In this document: piece after piece, positions 1 to 64,000 of the stretch
Numbering within the stretch: the first letter of the stretch is position 1
Layout: every line of letters starts with the position of its first letter
From: Gammaproteobacteria bacterium
GTDB taxonomy: Bacteria; Pseudomonadota; Gammaproteobacteria; Steroidobacterales; JABDKV01
DNA length: 64,000 nucleotides
Reading direction: 5' to 3'
NCBI GenBank assembly: GCA_029862165.1
Contig: JAOTXU010000014.1
Location: 1-64,000 of the forward strand
Made by a program: the position numbers and the translations under genes
Notes under the pieces: model-generated
Database searches by the model: none
What the model was told of the DNA's origin: nothing
What the model saw: only the letters and a program-made list of their open reading frames with translations

Positions 1-321
1 TCGGGTCCGGCCACTCGGCTCAAGCCTCGTGGCGTTCGAGACTCGCCGAGCAGTGCTCGGCGCTCGCGCTACGCGCTCACCGTCTCTCACCCAGCTGAGC
101 TACGGGCGCGTGGACTGTGAAGTCTACCCGGTTTATCGCGAGTGTTGGCTGCAGCGCTGCGCGCTGCACAGTACTCCCCTTGGCGCGTTGCGCCTCGGGT
201 CCGGCCACTCGGCTCAAGCCTCGTGGCGTTCGAGACTCGCCGAGCAGTGCTCGGCGCTCGCGCTACGCGCTCACCGTCTCTCACCCAGCTGAGCTACGGG
301 CGCGTGGACTGTGAAGTCTAC
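1..321. repeat. Direct repeat, period 194 bp (copy A 1-127, copy B 195-321), each ending in a tRNA 5'-half-like sequence on the minus strand
   Basis: Sequence from tcgggtccggccactcggctcaagcc to gcgcgtggactgtgaagtctac occurs at 1-127 and again at 195-321; may continue left of the window. Confidence 0.9.
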
Positions 322-470
322 TCGGCGTGGACTGCGTTAGATACCGTATTTCCGGTCGGATGTGGCGCGGTCTCGGCGGCCGCACGGCTGGGAAAAGCTG
401 GCGCTTTGCCGGTTTCCATCCTACTCTCCCGGGCGCGCCAGTTTTCTTTGTGACAGGTGCAAGAATCAAT

Positions 471-499
471 CTCGATTCGCGGCTGGAAGCCGCTCCCGC
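471..499 (-). repeat. REP-like extragenic palindrome
   Basis: ctcgattcgcggctggaagccgctcccgc; reverse complement gcgggAGCGGCTTCCAGCCGCgaatcgag, similar to the copy at 8707-8736. Confidence 0.6.
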
Positions 500-529
500 A
501 AGCAGGATTCAACACGGTTCCGACTAGTC

Positions 530-1729
530 ATGAACGCTAAAACGATTCGCTGCGAAAACGATCTGACGTTATTCGGCAAGCTACTTCAGCACCCGGATGT
601 CGTCAGAACAAACGAGCACCTTGAAAAACTGGCCGACGAGGGCAGCACCGGACTACGTCGTCGCCTACTCGCGACGTCCGTGCGGCTCGATCCTTCGATG
701 GCCAAAACGGTGCATGCGGCCGCCGATGTGTGTATTGAAAAACTCGATCTCGAAATCCCCGTTGAACTGTACGTATTCCCGAGCCCACAGTTTAATGCGG
801 CATGTTTCAAACCCGAGGCCGGCCGCCTGTTCGTCATGTTTTCATCCAGCCTCCTCGAGGGCTTTGATGATCGCGAGCTTCGTTTTGTCATGGGGCACGA
901 ACTCGGCCATCACGTTTACCGTCATCATGACATTCCCATTGGTTACATCTTGCAAGGTGGCACGCGCCCCGACTTCTCGCTCGCGCTGGAACTCTTCGCC
1001 TGGTCGCGTTACGCGGAGATTTCGGCCGATCGTGCCGGCGCGCACTGTGCCAATGACTTGAATGCCGTTGCCAGAGCGCTTTTCAAGCTGGCTTCGGGTT
1101 TAAGTGGCGTGACTATTGAATTTAACCTTGAGGCCTTTCTCGCTCAGGTCGATGACATGCAAGTGGTTGACGCTGAACCGGGACAGGGCGCCCCCAAAGA
1201 GGACTGGTTTTCGACCCACCCGTTCAGTCCGCTCCGTGTAAAAGCCTTACAACTGTTTCACCAGTCGATACTGGCAAAAACGAGTGGCATGAGCAAGGAA
1301 GACCTTGAGGTCGCCGTGCAGCGCTTGATGAGTCTGATGGAGCCGAGCTATCTGGAAGGCCATACCAGGAGCGCAGAAGCGATGCGTCGGGCGCTATTTG
1401 CCGGAGCGCTTGCTGTCGCCTCGGCAAATGACGATATCAGCGACGCGGAAATTGAAATCTTCGAGACATTCTTTGGCAAGGGGAGTTACACGGAACGATT
1501 GAATATCGACAAGCTTGAAGAAGAGTTGCCGGCACGGCTGGATCAGGTTCGCGAATCCACGAGCGTGCCACAACGGATGCAACTGCTGCACGACCTTTGC
1601 ATCATTGCACGCGCAGAAGGCCGTGTATCGGAAGTTGAGCGTGCGGTGCTCGACAAGATCGCCGGTGGCCTGGAAGTTCCAAATCGTTTCATCTGCCAGA
1701 CGCTCGATACCGATCTGGAGCTCGACTGA
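530..1729 (+). CDS. M48-like metallopeptidase with C-terminal TerB-like domain
   Basis: HEXXH motif in FVMGHELGHHVYRHH; C-terminal helical segment with DDISDAEIEIFETFF resembles TerB; ATG at 530 chosen inside the longer ORF. Confidence 0.75.
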   Translation: MNAKTIRCENDLTLFGKLLQHPDVVRTNEHLEKLADEGSTGLRRRLLATSVRLDPSMAKTVHAAADVCIEKLDLEIPVELYVFPSPQFNAACFKPEAGRLFVMFSSSLLEGFDDRELRFVMGHELGHHVYRHHDIPIGYILQGGTRPDFSLALELFAWSRYAEISADRAGAHCANDLNAVARALFKLASGLSGVTIEFNLEAFLAQVDDMQVVDAEPGQGAPKEDWFSTHPFSPLRVKALQLFHQSILAKTSGMSKEDLEVAVQRLMSLMEPSYLEGHTRSAEAMRRALFAGALAVASANDDISDAEIEIFETFFGKGSYTERLNIDKLEEELPARLDQVRESTSVPQRMQLLHDLCIIARAEGRVSEVERAVLDKIAGGLEVPNRFICQTLDTDLELD

Positions 1730-1741
1730 CCACCAGTCACC

Positions 1742-2404
1742 TCAAATATTCAGGCAATTTCCGTCGCGATAAAAAACGGTTGTGCGATACGCACGAATCC
1801 CGCCAGGCTTAAGCCCTTCAAATGGCAACTGTCTGAAACCCTGCTCCAACAAATAATCTATGCCCGACTGATATTTCGGCTTGTCGGCGTCGTCGAGCAG
1901 GATCACTCCACGCGATGTCAGGTGAGGTGGCGATGCCTTCAAACATGCGACACGATCCTCGGCATCGACGATCACGATGTCATAGTCGACATTGTCCTGC
2001 CCGAGCATGGCCAGGTAGCGATTAACATCATAGGGATCGCAAAGCATCACGTTCGCATTGCCGGGCATTTGTCCGGACACTTCTTCATACCATTGCCGGT
2101 CGACTTCAACTGACGTGATGTTGGCGACGCGTGGCGCAAAGAACAATGTTGAGTTACCGCTGCCGAATTCGAAAACTCTGAAATCTTTTTTCAGCCGATC
2201 TTCAAGAAACTGAATCATGTGATAATTCATCCAGGGCAATGGCGTTCCATCAACGCGCTGTGGGCGCTTGCTGGCAACTGACTTGAAATAGCCGGATGTC
2301 CGCAGAAAAGAACGTGGTGAGTAGCGCAAAACGAGCACTTTGCCCAGGACGCTGAATCCGGGCACCTTGCGGAGTAAGTCACGAATGGGTCTTTTTCGAG
2401 CCAT
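1742..2404 (-). CDS. Class I SAM-dependent methyltransferase-like protein
   Basis: FRVFEFGSGNSTLFFAPRVANITSVEVD resembles a SAM-binding motif I. Confidence 0.6.
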   Translation of the reverse strand: MARKRPIRDLLRKVPGFSVLGKVLVLRYSPRSFLRTSGYFKSVASKRPQRVDGTPLPWMNYHMIQFLEDRLKKDFRVFEFGSGNSTLFFAPRVANITSVEVDRQWYEEVSGQMPGNANVMLCDPYDVNRYLAMLGQDNVDYDIVIVDAEDRVACLKASPPHLTSRGVILLDDADKPKYQSGIDYLLEQGFRQLPFEGLKPGGIRAYRTTVFYRDGNCLNI

Positions 2405-2470
2405 TAGTCAGAATCAGGATGGGGTTAGAACGCAATAGTACTTTCGTCGGCGGGCTGCATACAATGGCCG

Positions 2471-2490
2471 ATGGCCCGTTACAGGGCCAT
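2471..2490. repeat. Perfect inverted repeat ATGGCCC-N6-GGGCCAT in a divergent intergenic region
   Basis: atggcccgttacagggccat read directly. Confidence 0.5.
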
Positions 2491-2537
2491 AACCATTTCA
2501 TCATTAAAATTGCCTAGCCGTTGATTCGGTGTGAGAA

Positions 2538-3461
2538 TTGCCGGACGACAGTAGAGCTTCCACAGCGGAGTCCCAGCTCCACTCCCAGGTGAACCACATG
2601 GTCGATAAACAACGTGACGTACTTCATGAGGCGCCCGTGCTCGGCGAAGAAGTTCTCGATGTACGCGGTTTTGTGACTGCCGCCATCGAGCAAAAAGCTT
2701 TGTTTATAACTGTTTTTCTGCTAGTGCTGCTGATCTCCATTGCGCTGGCTTTTCTTCTACCAAAAAAATATCGCGCAGAAGTGCTACTGGTCCCGGCCAC
2801 GGACTCTTCCGCTTCTTCCCTTGCTGCCGGTTCCGGACTCGGTGGCATCGCCGGTCTGATCGGCTTGGATACCGGAACCTCATCTATCGCCACAGTAGCG
2901 CTGGAGAAACTCGACTCCCGTGGCTTTACCGAACGATTTATTGAAACGCACCGACTTATGGATGAGCTGTTTCCGAACTCCAGTGACGACGACGACAGTG
3001 GCGCACCGAGATTATGGGACGCTTATGAACGCTTTGATCGATTGCGGCGCGTCGGTTCGGAAAAAAGTGGCGCGCTGGTCAGGGTAACGGTTGATTGGTA
3101 TGACGGGGCAGTAGCGGCACGGTGGGCCAATCAACTCGTAGCGGATCTCAACACGGAAATCAGGGAAAGCGTCATCCAGGAATCAGAGGAGAAGATTCAA
3201 TACCTCGAAAAAGAACTGGGTGAAACTAGCAATGTAAATCTTAGATCATCCATTTTCCGATTGATGGAGGCGCAGATTCAGGAAATCATGCTCGCAAGCG
3301 TGGTGGTTGAGTACGCCTTTAAGATTGTAGATCCGGCAGTACCACCGGACGAAGAGGACTTCATCTTTCCCCGTCGACCGGTATTTGTTTTGATGGGTGT
3401 GATACTGGGTCTGCTGCTGGGAATTCTTGCCGCCGTAATGCGAGCGAGCAAAAAGTCGTGA
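2538..3461 (+). CDS. Wzz/GNVR-type polysaccharide chain-length determinant protein
   Basis: N- and C-terminal TM segments, FLLPKKYRAEVLLVPA and VDPAVPPDEEDFIFPRRP motif; start could be ATG 2598. Confidence 0.75.
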   Translation: MPDDSRASTAESQLHSQVNHMVDKQRDVLHEAPVLGEEVLDVRGFVTAAIEQKALFITVFLLVLLISIALAFLLPKKYRAEVLLVPATDSSASSLAAGSGLGGIAGLIGLDTGTSSIATVALEKLDSRGFTERFIETHRLMDELFPNSSDDDDSGAPRLWDAYERFDRLRRVGSEKSGALVRVTVDWYDGAVAARWANQLVADLNTEIRESVIQESEEKIQYLEKELGETSNVNLRSSIFRLMEAQIQEIMLASVVVEYAFKIVDPAVPPDEEDFIFPRRPVFVLMGVILGLLLGILAAVMRASKKS

Positions 3462-3496
3462 CGCGCCTCGGTACCGCGTCGTAGTTTTTCGAAATC

Positions 3497-4846
3497 ATGA
3501 ATCTCGTTCGCTACCGAAACGCAATCGTCGTTGCCGTAGTGGCAACTTACTTGCTATTGAATTACGGCATGCAGGTGGTGAAGATCCCTCCGGGCCGATA
3601 TGGTGTACCGGTTGGCGAACTGTGTCTTGTTTTTGCTTTGGTGTTTTGCAGACACCGCTTTGTGCTACCGCTGTTCGCCAGCACGGGCGTTTTTTGGGCA
3701 TTCGGCGCGTGGTGGTTCCTTGGGGCAATGCACCTCATCCGCGCCGTCCCCGAACATGGCTTTTGGGCGTTTCGTGATGCAAGTCAGCTAATTGAGTCCG
3801 GTTTTCTCTACCTCGGTTTCTGCCTGAGTGTCAGTGAAATTACCCGGTTAAAACGTTGGGTGCCGTGGTTCCTGGCAGTGGCTGTGCTATACGGATTGAC
3901 CTACCCGGTGAGAGAGCCATTGCAGGCACTTTCTCCTTTGATTCAGACCAGCTCCGGCCGCGAAGCGTTTTTGTTCTTTAGTTATATCTCGTCGTCCACG
4001 TTGCTCGTTTTGGCCAGCTTTATGCTGATCATGTACGCGGCACAGGTCGGTTTGCGAGAGCGGTTTTTGCTCATAGTCCTGGCCGCCTTGCTGCTTAGCT
4101 TTACAGTCTATGCCTATCAGCAACGAACGATCTATTTGCAGATCGCGAGTCTGGTCCTTTTGTCTGCCGCACTCAATGCTCGGTTCCGTAGATTGCTTCC
4201 GGTAATTTTTGGATCGTTTGTTGTTGTACTGGCAGTCTTCCCTTATCTCGGAATTAACTTGCAGAGCCGACTCGGGATTGATGCCGGTCTTGGTTTCATC
4301 GGAAATCATCTGCTCGCCATTGCCGGGATAGGAAGCGAAGGACTGGAGGGCGCGGCGGGTGGCGTCGGTCAACGATTAGGCTGGTGGTATTCGATCTATC
4401 TGAAGGTGTCCGCCAGCTGGTTTACAGGTCTGTTTGGCCTGGGCTACGGGCAACCGCTCATTGACTTTATAGGTCACGGTGTCGTCGTCCGGGAACCGCA
4501 TAACTCTATTGTTACGGCATTCGGCCGAACCGGTATCTTGGGTCTGCTAGCCTGGTTTGTCGCGCACGCCTATCTGGCGGTTACATGGATAACAACATAC
4601 CGGTATGCAGTTCGCAACGCACACGCAACCAGTATCACTTTCCTGAAATGGGTTCTGTTTTATTCTGCACTAATCTGGGTGTTCAGTTTGGGAGAGGATG
4701 CTTTTGAAAAGCCGTACAACGCGATTCCCTATTATTTCCTTTGGGGCTGTGTCCTGAAAACGAGAATCGCACAAAAATATACAGCACTCTCCTCGCCAGA
4801 ACCGGCTCTGAAAAATAACCAAACTAGCCTTGCCGCAACGCTCTAA
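3497..4846 (+). CDS. O-antigen ligase/polymerase-like multi-pass membrane protein
   Basis: Many TM segments, Wzy/WaaL-like region VREPHNSIVTAFGRTGILGLL. Confidence 0.65.
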   Translation: MNLVRYRNAIVVAVVATYLLLNYGMQVVKIPPGRYGVPVGELCLVFALVFCRHRFVLPLFASTGVFWAFGAWWFLGAMHLIRAVPEHGFWAFRDASQLIESGFLYLGFCLSVSEITRLKRWVPWFLAVAVLYGLTYPVREPLQALSPLIQTSSGREAFLFFSYISSSTLLVLASFMLIMYAAQVGLRERFLLIVLAALLLSFTVYAYQQRTIYLQIASLVLLSAALNARFRRLLPVIFGSFVVVLAVFPYLGINLQSRLGIDAGLGFIGNHLLAIAGIGSEGLEGAAGGVGQRLGWWYSIYLKVSASWFTGLFGLGYGQPLIDFIGHGVVVREPHNSIVTAFGRTGILGLLAWFVAHAYLAVTWITTYRYAVRNAHATSITFLKWVLFYSALIWVFSLGEDAFEKPYNAIPYYFLWGCVLKTRIAQKYTALSSPEPALKNNQTSLAATL

Positions 4847-5080
4847 AGACACTCGCCCGGTCAGCCATTTGTGGCGATTCAGGGCAAGAAAATAAGGTGG
4901 CGTGAAAAAATTGCCTTCGTAATCGAGCGACACGCGGTGTTTTGCATGACGGCGATAAACTCCCAATCGACACTGAGTGGAGAAAGACTCGGTCTCATGA
5001 TGATTACTGCGTACGGGCACGACGTGTCCGTAGCTTTGGCATCTCGCTCGCCGGAGCTTCGCCCCGTCGAATAGTCGAGG

Positions 5081-6082
5081 CTACTTCAGCATCATCTCCA
5101 ATTCCTTGCTTACTGCTGCAAAGGAAAGGCTCTTCTTTGCCGTTGCCTGCGATTCATCCACGCTTTGCTGCCACGCTGAATCGTCGGTCAGAAGTTCTTG
5201 TGCGATCTGTCCCAGCGTCTCATTGCTTCGATGCCCGCCGCACAGGCCCGGAAAACCGAGCCGGTCGATGACACCGTTGCCACCGACACACGGCATCCGG
5301 CACAACAGCGCGTCACCTGCGACCTGCCCGGGAACCGAGCTGAGATCACACTGCAAAACGATTCGATGCTCAGCCATTAGCCGCAAGTATTGTGGATAGG
5401 GCAATGGGGCTGACACTCTCAGTTGTGTGCTGGGTATACCCAACTGCTCGATCAGTCGCGACGCCCAACCGCCCTCTGTATTGATTACCGTCAGTCTGGA
5501 TCCGGTTTGTTTTGCGCAAGTCGCCCCGAGGCTAAGCGCTGCCAAATGCGCGCGGCTAGCCCTTCTAAAACTCCTGGTACCAATGAGCACGCCTTTTCGT
5601 TCGCCAACTGGGCGAGAAAAGTCCCATTCGGGAAAATCCACCGGGTAGGGCGTCGGCAAAAAGCGTACTTCAGTCTGATCATTTCCAGCCCAGCGATATA
5701 ACGGCAGCAACTGGTCATTCGCCGACAACACGCCGTCGGCCGACTGGACAATTTCCCGGAACAACGAGATCGATGCAGCGGACCCCAACTGCCGGCTCAC
5801 CTGAATCACACCTGATTCCTTCCACGACACCCACACGGTTCTACCCGCCGCTTTTAGCGCCCGGACGGCATCGAGCGTTCGGCGTAAACGACGTCGAATC
5901 AGGACCAGTACCGGCGTCTCCTCGGCGATGGCGCGCCGCGTATCGACGTGAAAGACCCCCCCGGCGCAGGCCGCATAAGCATGAAAATTGATCGGCGCAT
6001 GGCCAGGATCATCAGGTAGCCCCGGACCGCGCGCAAAACGTTGCTCCGGGTCACGGCCTTTCGGGTTCAGTACTGTCAGCAC
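5081..6082 (-). CDS. Glycosyltransferase-like protein
   Basis: Length and layout, C-terminal GT-B-like region; adjacency to polysaccharide genes. Confidence 0.45.
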   Translation of the reverse strand: MLTVLNPKGRDPEQRFARGPGLPDDPGHAPINFHAYAACAGGVFHVDTRRAIAEETPVLVLIRRRLRRTLDAVRALKAAGRTVWVSWKESGVIQVSRQLGSAASISLFREIVQSADGVLSANDQLLPLYRWAGNDQTEVRFLPTPYPVDFPEWDFSRPVGERKGVLIGTRSFRRASRAHLAALSLGATCAKQTGSRLTVINTEGGWASRLIEQLGIPSTQLRVSAPLPYPQYLRLMAEHRIVLQCDLSSVPGQVAGDALLCRMPCVGGNGVIDRLGFPGLCGGHRSNETLGQIAQELLTDDSAWQQSVDESQATAKKSLSFAAVSKELEMMLK

Positions 6083-6177
6083 AACTGTGTTACCACGCTG
6101 CTCACCCGATCGTTGTGGGTCTGGTTGAACTAACAGTATACTTTGTACCAGCTGGCAGGGATCTATCGGAGAGCAAA

Positions 6178-6768
6178 GTGAGCGCAGAACACGACAAGCA
6201 ATTTTTCGATACTTTCATGATTGTCCTGGGTGGCCTGGTGGCCTTCACGATCATTGTCTATTTTCTTGCTAACGCGATCGCTGATCGTACGCAGGTGCGC
6301 TATATCAACGAGAACCCGCTCAAGGCCCAAAGGATCGCGGAAAGACTCACGCCAGTTGCAGCGGTCGCCGTCACCGGACAACCTGCGCCGGCAGCACGTG
6401 CCATGCCTGCGGCCTTGCCAGCGGCAACACCTGCGCCGGCTCCAGCAGCGCCAGCTCCAGCAGCCCCGCCACCGGCCGCGCCCGTTGCTGCAGCGCCCGC
6501 GGCGGAGGCTCCGGCGGTTGATGGCGAGGCGATTTACAACTCATCCTGTGTTGCCTGCCACCTGGCGGCGGTCGCCGGTGCCCCAAAATTTGGTGACGCC
6601 GAGGCCTGGGCATCGAGAATTGCCAAGGGTATCGACGCACTCTATGCCAATTCCATCAACGGCTTCCAGGGAGAAACCGGTGTGATGCCACCAAAAGGCG
6701 GTCGTCTGGATCTGGATGATGCATCGATCAAGGCTGCAGTGGATTACATGGTGGCGGCTGCTCAGTAA
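6178..6768 (+). CDS. Membrane-anchored cytochrome c5-like protein
   Basis: CVACH haem motif, N-terminal TM, Ala/Pro linker; GTG start at 6178 (VSAEHDKQFFDTF) preferred. Confidence 0.8.
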   Translation: MSAEHDKQFFDTFMIVLGGLVAFTIIVYFLANAIADRTQVRYINENPLKAQRIAERLTPVAAVAVTGQPAPAARAMPAALPAATPAPAPAAPAPAAPPPAAPVAAAPAAEAPAVDGEAIYNSSCVACHLAAVAGAPKFGDAEAWASRIAKGIDALYANSINGFQGETGVMPPKGGRLDLDDASIKAAVDYMVAAAQ

Positions 6769-6771
6769 GAA

Positions 6772-8649
6772 CTATTGCGCGTCACCGCGCAGCTCGCTCA
6801 CTTTTTCCTGCAGATAAGCCGCCGAAATCGTCTCGGCTGGAATTGCCTCACCCGCGATCAGACCTATGCGTGACCAGAATTTCCGGGGCCACGTTAAAAA
6901 CGCCGTACCACTGTAACGACTGAAAAAACTACCCCACAGGTTCTGCAGTGCCATCGGCACGACTGGCACTGGCGTGCGCTCGATAATTCGTTCGATTCCC
7001 CGTTTGAACTCGTTGATATCGCCGCTGCGTGTGATCTGGCCCTCTGGAAAAACACACACCAGTTCACCGGCCTCAAGATCTTCGGCGATACGGTCGAGGG
7101 CCTGTGCAAGCATCTCCGGGTCCTCTTTTGATCCAGCAATGGGGATTGCCCGCGCCGTTCTAAACACAAAACTCAAAATCGGTATTTTGAAAATCTTGTA
7201 ATACATCACGAAACGCACAGGACGCCGGACACATCCACCGATAATGAGCGCATCGACGAAACTTACGTGATTGCAGACCAGTACTGCCGCACCCTCCTCC
7301 GGTATCCGGTCCAGATCTTTTTTGTCGACGCGGTAAATCGTGTGAATCAATAACCACACGATAAATCGCATCAGGAATTCGGGCACCAGCGTGTAGATAT
7401 ACACGGCAACGGCTGCGTTACACAGTGCAAGCACCAGGAAAAGCTGTGGAATGCTGAGGCTGCGCAACAGCAATATCGAGGCAAGTGCCGCAATCACCAT
7501 GAACAAGGCGTTGAGGATGTTATTGCCCGCGATAATGCGCGACCGGTGTCGTGGCGCACTACGCTGTTGTACCAAGGCGTATAACGGCACGATGTAGAAG
7601 CCACCAAACAGGCCAAGTAGAAACAGGTCCAGCAACAAGCGTAAATTGCCGAGTTGCTGGACGAACCCCACGGCGCCAACCATCGGTGCTGCGGCCAGCG
7701 CCGGCGTCGCAAAATACAAATCCACGCCGAATACGGTCAGCCCGATGGAGCCAAACGGTACCAGGCCCAACTCCACCCGGCGCGCGGACAGTTTTTCGCA
7801 GAACAAAGAACCCAGGCCGATGCCGACAGAAAACGTAGCAAGCAATAGAGTAACGACTTGTTCGTTGCCACCGAGCGATAAACGCGTGTAGTTGGGTAAC
7901 TGCGTCAGATACGTTGCCCCAGCCAGCCAGAACCAGGAAATACCCAGTATCGAAAGAAATACCGTACGGTTCTCCTGCACCAGCTGCATGATCCGCCAGG
8001 TCTGGCTAAACGGATTCCAGTTGATCTGCAGTTCAGGATCTGGTGAATCACAAACCGGAATCCGTCGGCTAACCACATAACCGGCGACCGCTACAAAAAC
8101 GACGGTCACGCCGACTGCGACCTTGCCGATGGAAAAACCAATCAGTGTGCCACCGAGTATCGTACCGAACAGGATTGCCAGGAAGGTGCCCATCTCCACC
8201 AGGCCGTTACCACCGATCAGTTCTTCGTCGGTTAACATCTGCGGCAAAATGCCGTACTTGACTGGCCCGAACAGAGTCGACTGCAGACCTAGCAGAAATA
8301 ACAGCGCGATTAATATCGCGGCGTTGTCCAACACCAGGGCAATCAGGGCAGCGGTCATGATGACTATCTCGAATAGCTTGATCCGACGGATCAAAAGAGA
8401 TTTTTCGAATTTGTCGGCAAATTGCCCGGCAATTGCCGAGAAAAGAAAAAACGGCAGGATAAACAAACCCGCACTGAGATTGATCAGAAAATTGCTGTCT
8501 ATTGCAGACAGTTTAGCGCCCTGGAAAGCCAGCATGAGCACCAGCGCGTTCTTGAAGACATTGTCATTGAACGCGCCCAGAAACTGGGTTGCAAAAAACG
8601 GCCCAAAGCGCCGTTTCCCCAATAGTCCAAACTGACTTGTCTCACTCAC
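6772..8649 (-). CDS. MFS (LplT-like) transporter fused to PlsC-like 1-acylglycerol-3-phosphate acyltransferase
   Basis: N-terminal GPFFATQFLGAFNDNVFKNAL (LplT-like), C-terminal NHVSFVDALIIGG (HX4D) and VFPEGQITRSG; GTG start 8649. Confidence 0.85.
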   Translation of the reverse strand: MSETSQFGLLGKRRFGPFFATQFLGAFNDNVFKNALVLMLAFQGAKLSAIDSNFLINLSAGLFILPFFLFSAIAGQFADKFEKSLLIRRIKLFEIVIMTAALIALVLDNAAILIALLFLLGLQSTLFGPVKYGILPQMLTDEELIGGNGLVEMGTFLAILFGTILGGTLIGFSIGKVAVGVTVVFVAVAGYVVSRRIPVCDSPDPELQINWNPFSQTWRIMQLVQENRTVFLSILGISWFWLAGATYLTQLPNYTRLSLGGNEQVVTLLLATFSVGIGLGSLFCEKLSARRVELGLVPFGSIGLTVFGVDLYFATPALAAAPMVGAVGFVQQLGNLRLLLDLFLLGLFGGFYIVPLYALVQQRSAPRHRSRIIAGNNILNALFMVIAALASILLLRSLSIPQLFLVLALCNAAVAVYIYTLVPEFLMRFIVWLLIHTIYRVDKKDLDRIPEEGAAVLVCNHVSFVDALIIGGCVRRPVRFVMYYKIFKIPILSFVFRTARAIPIAGSKEDPEMLAQALDRIAEDLEAGELVCVFPEGQITRSGDINEFKRGIERIIERTPVPVVPMALQNLWGSFFSRYSGTAFLTWPRKFWSRIGLIAGEAIPAETISAAYLQEKVSELRGDAQ

Positions 8650-8706
8650 GTGTTCGTAAATATAAAGGGATTGATACGCTGGGCACAAATCACACCATTG
8701 ACGCTT

Positions 8707-8736
8707 CGTAGCAGCGGCTTCCAGCCGCAATTCGAG
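8707..8736 (+). repeat. REP-like palindrome (first half of an inverted pair)
   Basis: cgtagcAGCGGCTTCCAGCCGCaattcgag. Confidence 0.6.
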
Positions 8737-8740
8737 TCCA

Positions 8741-8768
8741 GATCGCGGCAGGATGCCGCTTTTACGAG
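8741..8768 (-). repeat. REP-like palindrome (second half of an inverted pair)
   Basis: gatcGCGGCAggaTGCCGCttttacgag, opposite orientation to 8707-8736. Confidence 0.5.
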
Positions 8769-10264
8769 AGAGTTCTAAAATTGATTGCCTCGCCGACGTG
8801 CTCGGCATCGATCACGCGTTCGCCGCCGAGATCGGCGATGGTTCTGGCAACACGCAAAATGCGTTTGTAAGCCCGGGCGGACAATGCCAGCTTCTTCATT
8901 GCTTGCTCCAGCAAGGCAGTTGCTTTGCCGCCGAGCGCACAGAATTCGCGTAGATCATGTTCTGACATCATGGCATTGCATTTTGCGCCACGCTCGGCTT
9001 GTCGGTTACGCGCTTGCAGTACGCGTTGCCGGATCACCGCACTGCTTTCGCCCGGTTGAGCATCCAGTCGCAATAATTCGCGCGGCACTCGGTTGACGGC
9101 GACTTGCATGTCGATACGGTCCAGCAGCGGACCCGAAACACGGTCACGATAGCGTTGCACCTGCGGTGCACCACAACGACACAAGACATCAGGATCGCCT
9201 AGGTGTCCGCACGGGCAGGGATTCATTGCTGCGACAAGCTGAAAGCGACATGGAAATTCTGCCTGTCGCGCCGCACGCGAAATAACGATCGATCCGGATT
9301 CCATAGGCTGACGGAGTACTTCCAGTACCTGACGCTGAAACTCGGGCAACTCATCGAGAAAAAGCACACCGTGATGCGCCAACGAGATCTCACCCGGCCG
9401 CGGACTGGATCCGCCACCGACCAATGCGACAGCGGATGCCGTGTGATGCGGCGCCCGAAACGGTCGCACACGCCAGTTTTGTCCGGAAAAACCACCGGTC
9501 GATAGAGATTGAATCGCCGCCGTCTCCAGCGCCTCCCCTTCCGACATCTGCGGGAGTATGCCGGGCAGTCGCATGGCCAGCATGCTCTTGCCGGTTCCCG
9601 GTGGGCCGATCATCAACAAGCTATGTCCACCGGTAGCGGCGATTTCCAATGCACGTCGTGCGTAATACTGACCGCGCACGTCAGCAAGATCGGGTAGAGC
9701 CTGAGTATGCGATCTTCGCCCACCGGTGGTTTCCAGCGGTTGTTTCTTCACCCCGCTGAGATGCGCAATCACAGTGTTGAGATGATCGGCCGTGAGTATG
9801 CGGCTATCTGACACGACGCTAACTTCATCGCGATTTTCCAACGGAACCACCAACGTGCGCCGGTCTGCGCGTGCAGCGAGCGTGACAGGCAACGCACCGT
9901 GAAACCGGCGTACGGAGCCGTTCAAGCCTAACTCGCCATAGAACTCATACTGATGCCAGGTATCCTGGTTCGCAGACAATTGCCGGCTCGCGGCAAGAAT
10001 GCCCAGTGCAATGGGCAGATCGAATCGTCCACCTTCCTTCGGCACATCGGCTGGTGCCAGATTGACGATGATGCGCCCCTGCGGGAACTGGAGACCGGCA
10101 TTGCGAATAGCGGCGCGGACCCGATCGCGACTTTCCTTAACGGCGGTTTCTGCCAGACCGACCACGGCAAAGCGCGGCAGACCACCGCCTATATGTGCTT
10201 CGACTCTGACTAATGGTGCTTGCAAGCCGATCTGCGCACGACTCAACACAGTTACAAATGACAA
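8762..10264 (-). CDS. comM: YifB/ComM family Mg-chelatase-like AAA ATPase
   Basis: SFVTVLSRAQIGLQAPLVRVEAHIGGGLPRFAVVGLAETAVKESRDRVRAAIRN, Walker A GPPGTGKS, RPFRAPHHTAS. Confidence 0.95.
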   Translation of the reverse strand: MSFVTVLSRAQIGLQAPLVRVEAHIGGGLPRFAVVGLAETAVKESRDRVRAAIRNAGLQFPQGRIIVNLAPADVPKEGGRFDLPIALGILAASRQLSANQDTWHQYEFYGELGLNGSVRRFHGALPVTLAARADRRTLVVPLENRDEVSVVSDSRILTADHLNTVIAHLSGVKKQPLETTGGRRSHTQALPDLADVRGQYYARRALEIAATGGHSLLMIGPPGTGKSMLAMRLPGILPQMSEGEALETAAIQSLSTGGFSGQNWRVRPFRAPHHTASAVALVGGGSSPRPGEISLAHHGVLFLDELPEFQRQVLEVLRQPMESGSIVISRAARQAEFPCRFQLVAAMNPCPCGHLGDPDVLCRCGAPQVQRYRDRVSGPLLDRIDMQVAVNRVPRELLRLDAQPGESSAVIRQRVLQARNRQAERGAKCNAMMSEHDLREFCALGGKATALLEQAMKKLALSARAYKRILRVARTIADLGGERVIDAEHVGEAINFRTLS

Positions 10265-10364
10265 GGGGATAGCCCGGTGTTGCTTACCGGTCTATTAAAT
10301 TCAAAGTGCCCCGTGGTCTAAAGGAGAGTAACTGTGCATCCGGCCCAGATATTGATCTGGCGGG

Positions 10365-10631
10365 CTACTTATCCGGTGACGATTTGCCTGCTAAATGAGT
10401 TTCCAGTTCCTGCAGACGGGCGACCAGCGTATCGAGTTGCTGGCGAGCTTTGGCGAGCACCGCACTTTGCACGTCGAATTCTTCCCGGGTCACCAGATCG
10501 AGCCGGCTCAATGCCGATTGCAATACTGGACGAAAATTCTGTTCGAGTTCATCCTGCAGCGTGCGCAACCCCTCGGGCAAACTGCCTGCGAGCCGGCGTG
10601 CAAGATCGTCGATTAGCTTTGGATCAATCAT
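10365..10631 (-). CDS. ubiK: Ubiquinone biosynthesis accessory factor UbiK (BMFP/YqiC family)
   Basis: MIDPKLIDDLARRLAGSLPEGLRTLQDELEQNFRPVLQSALSRLDLVTREEFDVQ. Confidence 0.9.
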   Translation of the reverse strand: MIDPKLIDDLARRLAGSLPEGLRTLQDELEQNFRPVLQSALSRLDLVTREEFDVQSAVLAKARQQLDTLVARLQELETHLAGKSSPDK

Positions 10632-10663
10632 TGAGCCAGTTTAACGCAGTCCCGCAAGGCTGC

Positions 10664-10680
10664 CGCACCATTGCAGTGCG
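10664..10680. promoter_or_regulatory. Candidate NtrC-binding site
   Basis: CGCAC-CATTGCA-GTGCG; fits GCAC-N7-GTGC architecture of NtrC boxes, upstream of the sigma-54 promoter. Confidence 0.45.
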
Positions 10681-10744
10681 AAAATGCGCTGCAGCCACAG
10701 ACTCCCGCATGCTAAGATCATGAAATATAAAGGAATGAGTTAGC

Positions 10745-10760
10745 TGGCACGGGATGTGCA
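10745..10760 (+). promoter_or_regulatory. Sigma-54 (-24/-12) promoter of glnK
   Basis: TGGCACGGGATGTGCA: GG-N10-GC, one mismatch to TGGCACG-N4-TTGCA, 48 bp upstream of the glnK ATG. Confidence 0.75.
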
Positions 10761-10802
10761 AACCAATCGCAGACAACACACCATCACGGATTCCTGGAGT
10801 AG

Positions 10803-11147
<345 letters not shown>

Positions 11148-11357
11148 CCTTTGAAATCAGTAATTTGCGCGTGTATTAATGCTTTTTCACAGGTTCAACC
11201 GGCTGTGATGTGACCTGCGTCAGAGACTTAAGACCGCGTACAGACTAGCCTAGCCGGTACTATTGTGGTGGTCGGGCCGAGCCTCTTGCTTTCCCCGCCC
11301 CTGTTTTTGACTTAACTTAGTACAGGCTCCGCGGGCAGCCCCGGGGACGTATATTCC

Positions 11358-11810
11358 ATGAAGAGTTTCCCGTTGTTCGCCATACTATTTTTCTCTGCCT
11401 CGGTGGTGGCGGCGGCGGGTGTCTATAAGTGGACTGACGCCGGCGGCGCAGTCCATTTCTCGGACAAACCCCCGGCAACGGCAGCAGAAAAACTGGATAT
11501 CGACACGCATCGTAGCGACCCGGAACAACTCGCGGCCCTGAATGAACCAGAAGCACAGCAAGACACAATTACTGCAGAAGAGACCGCAGAACAGCGGACA
11601 GAACGGGAACGTTTCGAACGCGAGCAGCAAGTTCAGCGCGATGAGAACTGCACCCGTGCCAGAAGCGCACAAGACAGTCTGCTCAGCGCGACGCGCGTTT
11701 ATGAACCTCTACCCGGAGGTGGTCGTCGTTACCTGGAACAAGACGAAGTCGACCAGCGTATGGGTGACGCGAAGCGCGACGTGGACAAATGGTGCAACGA
11801 AAAGCCGTAA
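11358..11810 (+). CDS. DUF4124 domain-containing protein
   Basis: Signal peptide then VYKWTDAGGAVHFSDKPP. Confidence 0.8.
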   Translation: MKSFPLFAILFFSASVVAAAGVYKWTDAGGAVHFSDKPPATAAEKLDIDTHRSDPEQLAALNEPEAQQDTITAEETAEQRTERERFEREQQVQRDENCTRARSAQDSLLSATRVYEPLPGGGRRYLEQDEVDQRMGDAKRDVDKWCNEKP

Positions 11811-11839
11811 CCCGGATACCGGGTTGAATCCCGATCAAC

Positions 11840-12961
11840 TTGGTTGAGCGTCTAACAACACTACAGCCTCCTCGCACCAGTCAAGCTGCTCCCGCTGGAG
11901 AGCCCTCATTGGAAGTCGGTTATCTGCCCGATTTCTGCTCGGGATCAATGACGATCACCATCGTATTGCTCGTGGAATTGATTGCATTCGTACTGACGCT
12001 GGCGCGGCAACCCGCTGTCGGTTTTTTCTGGGTCGATCTGGCGCAGTCTTCACTTTTCCTGCTGTGGATTGGTCTGGGCAGCGCATGGGTGATGTGTATG
12101 GCCCGGCCCTTATTGGCCCGGCGTGGCACTGTGCAAGTTACGCTAATCAGCCTGGCCTTGTTGATGCTTACGACCGCCGCCGTGTCCGAGGCAGCGTGGT
12201 GGGCCGGTCAGTACTACTCCGATCGCAGCGGTGGTGCAGGTGGCGGGATATTCCCGTCCAGTCACCTCCCGTTCGTGCTGCGAAATGTCGCTATAAGTGC
12301 CGTGGTCAGTGCCCTCATACTGCGTTACTTCTACGTTTCCCATCAATGGAAACGAAACGTGCAAATGGAAGCCGTTTCACGCATCCAGGCGTTGCAGGCG
12401 CGTATCCGCCCGCATTTCCTGTTCAACAGCATGAATACCATCGCGGCGCTCACACGCAGTGATCCCGACGCCGCCGAACAGGTGGTAGAGGACCTGGCCG
12501 ATCTGTTCCGCGCCAGCCTGGCTGAGAACAAACAACTTGTGCATCTGCGCGAAGAATTCGAAATGGCGCGCCTATACGAGCGTATTGAACGCCTGCGACT
12601 GGGAGAGCGGCTGGAAGTCGACTGGCAGGTTGAGACATTGCCACACCGTGCCCTGATTCCCGGGCTCACTGTTCAACCATTGCTGGAAAACGCTATCTAT
12701 CACGGTATTGAACCACTACCGGACGGCGGCACGGTAACCATTAACGGTCGGATGGAAGGCAAGGAAATCGTAATAGAAGTTGTCAATCCGGTGACCCGCG
12801 ATAGCGGAGCCCGGCGGCATGATGGAAACAAGATGGCTCTTGCCAATGTACGTCAGCGTCTGGAACTAGCGTTTCATGGCAAAGCCGCGCTTGAAATAAA
12901 TCAGGATGCAGATCAGTTTTTTGTCCGCATGCGCCTGCCAGCCAGTGAGCAGATGAAATGA
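11840..12961 (+). CDS. algZ: LytS/AlgZ-type sensor histidine kinase
   Basis: ALQARIRPHFLFNSMNTIAALTRSDPDAAEQVVEDLADLFRASL; followed by LytTR regulator; TTG start uncertain. Confidence 0.85.
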   Translation: MVERLTTLQPPRTSQAAPAGEPSLEVGYLPDFCSGSMTITIVLLVELIAFVLTLARQPAVGFFWVDLAQSSLFLLWIGLGSAWVMCMARPLLARRGTVQVTLISLALLMLTTAAVSEAAWWAGQYYSDRSGGAGGGIFPSSHLPFVLRNVAISAVVSALILRYFYVSHQWKRNVQMEAVSRIQALQARIRPHFLFNSMNTIAALTRSDPDAAEQVVEDLADLFRASLAENKQLVHLREEFEMARLYERIERLRLGERLEVDWQVETLPHRALIPGLTVQPLLENAIYHGIEPLPDGGTVTINGRMEGKEIVIEVVNPVTRDSGARRHDGNKMALANVRQRLELAFHGKAALEINQDADQFFVRMRLPASEQMK

Positions 12962-13695
12962 AAGTGCTGATCGTCGATGACGAAATGCCTGCAAGACAAC
13001 GTCTGCACCGGCTGGTCGACGAGCTTGATGACTGTGAAATTGTCGGCGAGGCTGCCAATGGAAATCAGGCGATAGAGCTGGCGCAGAAACACGTCCCGGA
13101 CGTGCTACTGATGGATATCCGCATGCCGGGCATCAGTGGTATCGAAACTGCCCGGCATCTGGCTACGCTCGATAGACCACCGGCGGTGATATTTACTACG
13201 GCATACGACGAATACGCCATCGCCGCGTTTGATACGCAGGCTGTCGGTTATCTCCTGAAACCGGTGCGTCGTGAACGGCTGGCGCGAGCGTTGCGCCATG
13301 CTTCGCGGCTCACGCGGTCACAACTTTCGGCGCTTGCAACAGACGACACCAAGGCCGAAGCACGGCGCACGCATTTGTGTGCACGCGTCCGGGGGCATCT
13401 GGAACTGATCCCAATAGAAACCATCTACTATTTTCAGGCCGATCAAAAATACACTACAGTGGCGCATATGGAAGGCGAAGTACTTATCGACGAATCATTG
13501 AAAAACCTCGAATATGAATTCTCCCCAGATTTTGTTCGTATACATCGCAGCGCGCTGGTGTCAGTCGCCCACCTACGAGCGGTGGAACGCGATGCCGATG
13601 GCAAGCAGTTTGCAGTATTCCGTGATTGCGATGCCCGCCTGGTTGTCAGCCGCCGGCACGCACCGGCCCTGAAACGACGACTCCGAGGCAGTTAA
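12958..13695 (+). CDS. algR: LytTR family response regulator
   Basis: MKVLIVDDEMPARQRL receiver plus LytTR domain; algZ-algR-hemC order. Confidence 0.9.
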   Translation: MKVLIVDDEMPARQRLHRLVDELDDCEIVGEAANGNQAIELAQKHVPDVLLMDIRMPGISGIETARHLATLDRPPAVIFTTAYDEYAIAAFDTQAVGYLLKPVRRERLARALRHASRLTRSQLSALATDDTKAEARRTHLCARVRGHLELIPIETIYYFQADQKYTTVAHMEGEVLIDESLKNLEYEFSPDFVRIHRSALVSVAHLRAVERDADGKQFAVFRDCDARLVVSRRHAPALKRRLRGS

Positions 13696-13696
13696 A

Positions 13697-14602
13697 GTGG
13701 ATATCCGAATCGCGACGCGCCGCAGCCGTCTGGCGTTGTGGCAGGCGGAATACGTCAGTGCAAAACTAAGCGAGCAAAATCCGGCATTAAACATTTCCCT
13801 ACTACCCCTCAGTACCAAGGGGGATCAGATTGTCGATGTGTCGCTGGCGAAATTGGGCGGCAAGGGTTTGTTCATTAAAGAACTCGAACAAGCGATGCTC
13901 GAGGGCCGGGCCGATATCGCGGTGCATTCAATGAAAGACGTTCCGGCCGAATTACCAGCCGGTTTGCGCATCGGCTCGATTCTGGCGCGACACGATCCGC
14001 GCGACGCCCTGATTGGCGCCCGGCTGGATGAATTGTCCGAAGCGGCTGTAATCGGTACTTCCAGTCTGCGGCGTACGGCACAACTGGCGCATCACCGCCC
14101 CGATCTCAAGCTCATCGGGTTGCGTGGCAACGTCGACACCCGACTGGCAAAACTGCACCACGGTCAATATGACGCGATCGTCCTCGCTGCGGCCGGGCTG
14201 GAGCGTCTGGGCCTGACCGATCAGATCGATGAGCTGCTGGATCCTGCGTTTTGCCTGCCGGCCATCGGTCAGGGCGCCATAGGCGTAGAATGCAGGGTAG
14301 ACGACACGGCAATGCTAGAGGAAATCCAGCGGATAGAACACGCAGAAACAAGAATAGCGGTTGATGCAGAACGGGAAATGAACAGATCCTTAGGTGGTAG
14401 TTGCGTATCGCCGATCGCGGGACATGCGGTTGTAGATAATGGCGAGCTGAATTTACGTGGCGTTGTTGCGCGACCGGATGGAACTGATCTGATTGCTGTA
14501 CTCGCCATTGGTACAGATCCCGTCGAGGTCGGCACGGAAGCTGCCAATCTGTTGGTGCAGCATGGTGCGCGCCAAATCCTCGATGAGATCGCCAATGTCT
14601 GA
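13697..14602 (+). CDS. hemC: Hydroxymethylbilane synthase
   Basis: IRIATRRSRLALWQAEYV, GSCVSPIAGHA; GTG start. Confidence 0.95.
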   Translation: MDIRIATRRSRLALWQAEYVSAKLSEQNPALNISLLPLSTKGDQIVDVSLAKLGGKGLFIKELEQAMLEGRADIAVHSMKDVPAELPAGLRIGSILARHDPRDALIGARLDELSEAAVIGTSSLRRTAQLAHHRPDLKLIGLRGNVDTRLAKLHHGQYDAIVLAAAGLERLGLTDQIDELLDPAFCLPAIGQGAIGVECRVDDTAMLEEIQRIEHAETRIAVDAEREMNRSLGGSCVSPIAGHAVVDNGELNLRGVVARPDGTDLIAVLAIGTDPVEVGTEAANLLVQHGARQILDEIANV

Positions 14603-16664
14603 AGAACTTTCGGGCATAAGCGTTTTGGTAACGCGGCCGGTTCACCAGGCCGGCAATCTAATAGGCCTGATCCAGTCACACGGCGGCGAAGCTCTGAGCT
14701 TTCCGACGTTGCAGATCGAAGCTAATGCAGATCGTGAAGCTGTTCTTGCAACGATTGGCGATGTCGCGGATTACGATATCGCGATCTTTATCAGCATTAA
14801 TGCCGTCAATCATGGCGTGCAATATTTGCCGGCCGAAGGCAAGCGACCGTTGTTGGCAGCAATAGGGCCGTCGACCGCGCGTGCGCTGGTCGAAGCCGGC
14901 TTTAAAAGCGACATCAAAGCAACACGGGGGTTCACCAGCGAAGCCTTACTCCGTGAATCTGCTTTAAGAGATGTAAGCGACAAAAAAATCGTGATTTTTC
15001 GTGGCAGTGGTGGGCGTGCGTTGCTCGGGCGCGAACTAGAAAAACGCGGCGCAACCGTCACCTATGCCGAGGTTTACCGGCGCGACCGGCCCGAAGTACT
15101 CGATCCGGAAATCGAATCGCGCCTGGCCGCCGGCACCGTCGATGTAGTGACCGCGACCAGTTCGGAAACACTTTTTAACCTCTATGAACTGGCTGAGGAA
15201 CCAAGTGTCACAGGTTTGGCGCAAACTCAGCTGGTTACCACGAGCGAACGTGTGGTAAAAAAAGCGGCTGCTTTGGGATTTGAGCGAGTCGCGCTACTCG
15301 CCCAGGGCCCGGACGACCAGGCATTGGTCGAGGCCATACTGGACTGGCGCAGGAACAGCGGCCAGTCTGATCCAGTTACGGGGACCAAAATGACAGAGGC
15401 AAGTACGCAGGACCGTGTTGGGTCGGCGAATGACAAGGAAGAATCGGTGACTGAAATCGTTGAAGAAAACGACGACGAGGTCCTCGAAACCGAATTGGAA
15501 ACCGCAACTGAATCGGACAAGCCACCGGTCTCCGCCCCGCCACCAAGAAAACGTGGTGGCGGAGCCTTGAGTCTGTTGGCGATGCTGTTCTCGCTGGCGG
15601 CATTGGCCGCATCGGGCTATATCTGGTGGGAACAACAGCAAAAAGACAGCGCCGCAACCACTGCGCAAGGTGCCGCTGGCGACGCAATCGAGGCGACCCA
15701 ACGCGACATCGCCGCACTCGGCGGCCGTCTGGATCAAAACCTGTCAAGGGTGTCCAATCTCGACGCAGGCCGCGGGCGTCTGGAATCGAACATTGACGAT
15801 TTGCGCGGCAGTGTCGAAACACTAACTGCACGGGTCCAGGGAGCCGAGCAATCCATTGACGCAGTAAGTGGCATCTCAGCGTCCGCTCGCAACAACTGGG
15901 TGCGCGCTGAAGCCGAATACTTTTTGCAGACGGCGAACAGCCGCTTGCAGCTTGCACAAGACCCGGGCGCCGCACTTGCAGCACTACAGGCAGCCGATGA
16001 CCGTTTGAAATCGCTCGGAGATCCAACGCTGTTCCGTGTCAGACAAGAACTGGCTGGCGAAATTGGTGCACTGAAGGCTGTTCCCAGGCCCGACATGGAA
16101 GGTATTGCGCACACACTGAATGGTCTGGCTGCGCGCGTCGAAGAGTTGCCCTTGAACACCGCCAGTCCCGACACTTACCAAAGCTCTTCAGACGTTGAGA
16201 TTGTAGCCGAAACTCCGTTGGACCGTGCCATGTCCACACTGGGCGGTGTATTTACCAGCATGATCAGTGTCAAACGCACGGATGAAGCGGCGACCCCATT
16301 GCTCTCGCGCGACGAGGAATTTTTTCTGAAACGTAATCTCGAATTGCAATTGCAGACAGCACGACTCGCGCTACTACGTGGCGAAGCGGCGAACTATCGA
16401 GAAAGTCTGCGGACTGCGCGTAACTGGCTGCAAACGCATTTCATGAATGACGCCACATCGGTTGAGAGCGCTGTCGCGACGCTTATTGAGCTGGAAGCTG
16501 AAGATATCTCACCCAATCTGCCGGATATTTCCGGCTCGCTGCGATTGTTGCGTCTGGCTGCAGCACCACCGGACACCGCACCGCCGGCCGAGGAGCCGGT
16601 ACCGGCAGACACGACGCCAGAATCTGACGCCACTGCTGTGACGGAAGACGGAGAGTCTGCGTGA
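14595..16664 (+). CDS. hemDX: Uroporphyrinogen-III synthase / HemX fusion protein
   Basis: HemD domain (ISVLVTRPVHQAGNLIGLIQSHGGEALSFPTLQI) continuous with HemX (SLLAMLFSLAALAASGYIWWEQQQ, NNWVRAEAEYFLQTANSRLQL); ATG at 14595 overlaps hemC by 8 nt. Confidence 0.85.
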   Translation: MSEELSGISVLVTRPVHQAGNLIGLIQSHGGEALSFPTLQIEANADREAVLATIGDVADYDIAIFISINAVNHGVQYLPAEGKRPLLAAIGPSTARALVEAGFKSDIKATRGFTSEALLRESALRDVSDKKIVIFRGSGGRALLGRELEKRGATVTYAEVYRRDRPEVLDPEIESRLAAGTVDVVTATSSETLFNLYELAEEPSVTGLAQTQLVTTSERVVKKAAALGFERVALLAQGPDDQALVEAILDWRRNSGQSDPVTGTKMTEASTQDRVGSANDKEESVTEIVEENDDEVLETELETATESDKPPVSAPPPRKRGGGALSLLAMLFSLAALAASGYIWWEQQQKDSAATTAQGAAGDAIEATQRDIAALGGRLDQNLSRVSNLDAGRGRLESNIDDLRGSVETLTARVQGAEQSIDAVSGISASARNNWVRAEAEYFLQTANSRLQLAQDPGAALAALQAADDRLKSLGDPTLFRVRQELAGEIGALKAVPRPDMEGIAHTLNGLAARVEELPLNTASPDTYQSSSDVEIVAETPLDRAMSTLGGVFTSMISVKRTDEAATPLLSRDEEFFLKRNLELQLQTARLALLRGEAANYRESLRTARNWLQTHFMNDATSVESAVATLIELEAEDISPNLPDISGSLRLLRLAAAPPDTAPPAEEPVPADTTPESDATAVTEDGESA

Positions 16665-17917
16665 AACGCGGTCTCCTTATCATTATCGCGCTGGTCGCTT
16701 CGACCTTTCTGGCGCACTTTTTTATGAAAGACGCCGGCTATGCGCTGGTGAATTTCCGCGGCTATGCCATTGAGACCTCGGTGTTGGGTCTGGTGTTGTT
16801 CGCAATACTTGGCTACGTTGCCGTACGCCTGGTTATCCGATCCCTCACTTCCGTTTCTGATCTCGGTCGTGCCGCCGGCCGCTATCAAAAGAATCAATCG
16901 CGCAAAAAACTCACCCGTGGTCTTATTGAACTTGCCGAAGGCAACTATGCGCGGGGCGAGCGCCTGTTGGCGGAAAGCGCGCCCAAGAGCGATACACCCG
17001 TGCTCAATTACCTTAACGCAGCACGCGCCGCGCAGGAACAGGGCGCGGCTGATCGACGCGACAACTGGCTGATGATGGCCTACGAAAATGACAAGGACTC
17101 CGGCCGGGCGGTATTGCTTACACAGGCCGAATTACAAACAGCCGATGAAGACTACGAGCGGGCTCTGGCGACGCTACGCAAATTGGAGGAGCAGTCACCG
17201 GGTCACCCACAGGGCTTGGCACTGCTTGCGACCATCTATGAACGTGTGGGCGACTGGGACAATCTGCGCGAGCTGTTGCCGCAGCTACGCAAGCGCAAGG
17301 CGATGTCGCGCGAAGGCATCGACAAGCTGTCGCAGAGAACGCATGCCACTCTGTTGGGTCATGACAGCGCTAAAGGCAACGTCATGGGCTTGCAGCGCCA
17401 ATGGCAAAAGATTCCAAAGAAACTAAGAACCGATCCTGTGCTGTCGCGCGACTACGTCGTGGCACTGAATCGCGCCGGTGATCAGGAACTCGCGGAACAA
17501 ACGATACGCAAGGTGCTCAAGAAGGGTTGGGATCCGGAACTGATGAGCCTGTATGGCGAATTGGAAAATGTTGACGCAAAGAAATCCCTGGCCTACGTGC
17601 AGGGTTGGCTCAAAAGCCGCAACGACGATCCTAGCGTGTTACTGGCGGCCGGCCGACTGGCAATGCGTGCCGGTCAGCCCGATGACGCGAGCAAATATCT
17701 CGAACGCTGTGTGGAAGTTGATCCGACACCAGCGGCGTATCAGGCCCTCGGTGCCCTACTGGCTGAAGCTGGTAAGGGCGACGAGGCCGCCGAGGCCTTT
17801 CGCAATGGACTGGCATTGGCCACCGGACGTGTGGAAAGCACATTGCCCACACTGACTGCCGCTGGCCAGGACGAGAAGTCAGGCCAGGACGGCACGCCAT
17901 CGGCCGACGCCGGTTAG
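16661..17917 (+). CDS. hemY: HemY-like TPR membrane protein
   Basis: GYALVNFRGYAIETSVLGLVL; downstream of hemDX. Confidence 0.9.
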   Translation: MKRGLLIIIALVASTFLAHFFMKDAGYALVNFRGYAIETSVLGLVLFAILGYVAVRLVIRSLTSVSDLGRAAGRYQKNQSRKKLTRGLIELAEGNYARGERLLAESAPKSDTPVLNYLNAARAAQEQGAADRRDNWLMMAYENDKDSGRAVLLTQAELQTADEDYERALATLRKLEEQSPGHPQGLALLATIYERVGDWDNLRELLPQLRKRKAMSREGIDKLSQRTHATLLGHDSAKGNVMGLQRQWQKIPKKLRTDPVLSRDYVVALNRAGDQELAEQTIRKVLKKGWDPELMSLYGELENVDAKKSLAYVQGWLKSRNDDPSVLLAAGRLAMRAGQPDDASKYLERCVEVDPTPAAYQALGALLAEAGKGDEAAEAFRNGLALATGRVESTLPTLTAAGQDEKSGQDGTPSADAG

Positions 17918-17931
17918 ATAACGACCCTATA

Positions 17932-18792
17932 GTGACCCAGCGCTACGTGATCGCGGGCTGCGGCTACACTGGCCGCCGTCTCGGTCGGCGATTGTCACAA
18001 GATTCCGAAGTACTTTGTGTTTCGCGGTCTTCCAAACACACCAGGCATTTGCGTGCCGCGGGACTCACTGCGATCACGGACGACCTGGGCGCACCGCGGA
18101 ATGTGGCAGAAACCGCGGGCGCGGTGATCATCTATCTGGCCCCGCCTCCCACATCTGGCGATCAGGACACAACCATCACGGCGTATCTTGCCAACATCGA
18201 GCATCCGTCCCGCTTTGTTTATGTCAGCACCAGTGGTGTCTATGGCGATTGCGCTGGCGAAATCGTTAATGAGTACCGCCCAGCCGCGCCTGCAACTGCC
18301 CGGGCACAGCGGCGTCTCGCAGCAGAAAACGCGTTGCGTTTATGGGGCGAGCAAAACGATGTCGAGACAGTGGTACTACGCGTTGCCGGAATCTATGGAC
18401 CGGACCGATTGCCGGTGGATCGTATCAGGCGACGGGAGCCGGTGCTCCGGGTGGAAGATGCCGGACCTGGCAACCGTATCCACGTCGATGACCTGGTAAC
18501 AGCCTGCGAGTTGGCCGCAACAGTGGTTGCCCCGCCGACGCCGATAAACGTTTGCGACGGCAACCACATCAGCAGTACACAGTTTATTAATCTGGTCGCC
18601 AAAATTTGCTCCCTGCCTGAACCGCCAACCATCAAACTCGAAGACGCCAGACGCGAGTTCTCGCCGATACGTTGGTCGTTTCTGAGCGAATCACGCCGTC
18701 TCGACAACACGCGCATGCTCGATGAACTGGGTGTGGAGCTTCGATATTCAGATCCCGCCGAAGGCATACGCGCCTCCCTCAGTGTGTCGTAA
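17932..18792 (+). CDS. NAD(P)-dependent SDR epimerase-like protein (YeeZ-like)
   Basis: YVIAGCGYTGRRLGRRL, VYVSTSGVYGDC. Confidence 0.8.
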   Translation: MTQRYVIAGCGYTGRRLGRRLSQDSEVLCVSRSSKHTRHLRAAGLTAITDDLGAPRNVAETAGAVIIYLAPPPTSGDQDTTITAYLANIEHPSRFVYVSTSGVYGDCAGEIVNEYRPAAPATARAQRRLAAENALRLWGEQNDVETVVLRVAGIYGPDRLPVDRIRRREPVLRVEDAGPGNRIHVDDLVTACELAATVVAPPTPINVCDGNHISSTQFINLVAKICSLPEPPTIKLEDARREFSPIRWSFLSESRRLDNTRMLDELGVELRYSDPAEGIRASLSVS

Positions 18793-18978
18793 GCAGCGGG
18801 CCACGCGTGACTTGCCCCCACCCTAACCAAGAGCTCGGTCTTTGGCCGCACGAAAAGCGTCGCTACGCGACTTATTGATCTGCGTGTCTCGATACACGCA
18901 AAATCGCCACAATTGGGGAAGGGAAAAAGAATCGCGGTTAATGCCGCTGCGCAATCCGATAAACGGTATCTTGACTGC

Positions 18979-19635
18979 CTAGTAGTAGTCGTAGTTGCGT
19001 GGCCGGCTGCGACGGCTTTCCAACCATTCGATCAGCGGATCCCAGGTTTCCCAGTCGGGCCAGGCAAGATATTCCGGTAATTCAAAAATTCCCAAACCGC
19101 GTGTGTAAGCGCGTATGTAGTTTTGTGCCTCACGCAGTACAGCGACGTACGGCACGCGCTGTTTCTCCAGAAATTCGTCGAGTTCTTCAAAGATCATCGT
19201 GTTTTCTTTGACACGATTAGCTACAAGTGCAATTTTTACCTGGTGACGCTCAACCTTGCCTACATGTTTGATCTCATCGACAAAACGCGACACGGCTGTC
19301 ATGTCGATGGGCGAAGGCATAACAGGAATCACAATCGTTCCGGCATGACGCACAAGATTGGTCAGTTCCGGACCATGTGAACGCGCGGGTGCATCCATTA
19401 CGACAATATCGGAAGTACGTGGCAGGCGTCGGAGACCTTCGTAGTAAGCATCAAGACCAGTAATTTTCGGACGGTCGTCCGGCCGTAACTCCAACCAATC
19501 CAGACTCGAACCTTGTGGATCGTAGTCAGCCAGCGAAACTTTTTTTCCTGTATCGGCAAAATACGCCGCGATATTTGTCGCGATCGTGCTTTTGCCGCAA
19601 CCCCCTTTTGGGTTCATCACCATGATGTGGCGCAT
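18979..19635 (-). CDS. ParA/MinD-like ATPase (no ParB adjacent)
   Basis: MVMNPKGGCGKSTIATNIAAYFA deviant Walker A. Confidence 0.85.
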   Translation of the reverse strand: MRHIMVMNPKGGCGKSTIATNIAAYFADTGKKVSLADYDPQGSSLDWLELRPDDRPKITGLDAYYEGLRRLPRTSDIVVMDAPARSHGPELTNLVRHAGTIVIPVMPSPIDMTAVSRFVDEIKHVGKVERHQVKIALVANRVKENTMIFEELDEFLEKQRVPYVAVLREAQNYIRAYTRGLGIFELPEYLAWPDWETWDPLIEWLESRRSRPRNYDYY

Positions 19636-19738
19636 TGCTACCCCTTTTTTGTGTTAACACCGCCGCCGCCGTCGATTTAACAGAATGATTATCTACATCA
19701 ACGCTATGTGGTGTCGCGCTGCAATGCAGCAATCAGGA

Positions 19739-21205
19739 TTAATCGAGCCCTAACTGCTCCCACAGGGCGTCGACGCGCGCTTTGACATCGGGGTCCATCA
19801 CGATAGGCCGGCCCCACTGCCGATCGGTCTCTCCAGGCCATTTGTTTGTGGCATCGAAGCCAATTTTTGAGCCAAGGCCCGGCCGTGGCGAGGCGAAATC
19901 GAGGTAATCAATGGGCGAGTTGTCGATCAGGATGGTGTCGCGTCGCGGATCGACCCGGGTGGTCAGCGCCCAGACCACATCGTGCCAGTTGCGCACATCT
20001 ACATCGTCGTCGGTGACAATGACAAACTTCGTATACATGAATTGACGTAAAAACGACCATACGCCCATCATTACCCGTGAGGCATGACCCGCGTATTCCT
20101 TGCGAATACTGACTACTGCCAGGCGATAGGAACAACCCTCCGGTGGCAGGTAAAAATCGACGATTTCCGGATATTGCTTGCATAGCAGCGGCACAAACAC
20201 TTCGTTGAGCGCTGCGCCGAGAACAGCAGGCTCGTCCGGCGGCCGGCCAGTATAGGTACTGTGATAAATCGGCTCCGAACGGGACGTCAAACGCTCTACT
20301 GTGAAAACCGGAAAGCGCTCGGTCTCATTGTAATAGCCGGTGTGATCGCCAAAAGGGCCCTCTAGTGCCGTCTCACCTGGATGAATCACCCCTTCAAGCA
20401 CGATTTCCGCGCTGGCCGGCAGCAATAGTTCATTACCCAGACACTCGACCACATCAGTGCGCGCACCACGCAATAATCCGGCAAAAGCGTATTCACTCAA
20501 ACGATCCGGCACGGGGGTCACGGCAGCCAGTATGGTGGCCGGATCGGCACCCAGTGCTACGGATACAGGGAAGGGCTCACCGGGCTGCGCTTCCTGGAAA
20601 TCCCGAAAATCGAGCGCGCCGCCACGTTGTGGCAACCAACGCATAATCAGCTTGTTGCGGGCGATGACCTGTTGCCGGTAGATGCCCAGATTGAGCCGCT
20701 GTCTTCGCGGCCCTTTAGTAACCGTTAATCCCCACGTGATCAAAGGCGCTGCATCGCCCGGCCAACATGTCTGCACCGGCAGGGCAGTCAAATCGACTTC
20801 ACTGCCCTCCAAGACTTTTTCCTGACAAGGCGCATCCCGTCGGTGACGCGGCTTCATGTCGAGCACCTTTCGGTAAATCGGCAGTTGTTGCCAGGCATCT
20901 TTGACGCCACCGGGCGGATCGGGCTCCTTTAACATGGCCAATAGCTCACCGACAGCACGCAAGTCGGTCAACGATTCCTTACCCATTCCCATAGCCACGC
21001 GTTCGGGAGTGCCGAAGAGATTGCCCAGCACCGGTATGGAATGACCCTTGGGATTTTCGAACAGTAAAGCAGGGCCGCCACGTCGTAACGTGCGGTCGCA
21101 AATTTCAGTCATCTCCAGATGGGGATCGATCTCGACGGCCACACGACGCAGTTCGCCGCGTGTTTCAAGTTGGTCCATGAAGTCTCTGAGATCGCGATAT
21201 TTCAT
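19739..21205 (-). CDS. ubiD: 3-octaprenyl-4-hydroxybenzoate decarboxylase
   Basis: [33 protein letters not shown]. Confidence 0.95.
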
Positions 21206-21250
21206 CGTGCTAAAGGCTTGGGTCCCGGCGATTCACCATACGTTTCGGTT

Positions 21251-22084
21251 ATGCTAACCGCAATGATAGTGCGTTTCACAAAGATGCATGGCGCCGGCAA
21301 CGACTTTGTGGTCATTGACGCGATGAGTCCCGAACGGCACTTCGATCCGGATGCCCTGGGCCAGAGCGGCCGCCGGCATCTGGCCGACCGCCATACCGGT
21401 ATTGGCTGCGATCAACTGCTCGTACTCAATCCACCGCGGCATGACAACGCCGATGTCTGGATCCGGATTTTCAATACCGACGGCAGCGAGGCCGCGCAAT
21501 GCGGTAACGGCATGCGCTGTATCGCGCGCTATCTCAGTGATAACTCGCCTGGCAAGACCGATTGGCGCCTCGACAGTGACGCGGGTTTGATGACGGCACA
21601 GATTGAGGCTGATAGCAGCGTCAGTGTCGACATGGGCCCGCCAGAATGGGGCGCTGATGCAACAGGTTGCACAACCCGGCCACCGGTAACAGTCGATAAC
21701 GAGACCGTTGATTTTGCCCTGGTGTCGATGGGCAACCCGCATGCCGTCATCACCGTGGACGACGCGAACACGGCACCGGTTGCCGTAATGGGGCCTGCGC
21801 TGCAACATTTTTTTGAGTCCGGCGCGAACGTCAGTTTTGCGCAAATTCTGGGGCCATCACATCTGGCACTGCGTGTCTGGGAACGCGGCGTTGGTGAGAC
21901 GTTGGCCTGTGGCTCCGGGGCCTGCGCCGCTGTTGTTGCAGCACAAAATGCCGGGATGACGGATGGTGCTGTCGCCGTCGACCTGCCTGGAGGCCAACTG
22001 ATGGTAAAGTGGCAGGGAAATGGCGAATCGGTTTGGTTGCGCGGTCCGGCGCAACGGGTTTTTGAGGGCAGATTTCAGCTATGA
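21251..22084 (+). CDS. dapF: Diaminopimelate epimerase
   Basis: FTKMHGAGNDFVVID, QCGNGMRC, ETLACGSGACA; start 21251 or 21263. Confidence 0.95.
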   Translation: MLTAMIVRFTKMHGAGNDFVVIDAMSPERHFDPDALGQSGRRHLADRHTGIGCDQLLVLNPPRHDNADVWIRIFNTDGSEAAQCGNGMRCIARYLSDNSPGKTDWRLDSDAGLMTAQIEADSSVSVDMGPPEWGADATGCTTRPPVTVDNETVDFALVSMGNPHAVITVDDANTAPVAVMGPALQHFFESGANVSFAQILGPSHLALRVWERGVGETLACGSGACAAVVAAQNAGMTDGAVAVDLPGGQLMVKWQGNGESVWLRGPAQRVFEGRFQL

Positions 22085-22797
22085 GCACTGAACGCAAACG
22101 CAGCACGGACGTGGAATTTGAGCAGGTTGGCGAAAATGACGTCGCCCGGCACTTGCGCTCACATCCGGACTTTTTTGAACGTCACCCTGGATTGCTCACC
22201 CATCTCATACTGCCGCACGACCCCGGCGACAATACCGTCTCCCTGATAGAGCGGCAGGTGGCAATTCTGCGCGAACGCAATCGCAAGCTGGATCAGAAGC
22301 TGCGTGAGCTGGTTGGCGTCGCTCGTGCAAACGATGTCCTGTCGAGAAAGATTCACAACCTGTCGATGCGTTTGATGGGTGCGACCGAAATGCCAGAGAT
22401 GTTTCTAACTATCGAATCGGTCTTGCAGGACGAGTTGGGTAGCGACCGGTCGGTGCTTGTGTTGTTCGACACCGAACCGGGTTCTGAAGACCTCTTCGCT
22501 GCTTCTTTTGTGAGACGTCTGTCACGCAAAGACCCTGGACTGGAATTATTTCAGACTTTTCTCAACGCGGGCCGCCCGCGTTGCGGTCAGATCAAGGGTG
22601 TCAAACGCGAGTTGTTATTCGGCGATGAGGGCAGCGACATCGAGTCGGCGGCATTGATTCCACTCGGTGAAAAGTCGGCGATTGGTTTTATCGCGATCGG
22701 CAGCAGTGAAGCGTCACGTTTCCATCCCGGCATGAGCACCGATTTTCTGGTGCGTTTGGGCGAACTGATCGAGCGAGGCCTTAGCTGCGCTGCTTGA
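22081..22797 (+). CDS. DUF484 family protein
   Basis: DVARHLRSHPDFFERHPGLLTHLILPH; between dapF and xerC. Confidence 0.9.
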   Translation: MSTERKRSTDVEFEQVGENDVARHLRSHPDFFERHPGLLTHLILPHDPGDNTVSLIERQVAILRERNRKLDQKLRELVGVARANDVLSRKIHNLSMRLMGATEMPEMFLTIESVLQDELGSDRSVLVLFDTEPGSEDLFAASFVRRLSRKDPGLELFQTFLNAGRPRCGQIKGVKRELLFGDEGSDIESAALIPLGEKSAIGFIAIGSSEASRFHPGMSTDFLVRLGELIERGLSCAA

Positions 22798-23714
22798 TGG
22801 ACGCCCGGCAGAATCGCTGGCCAGAAAAATTTGCCGGTCATCTTCGTAACGAAAGACGTCTTTCGTCTCACACTGTAAGTAATTACCAGCGAGACATCGC
22901 CGCGCTCGCGTCATTTTGCGATCGCATGGACATCACCGCATGGTCTGATCTCAATTCCTTTCATATCCGTCAATTTGCGGCAACCGAACATCGCCAGGGC
23001 CTGGCGCCACGCAGTATCCAGCGTCGCATGTCGGCAATCAGAACCTTCTTTAACTATCTGCTGCGCGAAGGCGAACTCAAAAACAATCCAGCAACCGATG
23101 TCAGCGCGCCACGCGGGAAAAAACGCCTGCCCGCCACGATGGACGCTGACAGCATGGCGGCAATGCTCAACTTTAAGAGCAGCGATCCCATAGCCGTGCG
23201 GGACCTGGCCATCATGGAAATGCTCTACTCCTGCGGTTTGCGCTTGGCCGAGTTGATTGACCTGGATATTCTGTCGGTCGATTTGGACGACCGAACGGTT
23301 CGTGTCACAGGCAAGGGCGACAAGACACGGGTTTTGCCCGTAGGACGTGAAGCACTCACGGCGCTTCGTGCATGGTTGCTCGTTCGTGTCCAATTTGCCG
23401 ATGAAGACGAACTTGCCCTGTTCGTGAGTAACCGTGGCAGACGCATGAGCCCTCGTTCTGTACAAAGCCGGGTCGCACATTGGGCAAAACGCCAGGGTGT
23501 TGACGTAAACGTCTACCCGCATCTGTTCCGGCATTCCTTTGCCACGCACCTGCTCGAGTCTAGTGGTGACCTGCGTGCCGTGCAGGAACTACTTGGCCAC
23601 GCCAATATCAGCACCACCCAGGTTTACACACACCTGGACTTCCAGCATCTGGCTGAAACTTACGACAAGGCACATCCTCGGGCCCACAAAAAAGGTCAAA
23701 CAAGCGACTCCTGA
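22797..23714 (+). CDS. xerC: Tyrosine recombinase
   Basis: YSCGLRLAELIDLD, HLFRHSFATHLLESSGDLRAVQELLGHANISTTQVYTHLD. Confidence 0.93.
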   Translation: MDARQNRWPEKFAGHLRNERRLSSHTVSNYQRDIAALASFCDRMDITAWSDLNSFHIRQFAATEHRQGLAPRSIQRRMSAIRTFFNYLLREGELKNNPATDVSAPRGKKRLPATMDADSMAAMLNFKSSDPIAVRDLAIMEMLYSCGLRLAELIDLDILSVDLDDRTVRVTGKGDKTRVLPVGREALTALRAWLLVRVQFADEDELALFVSNRGRRMSPRSVQSRVAHWAKRQGVDVNVYPHLFRHSFATHLLESSGDLRAVQELLGHANISTTQVYTHLDFQHLAETYDKAHPRAHKKGQTSDS

Positions 23715-23912
23715 GCAGGGTGCATTGCCTGCACCGATCCACTGATCGTTCGAGTTAAGAAGTGGCTTCGGTCGTAGCAACTGACCGACCCCGCTGACAA
23801 AATACCAGCCATTCGCCCACTTCAGATGCCCGCGAACCCGCTCCTGGAAATAGCAGCGGAGGGGCTTATTTCCCGTAGAATAGGCGGCCCGGTTCAGGAC
23901 AGAGATCAGGCT

Positions 23913-24452
23913 ATGCGGCAATTCGACGGCACCACGATTATTTCAGTCCGACGCGACGGCGTCGTGGCGGTAGGCGGCGACGGTCAGGTCACGATGGGCG
24001 AGACCATCGTGAAAGGCAACGCGCGCAAAGTGCGTTCGCTGTATGACGGTAAGGTGCTGGCGGGCTTTGCCGGTGGAACGGCCGATGCTTTCACACTGTT
24101 CGAACGCTTCGAAGCCAAGCTGGAGCAATACGGCAATCTGACGCGCGCGGCCATTGAACTAGCCAAAGACTGGCGCATGGATCGGATGCTGCGCCGGCTG
24201 GAAGCACTACTATGTGTAGCCGATGTCGAGCATTCCTTTATCATTTCAGGCAACGGCGATGTGATCGAACCCGAGGACGATCTCATGGCCGTGGGTTCGG
24301 GTGGGGCCTACGCGCGGGCTGCAGCGCGGGCGCTACTTGAAAACACGGAATTAGACGCAAGAACAGTAGTTGAGCGAGCGCTGGGTATTGCTGCGGATAT
24401 CTGTGTCTATACCAACCGCAACCTGATAATCGAAACACTAGAGTCGAAATAA
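23913..24452 (+). CDS. hslV: ATP-dependent protease subunit HslV
   Basis: [29 protein letters not shown]; precedes hslU. Confidence 0.96.
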
Positions 24453-24454
24453 TA

Positions 24455-25786
24455 ATGACCGCAATGACCCCCCGCGAGATCGTCCAGGAACTGGACAAAC
24501 ACATCATCGGCCAGGATGACGCCAAGCGCGCCGTGGCGATCGCGCTCAGAAATCGCTGGCGGCGGGTACAGGTGCCCGAGCCGCTGCGCAGCGAAATCAC
24601 GCCCAAAAACATCCTGATGATCGGCCCTACCGGCGTCGGCAAGACCGAGATTTCCCGTCGGCTGGCTCGTCTGGCCCAAGCCCCGTTTATCAAGGTCGAG
24701 GCCACCAAATTCACCGAAGTGGGCTATGTTGGTCGCGAAGTGGACTCGATCGTCCGCGATCTTGCAGACATCTCCGTCAAAATGGCCCGGGAAGCCGAAA
24801 CGGCCAAGGTGCGGCACCGGGCCGCGGATGCTGCCGAGGACCGGGTGCTGGACGCCCTCCTGCCTCAGCCGAAAAGCATGGGTTTCACCCCCGACGCGCC
24901 TGCCGAGGACGGCGAGACCCGGCAAAAATTCCGCAAGATGCTGCGGGAGGGGCAGCTGGATGATCGTGAGATCGAAATCCAGGTTCAGTCGATGCCGGTC
25001 GGCGTGGAGATCATGGCACCACCGGGCATGGAAGAGATGACCAGCCAATTACAGGGAATGTTCCAAAACCTCGGTGGCGACCGTACCCGCTCACGCAAGC
25101 TGCGAGTCAAAGACGCGTTGAAATTATTGCTCGACGAAGAAGCGGCGAAAATGGTTAACGATGAGGACATCAAACTGCGTGCGATCGAGGCGGTGGAGCA
25201 ACACGGCATTGTTTTTCTCGATGAGCTCGACAAAGTCACTCGCCGTGGGGAAACCACCGGTGCGGATGTGTCACGCGAAGGAGTGCAACGTGATCTGCTG
25301 CCATTGGTCGAAGGCTGCGCGATACAAACCAAGTACGGCATCGTGCGCACCGATCATATTCTGTTCATTGCTTCCGGTGCATTCCATCTGGCCAAACCAT
25401 CCGATCTTATCCCGGAGTTGCAGGGAAGGTTTCCGATCCGGGTCGAACTGAGCGCGCTCAACACGGAAGATTTTGTGCGTATTCTGACCGAACCGGATGC
25501 ATCGCTGACCGAGCAATATGTCGCTTTGCTCGGCACTGAGGGTTTTGACCTGGACTTTGCCGTCGATGGAGTCCGGCGCATAGCCGAAGTGGCTTTCCAG
25601 GTAAACGAATCAACTGAAAATATCGGTGCCCGCCGTCTACACACGGTACTGGAGCGCTTGCTGGAGACTATTTCATTTGAAGCCGCCGATCGTGATGGGC
25701 AAAAGGTCAGCGTAAACGGCGCTTATGTCGATGAGCATCTCGGTGAACTCATGCGCAACGAGGATCTGACCCGCTACATACTCTGA
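24455..25786 (+). CDS. hslU: ATP-dependent protease ATPase subunit HslU
   Basis: [51 protein letters not shown]. Confidence 0.97.
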
Positions 25787-26151
25787 TGAAATATCGACCG
25801 AGCGAAATTCGTCTCCGCCGCAAGGCGCGTGTATTGGAAATCAGTTTTCTCGATGGTGCGCAGTACGCGTTGTCTTTCGAATATCTTCGGGTCTATTCCC
25901 CTTCCGCCGAGGTCAAAGGCCACGGCCCGGGACAGGAAGTCCTGCAAATCGGTAAGGAGAACGTACAGATCACCGCGGTGGAACCGGTAGGCAATTATGC
26001 GGTGAGGCTGGTGTTCGACGACGGTCACAACACCGGGCTTTACACCTGGGATGTGCTGCATGATCTGGGTGCCAGTCATAACCACAAATGGCAACACTAT
26101 CTCGATCGTCTGGTAAAAGCGGGGCACACACGAACGGAGAATTACCGGTGA
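25786..26151 (+). CDS. DUF971 domain-containing protein
   Basis: Short GBBH-like N-terminal domain protein, YPSEIRL-like start and [15 protein letters not shown]. Confidence 0.85.
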
Positions 26152-26891
26152 GCGGCGAAGTCGACTTCGGCTACGAAAAAGTCACGCCATCCGAAAAGGA
26201 ACAACGTGTACGCGGTGTCTTCGACTCAGTCGCCGACCGCTATGATTTGATGAACGACCTGATGTCGCTCGGCGTGCACAGGCTATGGAAACGCTTTTTT
26301 GTCGAGCAGTCAGGTGTACGTCCCGGACAGTCGGTGCTCGATCTGGCTGGTGGTACTGGAGACATCGCACAACGGATGGCCCGGCGTGTGGGCAGCGACG
26401 GTCGCGTCATAATCGCCGATATCAACGACTCCATGCTGATTGAGGGCCGCAAACGGCTCATCGATGAAGGCGTTTCGGGCAACGTGCATTACCTGCAGGT
26501 CAACGCAGAGCACCTGCCTTTTGATGACAGCGAATTTCACTGTGTCACGATTGCTTTTGGCCTGCGTAACGTAACGGACAAGAGCAAGGCGCTGGCAGAA
26601 ATGTTCCGCGTGTTGCGTTTTGGCGGTCGCGTGATGATTCTGGAGTTTTCCCACCCGACTACAACAGCACTAAAAACCGTTTACGACGCGTATTCTTTCC
26701 AGGTCTTGCCGAAGTTGGGTCAACTTGTGGCCGGCGATGCTGACAGCTACCGCTATCTGGCTGAATCGATACGCATGCACCCGGATCAGGATACATTGTT
26801 GTCCATGTTGGAAGATGCCGGTTTTGAGCGCTGTCGTTATCACAACCTGACCGGTGGCATCGTTGCCGTGCATAGTGGGTATCGCTTGTGA
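26148..26891 (+). CDS. ubiE: Ubiquinone/menaquinone biosynthesis C-methyltransferase
   Basis: [42 protein letters not shown] 26148. Confidence 0.95.
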
Positions 26892-27481
26892 ATCGCGATC
26901 CTCTGCTCGAGCCATTACGCAGGCTGTTAAACCGGCAAATCGAACGGTCCACACCGGCACGTAATCAAGTACAGGCGTTACAAGACCGCACACTGGCCAT
27001 TCGTTTACGTAACACCGTCCTGACGCTTTATCTAACTGTCACTGACGGTCAGCTCGAACTCAGTCGCAGCTACGACACCGACCCTGACGTCATTCTGGAT
27101 ACGACGCCCCTGGGTCTGGCGGAACTGGCGCGTGGTACGTTATCCGATGGGCGTATAGACATGACCGGTGACCCGGTGATCGCCCGGCACTTCCAGGAAC
27201 TGTTACAACATACTCATCCAGACTGGGAAGAAGAACTATCGCGTCTGGTCGGGGACGTGGCTGCACATCAGGTTGGCAATCTGTTTCGCAGCGTGCTGGC
27301 TTTCGGGCAACGGGCCGCTGATTCGATGTCACGCAACACGGCTGAGTATATCCAGGAAGAAAGCCGTGACGTTCCGGCCCGTAGCGAAATCGAAGGTTTT
27401 GGTGAGGGCGTGTCGTCGATTTCGGAGAAAGTCGAAACACTTGCTCGTCGCATCGATAAACTGATGTCGAAGTCGCCGTGA
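26888..27481 (+). CDS. ubiJ: Ubiquinone biosynthesis accessory factor UbiJ (SCP2 domain)
   Basis: SCP2-like domain between ubiE and ubiB. Confidence 0.85.
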
Positions 27482-29130
27482 TTGTTCGACCGCGACATCT
27501 ACTGCGACTGATCGGCATTTATCGCGTACTGGTACGCCACGATCTGGAAGAGATCGCACTGGCGACACATATGCTCGGTCCGCTGCGTTACCTGGGTTTT
27601 TTATCACCGAGTACGTGGTCGTGGCTCAAACGGGAGAAAAAACCACGCGGCGCGCGGATTCGTCGTGCGCTGGAAGACCTGGGTCCCATTTTCGTGAAGT
27701 TTGGGCAGGCGTTATCGACACGCCCGGATTTGTTGCCGGCTGATATCGCCCTGGAATTAGCCAGGCTGCAGGACGACGTTCCACCTTTCCCCGGTAGCGA
27801 GGCGATGAAGATCATCGCAACGGCCTATGGTCGCCCGGCCAGGGAAGTCTTTGCCGACTTCGACGAAAAGCCGCTGGCGTCGGCTTCTATCGCTCAGGTA
27901 CATGCGGCGACCTTACACGATGGAAAGAAAGTCGTAGTCAAAGTGTTGCGTCCAAAGGTACACGAGACTATCGATCGCGATCTTGGCGTATTACATGCCA
28001 TAGCTGCACTGGCCGAAACGTATTGGGAACAAAGCAGGCGGTTTCGCCCGGCCGATGTCGTTGATGAATACGACAAAACAATTACCGACGAACTCGATCT
28101 GCTGCGCGAAGCCGCCAACGCCGCACAACTGAGACGTAATTTTGCAGACGGCAAAAAACTCTACGTGCCGGAAGTTTACTGGGACTACTGCCGAAAAGAC
28201 GTGATGGTCATGGAACGCATCAGTGGCGTTCCCGTCAGTGATATTGAAACGCTGCGGGCCAACAACGTAGATCTGTCTGTGCTTGCCGAGTACGGTGTAG
28301 AGATATTCTTCACCCAGGTCTTTAAACACAACTTTTTCCATGCCGACATGCACCCCGGCAATATCTTTGTGGATATATCGAACCCCGCTCAACCGACTTA
28401 TATCTCTGTCGATTTCGGTATCGTCGGCACACTGACGCCACGCGATCAGCATTATCTCGCCGGCAATCTGTTGGCTTTTTTCAAGCGCGACTACAACAAA
28501 GTCGCGGCATTACACATCGAGTCCGGTTGGGTGCCCGAAAGTACGCGCGTTGATGAATTCGAGTCTGCAATACGTACCGTCAGCGAACCTATTTTCAATA
28601 AGCCGCTAAAAGAGATTTCGTTCGGACACTTTCTGGTGCGTTTGTTCCAGGTTGCACGCCGCTTCGATATGCCCGTGCAGCCACAGTTGGTCTTGCTGCA
28701 AAAAACGCTTCTGAACATCGAAGGACTGGGTCGTCAACTCTATCCGGACCTCGATCTTTGGAAGACGGCCAAACCGTTTTTGGAAAACTGGATGACCGAC
28801 CAGGCCAGCGGACGCGAGATATTCAACCGGCTACGCGAAACCTGGCCCGAACTGGGCGAGTCGCTGCAACAAGTCCCCCAGTGGGCGATCACGACACTAC
28901 AACACGCCGCCGAAGGACGACTGAAGATGCAGGTCGATACACCGGGACTGGAGAAACTTCGTGATGAAATTCAGGAAAGCTCACGCCAGCGTAACCTGCA
29001 TATCGTCGGCGGCTCACTGCTCGCGGGTGGTGCGTTGCTCGTCGGTCTGGCAGTCGGTCCCGCATGGCTGGGCTGGTTGAGCATTGTTGCCGGCCCGCTG
29101 ACCTGGGTTTATGCCATGTTAAGCCGCTAG
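27478..29130 (+). CDS. ubiB: Ubiquinone biosynthesis regulatory kinase-like protein
   Basis: LGPIFVKFGQALSTRPDLLP, KPLASASIAQVHAATL, HADMHPGNIFV. Confidence 0.95.
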   Translation: MIVRPRHLLRLIGIYRVLVRHDLEEIALATHMLGPLRYLGFLSPSTWSWLKREKKPRGARIRRALEDLGPIFVKFGQALSTRPDLLPADIALELARLQDDVPPFPGSEAMKIIATAYGRPAREVFADFDEKPLASASIAQVHAATLHDGKKVVVKVLRPKVHETIDRDLGVLHAIAALAETYWEQSRRFRPADVVDEYDKTITDELDLLREAANAAQLRRNFADGKKLYVPEVYWDYCRKDVMVMERISGVPVSDIETLRANNVDLSVLAEYGVEIFFTQVFKHNFFHADMHPGNIFVDISNPAQPTYISVDFGIVGTLTPRDQHYLAGNLLAFFKRDYNKVAALHIESGWVPESTRVDEFESAIRTVSEPIFNKPLKEISFGHFLVRLFQVARRFDMPVQPQLVLLQKTLLNIEGLGRQLYPDLDLWKTAKPFLENWMTDQASGREIFNRLRETWPELGESLQQVPQWAITTLQHAAEGRLKMQVDTPGLEKLRDEIQESSRQRNLHIVGGSLLAGGALLVGLAVGPAWLGWLSIVAGPLTWVYAMLSR

Positions 29131-29209
29131 TCATTCCCTTGACGGCGCATGCCGGCAGACTTCCCGTCTTATTTCTAAAGTCTAGAGAACTCTCAGGAAC
29201 GAGGTCGCA

Positions 29210-31006
29210 ATGTCTTTGTTAGCACAGTCTGTCATTTTCCTGGCCGCGGCAACTTTTGTCGTACCACTGTCGAAGCGCCTGGGCTTCGGGTCGGTGATCG
29301 GTTACCTGGTCGCCGGAATACTGCTCGGCCCGTGGGGCGTGGGATTGGTCTCCGATGTCGAGGCGGTGCTGCATTTCGCCGAGATCGGTGTGGTCATGCT
29401 GTTGTTTGTGATTGGCCTTGAATTACAACCCGCTCGTTTACGCGTACTGCGCCGGTCGGTCTTTGGTCTGGGTCTGGCGCAAGTGTTTATTACCGGCGGT
29501 GTGCTGACGCTGCTGGCGCAATACTGGATACAGGATTGGCCCGCCGCGGTAGTCGTCGGATTTGGCTTGTCGTTATCGAGTACCGCATTCGTACTGCAGA
29601 TGCTGGCCGAAAAGAAAGACCTGCGTAGTCTTGCTGGGCGAGCGTCGTTCGGCGTGTTGTTGTTTCAGGACCTGGCCGTAATACCGCTCATTGCGTTGGT
29701 CCCCTACCTGGCCTCCGCCGGAGCACAGGAAACGACTGACATGCCGGTATTGTTGGGGCTGGCAAAATCGGCCGCCGTGCTGGCGGTGTTTGTCGTCGGT
29801 GGCCGCTATCTGTTGCGTCCGTTGTTGCGTCTTGCGGCATCGGCACAAATGCAGGAAGTCTTTACCGCTGCGACATTATTGCTCGTGCTGGGATCCGCCG
29901 TACTGATGGAATCGCTGGGTCTGTCGATGGGTCTGGGCGCATTCCTTGCCGGCGTGCTGGTTGCAGATTCCGAATTCAGTTACCAGCTCGAAAGCGATAT
30001 CCAGCCATTCAAGGGATTGCTGCTCGGTCTGTTCTTCGTTGCTGTGGGCATGTCAGCCAACCTGGGTTTGTTGCTTACCGAACCCATAACGATAGTTGCG
30101 ATAACTTTAGGCCTGATCCTGGTCAAGACGCTGGTTCTGATCCCGGTGGGCAGACTCTACGGATTGACGAGCCGCGACAGCATCAAGCTCGGTGTCATCC
30201 TGGCGCAGGGTGGCGAGTTTGCATTTGTGTTGTTTACGCTCGCCATATCACAAGGATTGTTGGATACAGAACTCACGGGCAGACTCATACTTGCAGTCAC
30301 GCTCTCCATGGCACTAACACCTTTTCTTTACCTCGCAGGCATCAAAGCCGGTGGAGCAATGAGCGGCAAACTAAAAGACAAACGACCCTTCGATGCCGTC
30401 GCTGATACCGATCATGATGTCATCATTGCCGGTTTTGGACGTTTCGGTCAGATCGTCGCACGTATCCTCACTATGAAGCAGATACGATTCACAGCCCTGG
30501 AAAATAGCACCGAGCAGGTCGATTTCGTGCGCCGCTATGGAAGTAAGATCTACTACGGCGATGCCGCAAATATCGAACTGCTGCGCTCAGCACAGGTCGA
30601 CAAGGCCAAAGTGTTCGTATTGGCCGTCAACAATGTCGAAGTGTCGATGCGCATCGCATCCGTCGTGAAGCAGCATTTTCCGAATATTGCGATCTATGCA
30701 CGCGCGCGCAATCGGCAACATGCCTTCGCGCTTATGGACCTGGGCGTGGCCGGTCTAATCCGCGACACGCTGCTATCGAGTATCGAGTTTAGTCGCGACA
30801 TACTCGTTCGGCTGGGCGACACGCCGGAAAATGCGCAGGCTACGGCTGCATTGTTCCGCGAACACGACGAAAAGACGCTGCAAAAACAACACGCTATTCA
30901 TCATGATGAAGAAGCGCTGATTCAGTCGGCAAAGGAGGCCAATGCGCAATTGCGGCGGGTATTTGATATGGATGCCAGCGCTCTCGCTGACACGGCAGCG
31001 GGCTGA
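29210..31006 (+). CDS. CPA2-family K+/H+ antiporter with TrkA-N domain (Kef-like)
   Basis: TM antiporter domain then DHDVIIAGFGRFGQIVARIL. Confidence 0.85.
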   Translation: MSLLAQSVIFLAAATFVVPLSKRLGFGSVIGYLVAGILLGPWGVGLVSDVEAVLHFAEIGVVMLLFVIGLELQPARLRVLRRSVFGLGLAQVFITGGVLTLLAQYWIQDWPAAVVVGFGLSLSSTAFVLQMLAEKKDLRSLAGRASFGVLLFQDLAVIPLIALVPYLASAGAQETTDMPVLLGLAKSAAVLAVFVVGGRYLLRPLLRLAASAQMQEVFTAATLLLVLGSAVLMESLGLSMGLGAFLAGVLVADSEFSYQLESDIQPFKGLLLGLFFVAVGMSANLGLLLTEPITIVAITLGLILVKTLVLIPVGRLYGLTSRDSIKLGVILAQGGEFAFVLFTLAISQGLLDTELTGRLILAVTLSMALTPFLYLAGIKAGGAMSGKLKDKRPFDAVADTDHDVIIAGFGRFGQIVARILTMKQIRFTALENSTEQVDFVRRYGSKIYYGDAANIELLRSAQVDKAKVFVLAVNNVEVSMRIASVVKQHFPNIAIYARARNRQHAFALMDLGVAGLIRDTLLSSIEFSRDILVRLGDTPENAQATAALFREHDEKTLQKQHAIHHDEEALIQSAKEANAQLRRVFDMDASALADTAAG

Positions 31007-31127
31007 ATGAAGCAGGTGTTCTGACGGTCTACGTAACAAATGACCTTGCGACTATGTGTTGTCTGCTTGCAGTGAGTTCCCGATGATCAATGTTGCCAGT
31101 CGTTTCGAACACCAAACCCGATATTCA

Positions 31128-32126
31128 TTACCGCTTCTCATATATCTTCTGACACCAAGTCGCTTGAAGTTTTTTCCAACAATACGAATCAACGGCCAAT
31201 TGGCGCGAATTTCTACTCATTTCCGCAACCGTCTGTTCGTCGGTAGTTTCCAACAAATGAAGTAGCTCTTCATCTGTCGAATATCGAAAACCATTCTTTG
31301 AGTCGACGATATAGTCCTCGAACGTCTTTTTGTTGTTGCAAAGAACAGAAACCCCGCAAGCCATACTTTCTAACAGACAGGTTAGACCGGCTGGCTCAGA
31401 ACTTTTTGTTATCGGAATAAGGCAACGGCGGGCTCGGGCATATAGGTTGGGCAGTTCCCGATGGGGTACACGCAACGCAACGCCGACCCGACCAGGATAG
31501 GCTTGTTCGAGCTCATAGTAACGGTCTGCAATTTTCGCCCGGTTGGTGAGCCTCAGGATACGCAGTTCGGTATTGGCAAGAATAGACTCGACCGTCTCTT
31601 CATCACGAAAAGCGTCGCCGGGAATGATTAGATCTGTACGGTCTTCTGGCGCTACACTGCGTGGACAAAAATAGTCCGTGTCCACGCCAAACGGAACGAA
31701 CACAACCTTTTCTTCAGGCACGTCCAGCTGTTTGGTGAGTTGCCTGGATGTAATCGTGTCATTAGTAAGGACAACGTCAAATCGCCACAGCAAGTATTGG
31801 AGCATCCTTTGCCGCATTTTCGTTCTAGGCAACGACCATGCCAGGAATATCTTGCGAGACTTCCGTTTAAAGCTTGCCAGAGCGGAGGCTACCGAAAAAG
31901 TCATTCCAAAAACCGTTTGATTCTCACGGTGAATTTGGACGTCCCATAATCGCTGCAGCTCATTTTCTGGGCCGTCTAGATAACGGAGGCTGTCGCCGTT
32001 TCCGATAGCGCAGGATTCGAGTACGAGCCACATACTCATATACGCACCTCGCGCGCTCGCCTTATTGAGCGGGGCTAATTGGCCAGTTCTTCGGTATTCC
32101 TTCAGTACCAGCATTAACTCTGACAC
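31128..32126 (-). CDS. Glycosyltransferase (GT4-like)
   Basis: C-terminal SSEPAGLTCLLESMACGVSVLCNNK. Confidence 0.7.
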   Translation of the reverse strand: MSELMLVLKEYRRTGQLAPLNKASARGAYMSMWLVLESCAIGNGDSLRYLDGPENELQRLWDVQIHRENQTVFGMTFSVASALASFKRKSRKIFLAWSLPRTKMRQRMLQYLLWRFDVVLTNDTITSRQLTKQLDVPEEKVVFVPFGVDTDYFCPRSVAPEDRTDLIIPGDAFRDEETVESILANTELRILRLTNRAKIADRYYELEQAYPGRVGVALRVPHRELPNLYARARRCLIPITKSSEPAGLTCLLESMACGVSVLCNNKKTFEDYIVDSKNGFRYSTDEELLHLLETTDEQTVAEMSRNSRQLAVDSYCWKKLQATWCQKIYEKR

Positions 32127-32385
32127 CTGAACCGCAGAGCGCCATTATTCGACGCCTTTGAGCTCGATTATTTGTGAAGTTCGCCTATACCCCAAGTGCG
32201 CGCGTTGCGCCTTGACCACACGTATAAGTACACCATAACATCTGGTCTACGGAAGAGGCCCCGGCAAAGGACTTTTGGGGTGGTATGGCATTAAGTCGTT
32301 GCGTCCTTCATCGAGAATTCGATTCGCGTCGTATACGGTCACTTTTCGGCTGGTTGGAATTCGTCATTTCTAGCCGAGCGGGCTC

Positions 32386-33138
32386 ATGAGATACATAAAG
32401 GATGTGTTAAAACGAAGCCCTCTCTTAAACGCGATACTGCGGCCAATCTACTATAAGTTACAAGGTGGCCCAACCGTTTGCTTCGACGCGCTTACGAAGG
32501 ACCAAATAAGAAACTATGTGGGCAAAAACGATCCCGTGATACTTGAAATCGGCTGTAACGACGGAGAGGATACACTGGGATTTCTGCAAGTATTCGATAA
32601 TCCCAAAATTTATTGTTTCGAACCCGACCCGCGAGCGTATCGTCGCTTTAAGCAACAGCTTGGGCATCGACTAAATGTTCGAATCTTCAATATCGCGCTT
32701 AGCGATAGGAATGGTGAGATAACATTCTACCAAAGCGGCGGTAATATTGGAGATTTCGTTCAAGAACGGCCAGAGGGGTGGGATCTGTCCGGTTCTATTT
32801 ACAAGCCCAAAAATCATTCGAAGATGTTACCGGGTATTTCGTTCCCCGCTGAAATTCAGGTTCCAACCAAGACGCTTGATACATGGTGTGAAGAGCAAAG
32901 TATTAATTCCATCGATTTTATTTGGATGGATGTGCAGGGTGCTGAAAGAAGTGTTTTGAGTGGTGGCGCAGTCACGCTGCGCAAGACGCGCTATTTATAT
33001 ACTGAATACAGCAATCATGAACTTTACGAGGGACAAGCCTCATTGCAGGAAATTCTCGATCATCTCTCGACCTTCACACTCGTAACTCGCTATCCTGGCG
33101 ACATATTGCTGAAGAATGAGCATGTTGCCACCCAGTGA
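32386..33138 (+). CDS. FkbM family methyltransferase
   Basis: VILEIGCNDGEDTLGFLQ, TLDTWCEEQSINSIDFIWMDVQGAERSVLSG. Confidence 0.85.
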   Translation: MRYIKDVLKRSPLLNAILRPIYYKLQGGPTVCFDALTKDQIRNYVGKNDPVILEIGCNDGEDTLGFLQVFDNPKIYCFEPDPRAYRRFKQQLGHRLNVRIFNIALSDRNGEITFYQSGGNIGDFVQERPEGWDLSGSIYKPKNHSKMLPGISFPAEIQVPTKTLDTWCEEQSINSIDFIWMDVQGAERSVLSGGAVTLRKTRYLYTEYSNHELYEGQASLQEILDHLSTFTLVTRYPGDILLKNEHVATQ

Positions 33139-33244
33139 GAATACAAAGACCAAAACACCAGATCCGAGCGAGACAACCCCAGACAAGCCAAAAACCGGCG
33201 CGCACACGGAAGAGTGAGGCTGGTTTCGCTATGGTAACGCGACC

Positions 33245-34174
33245 ATGAGCAGTCGTCTTATAGTGTTCGCTTTGATTACTGCGCTTGCCGGCGTTGCCGC
33301 GGCGCAGTCTATCTATCGTTATCAGGACGACGACGGCCGCTGGCACTACACCGACCGGCCACCGAAAGACGGCCGCGAGGCAACGATCGACGTCGTCAAG
33401 CAGATCAACCTGGATCCAAAGGTCATAGTCACCCGGGAAAAGATCGATGGCGGAACCACGGTCTATGCCAACAATCAATACCACGGCGCAGTTGAGTTCG
33501 AGATTCGTCTTTTCGACACTCAAAACATTGGTGGTGGCGTGGAAACAGACGTGACACGCGTCGTTCTTCCGCCGGCAGAAAAGACTCCAGTATTGAAATT
33601 GGCGGCTGCACGGGCCGATGCCGGCATGTCGTTCCGCTACGAATACAAATACATGCTCGGTGAACCCCAAGCAAGACACGCGTCCGACTATTTATATCGT
33701 GTGCCCTACGCTGTGGCGCAACGTTTCAGGGTGAGCCAGGCCTATCCGATGGCTATTACACACAATGCTTCCGAGAGCCAGTACGCGGTAGATTTTGTAA
33801 TGCCGGTGGGCACCGCGATTCATGCGGCCCGTGACGGTACAGTCGTCGCCATAGCGTTTCGTTCATTCAGCGGCGGAACAGATGCGGAGGATGCACCGAA
33901 AGCGAACATCGTCCGGATCGTACACGATGACGGCACCATAGCCACTTATGCGCATTTGCGCCTGGACTCAGTGCGCGTTCGCCCGGGCGATACTGTGCAA
34001 CGTGGCGAATACATCGCCGATTCCGGCAATACGGGTTTTAGCTCCGGTCCACACCTGCACTTTGCTGTCGGACATAACACCGGCTTCAACCTTGAATCGG
34101 TACCGATCCATTTCCTGGGTCCTGGTGGCAAGCCGGTCGTTGCCAAAAGCGGGCAGGAATTGCTCGCTCACTGA
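33245..34174 (+). CDS. DUF4124 + M23 peptidase domain protein
   Basis: SIYRYQDDDGRWHYTDRPP at N-terminus; YAVDFVMPVGTAIHAARDGTV and SSGPHLHFAV (M23) at C-terminus. Confidence 0.85.
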   Translation: MSSRLIVFALITALAGVAAAQSIYRYQDDDGRWHYTDRPPKDGREATIDVVKQINLDPKVIVTREKIDGGTTVYANNQYHGAVEFEIRLFDTQNIGGGVETDVTRVVLPPAEKTPVLKLAAARADAGMSFRYEYKYMLGEPQARHASDYLYRVPYAVAQRFRVSQAYPMAITHNASESQYAVDFVMPVGTAIHAARDGTVVAIAFRSFSGGTDAEDAPKANIVRIVHDDGTIATYAHLRLDSVRVRPGDTVQRGEYIADSGNTGFSSGPHLHFAVGHNTGFNLESVPIHFLGPGGKPVVAKSGQELLAH

Positions 34175-34839
34175 TTGCCCGCTTCTTCGCACTCGATAAT
34201 CTCGGTCTCAGCGGCCGCCATCTCACACCATTCTAATGCCAGCGGGTCAGTTGCAACGGTGGCTGCGTACTTGCTTGCGAAGCCAACCAGACCGATGGCG
34301 TAGGTCACGAAACGCAGCGCCACCGGAACATAGAAACAGTCCGCCGCACTGAATTCGCCGAATAGCCAAGGCCCGTGCTTCGTCTGTGGGCCTGCCGCCT
34401 CACGACAGTCATGCCAGATAGCAGAAACACGCTGGATATCGCCCACCGTTTCCTGATCCAGTTCTACCTGGCGCCCACGCGCGCGGGCATTGAGTGGCAA
34501 TGCGGTTCGCAACGCCGGAAAACCGGCGTGCATCTCGGCGCAAACCGAACGCGCCATCGTCCGCAGACGTTGACTGGACGGCCACAGTTCAGCATCGGGA
34601 TAACGCTCTGCAAGGTACTCACAGATCGCCAGGGTGTCCCATATTACCAGGCCTTCGTGATGCAACACGGGCACTTTTCGTGTCGGCGAATACTCGCCGA
34701 TTCTTTCTTCGAACTCTGGCGTGTCCAGCGGCAAACGTAAAAGAGAAAAATCAGTGCCCGTGCGTTTCAGCGCCAACCAGGCACGCATGGACCAGGAAGA
34801 ATAGTTGATGTTACCAATTACCAGTGTTGTATCAGACAT
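34168..34839 (-). CDS. Glutathione S-transferase family protein
   Basis: LVIGNINYSSWSMRAWLALKRTG; ATG at 34839, overlapping trpA. Confidence 0.85.
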   Translation of the reverse strand: MSDTTLVIGNINYSSWSMRAWLALKRTGTDFSLLRLPLDTPEFEERIGEYSPTRKVPVLHHEGLVIWDTLAICEYLAERYPDAELWPSSQRLRTMARSVCAEMHAGFPALRTALPLNARARGRQVELDQETVGDIQRVSAIWHDCREAAGPQTKHGPWLFGEFSAADCFYVPVALRFVTYAIGLVGFASKYAATVATDPLALEWCEMAAAETEIIECEEAGNQ

Positions 34840-35617
34840 TATCTTTGCCACCGAGCGATTTCAGGAAGGCCTGCAGATCGCCTTCCTGTTCCAATACTTC
34901 GACCAATGCCGAGCCGACAATAACACCGTCGGCATGCGCGCCGATTTCCCGAACCTGGGCGGCGTCGCGTATGCCAAAACCCGCGCACACCGGTAAGGAC
35001 GAAACGCTGCGCACCCGGTCCAGGTAAGCCAGCATGGCTGCATGGTCTGCTTGTTTCTCACCACCGGTGACACCGGTGACAGTTACCGCATAAACGAAAC
35101 CAGCACTCGCCTTGCACAACAAGCGCATGCGATCGTCAGTCGTGACTGGCGAAACCAGTTGTACAAGCGCCAATCCCTGCGGTTCCAGTTCGGCTCGTAT
35201 TGGCGCACTTTCCTCATAGGGCAGATCGGGAACAATAAAACCGGCAACACCAGCCGATGGGCACCGTTCGGCCAATGTCTTGTAGCCCATTGTTAGCAGC
35301 GGGTTGAGATAGCTCATCAGTAACACTGGCGTACTGCGGTGCGATGCGCTTTGCTGAAGGGCGTCGAGAATCCAGTTAAGCGTGACCCCGGCCTTAAGTG
35401 CAACCTCGCTGGAACGTTGTATCGTTACACCGTCGGCCAGTGGATCGGTAAACGGTACACCGAGCTCAATAACGTCCGCGGTACGCTCGAGTATCAACAA
35501 ATGATCTTCGAATCCTTCGCGGTTAGGGTGACCGGCCGTCATAAAGGGAATTAGTGCCGGGCGCCCGTCTGCATTGGCGGCCTTGATTGCGGCAGTAATG
35601 CTTGCAGCGCCACTCAA
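34832..35617 (-). CDS. trpA: Tryptophan synthase alpha subunit
   Basis: PFMTAGHPN, ELGVPFTDPLADGVTIQ. Confidence 0.96.
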   Translation of the reverse strand: MSGAASITAAIKAANADGRPALIPFMTAGHPNREGFEDHLLILERTADVIELGVPFTDPLADGVTIQRSSEVALKAGVTLNWILDALQQSASHRSTPVLLMSYLNPLLTMGYKTLAERCPSAGVAGFIVPDLPYEESAPIRAELEPQGLALVQLVSPVTTDDRMRLLCKASAGFVYAVTVTGVTGGEKQADHAAMLAYLDRVRSVSSLPVCAGFGIRDAAQVREIGAHADGVIVGSALVEVLEQEGDLQAFLKSLGGKDNV

Positions 35618-36831
35618 CCGGCGTGCTCCAACAATGTCGCCAGATCTTTGTCGCCGCGCCCGGACACACCGATGAGTATCCTCGCGCCTGCATGTTCCTG
35701 TGCATAAAGGCGGGCGCCGGCGAAAGCATGCGCCGTTTCCAGTGCAATCAAAATACCCTCAGCTTCACAACATTCATTCAATGCCAACAGCGCGGTTTGG
35801 TCATCTACGGCGCAGTAACTGGCTCGACCTGTGGCCGCAAGCAACGCGTGCTCCGGGCCGACACCGGGATAATCCAGTCCGGCCGAAATAGAGTGCGTTT
35901 CCTGTATCTGACCGTCATCGTCATGCAATAGCAACGAGTAGGTCCCGTGCAACACACCCGGGCGACCGTGCACCACAGTAGCCGAATGCTCGCCCAGGCC
36001 GTTGCCGTGCCCGCCCGCTTCGACACCCAGCAAGTCGGTTTTACCGTCGGCAATAAATGGATGAAACAGACCGATGGCGTTGGAACCACCGCCGACACAG
36101 GCGATAGCAACATCCGGCAGCCCACCGCTTTGATCGATGATCTGCTGTCGCGCTTCACGGCCGATGACCGATTGCAGTTCACGAACGAGATACGGATAGG
36201 GGTGGCCGCCGACGGCCGAACCCAGTAGATAATATGTGTCGTTTGGTGAGGCAACCCAGTCACGCATCGCCTCGTCGATGGCCGCACGCAAAGTTCGGTC
36301 ACCGGTGGTCACCGCAATAACCTTCGCGCCGAGTCTTTGCATCCGATCGACGTTAGGTGCCTGTCTGGCCATATCGATCTGGCCCATATACACCTCGCAC
36401 GGCAAACCGACGCGAGCGCAGGCCGCTGCTGACGCAACACCGTGTTGACCGGCGCCGGTTTCCGCGACAATTCGTTTTGCACCGAGACGTTTGGCCAACA
36501 GGGCCTGACCGATGGCGTTGTTGATCTTATGCGCGCCGGTATGTGCGAGATCTTCGCGTTTGAGCCATACCTCTGCACCCCAACGTTCACCCAGACGCGG
36601 CGCCGGTGTAAGCGGTGTCGGGCGCCCCACCCAGTTTTTTAGCTCGGTATTGAGTTCGTCACGGAAGTTGCCGTCGTTAAGCCACTTGTCTACGCCCTCT
36701 TCCAGGCGGGTAAACGCCCCGACCAGGGTTTCCGGAACGTAACGTCCGCCAAACGGGCCATAACGACCCTGCGCGTCCGGATACTCACCGTTCACGAGCG
36801 ATTGCAGCAACTTTTCTTTGTCCAAGCTCAT
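35614..36831 (-). CDS. trpB: Tryptophan synthase beta subunit
   Basis: GRYGPFGGRYVPETL, LKREDLAHTGAHKINNA. Confidence 0.98.
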   Translation of the reverse strand: MSLDKEKLLQSLVNGEYPDAQGRYGPFGGRYVPETLVGAFTRLEEGVDKWLNDGNFRDELNTELKNWVGRPTPLTPAPRLGERWGAEVWLKREDLAHTGAHKINNAIGQALLAKRLGAKRIVAETGAGQHGVASAAACARVGLPCEVYMGQIDMARQAPNVDRMQRLGAKVIAVTTGDRTLRAAIDEAMRDWVASPNDTYYLLGSAVGGHPYPYLVRELQSVIGREARQQIIDQSGGLPDVAIACVGGGSNAIGLFHPFIADGKTDLLGVEAGGHGNGLGEHSATVVHGRPGVLHGTYSLLLHDDDGQIQETHSISAGLDYPGVGPEHALLAATGRASYCAVDDQTALLALNECCEAEGILIALETAHAFAGARLYAQEHAGARILIGVSGRGDKDLATLLEHAG

Positions 36832-37427
36832 AGTCCTGACTCCGCACGCCGGACAGCCGTGATGAATTCACGAATCCTATGCGGGTCTTTCTCGCCAGGC
36901 GCGCTTTCAACACCACTACTGACATCTACGCCATAGGGTTTAACTTGATGTATTGCCTCGCCCACATTATCGGCATCCAAACCCCCCGCCAGTATCAGTC
37001 GGCCACGCCGGGCTAGTGTTGCCGCATTATTCCAGTCCACTTTATTTCCCGCGCCACTTTGCACGCCCTCGTAAACAAACCATTGCGGTAACGTGCTGAC
37101 GTCTTCGCCGACACGGATGACCGGCAAAGCGCGTATGCCTGCCGGCAAAGTTTTTCCAACCAGATCATCACGATCGCTTTGCCACCACGCGGGTGCCAAT
37201 TCTGTTAGCACTGAACTGACAAAATCGTCCGGTGGTTGTCGCGTAACAACCACTGTTGCTGTTGACGGCGGCACAAGTCCGATCAGTTTTTTTGCCTGCT
37301 CGCTGTCGAGCTGCCGTGGCGACGGCGATAAAACCACTCCGACCGCGTCAGCCCCGGCATCACTAGCTGCATCAACGGCTTCGCGAGTGGTCAGACCGCA
37401 AATTTTCACGTATATGCGGTTTACCAT
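36828..37427 (-). CDS. trpF: Phosphoribosylanthranilate isomerase
   Basis: VKICGLTTREAVDAA, YGVDVSSGVESAPGEKD. Confidence 0.95.
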   Translation of the reverse strand: MVNRIYVKICGLTTREAVDAASDAGADAVGVVLSPSPRQLDSEQAKKLIGLVPPSTATVVVTRQPPDDFVSSVLTELAPAWWQSDRDDLVGKTLPAGIRALPVIRVGEDVSTLPQWFVYEGVQSGAGNKVDWNNAATLARRGRLILAGGLDADNVGEAIHQVKPYGVDVSSGVESAPGEKDPHRIREFITAVRRAESGL

Positions 37428-38242
37428 TGGGTCGCCTCGCGCCCGGCCACCAGCATTTTTGCCACCAGATCCTTTGGATTCTTGTCGCGCATCAGTGCGC
37501 TGCCAACCAATGCCAACTGATACCCGGCTTTGGCCACGGCGGCTGCATCCTTCGCCTCACTGAGACCACTTTCAGCAACACGCAGACAATTGGGTGGAAA
37601 TCGATTGGCCAGCGTGATCAAACGCTGGTTCTCAACTTCCTGTGTATCGAGATTGCGTGCGTTGAGGCCAACTAAGACGCGTTTGTTCACACTGACAAAC
37701 GGCACGGCGCGTTGCAAGTCACGCTCGTCAAAGGCTTCCAGCAACACGAACATTCTCGCCTGCGCAGCCGCTTCCAGCATATCCATGATGATGTGGTCGT
37801 CGAGAATCCGAAGGATCAGCAGGACACCACCCGCACCAGCCGCCGCCGCCTCCCACACCTGATAGACGTCGACAATAAAATCCTTGCGCATCGCCGGCAC
37901 ACCCAATGGCCGCAGTTCGGCTGCGATAGCACGCAAGTGTTCCATGTCGCCACCAAAACGTTCCGGTTCAGTCAGCACCGACACTGCCACGGCTCCTGCC
38001 TCGGCATAGCCCACGGCGCGTTGAATCAGATCCGTTTCTGATTCCTGCGATAACTCACCCTGTGACGGTGAAGCTTTTTTGATCTCGGCGATGAGGTCGA
38101 AACCCTCTGTGTTCGGTCTCAATGCTCCCATCTTTGGCATCGCCAGCGCCTCACACACCACAGCGTCCAGTGGTTTGACAGATTTTGCCTGCCACATACG
38201 CGCATGCGATGTATCGCACATGGTTTGCAGAAAACTGTTCAC
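37421..38242 (-). CDS. trpC: Indole-3-glycerol phosphate synthase
   Basis: LIAEIKKASPSQG, GLNARNLDT, AESGLS. Confidence 0.96.
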   Translation of the reverse strand: MNSFLQTMCDTSHARMWQAKSVKPLDAVVCEALAMPKMGALRPNTEGFDLIAEIKKASPSQGELSQESETDLIQRAVGYAEAGAVAVSVLTEPERFGGDMEHLRAIAAELRPLGVPAMRKDFIVDVYQVWEAAAAGAGGVLLILRILDDHIIMDMLEAAAQARMFVLLEAFDERDLQRAVPFVSVNKRVLVGLNARNLDTQEVENQRLITLANRFPPNCLRVAESGLSEAKDAAAVAKAGYQLALVGSALMRDKNPKDLVAKMLVAGREATQW

Positions 38243-39273
38243 AGGCTCTTTCCAAATGCCTCGATTTTCTCGAGGACTTTGGCCGCGCGCCCGGTATTGA
38301 TGCTTTCTCTGACATGCGCGAGCGAAGAACGCCGACCCTTTGCCATGCCACTAACTTCGAGCATTAAGGCAGCACCGAGGGTCAATGCATCGTAGTGCGC
38401 TCCTAGCTCGCCGCACAATGCAGCGCGCAGCTTCGCCGCATTCTCCGCTGCATCACCGCCGGCCAGTGCTTCTGGTGTGCAGCGATCGAGTTTGTAATCC
38501 GAAGGATCACGTCGCTCTTCAATAACCTGGCCGGGGCGCACGTCGTACAACAGGAATGGTCCAACCGGTGTTGCTTCATCCCAACCCGGTTCACCGTGGA
38601 CAACGAAGACTCGCAGGATGTCCATGCCGGCAAGCGTATCAGCCATTAAACGCGCGACATGCGCGCTAAACGCGCCGATGACAGCATAGGGCGGTCGCGC
38701 CGGATTCGATAATGGGCCCAAAATATTAAACACCGTGCGCACACCCATGGCCGCACGAATCGGCGCAACGGTTTTCATTGCCGGGTGATAAAACGGCGCA
38801 AACAAAAAGGTAAATCCCGTCTCGTCCAGGCACCGAATGGCTGCCTGCTCGTCCAGTGGTAAGGGCAAGCCCAATTCCTCGAGCACATCCGCGCTGCCAC
38901 TTTTACTCGACACTGCCCGGTTGCCGTGTTTGACAACTCGCACACCGCTGGCCGCTGCCAACAACGCCGCCCCGGTAGAAATATTGAGACTGCCGGAACC
39001 GTCTCCACCGGTGCCGACACAATCCACCGCCGGCATGCCATCCGGAATACCCGGATCGACTGCCAGTTCACGCATCGTCGTAGCAAAACCACGAATCTCT
39101 GCAGCGGTTTCGCCTTTTAGCCGTAACGCCACCAGCACACCACCGGCCAACGCTGCCGGCAGGTCCGGATCGGTTAATGCCCGCATCAGGTCTGCAGAAT
39201 TTGACTCGGACAAATCTTTACCATCGAGCAAATCGCTCAGGGCCTGTTTGGCAATTCGGTGTGTCTCACTCAA
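38239..39273 (-). CDS. trpD: Anthranilate phosphoribosyltransferase
   Basis: DCVGTGGDGSGSLNISTGAALLAAASGVRVVKHGNRAVSSKSGSAD; TTG start overlapping trpG stop (TTGA) preferred over the longer ORF. Confidence 0.95.
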   Translation of the reverse strand: MSETHRIAKQALSDLLDGKDLSESNSADLMRALTDPDLPAALAGGVLVALRLKGETAAEIRGFATTMRELAVDPGIPDGMPAVDCVGTGGDGSGSLNISTGAALLAAASGVRVVKHGNRAVSSKSGSADVLEELGLPLPLDEQAAIRCLDETGFTFLFAPFYHPAMKTVAPIRAAMGVRTVFNILGPLSNPARPPYAVIGAFSAHVARLMADTLAGMDILRVFVVHGEPGWDEATPVGPFLLYDVRPGQVIEERRDPSDYKLDRCTPEALAGGDAAENAAKLRAALCGELGAHYDALTLGAALMLEVSGMAKGRRSSLAHVRESINTGRAAKVLEKIEAFGKSL

Positions 39274-39848
39274 CGCCCGATCTCCATCTGCAGGTAGTTT
39301 CCAAGCAAACGGTCGCCTTGTGGTGTCAGAACACTTTCGGGATGAAACTGAACGCCTTCGACGCACAAACCCCGATGCCGTACTGCCATGATCTCCCCAT
39401 CGGCCGTACGCGCACTGATCTCCAGCTCGTCGGGCAGGTCAACCGCCGCCAATGAATGATATCGCCCCGCCACCAGTGGTAGCCCGATGTCGGCAAAAAC
39501 ACCCTTGCCATCGTGCGTTACGGCCGAGCTTTTACCGTGCATCAGGGTACGCGCGGCATCGACTCGTCCGCCAAATGCCTCGACTATCGACTGGTGACCC
39601 AGACATACGCCAAGCACGGGGACTTTGCCGGCGCAGGCCTGTATCGCGGCGACAGAAATACCGGCATCGGCCGGCCGTCCAGGTCCAGGCGAGATGACCA
39701 GATGACTGAGACCGGTCCGCCAAATTTCATCGACTGCAATCGCATCGTTACGCTGCACATCGACTTCAGCACCCAATAGCCGAAACGCCTGCACAAGGTT
39801 GTAAGTGAATGAGTCGTAGTTATCGATAAGCAGCACGTGCGGCATCAC
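39270..39848 (-). CDS. trpG: Anthranilate synthase component II (glutamine amidotransferase)
   Basis: LLIDNYDSFTYNLVQ, GVCLGHQ. Confidence 0.96.
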   Translation of the reverse strand: MMPHVLLIDNYDSFTYNLVQAFRLLGAEVDVQRNDAIAVDEIWRTGLSHLVISPGPGRPADAGISVAAIQACAGKVPVLGVCLGHQSIVEAFGGRVDAARTLMHGKSSAVTHDGKGVFADIGLPLVAGRYHSLAAVDLPDELEISARTADGEIMAVRHRGLCVEGVQFHPESVLTPQGDRLLGNYLQMEIGR

Positions 39849-41233
39849 AAGCCCTCGCCTGCAATAACGAGCGCGCGTTGCAGGATTGCACTCTTGGCCA
39901 GGACTTCCTGGTATTCAGTTTCCGGCACACTATCAGAGACAATTCCGGCACCGGCTTGGTAACTGTAATGTCCCTTGTCAAAAACGAGGGTGCGTATCGC
40001 GATGGCCTGGTCCATTCCGCCTCGATGAGCGAAATACCCGACGGTACCACCGTAGAGACCGCGTCGTTGCGGTTCATTCTCGTCGATCAACTCCATTGCT
40101 CTGACTTTGGGGGCGCCGACGAGCGTACCGGCCGGGAATGCAGCGGCAAAAAGATCAAATGCATCATAACCTGGCTCCAGCTCGCCCTGCACACCACTAA
40201 CGATGTGCATCACGTGCGAGTAGCGCTCGATTTTGCGAAACGGTTTGACGTTGATCGTGCCAGGCCTGGCCACCCGACCCAAATCGTTGCGTGCCAGATC
40301 GACCAACATCACGTGTTCAGCACCTTCTTTTGGATCTGCCAGCAGGGCAGCCTCCAGCGCCTGATCCTGCGCCGCGTCAGCGCCACGTGGACGAGTGCCG
40401 GCTATTGGGCGCAACGATGCCTCACCATTTTCGTCCAAACGCACAAGCGCTTCAGGCGACGAACCGGCCACAGCGGAATCACCAAAACGAAAAAAGTACA
40501 TATAGGGAGACGGGTTGAGTAAACGCAGAGCGCGATAGGCATCGAAGGGATCGATATCTGTCTTGCCGGAAAAACAGACCGACAACACAATCTGATAAAC
40601 ATCTCCAGTTGCAATGTAGCCCTGCGCTTTCCTGACCAGTTGCCGGTATTGCTCGGGCTCAAGACTGGCCTGTGGTGCTTCAACTGCCGTTGGGCCACGC
40701 TGTGGTGGCAGTGGCCCGCGCAATGCGTCGATGACTTCCTTGCGCAACGCCTGGCGTTGTCTGTCGCTGCCGTCGTGCAGCAATGCCACCCGCCGGGTCA
40801 GATGATCGAAAACCAGCAATGAAGCCGGTGCGGTGTATGCCGCGTCAGGTACGCGCGGCAATTTGCGCGCGAGATCGGGCAACCGCTCAAACTGCCGCAC
40901 CAGATCGTAGGCCGCCACGCCGACCAGACCGCCCTGAAAAGGCAGGCCTTCGATGAAAGGCCCGGGTTTCGGTGCGCGGGCCAGGGCACCGCGCATTGCG
41001 GCAAGGACACCGTCGCGTCCGGGTGTGAGCTCCTCGGTTTGTCTATTGATTTCTAACTCACCGTCGCGCAAACGCAGGTTCAATGCGTCGCCGAATCCAA
41101 TGAAAGAGTAACGTGCCAGACTGACGCCCCCTTCTACACTTTCCAATAGGAAGTGGGGCGAAAACGGCTCCAATTTGCGAAACGCGGAAACTGGTGTATC
41201 CAGATCAGCTGCTATATCGAACGGTGGCTGCAT
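39845..41233 (-). CDS. trpE: Anthranilate synthase component I
   Basis: PSPYMYFFRFGDSAVAGSSPEALVRL, PIAGTRPRG. Confidence 0.96.
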   Translation of the reverse strand: MQPPFDIAADLDTPVSAFRKLEPFSPHFLLESVEGGVSLARYSFIGFGDALNLRLRDGELEINRQTEELTPGRDGVLAAMRGALARAPKPGPFIEGLPFQGGLVGVAAYDLVRQFERLPDLARKLPRVPDAAYTAPASLLVFDHLTRRVALLHDGSDRQRQALRKEVIDALRGPLPPQRGPTAVEAPQASLEPEQYRQLVRKAQGYIATGDVYQIVLSVCFSGKTDIDPFDAYRALRLLNPSPYMYFFRFGDSAVAGSSPEALVRLDENGEASLRPIAGTRPRGADAAQDQALEAALLADPKEGAEHVMLVDLARNDLGRVARPGTINVKPFRKIERYSHVMHIVSGVQGELEPGYDAFDLFAAAFPAGTLVGAPKVRAMELIDENEPQRRGLYGGTVGYFAHRGGMDQAIAIRTLVFDKGHYSYQAGAGIVSDSVPETEYQEVLAKSAILQRALVIAGEGL

Positions 41234-41255
41234 AATTCAATTTTTTCCGGGCATT

Positions 41256-41286
41256 AAAAAACCCACCCCCGATTGACGGGGATGGG
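41256..41286 (-). terminator. trp attenuator terminator hairpin upstream of trpE
   Basis: Minus strand CCCATCCCCG-TCAAT-CGGGGGTGGG-TTTTTT. Confidence 0.85.
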
Positions 41287-41341
41287 CTGTATCAAGCTTT
41301 GATGCAGTAAGTCTTACCCGCTAACGGGTACAGCCATCCCC
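41277..41341 (-). promoter_or_regulatory. Antiterminator/alternative fold of the trp leader
   Basis: Arms GGGGATGG (41334-41341) and CCATCCCC (41278-41285), enclosing hairpins TACCCG-TTAG-CGGGTA (41315-41330) and CTGCATCAA-AGC-TTGATACAG (41287-41307); mutually exclusive with the terminator. Confidence 0.75.
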
Positions 41342-41382
41342 TGTGGAAGGCGCCAGCGCCAACCGGTGTTCGGGGGAAGCAT
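41314..41382 (-). CDS. trpL: Putative trp operon leader peptide, MLPPNTGWRWRLPQGMAVPVSG
   Basis: 22-codon ORF with TGG CGC TGG just 5' of the antiterminator arm and stop codon beyond it. Confidence 0.75.
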   Translation of the reverse strand: MLPPNTGWRWRLPQGMAVPVSG

Positions 41383-41441
41383 TCGCGACACGACATTCAC
41401 GCCCCAATTCTTACAGTCATTATCCGGCGTCGTCAACCAGT

Positions 41442-43280
41442 TTAATCAAGTTGATACATCATGGGCATCAGGAACGAGAAGGCCAGCCACATAATGATGG
41501 TCAGTGGGATGCCGACCCGGAGGAAATCCGAGAACTTGTAGCCACCGGCGCTGAACACTAGCAGGTTGGTCTGGTAGCCCATCGGCGTCGCGAAGCTCAT
41601 GTTTGCGCCAAATAATACGGCCAACACGAACGCTTCCGGCGCGGCACCGATTTCGGTGGCGACGCTGACGGCAATCGGCGTGCCGATGACGGCTGCTGCA
41701 TTGTTCGAGACGACGTTGGTCAGTAACGCGATCAGCAGCATAAGCCCACTCAGCACCATCGGCGTCGGCAAACCAAAGGTCATGGCGACGAACAGGTGCG
41801 CAACAAATTCGGCACCACCGGTCGCCATTAAAGCGACACCCAGCCCCAAACTGGCAACGATTATCAGAATAACCGGGGTGCTGAGAGCGCCGGCCGCATT
41901 ACGCCAGTCCAGACACCGGGTCAGAATCATCAGGGCAACACCAGTCAGCGAACTCACAGAAATTGGCAACAGACCGGTAGCTGCCGAAATTACGACGAAA
42001 GCAATAATGCCCAGCGCCGTATTCGCGCGTTTGGTGTGCGGGAGGTCAGTCGTACCATCGAGCACCAGCATCTGGCCGCCCCGCTTGAGGCCGTTGATGT
42101 GGTCGGGCGAACCCTGAACGAGCAGTACATCGCCCGCGCGCAGCCGTATTTCATCGATCCCGCGCCCGGTATCGACCACATGCGTGCGTGCGCGATGAAT
42201 CGCGAGCGGCACCAAGCGGAAACGCGTCGTAAATCGGGTCGAACGCAGCGTGCGATGGTGCAGCAGCGATCCGCGCGTCACCACAACTTCGGCCAGTTGT
42301 TGTTCCGGTGGCAACGGCGAATCCGGGGTGTCAGGCTGCGGCTGCTCGCTATCGGGTTGATGCAATGTTGCGCCAATTAGTTGCTCGAACTCTTTGAGCA
42401 TCTCGGGTGTGTCGTTGACATAGAGACGATCACCGACCTGCATCACTACCGAAGGCAATTTGGCAACGAACAAGCCCTCACCACGCTGGATGCGAGACAC
42501 CGTCATGCGGTTATCGGTACGGGCAAGCACTTCGGACAGCGTCTTGCCCGTCGCAAAGCTTTCCTCGTTGACATACAACTGCGCGTTAAATATACGCGGT
42601 GATGTATCCTGCATGGGCGCGCGACGCTCCGGCAGCAACCGCGGTGCAATGAGCCACAGGAACAAGATGCCGACGCTGCCGGCAATCAACACCGGTAGGG
42701 TGAAATAAAACATGCTCATCCGGCCCAGACCGAGATCGGCAGCGATGCCCACAACCAGCAAATTGGTAGATGTGCCGATCGTCGTGGCCATGCCACCGAT
42801 CAGCGTGGCCAGACCCATTGGCATGAGGATTTCGGATGGCGCGGTCCGATTGCGCAATGCCACGCTGACCATTATCGGCAACAGCATGACGACGATGGGT
42901 GTGTTGTTCAAAAACGCGCTAAGTGCGGCGGCGACGATGAGCGTTGCCAAAAGAGAAATCTTCGGACGTTCTTTCCAGCCCTTGGACATCAGGATAGCAA
43001 CCGGTCGCAACGCACCGGTCGCCTCCAGACCGCGACCGACTATCAGCAGCGCGGCGATGGTAATGAGCGCTTCGTGACCAAAACCGGCAAAAAAATCGGT
43101 AACCCGTACGGGTACACCATTGCGCTCGTATGGAAAGATCTCGAATACCAGCACCAGTGTTACCAGCACTACGAGACAAGAGCTCTCCAACGGAACGCGG
43201 TCCCGGGTAAACAGGAACAACGCAACGACGGTAAGTAGCAACGCGAAGATCGCGTGTGCATCAGGAATAATCGGTTGCAA
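41442..43280 (-). CDS. SLC13 family permease with TrkA-C (RCK) domains
   Basis: Two TM blocks flanking RCK-like domains; NNTPIVVMLLPI and NNAAAVIGTPIAVS. Confidence 0.85.
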   Translation of the reverse strand: MQPIIPDAHAIFALLLTVVALFLFTRDRVPLESSCLVVLVTLVLVFEIFPYERNGVPVRVTDFFAGFGHEALITIAALLIVGRGLEATGALRPVAILMSKGWKERPKISLLATLIVAAALSAFLNNTPIVVMLLPIMVSVALRNRTAPSEILMPMGLATLIGGMATTIGTSTNLLVVGIAADLGLGRMSMFYFTLPVLIAGSVGILFLWLIAPRLLPERRAPMQDTSPRIFNAQLYVNEESFATGKTLSEVLARTDNRMTVSRIQRGEGLFVAKLPSVVMQVGDRLYVNDTPEMLKEFEQLIGATLHQPDSEQPQPDTPDSPLPPEQQLAEVVVTRGSLLHHRTLRSTRFTTRFRLVPLAIHRARTHVVDTGRGIDEIRLRAGDVLLVQGSPDHINGLKRGGQMLVLDGTTDLPHTKRANTALGIIAFVVISAATGLLPISVSSLTGVALMILTRCLDWRNAAGALSTPVILIIVASLGLGVALMATGGAEFVAHLFVAMTFGLPTPMVLSGLMLLIALLTNVVSNNAAAVIGTPIAVSVATEIGAAPEAFVLAVLFGANMSFATPMGYQTNLLVFSAGGYKFSDFLRVGIPLTIIMWLAFSFLMPMMYQLD

Positions 43281-43463
43281 AGGTAATTCGCGAGTTTTTG
43301 CGGCATCCCCATGACCTCACCGTATCGGTTTGGCCGTGCCGCTCGCTGCGCCCTGTAGCCTCTGAATCGACTGTTTAGCATGGACCCGCCGGAACAGGCA
43401 AGGAAATACGCACGGTCCCCTGTGGTGCAGAATTGCTAACTCATTGGTATTGTGGCGACTTTT

Positions 43464-44033
43464 CTAATGCACGCCACGTGATTGACCTCGCTTGCGGCAG
43501 CCCGGGCACACCGTTTTGGTCAGGGACAGTGAATCGTGCATGTAGATATTCTGACACGTCGCACAGCGGGTGAACTGCAGCTCGTCGCCACGGACCAGCG
43601 CGTCCAGCAGAAACCAGGCGCGTTCGAAACAGATACGCCGTGCCGGATGCAGAAGGCAGTACATGTCATAGGCGAGGCAAAAACGTTGGCCGAACTCCAC
43701 TGTAGATTTTGAAAGCAACAATTTGGGTGATTGACCGAGCCGTAACAGAATCAAGCCCGCATCGGCGAAGAGCAGGCCCAGCGTGCTGGATTCGCTCTGA
43801 TGCAGGCCAGTCTTTACGTACACGGAAATCCGTGACGGTGGTTTGCCACGTTGGCGACGCACCTGCATCAATGGCTCTTCCTTGAAATAGGTGGTGTAGA
43901 TTTTTCGTATGCGGTCATCGGAAAGACCGGTGCAGGTTCTGATCGTGCAGGTGCGCGCCTCATAGGCGATCATCCGCATGGCCAATTCAAATTGCGTGCG
44001 TTCACGAGCGTAGCGACTGTCACTGATTCTCAT
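43464..44033 (-). CDS. FlhC-like flagellar transcriptional activator family protein
   Basis: Helical N-terminus with LSDDRIRKIYTTYFKE, FERAWFLLDALVRGDELQFTRC and four-Cys C-terminus CATC...CPGC; layout like FlhC. Confidence 0.75.
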   Translation of the reverse strand: MRISDSRYARERTQFELAMRMIAYEARTCTIRTCTGLSDDRIRKIYTTYFKEEPLMQVRRQRGKPPSRISVYVKTGLHQSESSTLGLLFADAGLILLRLGQSPKLLLSKSTVEFGQRFCLAYDMYCLLHPARRICFERAWFLLDALVRGDELQFTRCATCQNIYMHDSLSLTKTVCPGCRKRGQSRGVH

Positions 44034-44295
44034 CCTGGTCCCTCCCTCTCGGACCGAACGTCGGGGTGACGAATTGAAACGCCTGGACCCGCAATCTGTC
44101 CCCACCCTATTTGTTCCAAAATGCACAGATATGCTACGGTCGGGACGAAAATTGTGCGAAATAGTACAATCCAGAGGCCCATTCCTTGGGTTTTGAATGA
44201 TTTAAAATTAGAAAGGATGAATCAAAAAACACTCTATTTCATATAGTTATCAAGAGTGCCATGTTAGATCGCCGATGGCACAATGCAACAAATTC

Positions 44296-44314
44296 GTGCC
44301 AGTGTCACTGGCAC
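44296..44314. promoter_or_regulatory. Perfect palindrome GTGCCAGTG-T-CACTGGCAC upstream of the FlhD-like gene
   Basis: Read directly; 9-bp arms, 1-nt centre, 28 bp before the ATG. Confidence 0.6.
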
Positions 44315-44342
44315 AAAACCAACCACTGCGGAGGAGAGTCTC

Positions 44343-44960
44343 ATGCCGGCAAATGATCTCACCGGCAACGTAATCGAGCCGGAATTGGGTCGTCACATCC
44401 TGGCCGAACTTGCGGACCTGAACGCGGACTTCATCAGCCTAATTAAAAGTACTGAATCGTGCATCCATCGACCATCACTGCCCGACGAACAAATCGAACA
44501 ATTACGTGCGTTGAGCAAGCCTGCTGTCCGTCGTTTGACCAATTGCGCATTCGCGCTGTTTGATTTGCGTTTACAAGACGCGGACCTGTGGCGTGCCTTA
44601 GGGGACGGCAAACCACCCAAGGGATTCTCCGTCAATGACGCACTCGGTGGCAACGAGCTACACGGTCCGGTCCGATTATTCACACTGTCGGCGTTGATGT
44701 ATCTGCGGCACTTGTCCGATATCAATCGCTTTTTTGCCAAGCTGAGTTTTGGCGTCTCACCGGAAGTGCTTGAAATCGTCAGCAAGTTAGCCATTAACCA
44801 ACTACGTGAAATCGCAAACCGGTATCCGACCTTGCTTTGCGGCCGGTTTGGACAACACCCACAGGCCTGGACCGATCTTCTGAAACTGGCTAAACGCAAC
44901 GATACCGAACCGATGTTACCGGCCAAGATACTTGGCTATAAGCATCTCTACCAGCAGTAG
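44343..44960 (+). CDS. Protein with two tandem FlhD-like domains (putative FlhC partner)
   Basis: Strong Shine-Dalgarno GGAGGAGAG; repeats LPDEQIEQLRALSKPAVRRLTNCAFALFDLRLQDADLWRAL and VSPEVLEIVSKLAINQLREIANRYPTLLCGRFGQHPQAWTDLL both resemble FlhD core. Confidence 0.6.
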   Translation: MPANDLTGNVIEPELGRHILAELADLNADFISLIKSTESCIHRPSLPDEQIEQLRALSKPAVRRLTNCAFALFDLRLQDADLWRALGDGKPPKGFSVNDALGGNELHGPVRLFTLSALMYLRHLSDINRFFAKLSFGVSPEVLEIVSKLAINQLREIANRYPTLLCGRFGQHPQAWTDLLKLAKRNDTEPMLPAKILGYKHLYQQ

Positions 44961-45197
44961 CCGGCTGGCCGAGTGGTACCACATTAGGCCCTAATCGATT
45001 AGTTACCTCTACCTCGCTTTGTCTGTCAAGGTGGTCGGAGTCTGAGCCGAATAATGAATATTTCCGAGACTGGCGGCCAGGGTAGATCGCCCCAGGTGCA
45101 GCTTATTCTGGTGAAACGACGGGGAGGAAGTACCGGCGAAGTGGCATGACGCTATCGCTTCGGTCAAGCGTTACAACGAGGGCTGGTCTGACGCCCT

Positions 45198-46268
45198 TTA
45201 TGGTCCCCCAGCGATCAGTTCCTGATAGTCCGATATTTGCCGGTCGGTCAGGTTTTGCAAATCGGCGCGATTGCCGTTGCGAAAGCTCTCATACCACAAC
45301 GCTGACCATTCGAGTGTTGTGTCGACATCGAGTACTGCCCGAAAACCGAGCATCTCGGAAGCCTTGGTTGAATCGAGCTCAAGCCAGGCCGCCTCACGGC
45401 TGGGCTGCGCACCGGCGTCACGCCACTGCAGATCGGGCCAGTAGGACTGGAGTTTTGCGATCAGGGCACGCACCGACAGCGCTTGCTCGTGTGCCGGCCC
45501 GAAATTGAACGACTCGCCGCTGGCAAACGAGCCCTCATCCATACGCCTGGCAAGCAGCAGGTAGCCTGCCAGCGGTTCCAGCACGTGCTGCCACGGGCGC
45601 ACCGATTCAGGATTGCGAATTTGCAGCGCCTGGTCATTGACCCACGCACGATATGCATCCGGAACGATTCGATGGGCCGACCAGTCCCCGCCACCGACGA
45701 CGTTGCCGGCGCGGGCGGTCGCTATTGCCGGTAGCCGGTCGGAGAAAAACGAACGACAGTAGGCGCGCACACCCATTTCCGCGCAAGCCTTGGATGCGCT
45801 ATATGGGTCCGTTCCACCCAGCGGATCGTCTTCTACAAAGCGCGCGCCAGGGCGCTGGTTCTCGTAGACCTTGTCGGTGGTTACGATGACGACCGTTTTT
45901 ACAGTCGGCGCCTGACGCACCGCTTCGAGCACTTTCAGTGTGCCGATGACATTGGTATCGAAAGTGTCGATGGGGCTGGTGTACGACTCCAGCACAATCG
46001 ATTGGGCGGCGAGGTGAAAAACGATCTGCGCCTGGGAATTACGCAGCGCCTCGGTCAGTTGCGCCAGATCGCGGATATCGCCTGTTATGTGTGTCAGCCG
46101 CTGGCCTACGTCGAGCGCGGTAAAAAACGACGGCTGTGTCGGAATGTCGATCGAGTAACCGGTAATACTGGCACCGAGTTTTTCCAGCCAGTACGACAGC
46201 CAGGCTCCCTTGAATCCGGTATGCCCGGTAACGAAGACGTTCTTGCCGGAGTAGAAATCGGTCAGCAT
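45198..46268 (-). CDS. rfbG: CDP-glucose 4,6-dehydratase
   Basis: FYSGKNVFVTGHTGFKGAWLSYWLEKLGASITGYS; follows rfbF. Confidence 0.9.
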   Translation of the reverse strand: MLTDFYSGKNVFVTGHTGFKGAWLSYWLEKLGASITGYSIDIPTQPSFFTALDVGQRLTHITGDIRDLAQLTEALRNSQAQIVFHLAAQSIVLESYTSPIDTFDTNVIGTLKVLEAVRQAPTVKTVVIVTTDKVYENQRPGARFVEDDPLGGTDPYSASKACAEMGVRAYCRSFFSDRLPAIATARAGNVVGGGDWSAHRIVPDAYRAWVNDQALQIRNPESVRPWQHVLEPLAGYLLLARRMDEGSFASGESFNFGPAHEQALSVRALIAKLQSYWPDLQWRDAGAQPSREAAWLELDSTKASEMLGFRAVLDVDTTLEWSALWYESFRNGNRADLQNLTDRQISDYQELIAGGP

Positions 46269-46281
46269 GAATCGGCCGCGT

Positions 46282-47079
46282 TCAAATCCAGGGTGGGTGT
46301 CCGGTTGCACACAGCTCTTCGAGCATATCGCGATCGCGAACGGTGTCCATGCATTGCCAGAAACCGTGGTGAGCATGCGCCGCCATTTGCCCGTCGGCGG
46401 CGATTCGCTCGAGCGCATCGCGCTCGAGATTCGTTGCGTCGTCGTCGATGTAATCGAACACACCGGGCTCCATGACAAAAAAACCGCCGTTTATCCACTG
46501 CCCCTGAGCATCCGTCAGAGTCTGAGTGAAGTCCGGTTTCTCGACAAACTTTTCGACTTCATGCGGCTGACCAGTGTTCAGACGTAATCCACCGAATCTG
46601 CTCAGCGGTCTGACCGCCGTTACCGTTACCAGCTTGCCGTGTGCGCGGTGCACTTTGAGCAGCTCAGCGAGATCGACATTCGCCACACCGTCGCCGTACG
46701 TCACCATAAAGGTATCGGCGGCCAACGTCTGTTTTAACCGCAACAGGCGCCCACCGGTCTGCGATGTCTGCCCGGTATCGACCAGCGCGACCTTCCAGTT
46801 CCTGCGATCCTGGCTTTGCGTCCGATAGCTGACATTTCCGGTGTCGAGATCGACTGTCGCGTCTGAGGTCATCGCGTAGTAGTTGAGGAAATATTCTTTG
46901 ACTTGTTCACCCTTGTAACCGAGCGCAAGGACAAAGTCGTTGTGGCCCTGCCGGCCGTAGATATCCAGGATGTGCCACAAAATCGGCTTGCCGCCTATGT
47001 ACACCATCGGCTTCGGGCGCTTGCCGGTCTCCTCCGCCAGCCGGGTGCCCAAACCGCCACACAAAATCACAGTTTTCAT
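46282..47079 (-). CDS. rfbF: Glucose-1-phosphate cytidylyltransferase
   Basis: MKTVILCGGLGTRLAEETGKRPKPMVYIGGKPILWHIL. Confidence 0.95.
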   Translation of the reverse strand: MKTVILCGGLGTRLAEETGKRPKPMVYIGGKPILWHILDIYGRQGHNDFVLALGYKGEQVKEYFLNYYAMTSDATVDLDTGNVSYRTQSQDRRNWKVALVDTGQTSQTGGRLLRLKQTLAADTFMVTYGDGVANVDLAELLKVHRAHGKLVTVTAVRPLSRFGGLRLNTGQPHEVEKFVEKPDFTQTLTDAQGQWINGGFFVMEPGVFDYIDDDATNLERDALERIAADGQMAAHAHHGFWQCMDTVRDRDMLEELCATGHPPWI

Positions 47080-47175
47080 GCTGGCAATCTATTCCCGTCG
47101 CCGCGCAACTGCAATCCACCCAGCGCAACCGTCTCTGGCTGGTTCGAGCCGAATCGTCTAACATCGATCGCCGAC

Positions 47176-48132
47176 ATGGCCAAAAAAACCATATCCGTCT
47201 GCATTCCCGTTCTCAACGAAGCAAAGAATCTCGAGCACGCCGTAGCGCGTGTCGAGACACTGTTTGCGACCACCCTCTCAGACTACGCGCTTGAAATAAT
47301 CATTACTGACAACGCGTCGACCGATGACACCTGGGACGAGATCGGTCGCCTTGCGCAGTCGCGAAGTCATCTCAAGGGGTTCAGGTTCTCAAGAAATTTT
47401 GGCTACCAGAATTCCGTATTTTCCGCGTTGAGCCTGTCGACGGGCGATGCTGCCGTTGAGCTCGATGCCGATCTGGAGGATCCGCCGGAAGTGATCCGGG
47501 AATTTGTCGCCGAATGGGAAGCCGGACATGACGTTGTTTACGGTGTGCGCACTAAGCGCTACGCGCCATTCTTGTTGAAAACATTGATCGGCGGTTTTTA
47601 CTGGCTGCTGAATCGGGTGTCCGATATCGAGATCCCGCAGAACGCTGGTGATTTCCGATTGCTGGACAGAAAAGTCGTCGAGGTTTTGAAGAGCCTGCCG
47701 GAAAGCGGGCTGTATGTACGCGGGCTGGTCGGGTATCTCGGTTTCCGCCAAAAGGGGGTCGAATACGAACGCCAGCCGCGGGCCGACGGACTGAGCAAGT
47801 TCAGTTATCTTCGTTATGTGGGTCTGGCGCTGGACGCGGTGACCGCTTTTTCGAAGACGCCGTTGCGGCTGATTACGCTACTGGGTTTCGTTATTTTCGT
47901 TGTCGCTATGCTGATCGCACTGCGCCTGCTCTGGGTTTACCTGTTTCACGGTATTCAGGTGCAGGGCTTCATGACACTGGCCCTGCTGCTGCTCGTTTTG
48001 CATGGACTTACATTCATGGTACTCGGCGTCCTCGGTGAGTACCTCGGCCGGGTATTCGACCACAGCAAGCAACGCCCGAGAGCAATTATTGCAGAGGCTG
48101 TCAACGTCGCTGACTATCCACGAGTAATCTGA
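47176..48132 (+). CDS. GT2 glycosyltransferase, DPM1/GtrB-like
   Basis: SVCIPVLNEAKNLEHAV, AAVELDADLEDPPEVI, two C-terminal TM segments. Confidence 0.9.
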   Translation: MAKKTISVCIPVLNEAKNLEHAVARVETLFATTLSDYALEIIITDNASTDDTWDEIGRLAQSRSHLKGFRFSRNFGYQNSVFSALSLSTGDAAVELDADLEDPPEVIREFVAEWEAGHDVVYGVRTKRYAPFLLKTLIGGFYWLLNRVSDIEIPQNAGDFRLLDRKVVEVLKSLPESGLYVRGLVGYLGFRQKGVEYERQPRADGLSKFSYLRYVGLALDAVTAFSKTPLRLITLLGFVIFVVAMLIALRLLWVYLFHGIQVQGFMTLALLLLVLHGLTFMVLGVLGEYLGRVFDHSKQRPRAIIAEAVNVADYPRVI

Positions 48133-49048
48133 GCCAGGCTTGTATCGGCCCGATCTGTCGGTCGGCCGCAGGCCCCAGTACCCAACGTGGGGCCGGCTCG
48201 AACGTTTGTTGCAGGTTTTCGTGTTCCGACCGCTGCAGCGCACCTGTTTGCAGCAGCTCCGGGCAGGCGAAGTGCTCGAAAACGGCCTCGGCCAGCTCGC
48301 GCAGTGTCAGCGGCCGGCCGTGACTCAAGGTTGCGATCGGGCCGAAAGTCCATTGGCATCGCAGCAGCGTGGCAAGCGAGTTGGCAACGGTCTCAACCGC
48401 GTGAAACTCTCTTAGTTGTTCGCCGGAAGACATGCGAAATGTAGTGTGCTCGCGCAACGCCTGTGCCATTTGGCCGAGGAACATGTGTGGCCGCGTCTGT
48501 CCACCATAGACAGTGTGCAACCGCAGGTGCAGAAGCTGTCCGCTCTTGTCGCCCCCTGCGCCGGTGTTGGTCGACATCCAGTCCGACAGTTTGCACTTGG
48601 AGGCCAGATAGGGGTTGGCGCGGGCCAGCGAGTTCAGCGCCTCCAGCGCCGAACCCAGTGTCAGAAAACGTACACACGGCGCAGTCGTATCCAGAAACGG
48701 CTCGATAATCTCACCCGGTAGCCGCACATTGGCATCGTCCAGAGTCTGGCGGTTTGCGCGCGGGTCGGTCTGACCGATCGCTATGACCACGGTCAGCCAC
48801 TGCGGCGAGCGCAATGTCGCTGTCAGGCTCCGAATCGTCCGGATGACCATTGCACCACTGCGTGTATCGAGCGCTATCGGCTTTTGCCCGATGTCATCGG
48901 AGTCCAGCCGCGCCAACAGCGCGGTGCCGATGTTGCCCCGGGAACCGACGACCAGCACCGGACCGGTCTGTGGAGCGGGCGCGGACTGAGCAAACCCGGA
49001 CGGAATGACGATAGCCGCACCTCGCCGTTTTCTATCGATGTCGCGCAT
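48101..49048 (-). CDS. NAD-dependent sugar epimerase/reductase-like (SDR)
   Basis: VLVVGSRGNIGTALLARL; located with CDP-sugar genes. Confidence 0.65.
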   Translation of the reverse strand: MRDIDRKRRGAAIVIPSGFAQSAPAPQTGPVLVVGSRGNIGTALLARLDSDDIGQKPIALDTRSGAMVIRTIRSLTATLRSPQWLTVVIAIGQTDPRANRQTLDDANVRLPGEIIEPFLDTTAPCVRFLTLGSALEALNSLARANPYLASKCKLSDWMSTNTGAGGDKSGQLLHLRLHTVYGGQTRPHMFLGQMAQALREHTTFRMSSGEQLREFHAVETVANSLATLLRCQWTFGPIATLSHGRPLTLRELAEAVFEHFACPELLQTGALQRSEHENLQQTFEPAPRWVLGPAADRQIGPIQAWLRLLVDSQRR

Positions 49049-49223
49049 AGTATCGTCATCTCCCGATCGAGATGCGACATCTGGCGAATGATAAGTCCGA
49101 TCGTGTCCGTCTTATGCCACATTATTGATGCTAATATCGCCAAGCCGCGTCGAGACACCCTCCATCGCCCTGTAGGACCGTCTAATTTCTTTCTTAAACA
49201 ACATCTTACGTAACAACGTCGGG

Positions 49224-50381
49224 GTGCGCCTGGCTTGGGTACTCTGGGCGGTTTTTGCTGCTGTGGTGGTAATCGTCAAGTACGACGTGGCACCCACCCA
49301 CGGAAATGTGTTTCACAGTTATCGCGAAACCGGCCTGCGTTGGATCGCCGGGCTGGACTTGTACCCGGCCGAATTTATTTTCAATTATTTCCCGCCCTCG
49401 GCGGTATTTATGGTTCCGTGGACCTGGTTACCGTTCGAGATCGGCGGTGCTCTGTGGCGCGCCGTCAACATTGCGGTGTTTGCATTGGGTCTTTGGCATC
49501 TCAGTGCCGTTACAGCGTCGCCGAATTCGAGATCACAAGGACGTTCTACGTTTCCGATTGCAACCTTGTTCACCATCGCGCTGTGCTGGAGCGCTGCACG
49601 TTATGGGCAAATGACGTTGATGATGGCCGGTTTCATGATGCTGGCGGCGGCCGACGTTCAGCGTGGTGCCCTTTGGCGGGCGGCGATTTTTGGCGGCCTG
49701 GCAGTTGCGCTAAAGCCACACGCTATTGTGTTGTTGCTGGTACTGGTTGTCATATATCCGCGTCTGAGTTGGCGCGCATTGTTGGTCTGTACCGTTTTTG
49801 CACTGATTCCGTTCCTGTTTCAGGACCCAGGCTACGTGTGGGATCAGTACGCATCCATACCCGAAATGCTACGCACGCGAATGGGTCAAACCTGGCGGGT
49901 TTTTGCCCACATTTTCGGTATGTTCGAAAGTCTGGGGCTGGCTATCACGGATGCACAGAAGACGATCGTCCGATTGACCGCCGCGATTTTCGTATTGTTC
50001 CTGTGTTGGCAGACGAGATCCAATCGGTGTCCCGGCAGTGCATTTTTTCTGTATGCATTGTCGACTTGCTACATCCTTCTGATGGGCGCAGCCATCGAAC
50101 ACAATACTTATGCCATGATGGGCCCTGTCATCGGACTGCTTGCCGCCTGCACATGGATCGACCGGCGCATGCCGGTTTTTGTTCTGCTTTGCATTTTGAC
50201 GGCGATGACAGTGCTTAGCCATACGATCATGAAGGAATTCCCGTCATACCCGTTCCTGGCAATGCTCAAGCCGTTCGCGTGCACTATTCTGTTTTTGTTG
50301 CTGACGACGTTGGTGTGGAAGCCGCGTCTGGCAACCAAAGACAACAGCGGCACGGTTATTTACGATCAGAGTGTCACATAG
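49224..50381 (+). CDS. GT87/DUF2029-like membrane glycosyltransferase
   Basis: Multi-TM, YPAEFIFNYFPPSAVFMVPW-type motif; GTG start. Confidence 0.75.
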   Translation: MRLAWVLWAVFAAVVVIVKYDVAPTHGNVFHSYRETGLRWIAGLDLYPAEFIFNYFPPSAVFMVPWTWLPFEIGGALWRAVNIAVFALGLWHLSAVTASPNSRSQGRSTFPIATLFTIALCWSAARYGQMTLMMAGFMMLAAADVQRGALWRAAIFGGLAVALKPHAIVLLLVLVVIYPRLSWRALLVCTVFALIPFLFQDPGYVWDQYASIPEMLRTRMGQTWRVFAHIFGMFESLGLAITDAQKTIVRLTAAIFVLFLCWQTRSNRCPGSAFFLYALSTCYILLMGAAIEHNTYAMMGPVIGLLAACTWIDRRMPVFVLLCILTAMTVLSHTIMKEFPSYPFLAMLKPFACTILFLLLTTLVWKPRLATKDNSGTVIYDQSVT

Positions 50382-50447
50382 CCGGTCCGCGGGCACTGAG
50401 TTTTGCGGCGCGTAGTAACCGTTAGCCAATACGGCCATAATCGGCAA

Positions 50448-50837
50448 ATGGGTTTTTTCCAGTCGTTGATACGCTATCTGCTGGTGGGCGGCGCGCTCAC
50501 CGTAACGTATATATTGCTCACCATTGCGATCATTGAGTTGCTGCAATGGCCGGCCCTTTTATCGAGTATTAGCGCGTTCGCACTCAACCTGCCGATCTCA
50601 TACCTGGGCCATCGTTATGGCACCTTCCAGGCCGAGGGGTCGCACCGGCTGCAAGCCCGACGCTTTACACTGGCGATGACGGTTTCGTTCACCGTGTCGA
50701 CGATATCGATCGTCGTCATCGTCAACGTCATGAGTAAGCATTACGCGCTGGCGTTGCTGGCCACCGCCGTCCTCGTGCCGATGATCAACTTCGTCGTTCT
50801 CAAGCAATGGGTCTTCGCAAGCGACCGAGAATTCTGA
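50448..50837 (+). CDS. GtrA family protein
   Basis: RYLLVGGALTVTYILLT, four TM segments, NFVVLKQWVF. Confidence 0.85.
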   Translation: MGFFQSLIRYLLVGGALTVTYILLTIAIIELLQWPALLSSISAFALNLPISYLGHRYGTFQAEGSHRLQARRFTLAMTVSFTVSTISIVVIVNVMSKHYALALLATAVLVPMINFVVLKQWVFASDREF

Positions 50838-50906
50838 TCCGGAGCTGATCGCAGTCCTCAGACGCGAAACTTACGCCCGCGTGGTCGCGCGGCGGCGCAA
50901 AAAAGT

Positions 50907-51887
50907 TCAGACCGCGCCGATAATTTCAATCAGAGTTTGCTCGTCTACGTTACCGCCGCTCAGGATGACACCGACACGGCCATCGGTTTTTATTGCACCG
51001 GATAACAACGCTGCAACGCCAAGCGCCCCTGCCGGTTCTACAACTATTTTCATTCTTCGCAACAAGAAACGCACCGCGTCTTTGATGTCTTTTTCGCTGA
51101 CCGTGACCATGTCGGCGACATGCTTGAGCACGATCGGAAAGGTCCATTTCCCCAGCGAATGCGTGCGCACGCCGTCTGCTATCGTCGGCGGGTTGTGCAC
51201 TGTCTGCAGCTCACCGGTTTTGAAAGAGCGTGTGGCGTCGTCTGCCACTTCCGGTTCCACACCGATTACGCGGCACTCAGGCGCATGCCGGGTCGCAATC
51301 AATGCCGTTCCGCTTAACAGCCCGGCACCACCCGTGGGCACAAGGATCGTGTCCAGCGACTCACATTCGGCGATCAACTCGAACGCAGCCGTTCCCTGGC
51401 CGGCGATTACGTCGGGGTGATCGTACGGGGGGATAAGCGTCAGTTCGCGTTCTTTCGCCAGGCGATTACCAATCGCTTCGCGTGATTCACTGGCCGGATC
51501 GTAGAGTATCAACTCCGCACCGTAACCTATCGTCGCCTCGCGTTTTATCGTTGGCGCATTATTGGGCATCACAACTGTGATCGCGACGCCGAGTAGACCA
51601 CCGGCACAGGCCAGCGCTTGAGCATGATTCCCTGATGAATAACTGATCACACCACGACTGCGCTGCTCATAACTGAGCTTCGACAACGCATTGTATGCAC
51701 CACGAAACTTGAATGCACCTACGCGTTGCAGGTTTTCGCATTTGAGAAAGACGGACGCACCGCTAAGTTCATCGAGAGTGCGCGAACTCAAGACCGGTGT
51801 GAGGTGTGAGTTGCCACGCAAACGGGTTTCGGCCGCTTCGATTTCGTTGCAGAACCATTCCGTATCGATGACGGGTCCGTCACTCAT
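50907..51887 (-). CDS. PLP-dependent threonine/serine dehydratase family protein
   Basis: CENLQRVGAFKFRGAYNAL, SSGNHAQALA; ATG 51887 preferred. Confidence 0.9.
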   Translation of the reverse strand: MSDGPVIDTEWFCNEIEAAETRLRGNSHLTPVLSSRTLDELSGASVFLKCENLQRVGAFKFRGAYNALSKLSYEQRSRGVISYSSGNHAQALACAGGLLGVAITVVMPNNAPTIKREATIGYGAELILYDPASESREAIGNRLAKERELTLIPPYDHPDVIAGQGTAAFELIAECESLDTILVPTGGAGLLSGTALIATRHAPECRVIGVEPEVADDATRSFKTGELQTVHNPPTIADGVRTHSLGKWTFPIVLKHVADMVTVSEKDIKDAVRFLLRRMKIVVEPAGALGVAALLSGAIKTDGRVGVILSGGNVDEQTLIEIIGAV

Positions 51888-52261
51888 CGGTCTTCCAACC
51901 GCCACGGCGGGTGTTTGCGATTCTCACCTGCATGATAAAGACAAAGCGAGTTGCCATCCGGGTCGCTTAACCGCGCCTCGCGCCATAACCAGCGTTTATC
52001 TGCCGGCGGATCGTCGAACACGATGCCGGCCGCTTCGAGTTTCCGCACTTTTTCATCGAGCCGGTTACATTCAAAATAGATCAGGCTTTGCGAGGGTACA
52101 ACCACCGCCACTACGTGCAACGACAAAGTTGCCTGGCCCTGGGGCAATTCAAAGCGTGCATAGTGATCGCTGGCAACTATCTGGTGCAGCCCGAGCGATT
52201 TGTAGAACGCTACCGCGCGGGGCAGATCGGCAGTCGGCAGCGTAATCTGGTTCAGATCCAC
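51884..52261 (-). CDS. VOC family (glyoxalase-like) protein
   Basis: LPTADLPRAVAFYKSLGL, LSDPDGNSLCLYHAGENR. Confidence 0.85.
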   Translation of the reverse strand: MDLNQITLPTADLPRAVAFYKSLGLHQIVASDHYARFELPQGQATLSLHVVAVVVPSQSLIYFECNRLDEKVRKLEAAGIVFDDPPADKRWLWREARLSDPDGNSLCLYHAGENRKHPPWRLEDR

Positions 52262-52402
52262 GACTCACTCGGTGAATACCTCAGTGAATCATAACTGTTT
52301 GCGTCAGCCGGCGGGACAAACAGGATCGATCCGCGCCAATCGGCGTGATTTGAATGAGTGCAAACCCGGGATCGAGAAAAACTCCGGTCCGGCCCCGTCG
52401 CA

Positions 52403-52522
52403 CTATGAGTCGGTGTCGGGCGGACCCGGATTGGGCTTATCGATCGGCCCCGGTTTTGGTTCAGGCGGCGGCTGTGGAATGGGTGCGTCAGGATCAGTAT
52501 CCGGAGGCCGTGGTGGAAACAT
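52403..52522 (-). CDS. Candidate 39-aa proline-rich small protein MFPPRPPDTDPDAPIPQPPPEPKPGPIDKPNPGPPDTDS
   Basis: Complete ATG-TAG ORF, 17 of 39 residues Pro; AGGAGG upstream though 17 nt from ATG. Confidence 0.45.
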   Translation of the reverse strand: MFPPRPPDTDPDAPIPQPPPEPKPGPIDKPNPGPPDTDS

Positions 52523-52580
52523 AATGAGAATAGTTAAAACCTCCTGCTTGGTACCTGAGAATTAGTTTCTGCGACCCCCA

Positions 52581-54710
52581 ATGCGAGAAATCCGCTGCCG
52601 CCGCTTCAGGTCGTTTTTCTTTGGTCTTGTTTTTTCGAGCATTAGCATAGTGGCCGATCTGGCCCTCAGCTATACTGTCTGGCCCGTATTTGTCTCTTTT
52701 TTTGGCGAGGAACCTGCGATCGCGCTCAAGATATTCAAGACTATCTATGCAGAAATCCGCCGTCGGGAAGTTTTGCGGGTTTCGGCAGTGTACGCGGTCG
52801 GTGCCTGGCTCGTACTGCAGGTTGCCGAAGTCATAACTGAACCGTTAGGCTTACCAGACTGGATAATGCCGGCACTGATTATTGCTGCCGTCGTCGGTTT
52901 TCCTGTGGTCTTTTTCCTCGCATGGGTTATCAGGATCGAACCCGAAGGCCTGATTTTTGATTTGCCGTTGTGGCAGGGCGATTCGGGTAACCCCGTCGAG
53001 CAAAAAACCGACTTTGTTGTTGTCGCGGCGGTGACAAGCCTGCTCGTAATTGGCGGTTATGCCGTTGGCGCTCGAATTTTTAGAGATATCCCGACGACGC
53101 GACCTATGCTTGCGTCAGCTGAAGCGCCACCAAACTCCATCGCGGTTCTGGCCTTTGAAAATTTCGGTCTCCCAGGCTCAGAACATTTTGCCAGCGGCTT
53201 GGCTGCTGAAATTCTAAACATGCTGGCGAGCTTGCGGGAACTCAATGTGGCTGCCCGCACATCGTCATTCCAGTTCCGCGATAAGCAAATTGGCATACGC
53301 GAGATAGCACAAAACCTTTCGGTACGCTACGTGTTGGAAGGCAACGTCAGTCAGGCAGGAGACGAAATTAAAGTAACGGCGCAGCTAATCAACGGTAGCG
53401 ATGGCTATCGAGAGTGGGGCAAAACCTACGATCGACGGCTGGAAGACATCTTTGATATCCAGGAGGAAATAGCCGCAGGCGTCGTCAACGAACTCAAGAT
53501 CGCATTGTCGGTTGACTCAGAAGAACGGTTGCAAAAAAAACCCACCGAGAATATAGACGCCTATGTATTTTATTTACAAGGTAGGGAACGTCTGTACAGC
53601 CCGCCGGACATCGATGTGCTCGCTGCTGCCAGCGAGCTATTCCGCAATGCGCTGGAGATAGATCCCAAGTTCTCCCGGGCCCACGCCGGCGTTTGCGAAG
53701 CGCACCTTTCGCTTTATGAATTATCCAACGACGTCACCCATTTCGATCAGGCAGAATCGGCTTGCGAAAAGGCGGCCAAACTCGATCCCGAGCTCAGCAG
53801 CGAGATCCATATTGCACTCGGCGTCCTCTATCGAAATCGCGGTTGGTACGATCGGGCAGAGAATGAACTGGATCAGGCTATAGCGCTGGCGCCTAGCGCG
53901 GTCGACGCCTATATCGAACTCGGCCAGATTCACCTGGCTGAGGGCGATGATGAAGCGGCGGAAGCTACTTTCCTAAGAGCCGTTGACCTAAAAAAGCACT
54001 ACTGGCGAGCGAACAATGTATTGGGAAATTTCTACTACCGAACCAAACGTTACTCGGAGGCAATCAGATATTTCGAAGTTGCCCATAGGCTCACGCCGGG
54101 TAGCGCCTCAAATTTTAGTGATCTGGGCGCGGCCTATTGGATGCACGGAGATGCGGAGAAAGCCCGGGTTGCCTGGGACCGGGCGCTGGAACTGAAACCG
54201 ACGCGCCTGGGCTATACCAACAAAGGACTGGTCTATTATTACGCCGGACAATTCGCCGACGCCGTGGATATGCAGCTAAAGGCGCTGGAAATAGCACCGG
54301 ATGATCACCGGCTGTGGGGCAGGTTGGCCGAGTCGTATCGCTTTGTGCCGGGCAAGGAAGCCGAGTCACAGGAGGCGTATGTCAAAGCAGCCGGCTTGGC
54401 TGAAACCAAACTGAACATCAACGCAAAAGACTGGGTCACAATGGGTCTGTTGGGGCTTTATTACGCGCATCTGAATCAAATTGATCGAGCACTCAGGCTG
54501 GCGGGCAAATCTGTCGAGATTTCACAACGCAACCCGGAGGCCTTGTACTACCTGGCCTTGACACGATTAAAGGGTGGCGATCAGACTGGCGCCATTGATT
54601 TACTGGCCGAAGCAGTTGCTCTCGACGAGCAATATCGCCAGTTCATAGTTTCCGATCCGGATCTGCAGCCGATTAAAGATGAGCGATTCGCACAATTGCT
54701 TGAACCCTAG
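52581..54710 (+). CDS. TolB/FlgO-like domain plus TPR membrane protein
   Basis: SIAVLAFENFGLPGSEHFASGLAAEILNML, VRYVLEGNVSQAGDEIKVTAQLING, multiple TPRs; start uncertain. Confidence 0.8.
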   Translation: MREIRCRRFRSFFFGLVFSSISIVADLALSYTVWPVFVSFFGEEPAIALKIFKTIYAEIRRREVLRVSAVYAVGAWLVLQVAEVITEPLGLPDWIMPALIIAAVVGFPVVFFLAWVIRIEPEGLIFDLPLWQGDSGNPVEQKTDFVVVAAVTSLLVIGGYAVGARIFRDIPTTRPMLASAEAPPNSIAVLAFENFGLPGSEHFASGLAAEILNMLASLRELNVAARTSSFQFRDKQIGIREIAQNLSVRYVLEGNVSQAGDEIKVTAQLINGSDGYREWGKTYDRRLEDIFDIQEEIAAGVVNELKIALSVDSEERLQKKPTENIDAYVFYLQGRERLYSPPDIDVLAAASELFRNALEIDPKFSRAHAGVCEAHLSLYELSNDVTHFDQAESACEKAAKLDPELSSEIHIALGVLYRNRGWYDRAENELDQAIALAPSAVDAYIELGQIHLAEGDDEAAEATFLRAVDLKKHYWRANNVLGNFYYRTKRYSEAIRYFEVAHRLTPGSASNFSDLGAAYWMHGDAEKARVAWDRALELKPTRLGYTNKGLVYYYAGQFADAVDMQLKALEIAPDDHRLWGRLAESYRFVPGKEAESQEAYVKAAGLAETKLNINAKDWVTMGLLGLYYAHLNQIDRALRLAGKSVEISQRNPEALYYLALTRLKGGDQTGAIDLLAEAVALDEQYRQFIVSDPDLQPIKDERFAQLLEP

Positions 54711-55522
54711 CGATTCTGCTCCATCCAACCGACAGCATAATCGACCAGGTCGCGCATTGAGAAAAGTATCGATTGCGCGCGCCCGATATAACCGAAACTC
54801 GATGCCCTGGTCTCCTGGGCGAACGCGTGACCAATACGGTTGAAATCGGATACTTTGTAATCCAGATGCCGGATAGTCGCCCACCGCCGTTTTCCGCCGA
54901 CTAATACCGGCGCGCCGTTTGTTACGTCGCGTTTATTGGGATAGCGGGCACGATACTCGGCCAAATGAAGGGAAGTATTTGACTCATGACCTACGCCGAG
55001 CAGTAAAACCTTTGCATCCAAATCATATAAGGCACCGAGCGGCGAATTCTCCCCCAGACCGTTTTGCAACGGATGATCGGAAACAATTTCGCCGGCATGC
55101 GGACCGCGTGCGACGAACGAGTCGTGCGGATGATTGCTACGTAACACATCCGCCTGTGAACGGAAGCATTCAGGAATAACACCCATACCGCGAGTTGGCG
55201 TAACGTCGGGATCAAATGCGGGCATGGTCTCGCGAATCTTATCAACCCAGTCGGGTGGAACAGTCGGATTGCACCACAACGCCGGATCGCTGACATGACT
55301 GGTGTGCGCTGGCATCACCAGGGTTCCGCTTACCGTCAGTGCGGATTCAAGCGCCATAATGACCGATACCGGTCCGCCACAGACCCAGCCGATCGTGCTT
55401 AACGATGAATGCACAAGCAGCGTGTCGCCGGAGCGTACGCCGAGCGCAAGCAAATCGTCACGAATTGCATCGATGCTAAGTGGCGCACCACTGGAGTACT
55501 GAATAATGACTGCTTCGGACAT
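54707..55522 (-). CDS. Aminoglycoside N(3)-acetyltransferase family protein
   Basis: LGVRSGDTLLVHSSLSTIGWVCGGPVSVIMAL, HPHDSFVARGPHA, LLLGVGHESNTSLHLAEYRA; ATG 55522. Confidence 0.85.
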   Translation of the reverse strand: MSEAVIIQYSSGAPLSIDAIRDDLLALGVRSGDTLLVHSSLSTIGWVCGGPVSVIMALESALTVSGTLVMPAHTSHVSDPALWCNPTVPPDWVDKIRETMPAFDPDVTPTRGMGVIPECFRSQADVLRSNHPHDSFVARGPHAGEIVSDHPLQNGLGENSPLGALYDLDAKVLLLGVGHESNTSLHLAEYRARYPNKRDVTNGAPVLVGGKRRWATIRHLDYKVSDFNRIGHAFAQETRASSFGYIGRAQSILFSMRDLVDYAVGWMEQNR

Positions 55523-55712
55523 GGTGCTTATTGATTTATTGGTTGCGCCAAGATCGCTCGCAACCAATTATTGCAGTTTCTTTGCACACCCAACAATCTG
55601 ACGATAGGAAATGACCTAAAAACCAATGAGTTATGGCTATGTTGCGGAGCAGTAATCGTCAACTAAACGTCATTCTGGCGCACTGGATGTGCCAGCCTGG
55701 CGACTAACACAC

Positions 55713-56348
55713 TTAGCTCGCTGAAAGAGAAACAGCAAAAAACCACTGGGCCGGAAAATAGCTACCCAGAATGAGAGCTTGAGCCGAAGGCCAGTCGCTA
55801 CGAAAACGCCGTATGCCGATCAACGCATCCGAGAGCATAAATAAACCGGCTCCGATCGCGACCGGCACCCCGCCAGACCACTCACCCCCATACTGAATTG
55901 CCAGCCAACCCATAGCGAAAATGGAAACAATGTAGGCCAAAACGGCAGCCCGCATCACCGGTTCTACCGGTTTGAGCAGGACAAAAACGGCCAGTCCTGC
56001 CAACAACCAGGGCAGAAACTCAACAAGATTGGGGTCCGGAGCCACCACAACGAACGCAGCGATGTAGCACCAGTGCGCCAGGAGAAACGCCAACAAACCG
56101 CCAAGAAAGCGGTCGCGGGGCAACATCAATACAATGTCGCCGGCCAGTGAGCAGATTAGCCCTGCGATGATCCAGAAACCGTACGTGGGTGCGGCACCCT
56201 GTGTTACGAGTATCACAGCAAGCACAATGATAAAGATCATCGTCGCCGGTTTAAACACGTAAACGCCCCGGCGGTTTCCCACGTAGTCGCAATAAATGCA
56301 CAGGAGCGCTGACAACAACGCTGCCGCGGTGAGCAGATAGATGATCAC
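55713..56348 (-). CDS. YhhN/TMEM86-like lysoplasmalogenase
   Basis: Multi-TM; LICSLAGDIVLMLPRDRFLGGLLAFLLAHWCYI. Confidence 0.8.
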   Translation of the reverse strand: MIIYLLTAAALLSALLCIYCDYVGNRRGVYVFKPATMIFIIVLAVILVTQGAAPTYGFWIIAGLICSLAGDIVLMLPRDRFLGGLLAFLLAHWCYIAAFVVVAPDPNLVEFLPWLLAGLAVFVLLKPVEPVMRAAVLAYIVSIFAMGWLAIQYGGEWSGGVPVAIGAGLFMLSDALIGIRRFRSDWPSAQALILGSYFPAQWFFAVSLSAS

Positions 56349-56366
56349 ACGACGACCAAACCGTGG

Positions 56367-58043
56367 TTAGAGGCCGAGTACGTCTTTACCCTGCTCAAAC
56401 ACAATGTCGACTGGAATACCTGCCGCGTTGAGACGCGCCAGATCAGACTGCAGTGCATCCGGAACAACGCCAATGGCATCCATCAGTTGTTTTGTGGCGT
56501 CATAGTCGCCGTCTCCCTGCAGGGTGAGTATGCGTCGTGACAGTGCATCGACAGCCTGACGCATCACGTTAAAGTTTACGCTGTAGTAGCCCTCGTCAGA
56601 CCGATCGAAAGCACCGGCCTGATCAAAGAAGTTAAACCGCACCATGTTGGCCCGTCCATGTGCACTGGACGCGCCGAAACGTACCGATCTGAAAATTCCG
56701 GCGAGAAAAGTCGTGTAGTGATTCATCAATTTTTCCGCTGGCAGTTCACCGTTGTCGCTGAGCCACGTGATCATCCACAGGCCGAGTACATCTGCCTTAC
56801 CTTCCTCGGTTGCCGAAGCCAACTCCCGCAATGCATTACGCACCGTCCCGCTATCGTTGATCGTGTTCTTGATGCCCAGACCATGGGCTACTTCGTGAAA
56901 CATGGTGTTGGAAAAAAACGCGTCAAAGCTAATGTGCTGCTGCTGTTCGGGATCAATCAACACCTTGCTGATCGGTACCAGGATCTCATCAAACTTAGCC
57001 TGCATAGCATTTTTTAGCTGCAACCGACGCGTGCCTTTTGCCAACTGTACTTCTTCGTCATTAGGCAGGTTGATAGCAATTGTCTTGCTGCCGGAATTGC
57101 TATGGCCGGCGTAATAAATAACGTCGTAGGCGTTGAGATCGGAATCGCTGCCGGGTGATTCTGCCTTGTATTCATCCGAAACAGGCAGCGCGCGCTGCAG
57201 ATCGGGTAAAAACGCAGCAAAGCGCTGCAACTGCTCGCTCCAGGCCATGTCCTTCAACAGCACATAAGCTTCATAACCCGCGCGATAATTGAACAACTGG
57301 TCTTCATAGGTTTCGATTGCCCCGATTACCAGATCGATTTCGTTGTTTTTCATGTCGAGCCAGGCCATGTCGCTGGGCTGATAGTCATCGGTGGTCAACG
57401 CGTCGGCGCGCAGACGCAGGTAGTTTTTGAAACCTTCGTCCTCGGCGTATTTCGATGCCTCCAACAACAACTTCGCTGCCGCCGCGAGCTCGTCAGCATA
57501 GACTTCATGATAGGGAACGGTGTAAAGCTGCCCGTCTGCGTTGCGACGAACCAACGAGTAGAGGCCTTCCTTATCTGCCATCGTTGCCCCTTCGAATTCT
57601 TCCCGGCTCATATCTGCTGGATAAAAATTCGCACCGGCGGCCTTGGCATCAAAGCCTTCGAGGAATACCGCGTCGCCGTCGAGCCGGTCCCAGGGGCCAT
57701 AGTTAATCTCGGCAAACTCACGGGCTGGTCCGGGTTGCACCGCCGCCAAGAACGCCCTCCAATCACCAAACGCCTGGCGCCAGAATAAATCGTCCATGAT
57801 GGCGGATGCGCGGATAAGTACACCGATCATCTTGCGTTGCCCATTGCTAAGCCCGCTAAGATCGGCCCGTAGTTCTACCGGCGCATAAATATCGAAGCGG
57901 TCTACACTTTCGGCGATCGCCCGGTATTGTATTTCGCTGTCTTGCGACGAGGTTGGCGGTGTCGCTGCTTGTTCGCCACAACCAGCAATTGCGGCTGACA
58001 AAAATAAGGCGATAATCGCCTGGCCCAATTTTGCGATCTGCAC
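56367..58043 (-). CDS. DPP III (M49)-like zinc metallopeptidase, lipoprotein-type N-terminus
   Basis: FHEVAHGLG and ASATEEGKADVLGLW; signal ending AGCGEQ lipobox. Confidence 0.65.
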   Translation of the reverse strand: MQIAKLGQAIIALFLSAAIAGCGEQAATPPTSSQDSEIQYRAIAESVDRFDIYAPVELRADLSGLSNGQRKMIGVLIRASAIMDDLFWRQAFGDWRAFLAAVQPGPAREFAEINYGPWDRLDGDAVFLEGFDAKAAGANFYPADMSREEFEGATMADKEGLYSLVRRNADGQLYTVPYHEVYADELAAAAKLLLEASKYAEDEGFKNYLRLRADALTTDDYQPSDMAWLDMKNNEIDLVIGAIETYEDQLFNYRAGYEAYVLLKDMAWSEQLQRFAAFLPDLQRALPVSDEYKAESPGSDSDLNAYDVIYYAGHSNSGSKTIAINLPNDEEVQLAKGTRRLQLKNAMQAKFDEILVPISKVLIDPEQQQHISFDAFFSNTMFHEVAHGLGIKNTINDSGTVRNALRELASATEEGKADVLGLWMITWLSDNGELPAEKLMNHYTTFLAGIFRSVRFGASSAHGRANMVRFNFFDQAGAFDRSDEGYYSVNFNVMRQAVDALSRRILTLQGDGDYDATKQLMDAIGVVPDALQSDLARLNAAGIPVDIVFEQGKDVLGL

Positions 58044-58079
58044 TTGCCTGACTCCTGCGAAAGAAATGGCTTGATTAGA

Positions 58080-58652
58080 TTAGTGTTGGAGCTTTACCGT
58101 ATGCGCGGTAGCAGGTAGCGCGCACCCGTCATCGAATTCGCATGCCGCCTCCACACCTGCCCGGGCGATATCTTCCGCTGCATCCAAACGGTCATACAAC
58201 GCCTGCATCGCACCCAATGCGATTGTTCTGCCGGATCCGAGCGCCCAAAAGCGCTCGTATTCACTTACCGTGCGATAACTATCCACTTCGAAAATACCTT
58301 GTGGATTAGCAATCAACATTGCCAGTTGGCTGGATTCGACGGGTTGGTCCTTCTCTTCATTGGTATCGATGTGATAGTCCGATTTTATGATTGAGTGCAA
58401 CCGGCGCATGGTTTCGAAAATCTTACTGCGATCAGAAAAATCCAGCTGTTCCTTGTGATTGCGGGTTACGCTCTCCATGATGTCCTGGGCAGCGGCCCAG
58501 CCGGCGAGTCCCAGATAATTGTCGCCGACGGACATGATTTTTTCGTGGTTTCGCACATGATGTGCCCGCAGCATCAGCGAATCGTCACTCTGTAACGTGT
58601 CGGCTGCGATGGCTGCGTAGTAATTCTTCTTTACGACGACAATTATCGACAC
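58080..58652 (-). CDS. Orphan HslV/proteasome-beta-like Ntn-hydrolase
   Basis: MSIIVVVKKNYYAAIAADTLQ aligns with HslV TTIVSVRRNGHVVIAGDGQ (D17 in register); ALGSGRTIALGAMQAL resembles HslV AIGSGGPYAQAAARAL. Confidence 0.7.
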   Translation of the reverse strand: MSIIVVVKKNYYAAIAADTLQSDDSLMLRAHHVRNHEKIMSVGDNYLGLAGWAAAQDIMESVTRNHKEQLDFSDRSKIFETMRRLHSIIKSDYHIDTNEEKDQPVESSQLAMLIANPQGIFEVDSYRTVSEYERFWALGSGRTIALGAMQALYDRLDAAEDIARAGVEAACEFDDGCALPATAHTVKLQH

Positions 58653-58653
58653 G

Positions 58654-59307
58654 TTATTGTTTCGCTGCTACAGCCATTTCCGACAAGGCATCCAGGTCAA
58701 TCTCGCCGGCACCTTGTAGCATTTGTTCGAAAGATACGTTTTGCGCATCCAGCTGGATCGTAAAACGGTCGTCAACGAAAATCATGATTTCCCCGATGCT
58801 TTGGTCGCCGCTTTTTTGCAAGCGTTGAAAGGATTTGTGTCCCTTATACGTGGTCGTTCTCTCGAACCCATTCTCATCCTCTCTATCAACCTCGGTTTCG
58901 AACAGCTCCCGGCCCATTTTAGCCAGCCCACTGGCGCCACCGAGATCGGTAATCATCAAGTTCATGCGCTCTTCACCGTCGCCATATGAAGCGTTTGCCT
59001 TGGATACTTTGATACCAAAACCGGCACGCTCCGCGCTGTGACTGGTGCGTTTCAAACCAATCATTTCTTCTGGCAGCAATTCTTTCAGATCGGCGGCTGA
59101 TACAGACTGATCGCCATCGGCTAAAGCATCGCCCACTTTCTTGAGGGCGTCTTCCAGATTCTGCGGTGGGTCATCAGGAATAATTTTGTCTACTTTTTCG
59201 CGTGCGTCCTGCGCCATTCTTTCCGCGGCCTCATCTAGATTGTCTTTCTTGGAACAACCCGCGACGGCCAACGTCAATAACAAAATAATTGCAATGTTTC
59301 TCATCAT
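58654..59307 (-). CDS. Predicted lipoprotein
   Basis: MMRNIAIILLLTLAVAGCSKK lipobox. Confidence 0.75.
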   Translation of the reverse strand: MMRNIAIILLLTLAVAGCSKKDNLDEAAERMAQDAREKVDKIIPDDPPQNLEDALKKVGDALADGDQSVSAADLKELLPEEMIGLKRTSHSAERAGFGIKVSKANASYGDGEERMNLMITDLGGASGLAKMGRELFETEVDREDENGFERTTTYKGHKSFQRLQKSGDQSIGEIMIFVDDRFTIQLDAQNVSFEQMLQGAGEIDLDALSEMAVAAKQ

Positions 59308-59317
59308 CTCAACCCCA

Positions 59318-60133
59318 TTAAGGTGCTGCAAAACTCGATGAATCGAGCTTTGCGGATGCCAGATCGGCATTCTCTTTAGCGGCGTTCTCTCGCAAGCCGA
59401 TAAGCTCCTGTACCGTTACAAGCCTCAACCCATGTTGCGCCAGGCGTGGCAATTCGCGTTCGAGAACCGTCATCGTAGCAGGATAGGGATGCGCTATCCC
59501 CAGCGCCTGGCCCTGTCGGCGCGCCAGTGCATAAAGCGTTTCCAGTCGCTGTATGATCTGGCTCTCTGTCGCTTCCTCAGAGTCAATAAAAATATCCCGC
59601 TGTGTCGCCCGGACGCCCTGTTCGCGCGCCATGCTTAACGCAACGCTGGATGCAGTCGTAACGCTGTCAACAAAAAACAGATTGTTTTGTTGTAAATCCT
59701 TCATCAACCACGTCATATGGCCTGGGTGGCGCGTGATGAGGCTGCCCATGTGGTTGTTGACACCGGCGACATGCGGAATCGACCTGATACCATTGCGTAG
59801 CGCTTCGGTTACGCCAACACGAGTTGTATTTAGCGCGATGCCCTCATTGCCGACGGGCCTTTCCGGATCGAGCGATTGCATCGGCAGATGCAACAAAACT
59901 TCCTTTCCACGGGCGTGCGCCATCTCTGCCATCGGCGTTCCGTGTGGTGTATTCGGAATGACTGCGCAAGCGACCCGGCCCGGCAGAGTCGCCGCGCGCT
60001 GGCCCTCGGCGTAACGGTAACCCAGATCATCAATAATAATTGCAATTGCCGGTGGCGCCGCCTGAACACTGTTAAGCGCCGTAAGTCCGGTCACCAGGAG
60101 CCACCGGAATGTATTCAGTCTGGTACAGATCAC
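59318..60133 (-). CDS. Divergent polysaccharide deacetylase family protein (YibQ-like)
   Basis: IAIIIDDLGYRYAEGQRAATLPGRVACAVIPNTPHG; next to ctpA/envC. Confidence 0.9.
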   Translation of the reverse strand: MICTRLNTFRWLLVTGLTALNSVQAAPPAIAIIIDDLGYRYAEGQRAATLPGRVACAVIPNTPHGTPMAEMAHARGKEVLLHLPMQSLDPERPVGNEGIALNTTRVGVTEALRNGIRSIPHVAGVNNHMGSLITRHPGHMTWLMKDLQQNNLFFVDSVTTASSVALSMAREQGVRATQRDIFIDSEEATESQIIQRLETLYALARRQGQALGIAHPYPATMTVLERELPRLAQHGLRLVTVQELIGLRENAAKENADLASAKLDSSSFAAP

Positions 60134-61365
60134 TGTGCGGCGCTTTGTCGAATCTTCCCGGTCTTGAGATGACTCAGGGCCTGTTGCAATTGATAATCGT
60201 CACGTAACAAGCTTGCTGCTTCTTCCAGCCAGGTGCCTGCATCCACAGAATCATCTCCCGAGGTCTCCAGCTCGATGTCCGGCGTTATCCCGAGTTCGTG
60301 TATGGACCTGCCTGACGGCGTGAAGTAACGCGACGTCGTCAGCTTAATCGCCCGGCCATCAGACAATGGCATTACTGTTTGCACGGAGCCTTTACCAAAA
60401 CTCGTAGAACCCAACAGCACGGCCCGGTCGTTGTCCTGCAATGCGCCGGCCACGATTTCAGAAGCTGATGCCGTGCCAGCGTTGATCAAGATCACGATCT
60501 TGGCGCCACGAGAGATGTCGCCAGGATTGGCCTTCATCGAAAAAACAGCCTCTGAAGCACGGCCACTGGCCGATACGATAGCGCCATCTTCGATAAACGC
60601 ATCGGAAACATCGACGGCGGATTCCAACACGCCGCCTGGGTTATTCCGTAAATCGAGAACGATGCCAGTAAGTGTGTCTTCGTTCTTATCCATTAAATCG
60701 AGAACCGTTCGGGTCAGGTCGCGTGATGTCGATTCGCTAAACTGACTTACCCGCACATAGCCATAACCAGGCTCCAGCAACGTCCCTCTAACACTCTTGA
60801 CTTGAATGCGGGCACGCCTCAGTTCGAAATGCAAAAGGTCGTCCACACCATCCCGCGATACAGTCAGGTTGACCGATGTCCCCGGTTCGCCACGCATCCT
60901 GCTGACCGTGTCCTCAATATCCTGTTCTACCAGATGACCATCCACCATCATGAGGATGTCTCCCGGTTTTAAGCCGGCTCGGTAAGCGGGTGTATCGTCG
61001 ATAGGCGATACGACTACAACCCGACCATCTTCTACGTTCACTTCCAAGCCAACGCCAGTGTAGTTGCCGGAGGTGCTAATGCGAATTTCGCGGTATTCCT
61101 CTGGGTCCAGGAATGCGGAGTGCGGATCGAGATCTGAAACCATTCCGCGAATAGCCGATTCAATAAGGTCACTGTCGTCAACAGTGTCAACGTATTCACG
61201 TTTAACGCGCTCCATGACTTCTGCAAACAGTCGCGCCTCGGCGATGGGTAGCGTTTCGGTTTCCCGGGCCTCCAGCTCAGCCACCACGATGCCGCCGGCG
61301 CTTAGCGACAGCCCAAGTACGACACCGATGAGTACGGCCAGCAAACCGCGGGACAGCACGGACAT
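60130..61365 (-). CDS. ctpA: S41 family C-terminal processing peptidase
   Basis: PDZ domain, LVLDLRNNPGG, VILINAGTASASEIVAGALQDN, GSTSFGKGSVQTV. Confidence 0.92.
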   Translation of the reverse strand: MSVLSRGLLAVLIGVVLGLSLSAGGIVVAELEARETETLPIAEARLFAEVMERVKREYVDTVDDSDLIESAIRGMVSDLDPHSAFLDPEEYREIRISTSGNYTGVGLEVNVEDGRVVVVSPIDDTPAYRAGLKPGDILMMVDGHLVEQDIEDTVSRMRGEPGTSVNLTVSRDGVDDLLHFELRRARIQVKSVRGTLLEPGYGYVRVSQFSESTSRDLTRTVLDLMDKNEDTLTGIVLDLRNNPGGVLESAVDVSDAFIEDGAIVSASGRASEAVFSMKANPGDISRGAKIVILINAGTASASEIVAGALQDNDRAVLLGSTSFGKGSVQTVMPLSDGRAIKLTTSRYFTPSGRSIHELGITPDIELETSGDDSVDAGTWLEEAASLLRDDYQLQQALSHLKTGKIRQSAAQ

Positions 61366-61603
61366 GGATACACCTCATACAGCCGGTCACTCCGGCTGGC
61401 GGGAGATTTACGATATCACACCGCCCGAAAAAAATCGTAGGTAGTTGTTTTCTAAAGCACTAGGACAGCTGGTGGCGCGGACATCATGTCATCGAATCCG
61501 CCGTTATCGAGATCGCCGGCGGGGCTTATTGAGACACCGGAACCGTGACACCAAAGCGCAGGCTCCCGTTTGCCGCTGCTGACTACGGGCAGTGCCGACA
61601 AGG

Positions 61604-62782
61604 CTACCTAGGTTCCGGGCTGACGCCGCGTGCAAACCAGGGATGTGGGTTAACCGGCGCACGTTGGTGGCGGATCTCGAAATACAAGGCCGGTTGGGGC
61701 TGTCCTCCGCTGTCGCCGACCGTGCCAAGTACCTCGCCGGCATCGACCCAATCGCCAGCGGATCGGTCGAGTCTTTCATTGTGCCCGTAAAGACTTAGGT
61801 AACCGTCACCATGCTCAATGACCAGCAGCAATCCCAGACCGGGCAACCAATCCGAATACGCGACCCGTCCGTGGGCGATCGCACGTACCTGTGCACCGCG
61901 CTCGGCACCGATGAGTACGCCATTCCATTTCATCGATCGGCCAGATCGCGGTTTACCAAAATCACCAAGTAGCTCACCCCTTGCCGGCCACCCGAGCTGC
62001 CCTTTCAATTCTATGAACGGCTGCTGTGACTCGACGGGAAACTCGGCCAGTACGCGTGCCAGTTCTTCCAACAAATTAACAAGCGCCTGCTCTTGGCGCT
62101 GCAGACCGCTGAGTTGTGAACCGCCAGTTTGGATCCTTTTCTCAAGGGCAATCACGATTGCTTTTCGCTTGCCACGCGCCTCTTCCAGGCTAACCAACTC
62201 TCCGGCACGCCGCTGTTCGAGCTCGGCCAGTCTTTGACTCTCGGCCGCCACTTCCACTTCAATGCGAGACAACTCAGATAGCGTTTCTTCAACTTTCGCG
62301 ATTCGTCTCACACGACTCTCTGTGAAATAACGGTAGTAAACGCTTTGCCTGCCGATAACGGCCGGATCGCGCTGATTAAGCAGTAGCTTGATTCGCTCTT
62401 CACGGCCGTTGACATACGCTGCTCGCAACTGCCCGGCAAGCCCGTCCCGCTCGCGTAGCAGCTCCGCCGTACGTTGGTTTTTCTGCTCTATCAGAGCAGC
62501 ACGACGAGCCTCCGTGCTTTCCCGTTCGGTACGCAGATTATTAAGATTGCGCCGCACCGAACCAAGTAGTCGTTCAATGTCACGCAAGCGGGCCGTTACG
62601 GTGTCACGCTGCTCGACATCGTCATCGATGACGCTACGCAGTTTCTGGATGCGCAGTCGCACCTCTTCCAGCTCTTGCTCTTTTTTCACCCTGTCATCAA
62701 TAGTCAGCCCCACACCTGGCAGGAGCAGGCTGGCAACGAGTACCAGGATAGGTAGTTCTTGTTTCATCAGGACGAATCGCAC
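61604..62782 (-). CDS. envC: Murein hydrolase activator EnvC-like (coiled coil + M23)
   Basis: N-terminal coiled coil, C-terminal degenerate M23 domain; adjacent ctpA. Confidence 0.88.
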   Translation of the reverse strand: MRFVLMKQELPILVLVASLLLPGVGLTIDDRVKKEQELEEVRLRIQKLRSVIDDDVEQRDTVTARLRDIERLLGSVRRNLNNLRTERESTEARRAALIEQKNQRTAELLRERDGLAGQLRAAYVNGREERIKLLLNQRDPAVIGRQSVYYRYFTESRVRRIAKVEETLSELSRIEVEVAAESQRLAELEQRRAGELVSLEEARGKRKAIVIALEKRIQTGGSQLSGLQRQEQALVNLLEELARVLAEFPVESQQPFIELKGQLGWPARGELLGDFGKPRSGRSMKWNGVLIGAERGAQVRAIAHGRVAYSDWLPGLGLLLVIEHGDGYLSLYGHNERLDRSAGDWVDAGEVLGTVGDSGGQPQPALYFEIRHQRAPVNPHPWFARGVSPEPR

Positions 62783-62877
62783 AAGAAAACAGCCCCCGAG
62801 TCAATTTCCCATGGATGGCACAGGGCAATCTGAATACGATGCTATAATCCGCCGCCCTGTCGCACCCACTCGAATCA

Positions 62878-63306
62878 ATGGATCAACTGCTGCAATTCAC
62901 CGCCAACCACCCGCTCCTGGTCACTGCCGCTGTTGTCACCGGCAGTTTGTTGGTGTTCAACGAGTTCCGCACCGCCGGACAGGGTCAATTCCTGGTTAGC
63001 CCGGATCAGGCGGTCAGGCTGATGAATAAGGGCGCGTTGGTGATCGATCTCCGCAGTCCCCAGGACTATCTGGCGGGCCATTTATCCGGTGCAAAAAACC
63101 TGTTGCTGTCGGATTTTGACAAGCAACTGGAATCGTTCAAGAAATATCGTGGCAAGCCGGTTATTGCCTACGACGAAAAAGGCCTGACTACACCTCGGGC
63201 TATCACCACTCTCCAGAAGGCCGAGTTCGAGCATGTATTCAGTTTGCGCGGCGGCATACTTGCCTGGCGGGAAGAGCACATGCCGGTAGAAAAGGGTCAG
63301 TCGTGA
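62878..63306 (+). CDS. Rhodanese-like domain protein (YibN-like)
   Basis: TM then LVIDLRSPQDYLAGHLSGAKNL. Confidence 0.88.
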   Translation: MDQLLQFTANHPLLVTAAVVTGSLLVFNEFRTAGQGQFLVSPDQAVRLMNKGALVIDLRSPQDYLAGHLSGAKNLLLSDFDKQLESFKKYRGKPVIAYDEKGLTTPRAITTLQKAEFEHVFSLRGGILAWREEHMPVEKGQS

Positions 63307-63590
63307 CCGCAGCAAGTTCTGTTGCAACACAGGCGGCTGAAGTAGTCGTCTATGGTACAGCTCGATGCCCGTACTGCGTACGCGCGCGCGGGTTGTTGGA
63401 TCGTAAGGGCATCGCGTACATGGATATCCGGCTCGACGCGATGCCTGAGTTACGTGAGGAGATGGAACGCCGAAGTAACAGGCGCACTGTGCCGCAAATC
63501 TTTATCAATGGCGCTCATATCGGCGGCAGTGACGAATTACACCATTTGGAATACGCTGGCAAACTCGACAGTTTGCTAGGCATAGGATAA
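63303..63590 (+). CDS. grxC: Glutaredoxin 3
   Basis: VVYGTARCPYCVRARGLLDRKG, NRRTVPQIFINGAHIGGSDEL; GTG start. Confidence 0.93.
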   Translation: MTAASSVATQAAEVVVYGTARCPYCVRARGLLDRKGIAYMDIRLDAMPELREEMERRSNRRTVPQIFINGAHIGGSDELHHLEYAGKLDSLLGIG

Positions 63591-63611
63591 TTTTCAAGAA
63601 AAGGTACCGTA

Positions 63612-64000
63612 ATGAGTGAAGAGAAAGCCGCAGCCGACGCACCGGAAAAGCAAATTGTCATTCAGAAACTATACGTGAAAGACGCATCTTTCGAAGCACC
63701 AAGTACGCCGGAAGTGTACGGCAAGGAATGGCGTCCGGAGATCAATCTAAATCTGCAAACAAAAAACAAATTGGTCAACGAAAACCTGCGCGAGGTTGTC
63801 TTGTCGGTCACTGCCGAAGCCAAGTTGGGTGAACAAACAGCTTTTGTGGTTGAGGTACACCAGGCTGGTCTATTTCTCATCGCTGGGTTCACGGAGCAGG
63901 AAAACCAGCAACTGATCGGCGCGTATTGTCCAAATATGCTTTTCCCGTTCGCTCGCGAAGCGATTACCGATTTAGTTGGCAAAGGCGGTTTCCCCGGTTT
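63612..64000 (+). CDS. secB: Protein-export chaperone SecB (truncated by window end)
   Basis: IVIQKLYVKDASFEAPSTPEVY, NMLFPFAREAITDLVGKGGFP. Confidence 0.95.
   Translation, partial: MSEEKAAADAPEKQIVIQKLYVKDASFEAPSTPEVYGKEWRPEINLNLQTKNKLVNENLREVVLSVTAEAKLGEQTAFVVEVHQAGLFLIAGFTEQENQQLIGAYCPNMLFPFAREAITDLVGKGGFPG

Follow-up and report, generated by a model that had tools for sequence, protein, structure and literature searches.

In a 64,000-nucleotide stretch of a gammaproteobacterial genome (hereinafter, the window), an FlhC-like gene is paired divergently with a gene that encodes, as judged by sequence profiles and predicted fold, a genuine tandem FlhD, and this divergent cassette has become fixed within a single order of Gammaproteobacteria, inferred to be Woeseiales. 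The textbook master regulator of flagella is FlhDC, a switch of two proteins by which E. coli turns these organelles on. From comparative sequence analysis, it appears fairly probable that the pair described here is a hard-wired (FlhD-FlhD)2:FlhC2 transcription factor controlling its own divergent promoters, with a regulon that is non-flagellar.

The FlhC-like protein and the tandem FlhD

The minus-strand gene at 43464-44033 encodes a protein of 189 amino acids for which a sequence-only reading of the window, made without database searches, had suggested an FlhC-like identity; the open reading frame is present at these coordinates, and its homology to FlhC is borne out by both profile and fold. 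The protein combines a helical N-terminal part, an HTH-like segment (EART...CTGLSDDRIRKIY), a basic RxRGKxP motif and a C-terminal CxxC-N15-CxxC zinc ribbon. The Pfam FlhC profile (PF05280) matches the window protein alone with an E-value of 8.2e-6 and 26.1 bits, that is, 0.9 bits short of the 27-bit cut-off, and matches all 43 FlhC-like relatives in the protein alignment A4 (E <= 0.01; best 5.2e-10). The four zinc-site cysteines are invariant in sets of 30 and 43 relatives. In a Foldseek search of the PDB with the AlphaFold (AF2) model of this protein (pLDDT 90.9), good E-values were obtained for FlhC chains only, those of C. necator and E. coli (8j56_C, 7.9e-6; 8j56_F, 1.2e-5; 2avu_E, 2.1e-5; probability 1.0 for 8j56_C and 2avu_E), so that this protein has an FlhC fold together with the Cys4 zinc site. 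A different zinc-ribbon family, the outcome that would have spoken against the original assignment, is ruled out by the fold.

The plus-strand gene at 44343-44960, likewise present as stated, encodes a protein of 205 amino acids with two FlhD domains (approximately, residues 12-92 and 105-205). The complete protein is matched by the Pfam FlhD profile (PF05247) above the cut-off (E 4.3e-7). In profile-profile comparison with hhalign, using an alignment of 74 relatives, each half independently matches canonical FlhD (E 1.6e-11 for the first half and 1.2e-6 for the second), as the sequence-only reading had surmised, and the halves also match each other (E 1.4e-4). In the AF2 model (pLDDT 87.9), the succession of a long helix, short helices, a beta element and a helix occurs twice, and the only high-probability Foldseek matches are FlhD chains (probability 0.82-0.99), each aligned to a single domain; the E-values of these matches are weak (~0.3-2.6), given that every such chain in the PDB comprises a single FlhD. 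Thus, the FlhD profile is recovered in both halves together with the FlhD fold, and the absence of that fold from both halves, which would have told against the original assignment, did not materialize. A single-sequence search of the contigs with the tandem FlhD retrieved no relatives because FlhD evolves fast; with the FlhC-like alignment, 270 were retrieved.

Between the window and a genome of the same genus (G003), the three codon positions diverge by 14/14/50 % in the FlhC-like gene and by 38/28/57 % in the tandem flhD, the pattern of coding genes. A frame or assembly artefact is ruled out by this codon pattern along with the presence of more than 100 loci in many genomes. The mean column identity is 67 % for the FlhC-like protein (A4) versus 41 % for the tandem FlhD (A3); this far greater conservation of FlhC would fit a division of work in which the FlhC subunit is the one holding DNA and the FlhD subunit changes along with partners or signals.

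Distribution and inheritance of the cassette

When the phylogenetic distribution of the divergent pair was surveyed, a check that the sequence-only reading had proposed, the pair was found in 42 of the 47 good genomes (completeness of at least 90 %) of the order. In profile searches, the FlhC-like gene was identified in 48 of 60 relatives overall, with scores of ~98-285 bits, most of them >180 and the lowest being that of a gene split in two frames. One FlhC-like gene (G030:C7:157271-157980, L017) is split in two overlapping frames, which reflects either a frameshift or an assembly error. Among the sampled relatives from families f15 and f16, with genomes of 1.3-2.3 Mb, there was no match for the pair by profile search.

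The divergent layout seen in the window recurs in 125 of 128 loci, and two more, in genome G051, are divergent by coordinate inspection. Leaving aside one locus cut off by the end of its contig, a tandem FlhD adjoins every FlhC-like locus examined, and it is the sole FlhD form found next to these loci. The only co-directional, operon-like exception is G028 (contig C7; L012, 1474-2853), where tandem flhD and flhC adjoin a dinB-like gene and nudC. An f10 genome, G026, carries a second, diverged pair, also divergent in layout and without the usual neighbours (C1:957619-958835, L013).

Outside the order, only ordinary flhD-flhC operons were detected in the genomes sampled. In a sample of 399 genomes from the phylum, there was no other cassette, and the matches from beyond the order were canonical FlhC scoring at most 46 bits; in a sample of 369 genomes from the class, matches at E <= 1e-12 came from members of this order only. 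A single-domain FlhD lies upstream on the same strand in 16 of 17 canonical loci. The identity of the order is inferred from the taxonomy of the 80 named loci: 32 are filed under order Woeseiales, another 7 under Chromatiales, and all others are unplaced below the class.

In the FlhC protein tree, GTDB families stay together, and 16 of the 17 canonical FlhC are set apart by a branch with a length of 5.96 changes per column; the 17th (L165) and some f12 sequences form long branches of unsure placement. The simplest reading of this topology is mostly vertical inheritance of the cassette. A regulator carried by a mobile element is ruled out, considering that the clades of the tree follow GTDB families and that a tblastn search against 72,556 plasmids gave no match.

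Palindromes in the divergent promoter region

The region between the two start codons (44034-44342), which had been described as AT-rich, is so only mildly, with 53 % AT versus 44.5 % in the whole window, and is not extreme. Motif discovery in 104 non-redundant gaps revealed a palindrome, ttaCcaTaTaTGgTc-n6-gAcCAtAtAtgGtaa, that is present in most loci and the letters of which drift by family: TATGGGAAAATTTTCCCATA in f10, TTTGGTCCAAATGGACCAAA, twice, in f5, and TTTGTTCCAAAATGCACAGA with ATTGTGCGAAATAGTACAAT in the window, where both sites are imperfect palindromes. No clear motif was detected in the gaps of f14 and parts of f12. The first putative operator of the window, TTTGTTCCAAAATGCACAGA (44110-44129, plus strand), is the best match of the gap to the order-wide palindrome (19.7 bits) and is also present in L002, one of the two nearest relatives. 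The second, ATTGTGCGAAATAGTACAAT (44151-44170, plus strand), located 41 bp from the first, fits the lineage consensus WTTGTKCNAAANWGNACANW, which was derived from these two sites themselves; the 41-bp spacing is shared with L002 and with family f5. Shortly before the start of tandem flhD, there is a near-perfect palindrome, TTCGTGCCAGTGTCACTGGCACAAA (44293-44317), with similar sequence in L002 and L003, which could be either a third operator or a leader hairpin. In Woeseiaceae, the motif coincides in part with the probable RBS/-10 of the FlhC-like gene. A scan of the gap for sigma-70 promoters gave nothing above chance.

A second site lies at 51 bp in 34 of the 104 gaps and at 40-41 bp in 14, compared with approximately one per spacing in shuffles; a spacing of 20, also frequent, is a half-site shift that is equally present in shuffles. 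The palindrome exceeds 18 bits in 75 of the 80 named gaps, a score that is circular inasmuch as these very gaps served to train the motif, and the independent count is that from outside, with no site above 18 bits in the 1.28 Mb flanking the 80 loci. Whole-genome scans that allowed 3 mismatches placed the long f10/f2 palindrome in its own gap and nowhere else in G073, G026, G085 and G045, and missed it in G055; the short f10 form was again confined to its own gap, apart from two control-level matches in G079. The f5 form yielded its own two sites only in G008 and G035, with two further imperfect, control-level matches in G022. The window form gave its own two sites in the window genome (G000) and otherwise control-level matches there and in G003; no further operator-like site in G000, the contig with flagellar genes included, rose above control level. 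Regulon searches with a loose core (GGTCCAWNTGGACC, 2 mismatches) and with half-sites produced matches at control level only, in addition to, with half-sites, the pair's own promoter. As no match elsewhere in the genomes tested rose above control level, the visible boxes are those of the promoter of the pair itself.

The palindromes are thus conserved putative operators that are essentially confined to the gap. Mutual or auto-regulation had been suggested by the sequence-only reading from the layout of the genes; because the palindromes are conserved and gap-confined, this suggestion now draws on sequence beyond layout.

Neighbouring genes and alternative roles of the palindromes

The cassette occurs in two alternative neighbourhoods, each stable across families. 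In most families, an ABC transporter ATPase gene follows tandem flhD on the same strand (68 of 74 loci), and nudC comes after the FlhC-like gene (73 of 78 loci). In f1, f5 and f9, the neighbours are genes for a DASS-type anion symporter and a threonine dehydratase-like protein, the latter missing from the window itself and from one truncated locus. The cassette has outlived this change of neighbourhood. Downstream of tandem flhD, at 45198-49048, the window contains a surface-sugar cluster (CDP-glucose 4,6-dehydratase, glucose-1-phosphate cytidylyltransferase, a PgfS-like glycosyltransferase and an epimerase-like open reading frame); in G003, a different gene occupies this place.

The pair might act as nothing more than a local switch of the genes linked to it (the ABC ATPase and permease and nudC or, in f1, f5 and f9, the DASS-type symporter), a role that we consider possible if rather doubtful. 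The frequency of these linkages, the stability of both neighbourhood types over families and the lack of operator matches above control level elsewhere in the genomes tested would all be in keeping with such a switch. However, in f1, f5 and f9, the neighbours have been wholly exchanged and the cassette persists, with the symporter alone co-directional, and neither set of neighbours is found at f14 or at the second pair of G026.

It is less likely still that the protein binding the palindromes is a different, unlinked regulator of the pair, while the pair itself acts elsewhere via degenerate sites. The confinement of the palindrome to the gap implies that it need not be the general box of the pair, and resemblance to the boxes of known relatives is weak evidence, given that the motif of SetCD is drastically different from the boxes of FlhDC and of AcaCD (PMC4344509). 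For the same reason, the likeness between the core of the AcaCD box, GCCCAAAATGGGC (PMC5058578), and GGTCCAAATGGACC of family f5 is only suggestive. Nevertheless, this likeness and the dyad spacing by integer helical turns fit a binder of the FlhDC type, and a regulator with a single target, namely, the promoter of another regulator, with a site that drifts by family, is less economical than autoregulation.

Relation to flagella

The genome-wide search for flagellar genes that the sequence-only reading had called for located a cluster on contig C12 of the window genome, which is flagellated; it includes FlhA, FliA, two NtrC-type sigma-54 regulators and a sensor kinase, a layout reminiscent of FleQ/FleSR in Pseudomonas. 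By tblastn, none of the proteins of this cluster is matched in the window, in keeping with the earlier remark that the window is free of flagellar genes. FlhA is present in 25 of the above 60 relatives. In the genomes that are at least 90 % complete, the pair occurs together with FlhA in 20 and in the absence of FlhA in 22, which span many families; another 5 lack both, and there is no genome with FlhA but no pair. Hence, the pair is not tied to flagella, and the 22 of 42 carriers that lack FlhA support the earlier proposal of a non-flagellar regulon, in that the pair probably controls something other than swimming. In Woeseiaceae, flagellar genes are likewise reported to occur mainly in sediment members (PMC12175321).

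That the pair still is the flagellar master regulator of the order, rearranged but with the old function, is very improbable: its homology to FlhDC and the lack of FlhA in all 5 pair-less genomes (0 of 5 versus 20 of 42 pair-carrying ones; Fisher p 0.06) would agree with such a role, but it is largely refuted because flagella-less members keep intact pairs and the cluster of the window genome has its own FliA and sigma-54 regulators, and the flagellar contig of that genome is also devoid of operator-like sites above control level.

Proposed model and comparison with known systems

We infer that the two genes encode subunits of one heteromeric transcription factor of the FlhDC type, in which one fused chain would take the place that an FlhD dimer has in the classical FlhD4C2 ring, and that the pair itself binds the palindromes of the gap and autoregulates. 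The complex would most likely be (FlhD-FlhD)2:FlhC2, the equivalent of the ring; it would bind the boxes between the genes, often two at integer helical turns (40-41 or 51 bp), and binding there would allow the pair to control its own expression. Such a pair would be a chromosomal, vertically inherited core regulator of this order rather than a flagellar master. Its wider regulon would be non-flagellar, including either other targets with sites too degenerate to see or only adjacent genes, namely, nudC along with an operon for an ABC transporter in most families and the anion symporter in f1, f5 and f9. A global regulator without a visible second target is odd, and this speaks against the model, as do the imperfect palindromes of the window, the overlap of the motif with the probable RBS/-10 in Woeseiaceae and the families in which no clear motif is seen. 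The chances seem about even that the cassette represents a fixed, flagella-independent branch of FlhDC with a covalent FlhD dimer, for which its own divergent promoter is the sole recognisable box, that is, an autogenous, possibly bistable, non-flagellar switch at the core of regulation in an order that is dominant in marine sediments. Woeseiales are abundant seafloor bacteria (PMC7082342); the pair could offer a handle on gene control in this order, and the two diverged FlhD copies, being separately mutable, would provide a built-in test of the division of work between FlhD protomers and FlhC. Among the top results from the open-access literature, no paper joined Woeseiales with FlhC, and none discussed a tandem FlhD.

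The E. coli complex has the stoichiometry FlhD4C2 (PMC3510510). With FlhDC of E. coli and C. necator (PDB 2avu, 8j56), the pair shares the FlhC fold with its zinc ribbon, FlhD domains in both halves of the partner and the adjacency of the C and D genes. In contrast to these systems, D is a tandem fusion here instead of a single-domain FlhD co-transcribed with FlhC, the genes are divergent, with no flhD-flhC operon (G028 alone being co-directional), and the pair has no ties to flagellar genes, being kept in genomes without flagella. Like AcaCD of IncC plasmids and SetCD of SXT/R391 ICEs, the pair belongs to the FlhDC family, and those relatives are activators with non-flagellar targets. However, AcaCD and SetCD sit on mobile elements (PMC5058578, PMC4344509), from which they control conjugation, whereas the pair described here, rather than residing on a conjugative element and activating transfer genes, is chromosomal and order-wide. 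Such an order-wide chromosomal version with a linked FlhD dimer would be a case of the FlhDC architecture having become a general regulator.
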